Of a stretch of DNA of 5,790 nt, positions 1-5,790 are shown in pieces. Origin of the DNA: a bacterium (GTDB lineage Bacteria; Blakebacterota; Blakebacteria; Blakebacterales; Blakebacteraceae); the NCBI GenBank assembly GCA_025774205.1, contig JALGWK010000265.1, positions 1 through 5,790 of the forward strand, written 5' to 3'. Made by a program: the position numbers and the translations under genes. The notes beneath the pieces are model-generated. The model ran no database searches, was not told where the DNA came from, and was given only the letters and a program-made list of their open reading frames with translations. Every line of letters starts with the position of its first letter. Position 1 is the stretch's first letter.

Positions 1-151
1 ACATTACGGGCCTCCAGCGAACGGCCTCATGTATCGGGCCGTCCCGGGATGGCTCACGCTCTCTTCCCCTTACCGGGTAGAACGGGACAACTGCGGATTG
101 GTTTACAGCAGGATCGTCACCCGAGCATTCAGCGGATCACTATGCAGAGGG

Positions 152-182
152 CCAGAAAGAGAAATCCCCCCGCGGATCTCTC
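152..182 (-). terminator. Leftward intrinsic terminator candidate
   Basis: Read on the minus strand, GAGAGATCC (182-174) pairs with GGATTTCTC (167-159) through nine base pairs, one of them G-U, around a six-base loop GCGGGG. A short T-rich tail TTTCT follows. It lies about 40 bases past the stop of the leftward gene at 225-1073, as expected for its terminator. The tail is short, so it is only moderately convincing. A separate run of seven T (minus strand, 199-193) lies between the stop and this hairpin but has no good stem in front of it. Confidence 0.4.
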
Positions 183-224
183 CACAGGGAGCAAAAAAAG
201 AACCAACAGTTGCTCCTGAAAACG

Positions 225-1073
225 CTACGAGATTAGGTAGAGCATATAGAATGGAGCCACAAGCGTATTCAGCCTGACCGACACGATCTCCGCATGTTCG
301 GGCAGAGTTGATTGAATGGGACCGTGTTTGATCCTGGGTCCCCCCTCCTTCTTAATCGACCTGCAGATCGAAAAGTTCAGCAGGAAAACCCACTGGAGAA
401 CGGTCTCGTAAGCGTCCTCTATGCTGGCATCCGGTTTCTCCTCTTGTTCCGAATTACCTGAGCTGCTGAGCAGCCTGACGAATTCGTTCGGAAGCAGGAG
501 TGTGTAATAATGAGTCCAATCATCTTTTTTCGAGCGCTGTGACGCCACGAACACATTGAGGTCCTCTAATGCAGGAACACTCGAAGTCACTTCTTCTATT
601 CGCGCAGGATAACCCCGCCTGAAAAAAGAGATCCGGGTCCGCTCTATCGCGGCGAGTATGAGATCGTTGAACGGGAAGACCTCCAGTTGTGCACGGGCCT
701 TCTGCTCCAGTTGCATGGTACTCTCACCCCACTTTTCGAGGTGCTGGAACATCGATTCCCTGGAGAGAAAACCCAACCTGACAAGGGATTCTCCCAGAGA
801 GAGGTGATTCCCCGACTGAATTCCGATGAGCTCCTGAAACTGTTCATCGTTCATATAGCCCTTCTCAAGGGCGAGCTCACCCAGCTTTCGATCGAGCTGT
901 TGCTGCTCTTCCAGCAATTCGACAAGCTGGGATCCATCCATGTACTCCCGCTGAACGGCCAGCGTGCCCAGCAGGATATTATTCTCGCGCTGGAGCCGGA
1001 CTGCTTCCTCGAGTTGCTCCCCTGTTATTACATCCCTGTCCAGCAGATATACTCCGAAGAAATCTCCGAACAT
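225..1073 (-). CDS. MshEN/GspE-N-like repeat protein with possible CheX-like C-terminal domain
   Basis: Predicted soluble protein of 282 residues. The start at 1073 is preferred over an in-frame one at 1130 because AGGA stands 8 bases before this ATG and the residues before it (polar, low complexity) do not look like protein core. Residues 8-115 hold three copies of a 29-residue unit that begins with Leu-Gly at 35-36, 64-65 and 93-94 and continues in the style 'LGELALEKGYMNDEQFQEL'. This is the pattern of the N-terminal domain of GspE/MshE ATPases, which in some proteins binds cyclic di-GMP. No ATPase domain follows. Residues about 135-282 have the order of elements of a CheX/CheC-type chemotaxis phosphatase (N-terminal helix, 'YYTLLLPNEF' strand, long helix near 'DAYETVLQWVFLLNFS'), but the catalytic ExxN signature is not evident. 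A signalling or adaptor role is inference. It may be co-transcribed with the membrane protein 181 bases upstream. Confidence 0.75.
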   Translation of the reverse strand: MFGDFFGVYLLDRDVITGEQLEEAVRLQRENNILLGTLAVQREYMDGSQLVELLEEQQQLDRKLGELALEKGYMNDEQFQELIGIQSGNHLSLGESLVRLGFLSRESMFQHLEKWGESTMQLEQKARAQLEVFPFNDLILAAIERTRISFFRRGYPARIEEVTSSVPALEDLNVFVASQRSKKDDWTHYYTLLLPNEFVRLLSSSGNSEQEEKPDASIEDAYETVLQWVFLLNFSICRSIKKEGGPRIKHGPIQSTLPEHAEIVSVRLNTLVAPFYMLYLIS

Positions 1074-1254
1074 ATCATTGTTCCTGTTAGAGGCTCCCCG
1101 AACAGTACTCCCACTACCCGGCAGCTGCAATTAAAGGAGTCACCGGCAGCAACAGGTATATTCCTCATAAATACACCAGATAATTCGCCGAAATACCATA
1201 TATATCTGGGACGGCAGCGGGTGACCATCTCTGCCAGGCATCCTATACTCTGAA

Positions 1255-1683
1255 TTATCCGGGGAATTGACCCCGGATCGAATCTCCGATCTCCTTCAGC
1301 CGGTCCTCGAATCCTTCGAACTTCTTCTTCATAAGCCGCTGCCAGTCACCGCCCATGATATGTACGCCTCCGGTGACAAACATCTTTGCCACGCCCAGGG
1401 CGACCATGAGAAGAAAGATTATTATAAGATAGGCAATGAACTCCTTGGCGATAATCAGATCGGGATTCCCGTCCGGTTCGTAGTAGCTGAATTCAAAGTC
1501 CCCCCTTATCAGCTCATGGATTGCGGTCATCGATCCGGGATCGCTGATCAGATGCCATACCTGTATGAAGATCCACAGGCCAATGAAAACCCCGATGCAC
1601 AGTACAACCAGCCCGAGAGTATCCTTAAGTGTCCAGTAAGGAGTAGCTTCCTGCATACCCTGGGGGTTCAGATCGAAAGACAT
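1255..1683 (-). CDS. Small two-pass membrane protein, unknown function
   Basis: I do not recognise the family. The protein has 142 residues from the ATG at 1683. That start is chosen because AAAGGAG lies 10 bases before it; the in-frame codon at 1704 would place this ribosome binding site inside the gene. Two hydrophobic helices are clear, at residues about 22-46 ('GLVVLCIGVFIGLWIFIQV') and 82-103 ('FIAYLIIIFLLMVALGVAKM'). They are separated by a ~35-residue acidic, aromatic segment. The tail (113-142) is charged and helical, rich in Lys and Glu. With both ends on one side, the middle loop would face the other compartment. A TATACT hexamer at 1721-1716 could be a -10 box, but no good -35 is seen. 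It follows the hydrolase pseudogene in the same direction, so transcription could also reach it from there. Confidence 0.7.
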   Translation of the reverse strand: MSFDLNPQGMQEATPYWTLKDTLGLVVLCIGVFIGLWIFIQVWHLISDPGSMTAIHELIRGDFEFSYYEPDGNPDLIIAKEFIAYLIIIFLLMVALGVAKMFVTGGVHIMGGDWQRLMKKKFEGFEDRLKEIGDSIRGQFPG

Positions 1684-1761
1684 TGAAAGAATTCTCCTTT
1701 GCATACGGGTGTCTGAGTATAACCCTCCAGCCAGTCCCGGCTGATCAGATGAGCCCGGGGA

Positions 1762-4280
1762 TCAATAATCAGAGCCCCCGCTCCAGACGAAATCGCCCCG
1801 CTCCATGCTCCAGTCGGGGCCGAAAAACCCGATCCCCCGGATGCCGTCGGAACCGTCCCGAAGCATGTCGGCCGAGAAGATCAGCAGGTCGGGGAAGCCC
1901 GCCCCCGAGATGAAGTACTGACCGGGTCCGGCCGCGATCCATCCCGCACTGCCGGTCCAGGCCACCGCACCGACCGAAGCCGTTGCGCTTTCCGGTCGGG
2001 GCCGGATGAAACAACACCCCAGATCTTCGCCCCGGAACCGGTGGTCACCGGCTGTGATCTCGCCCCGTTCAACCCGAACCGGGCCGTCACCCAGCAGGGC
2101 CCGCCAGTGGGCATTGGTATCAGCGTTGCCGTAGAGCACCACGTTGCGATCCGGCTCGAGCTCCGGATCGAAGTCGGTGTCGGCGACCACGTCGAAAGAG
2201 CCGTTGCCGCGGTACCAGAACATCTCGGCGTCGAAGCGGGCCTTTGCGTAGCAGGCCGCGTCCTCCTTCCGGTTCCCCCGGGTTCCGTAGACCAGCACCG
2301 CCCGGTTCCTGAATGCATCCTTGAAGGTGCCGCTGCGTTCAGGGTTCTTCAGACCGGCCGGAAGCGAGGGGATCACCTGCCACGATCCCGCCGACTGTTC
2401 CAGCCAGATCCGATCCCCCGGATCGACCTCGCCTAGATTCACCACGCTGCTGTCGAGGGTGACCGTGACCGCCTCCCCGGGATCGATCGCGTGCAGCTCG
2501 AGCGAGAGAACGGCCACGTTCTCGGTAGTGCCGGTGTAGGCGGTGCCCGGCTCGTCACGCTCGATCGTCACCCGGCTGAACTCGAGCGGATCACTCTGGG
2601 TCTGAACGGTCAGCCAGTGCGATCTGGCGGAGATACCGGGATCGGGGGTCACGAACTCGATCCGGCGCACGGTATCGTCATCAGGGCGCTCGTGCCAGCG
2701 GAAGAACTCGAACAGCGGCGGCCAGTCGACACACTCATCCCCCCACCAGTGGCCGGCGCCGGGGCGTTCGTAATAGCTGAAATCGGCGTGGAAATCCGAA
2801 AGCAGTTCCCGCATGAATCGTGCCTGGGTCACCGGCACGTTGTTGTCCGCCTCACCGTGGAGGATGTAGACACCGTGATGCAGGTAGTTGCGGGCCATTT
2901 CGACGGTGTCGCTGGCATGCCCGGCCCGGGCGAGCATGGCTTCGGCCGGGGTCGGATCCTCCCAGGTCGGCCCCCCGCCGTAGGAGGAGAAGCTGTGCCA
3001 GCCGGCGCTCGGGCCGATGGCGGCCCACCGGTCGGGATAGAGCACGCCGAGGTGCCAGGTCCCGTGGCCGCCCATCGAGTGTCCGGTGAGGTAGGTATGG
3101 GCCGGATCGGTTCCGAAGAGACGTTCGGCCTCGGCCAGCACCTCGAGGGCATCGAGACGGCCCCAGTCCTCCCAGTCGAAGCCGTTGCGGCCACGACCCA
3201 TCCCCACGACTTCGGATCGTAGGCCCGGGCCTGCCCGACCGCCTCAACCCCGGCGCCGTGCACGGAGAGGAAGAGGGCCGGTTTACCTGCCTCTCCGACC
3301 GTTTCCTCCCCTGTCCAGGGTGACACGCCGAAGTACTGCACGCTGCCGTCGATATCGCTGATGAAGGTGCGGGAGTGATGGGCATCGGGTGGCACCGCCT
3401 GAAGGGTTATGGTCAGCGGAGGGATCTCATGGGAGTTCCCGCCTTCCTGCCAGCGCCCACGCAGGGTGACCTCCACCGGTCCTGCTTCCCGCGGACGTTC
3501 GAGCCTGAGCGGTACGGCCAGCTTGCGGGTCATCAGCGGCGGCACTGCTCCGGTCCAGGCCGTTACCGCGTGCCCTGATCCATCCTGCCAGCTGATTTCG
3601 ATCTGGTCCACCCGGTCAGGGGTGGTGTTCACGAGGCGCAGGCCCGCCCAGACAGGTCCCTCTTCCCCGATCACCAGGTCAGGCAGGGTCAGGTCGGTAT
3701 CGGTAAAGAAGAGCGGCGCCGGCGGTTCGAAGAGGCGGGCCCGGAGTCGGCCCCGCTCGACCCGGAAGAGGAAGGTGTTGCGGCCCTGTTCGAGCCGGAC
3801 CGGGTGTCTGACCCAGTCATAGCCGTACTTCTCCCCACCCCGCGGCTCCCCGTTGACGTAGACGACGTAGTGTCCCGAGACATCCAGGACCATCGTTCGG
3901 GCGACCTCGGATTCCACCACGCACCAGAGATAGCCGCCCCGCAGTGAACGGTGCTGGATCCAGCCCTCATCGTCGGCTTCCGCGGCTGACCAGGCCTGTT
4001 CCCGACCGCGTGGGTCGGAACCGATCAGCAGACCGTCGACCGGCTCTTCGAACTCAGCCGTGGCGAGCTGCCAGGCCAGCAGATCGGTATATACCGCCGA
4101 ACGCCCGTACGATCCGATGAGGCCGACCGCGAGCCCCGAGGTGAGGATCAGCTCAGTGGTCGCGGCATCGAGCTGGTTTACCGGAGCCTGTCGATCAGTC
4201 GGAGGTTGTGCCCGGTGGGTAGCGGGTCGGAGCGGGAGCAGCAGCAACAGGAGTGCGAGAACGGAGCGGGATACGGACAC
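1762..4280 (-). pseudogene. Secreted prolyl-oligopeptidase-type alpha/beta hydrolase, frameshifted
   Basis: About 839 codons in two frames joined near 3187. The likely start is the GTG at 4280, because GGAG precedes it by 8 bases and the next codons give a signal peptide (VSVSRSVLALLLLLLPLRP, then ...THRA|Q around residue 24). An upstream TTG at 4313 overlaps the ettA stop and is less likely. Residues ~25-220 look like a beta-sandwich module ('HYVVYVNGEPRGGEKYGYDW'). The catalytic domain follows, with nucleophile motif GHSMGG (Ser codon 3078-3076), acid in HGEADNNVP (Asp codon 2847-2845) and His in GAGHWWG (2751-2749). The C-terminal beta-rich part keeps 'DTDFDPELEPDRNVVLYGNA', typical of the large secreted members of Planctomycetes and relatives (from memory). 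The first frame ends properly at 'DPKSWGWVVAAT' and the second begins at 'GFDWEDWGRLDALEVL'. A missing 3n+1 bases at 3184-3192 explains the break. All catalytic residues survive, so the lesion is recent or a sequencing error. The true substrate (peptide or ester) is unknown. Confidence 0.85.
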
Positions 4281-4309
4281 GAAGGGTTCTCCATCAGCGG
4301 GTGAATCTC

Positions 4310-4432
4310 TCAATCACGGCTCGGGGGCCTGTACCTGATCCGGTGCGGCCGGTCCGGTTCGGCCCCGAGTCGGCGTCGCTGATCCTCATCGTACTCACGG
4401 CAGTTCCCCTCGTACCAGACCATACGGCTCTC
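4310..4432 (-). pseudogene. ettA: ettA (ABC-F energy-dependent translational throttle) C-terminal stump
   Basis: Forty codons and a TGA stop. The frame reads ESRMVWYEGNCREYDEDQ, then RRRLGAEPDRPHRIRYR to the end. This is the conserved tail of EttA, in which a strand (VxWFEGN) is followed by the basic helix EYEEDKKRRLG and the end PHRIRY. EttA is a ribosome-associated ABC-F ATPase of about 555 residues, so over 90% is missing. Upstream of codon GAG at 4432 the same frame runs straight into a stop (TAA at 4444-4442) inside 5S rRNA sequence, so the loss is a sharp joint and not gradual decay. The stop is only 29 bases before the hydrolase GTG, which suggests that ettA and the hydrolase were once neighbours. 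No start codon or promoter is associated with the stump. The family assignment rests on motif recall. Confidence 0.75.
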
Positions 4433-4515
4433 CCGGGGACGTTAATCCCGAGTACCATCGGCGCTGAAGGGCTTGACGACCGCGTTCGGAATGGGGGTGG
4501 AATACAAACCCCCTT
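4428..4515 (-). rRNA. 5S rRNA core fragment, both ends missing
   Basis: Read on the minus strand this stretch matches the central part of bacterial 5S rRNA. It has the loop C region CCCCCATTCCGAAC (about 4497-4484), then CGGTCGTCAAG, then the very conserved CAGCGCCGATGGTACT (about 4466-4451), a helix IV hairpin CGGGATTAACGTCCCCG, and the loop E strand GGGAGAG (4434-4428). An intact 5S would continue with TAGG and about 15 more bases to close helix I; instead ettA coding sequence starts. At the other end the helix II 5' strand begins only at AAGGGG, where a normal molecule would need AGCGAAGGG and about 15 bases before that; instead methyltransferase sequence is present. About 86 of ~117 bases remain. 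It lacks helix I completely, so it cannot fold or assemble as 5S rRNA. Confidence 0.8.
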
Positions 4516-4737
4516 GTTCGCGCCGACATCGAGGACAGCGCCTGACCCGGTGGCGATAAAGGCTTCGAGACAATCGGACATCCAGAACTCGCCGGGTGAG
4601 ATGAACCCGCCGTTCACCATGCCGTAGATCGTCGGTGAAACCAGCCTCATTCCCATGTAGTTGGATGTAACTTTCTTGAGACCGATCTGGGACAGGGCGA
4701 TGACGATCTCACGCTTCATGATCTGGAGAGCTCTCAC
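4507..4737 (-). pseudogene. FkbM-type SAM methyltransferase, N-terminal stump
   Basis: About 77 codons from a GTG at 4737 (GAGG 11 bases upstream), or 71 from the ATG at 4719, which has a poorer ribosome binding site. The sequence contains 'YGMVNGGFISPGEFWMSDCL' and then GAVLDVGANKGV. The latter is the glycine-rich motif I of Rossmann methyltransferases in its FkbM-family form (DVGAN.G), and the spacing from the N-terminus suits that family. FkbM enzymes O-methylate sugars or polyketides and often sit in surface polysaccharide clusters. The coding match stops at the codons AAG GGG GTT (4515-4507), where 5S rRNA sequence takes over. The rest of the Rossmann fold, about 150-180 residues, is absent, so no enzyme can be made. 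The reading frame stays open by chance through the 5S and out-of-frame ettA sequence to 4294, giving a 147-codon chimeric frame that should not be taken for a protein. A 10-bp palindrome GAGAGCTCTC lies at 4726-4735. Confidence 0.65.
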
Positions 4738-4949
4738 GTTGCGTTTTCCCTCGAGGTGAGTCCGCCTTGCATGCAGGACGCGGCGATCAGAAAATGGAAC
4801 CTCACGGTATCAGCCACTGTTGTCAACTGGGTTTGTCGCCTCTCCATGACACGTCGAGCGGGTGATTATCCCACCTCGTGTCCTCACCTGTAACAAGGCC
4901 GTTGGTGTGGAAGAACTTTTCGAACACACTGCCGGGAAGAAGAGAGGCT

Positions 4950-4981
4950 ATAAAAAGAAATCCCCTCCGAAGAGGGGGTTT
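4950..4981 (-). terminator. Strong leftward intrinsic terminator with UUCG loop
   Basis: Read on the minus strand, a ten-pair stem (AAACCCCCTC with GAGGGGATTT, one G-T wobble) is closed by the tetraloop TTCG and followed by CTTTTTATAG. The halves are 4981-4972 and 4967-4958. The T-rich tail is on the minus side; on the plus side the stem is followed by only TTTTGG, so it is weaker rightward. No leftward gene is seen to its right within the window apart from the 23S rRNA fragment, so its present client is not obvious. It also insulates the promoter that begins at 4981. Confidence 0.7.
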
Positions 4982-5010
4982 TGGAAAAATTGCCGGCGGT
5001 GTCCTATAAT
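4981..5010 (+). promoter_or_regulatory. Sigma70-type promoter for the gene at 5090
   Basis: A -35 hexamer TTGGAA (4981-4986) and a perfect -10 hexamer TATAAT (5005-5010) are separated by 18 bases. Transcription would start near 5017, leaving a ~73-base leader before the ATG at 5090. The -35 box abuts the leftward terminator hairpin. No operator repeat is evident in the spacer. Confidence 0.55.
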
Positions 5011-5089
5011 CCGCCCTGTCGATCATCACCCCGTACTTCGGATCCGATCGTGGGACGGGTGAGCCACTGAACTCCGGCCAGGGACGCTT

Positions 5090-5401
5090 ATGACTCCTGA
5101 CGAACTCCGTGCCATCATCACCTGGCTCGAGGAGCGGGTCCTCCTCGGGTCGGCAGAGTCCGATCACCAGATCGTCATCACGTTCCTCTCCCCGACCGCT
5201 GACGAGATGATCGCAGATGGACTGAACTCCGGCGGGGCGAGACGTCTGCTCTCGGTCCCGTGGTGGGACGAGATGGTGACCGACATCATCGAGACACCTG
5301 ACCTGTGCGATCCCGACGAGCCGGCCGCCGAGGTCCTCGCGTTCGCCCGTGACGTGGTCTCCGAGTACATCCGGAAGCGGTTCCCGCTCGAGGAAGAGTA
5401 G
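5090..5401 (+). CDS. Hypothetical acidic 103-residue protein
   Basis: I do not recognise the family. The ATG at 5090 has AGGGA five bases upstream and a good promoter in front, which supports expression. The product is a small soluble protein rich in Asp and Glu with a long predicted N-terminal helix ([17 protein letters not shown]), a hydrophobic strand (HQIVITFLS), a second amphipathic stretch containing [15 protein letters not shown], and a C-terminal helix ([18 protein letters not shown]) ending in EEE. There is no signal peptide or membrane segment. The long open frame on the opposite strand (5413-4823) is an antisense shadow: it has no ribosome binding site and runs through the terminator. 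Just after its stop come the bases of a 23S rRNA fragment on the other strand, and no terminator is seen. Confidence 0.65.
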
Positions 5402-5430
5402 ACCGGCGGCCATACACCGATACTACTCCA

Positions 5431-5583
<153 letters not shown>

Positions 5584-5598
5584 GGATACAGATAGCAG

Positions 5599-5634
5599 TT
5601 GACGTATCAATGGTATCAGTTATAATGATACCAT
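5599..5634 (+). promoter_or_regulatory. Strong promoter overlapped by a 9-bp inverted-repeat operator
   Basis: TTGACG (5599-5604) and TATAAT (5621-5626), spaced by 16 bases, form a near-consensus sigma70 promoter. A perfect inverted repeat, ATGGTATCA (5610-5618) and TGATACCAT (5626-5634), with a 7-base centre covers the spacer, the -10 box and the start codon of the next gene. A repressor dimer bound here would block RNA polymerase. The expected start of transcription (about 5633) coincides with the ATG at 5633, so the mRNA would be leaderless or nearly so. An extra TATCA at 5605-5609 repeats part of the half-site. Confidence 0.7.
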
Positions 5635-5790
5635 GAATCCTGATGAGATCACCATGGCGTTCGATCGCTATCTGCTTGATCGAGGCATGACATTCAAGTG
5701 TGTGGCTGTCGGCGCAGCTGCACTGGGATTACTGGGGATCGTAACCCGGCATACCCGTGACCTGGATATCCTCGATCCCGAACTCCCCCG
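5633..5790 (+). CDS. Nucleotidyltransferase-like protein (DUF6036/AbiEii type), 5' part only
   Basis: The gene runs off the right edge; 52 codons are visible. It starts MNPDEITMAFDRYLLDRGM and continues with a hydrophobic strand and VGAAALGLLGIVTRHTRDLD. That is the pattern of a minimal nucleotidyltransferase fold: a small-residue motif G(G/A)xAL, then about a dozen residues later (R/K)xTxDxD, whose aspartates bind metal. Domains of this kind occur in AbiEii-like toxins and in DUF6036 proteins, often paired with a small DNA-binding partner. The start is either the ATG at 5633, directly at the predicted transcription start, or an internal ATG at 5654 with only a weak GAG before it. The inverted repeat over the promoter suggests autoregulation. 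The partner gene, if any, lies past the window. Family assignment is by motif only, since most of the protein is not visible. Confidence 0.65.
   Translation, partial: MNPDEITMAFDRYLLDRGMTFKCVAVGAAALGLLGIVTRHTRDLDILDPELP

Follow-up and report, generated by a model that had tools for sequence, protein, structure and literature searches.

The DNA analysed here, referred to as the window, is the whole of a 5,790 bp contig (C49) of the MAG G000, which comprises 3.09 Mb in 527 contigs (completeness 86%, contamination 4.8%). Its phylum was represented by only four genomes in the set searched, and its genus by one other, the MAG Meg19_1012_Bin_119 (G001). The window carries pieces of 23S and 5S rRNA genes, the 5S represented by two pieces, interspersed with an EttA stump, an open frame that lacks its own stop codon, an intact ORF and the start of a DUF6036-like gene. 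These pieces are real as sequence and occur in the contig in the order given in Table 1.

Table 1. Features of the 5,790 bp window, with the evidence for each
Feature	Position	Strand	Evidence
Prolyl-oligopeptidase/esterase-like gene, 3' of the ettA stump, frameshift near 3207	1762..4313	-	PF00326, PF00756; two frames
C-terminal stump of EttA (final 40 codons plus stop); GGGAGAG in common with the end of the 5S core	4310..4432	-	TIGR03719, PDB EttA, ettA on C362
5S rRNA core piece, ~70 nt, without 5' part and 3' end	4428..4497	-	Identity with congener 5S, BLASTN, sub-gathering Rfam score (17 bits)
Open frame with DVGANKG motif, no stop of its own, runs to the 5S piece	4498..4737	-	ORF, coding signal to ~4513
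3' end of 5S gene (TAGGACACCGCCGGC), then intrinsic rrn terminator	4950..5006	-	90% identity over 49 nt to G001 C175
Intact 103-aa ORF, no family, between 23S piece and 5S tail	5090..5401	+	ORF, coding signal
23S rRNA piece, 136-142 nt, includes sarcin-ricin loop; clear homology 5448-5583	5442..5583	-	RF02541 above gathering
Promoter-like TTGACG-16-TATAAT, then first part of a DUF6036-like nucleotidyltransferase gene that runs off the contig	5599..5790	+	Sequence; PF19502 E 0.0015

Pieces of 5S and 23S rRNA

The 5S core is identical to the 5S of G001 at 38 of 43 bases and matches intact 5S genes of other genomes in BLASTN with E values of ~1e-9 to 1e-10. Its local alignment score was 39, against a maximum of 15 among 374 control segments of the same contig, which at 46 nt each were shorter than the core. 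The Rfam 5S model (RF00001) scores the piece at 17 bits, below the gathering score of 38, with an E value of 0.66 against all families that alone is not significant; the match spans model positions 13-110 and its 5' part is poor. The piece does not constitute a full-length 5S above the gathering score, and the two strands of helix I are not both present and contiguous, the 3' strand lying apart at 5006-4990. Judged by its homology to the true 5S genes of relatives, however, it is 5S-derived despite the sub-threshold Rfam score, and no clear decay was seen in it. The original prediction had carried the 5S sequence on to 4515 and had proposed an Rfam search of 4400-4560, taking the absence of a 5S hit at 4428-4515 as refutation; judged in this way, the hit obtained is sub-threshold. 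A 5S piece is indeed present on the minus strand, but it is smaller than claimed, its homology beginning only at ~4497 with CCCATTCCGAAC. The preceding 20 nt (to 4515), including the AAGGGG at which the left joint had been placed, are no more similar to 5S than randomly taken segments of the contig; true 5S genes align well with one another across the equivalent region.

The 3' end of the 5S gene and its terminator, which the original prediction had overlooked, correspond to a sequence on contig C175 of G001 that directly continues the 5S core of that genome. In the window the core ends in GGGAGAG and the tail starts with TAGGAC, an exact continuation (GGGAGAG^TAGGAC); the tail is placed upstream of the core, from which the terminator and the methyltransferase-like stump separate it. 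From their sequence, core and tail resemble the portions of a single 5S gene, severed and exchanged in position. This is the only 5S 3' end with terminator found in the G000 bin. A dispersed repeat consisting of 5S and terminator was rejected, at most one copy per genome occurring in the phylum, and no viral contigs carrying the tail were found. An antisense 5S 5' end at 5402-5446 (CCGGCGGCCATA) was also discarded, as 63 of the 374 control segments score equally well. Separately, a short terminator-like repeat (CCCCCCGCGGATCTCTCCACAGGG) at 153-193 of the window recurs on contig C496 of the same bin and on G001 C175.

The 23S piece, overlooked as well, is 85% identical to the 23S of another phylum, and both of its ends break within conserved sequence. 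It lies in intergenic space, with the stop codon of the 103-aa ORF (5401) on one side and the promoter (5599-5626) on the other. At a sarcin-ricin-loop position occupied by A in 22 of 22 aligned sequences it has G, and the variant string was absent from all 289 other genomes; the number of unusual positions in the piece falls inside, or close to, the range that distant bacteria show. Decay of the 23S as proof of a real pseudogene was set aside, since a single striking position is not decisive. No second intact 5S or 23S was found in the G000 bin, although the family search also missed the 23S piece of the window itself.

The 103-aa ORF matches no Pfam or NCBIfam family and has no homologue in 59 other genomes. 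The DUF6036-like gene, whose match to PF19502 falls below the cut-off, has a 70% match in G001 (C298); a palindromic operator-like sequence (GGTATCAGTTATAATGATACC) lies over its -10 box (window 5599-5640), and the congener copy has a similar one (L031, ~5925). The frameshift that splits the prolyl-oligopeptidase/esterase-like gene (4313-1762) falls within 3200-3215 of the window.

The joints of the 5S core

At the right joint the ettA stump was borne out by matches to TIGR03719 (positions 515-550 of 552, E 1.1e-8) and to EttA chains in the PDB; full-length EttA with its two ATPase domains is absent there. An intact ettA, for which the original prediction had recommended a search of the same genome, is present on contig C362, and the stump is 78% identical to it at the nucleotide level. 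It also confirms the bases shared at the joint: the C362 gene reads GAGGGGGAGAGCAGGACGG, the G001 5S reads CCCCGGGAGAGTAGGACG, and around GGGAGAG, which fits both partners as proposed, 13 of 14 bases match between the two. Microhomology had been claimed at both joints; it holds at the right, where GGGAGAG belongs to 5S and ettA alike, but not at the left, where the AAGGGG region is not 5S-like. By our own estimate the probability of seven shared bases at the 5S/ettA joint is ~5e-4, making chance an unlikely source, and overlap-guided joining in silico would yield the same sharing. The stump differs from the C362 copy at 3, 8 and 17 sites in codon positions 1, 2 and 3, respectively. Such a third-position bias suggests that the stump comes from a relative's functional gene and not from a copy that has long been drifting; thus, it does not favour an ancient rearrangement.

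On the left, the coding signal of the open frame stops near 4513 without a stop codon. The FkbM-type assignment of this frame is unproven, as neither Pfam nor NCBIfam gave a family match, and with no homologue in 241 genomes, plasmids or IMG/VR a natural continuation of the stump could not be traced either. The DVGANKG motif alone suggests a methyltransferase. Only the N-terminal part up to that motif exists, and a match to the FkbM profile may therefore be impossible.

rRNA anomalies elsewhere in the genus

Wrongly joined rRNA occurs elsewhere in the same assembly. In the single 16S detected in G000 (C504, 7573-7590), CCTTACCCGG is joined directly to CAACGAGCG, so that ~110 nt are missing at a clean joint. 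This gap in the 16S of the bin includes one of the most conserved stretches of the molecule; the remainder is well conserved and scores 1,343 bits. No cell is known that could live with such a 16S as its only copy. The 16S on record for this lineage is probably wrong, and is unfit for phylogeny without a read check.

Similar to the 5S of the window, that of G001 is cut within its core and continues into HicAB-like genes. On C175 (276-764) a HicAB-like gene pair is followed, within a few nt of a stop codon, by the 3' half of the 5S and the terminator, and no 5' half is present. By comparison, in 23 control loci of other genomes, two of which repeat a genome, the 5S is complete or loses sequence only where a contig ends.

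A coding-frame scan of 44 G000 contigs (~330 kb, six of them read as N) revealed gene overlaps and a few frameshifts, and no fusion comparable to those of the window. A bin-wide excess of fused genes was thus not seen in this sample, and the anomalies are therefore specific to rRNA. The bin is scaffold-level and contains a 23-N gap, which indicates that a scaffolding step had occurred; the joints in the window contain no Ns.

Origin of the arrangement

We consider it probable (about 0.68) that the arrangement is an artefact of short-read metagenome assembly, mis-joined at collapsed rRNA. This reading is favoured because the only 16S of the bin lacks indispensable sequence while the rest of it is well conserved, because unrelated DNA precedes the only 5S tail and terminator where a living cell needs an intact 5S, and because the congener 5S is likewise cut in its core and joined to other genes, in contrast to the control loci. 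It is further favoured by the GGGAGAG^TAGGAC complementarity, which resembles one gene cut and swapped, by the confinement of the anomalies to rRNA in the 44-contig sample, and by the scaffold-level state of the bin. The conserved 5S, 23S and 16S cores, common to many species, would have collapsed in the assembly graph, and the 5S tail, the terminator and the downstream gene, which form the unique 3' flank of the operon, would then have been stitched, through the collapsed rRNA pieces, to unrelated contigs. This may have happened in the wrong order while contigs were scaffolded or gaps joined, a short chance overlap guiding one joint or more. De Bruijn joins require an overlap of ~20 bases or more. 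The overlap of seven bases falls short of this, which counts against an artefact; the reading has to presuppose joining during scaffolding or gap joining, or else chimeric reads. The exact joining step is inferred, as is the expectation that reads would not support the joints.

According to published work, k-mers shared across conserved rRNA regions confound assembly graphs (PMC7593591), and MAGs of this kind contain erroneous joins and misbinned rRNA on short scaffolds (PMC7111523, PMC5079060). IDBA-UD was the assembler for a related set of MAGs from marine sediment that bear Meg22 names, as stated of that set only (PMC9727166), and local assembly errors are suspected to be prominent with this assembler (PMC7111523).

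Two further observations weigh against an artefact. The 23S piece is placed neatly, with a stop codon on one side and a promoter on the other, and has the sarcin-ricin substitution; a decayed copy in the genome would account for this better than a working gene that had collapsed in assembly. The joints, moreover, are free of Ns. A possible, though in our judgement doubtful, alternative is that the contig is real and that microhomology-mediated events (template switching or end joining), together with a gene insertion, scrambled the end of an rrn operon in the cell. The products would be the 23S and 5S pieces, the displaced 5S tail with its terminator and the truncated neighbours. The GGGAGAG common to true 5S and ettA, the location of all rRNA pieces on one strand and their derivation from the 3' end of one operon are consistent with such events, as are the intergenic 23S piece that deviates at an otherwise invariant base, the frameshift in the adjoining serine-hydrolase gene and the lack of similar fusions elsewhere in the bin sample. 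However, the only 5S tail and terminator of the bin are found here, which would mean that the assembly lacks the working operon. Separate explanations would be required for the 16S deletion and the 5S joint of G001, the breaks lie within universally conserved rRNA, where assemblies break, and the 5S core is without clear decay. If the joints were true, they would show the end of a bacterial rrn operon decaying and capturing neighbouring genes.

The original prediction had left the choice between an assembly chimera, which we favour and find concentrated at rRNA, and a real double rearrangement in which structured rRNA, as DNA or cDNA, was captured as filler at a break. Capture as filler is disfavoured because the same contig holds the rrn terminator, which is no part of mature rRNA; the material is thus rrn-operon DNA.

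Chimeric DNA molecules formed before sequencing, by whole-genome amplification or as PCR chimeras, and assembled at low depth, are a very unlikely source. Amplification chemistry yields short-homology joints and deletions of the type seen in the seven-base 5S/ettA joint and in the 16S deletion, which has almost no homology. Such chimeras, however, should scatter genome-wide; the 44-contig sample shows none outside rRNA, and there is no sign that the sample was amplified. It is more improbable again that, in this genus, the 5S gene is the insertion site of a mobile element that pushes the 3' part of the gene aside. Integrative elements insert at tRNA genes with just this effect, toxin-antitoxin pairs are common cargo of such elements, and the 3' half of the G001 5S begins within a few nt of the stop codon of a HicAB-like gene. 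Neither an integrase nor a repeated att copy was seen, however, the break point differs between G000 and G001, and the 23S piece, the ettA stump and the 16S deletion would be left unexplained. We give hardly any credence to the notion that the order is real and inherited, the rrn end of a small candidate phylum being kept in separated and permuted pieces (split 5S and split 23S), a bacterial parallel to the discontinuous rRNA genes that some mitochondria have.

Mis-assembly at rRNA, the reading we prefer, resembles the assembly and scaffolding errors reported for short-read MAGs (Chen et al. 2020, PMC7111523; Anantharaman et al. 2016, PMC5079060), in which unrelated contigs are joined over short stretches and erroneous rRNA genes on short scaffolds count among the typical problems. 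Those errors were diagnosed by a lack of read support, whereas the present case is known from the assembled sequence. The collapse of rRNA in assembly graphs (phyloFlash, PMC7593591) also breaks and loses conserved 16S, 23S and 5S cores, but usually appears as fragmentation, whereas the pieces in the window are additionally joined to foreign sequence. Bacterial 5S genes and pseudogenes interrupted by other sequence have been described (Stepanov and Fox, PMC7812874), with inserts of 13-109 nt in a gene that is otherwise collinear; in the window the parts are swapped and lie ~450 nt from each other, separated by a terminator and a gene fragment. Compared with a regular rrn 3' end (23S-5S-terminator), the window has all three elements, on a single strand and with a terminator that agrees with the congener's, but the pieces are incomplete and out of order and have unrelated genes between them. 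If the arrangement is an artefact, fusions, truncated rRNAs and 'microhomology joints' beside rRNA in short-read MAGs need a read check before they are interpreted.

Two further elements were noted in the genomes compared. A group I intron (RF00028, 62.9 bits) lies in the 23S of another genome (G031, C11, 421-730) near the peptidyl-transferase/sarcin-ricin region, and G001 C175 carries at 2974-3390, away from detectable rRNA, a free-standing 138-aa ORF similar to LAGLIDADG homing endonucleases.
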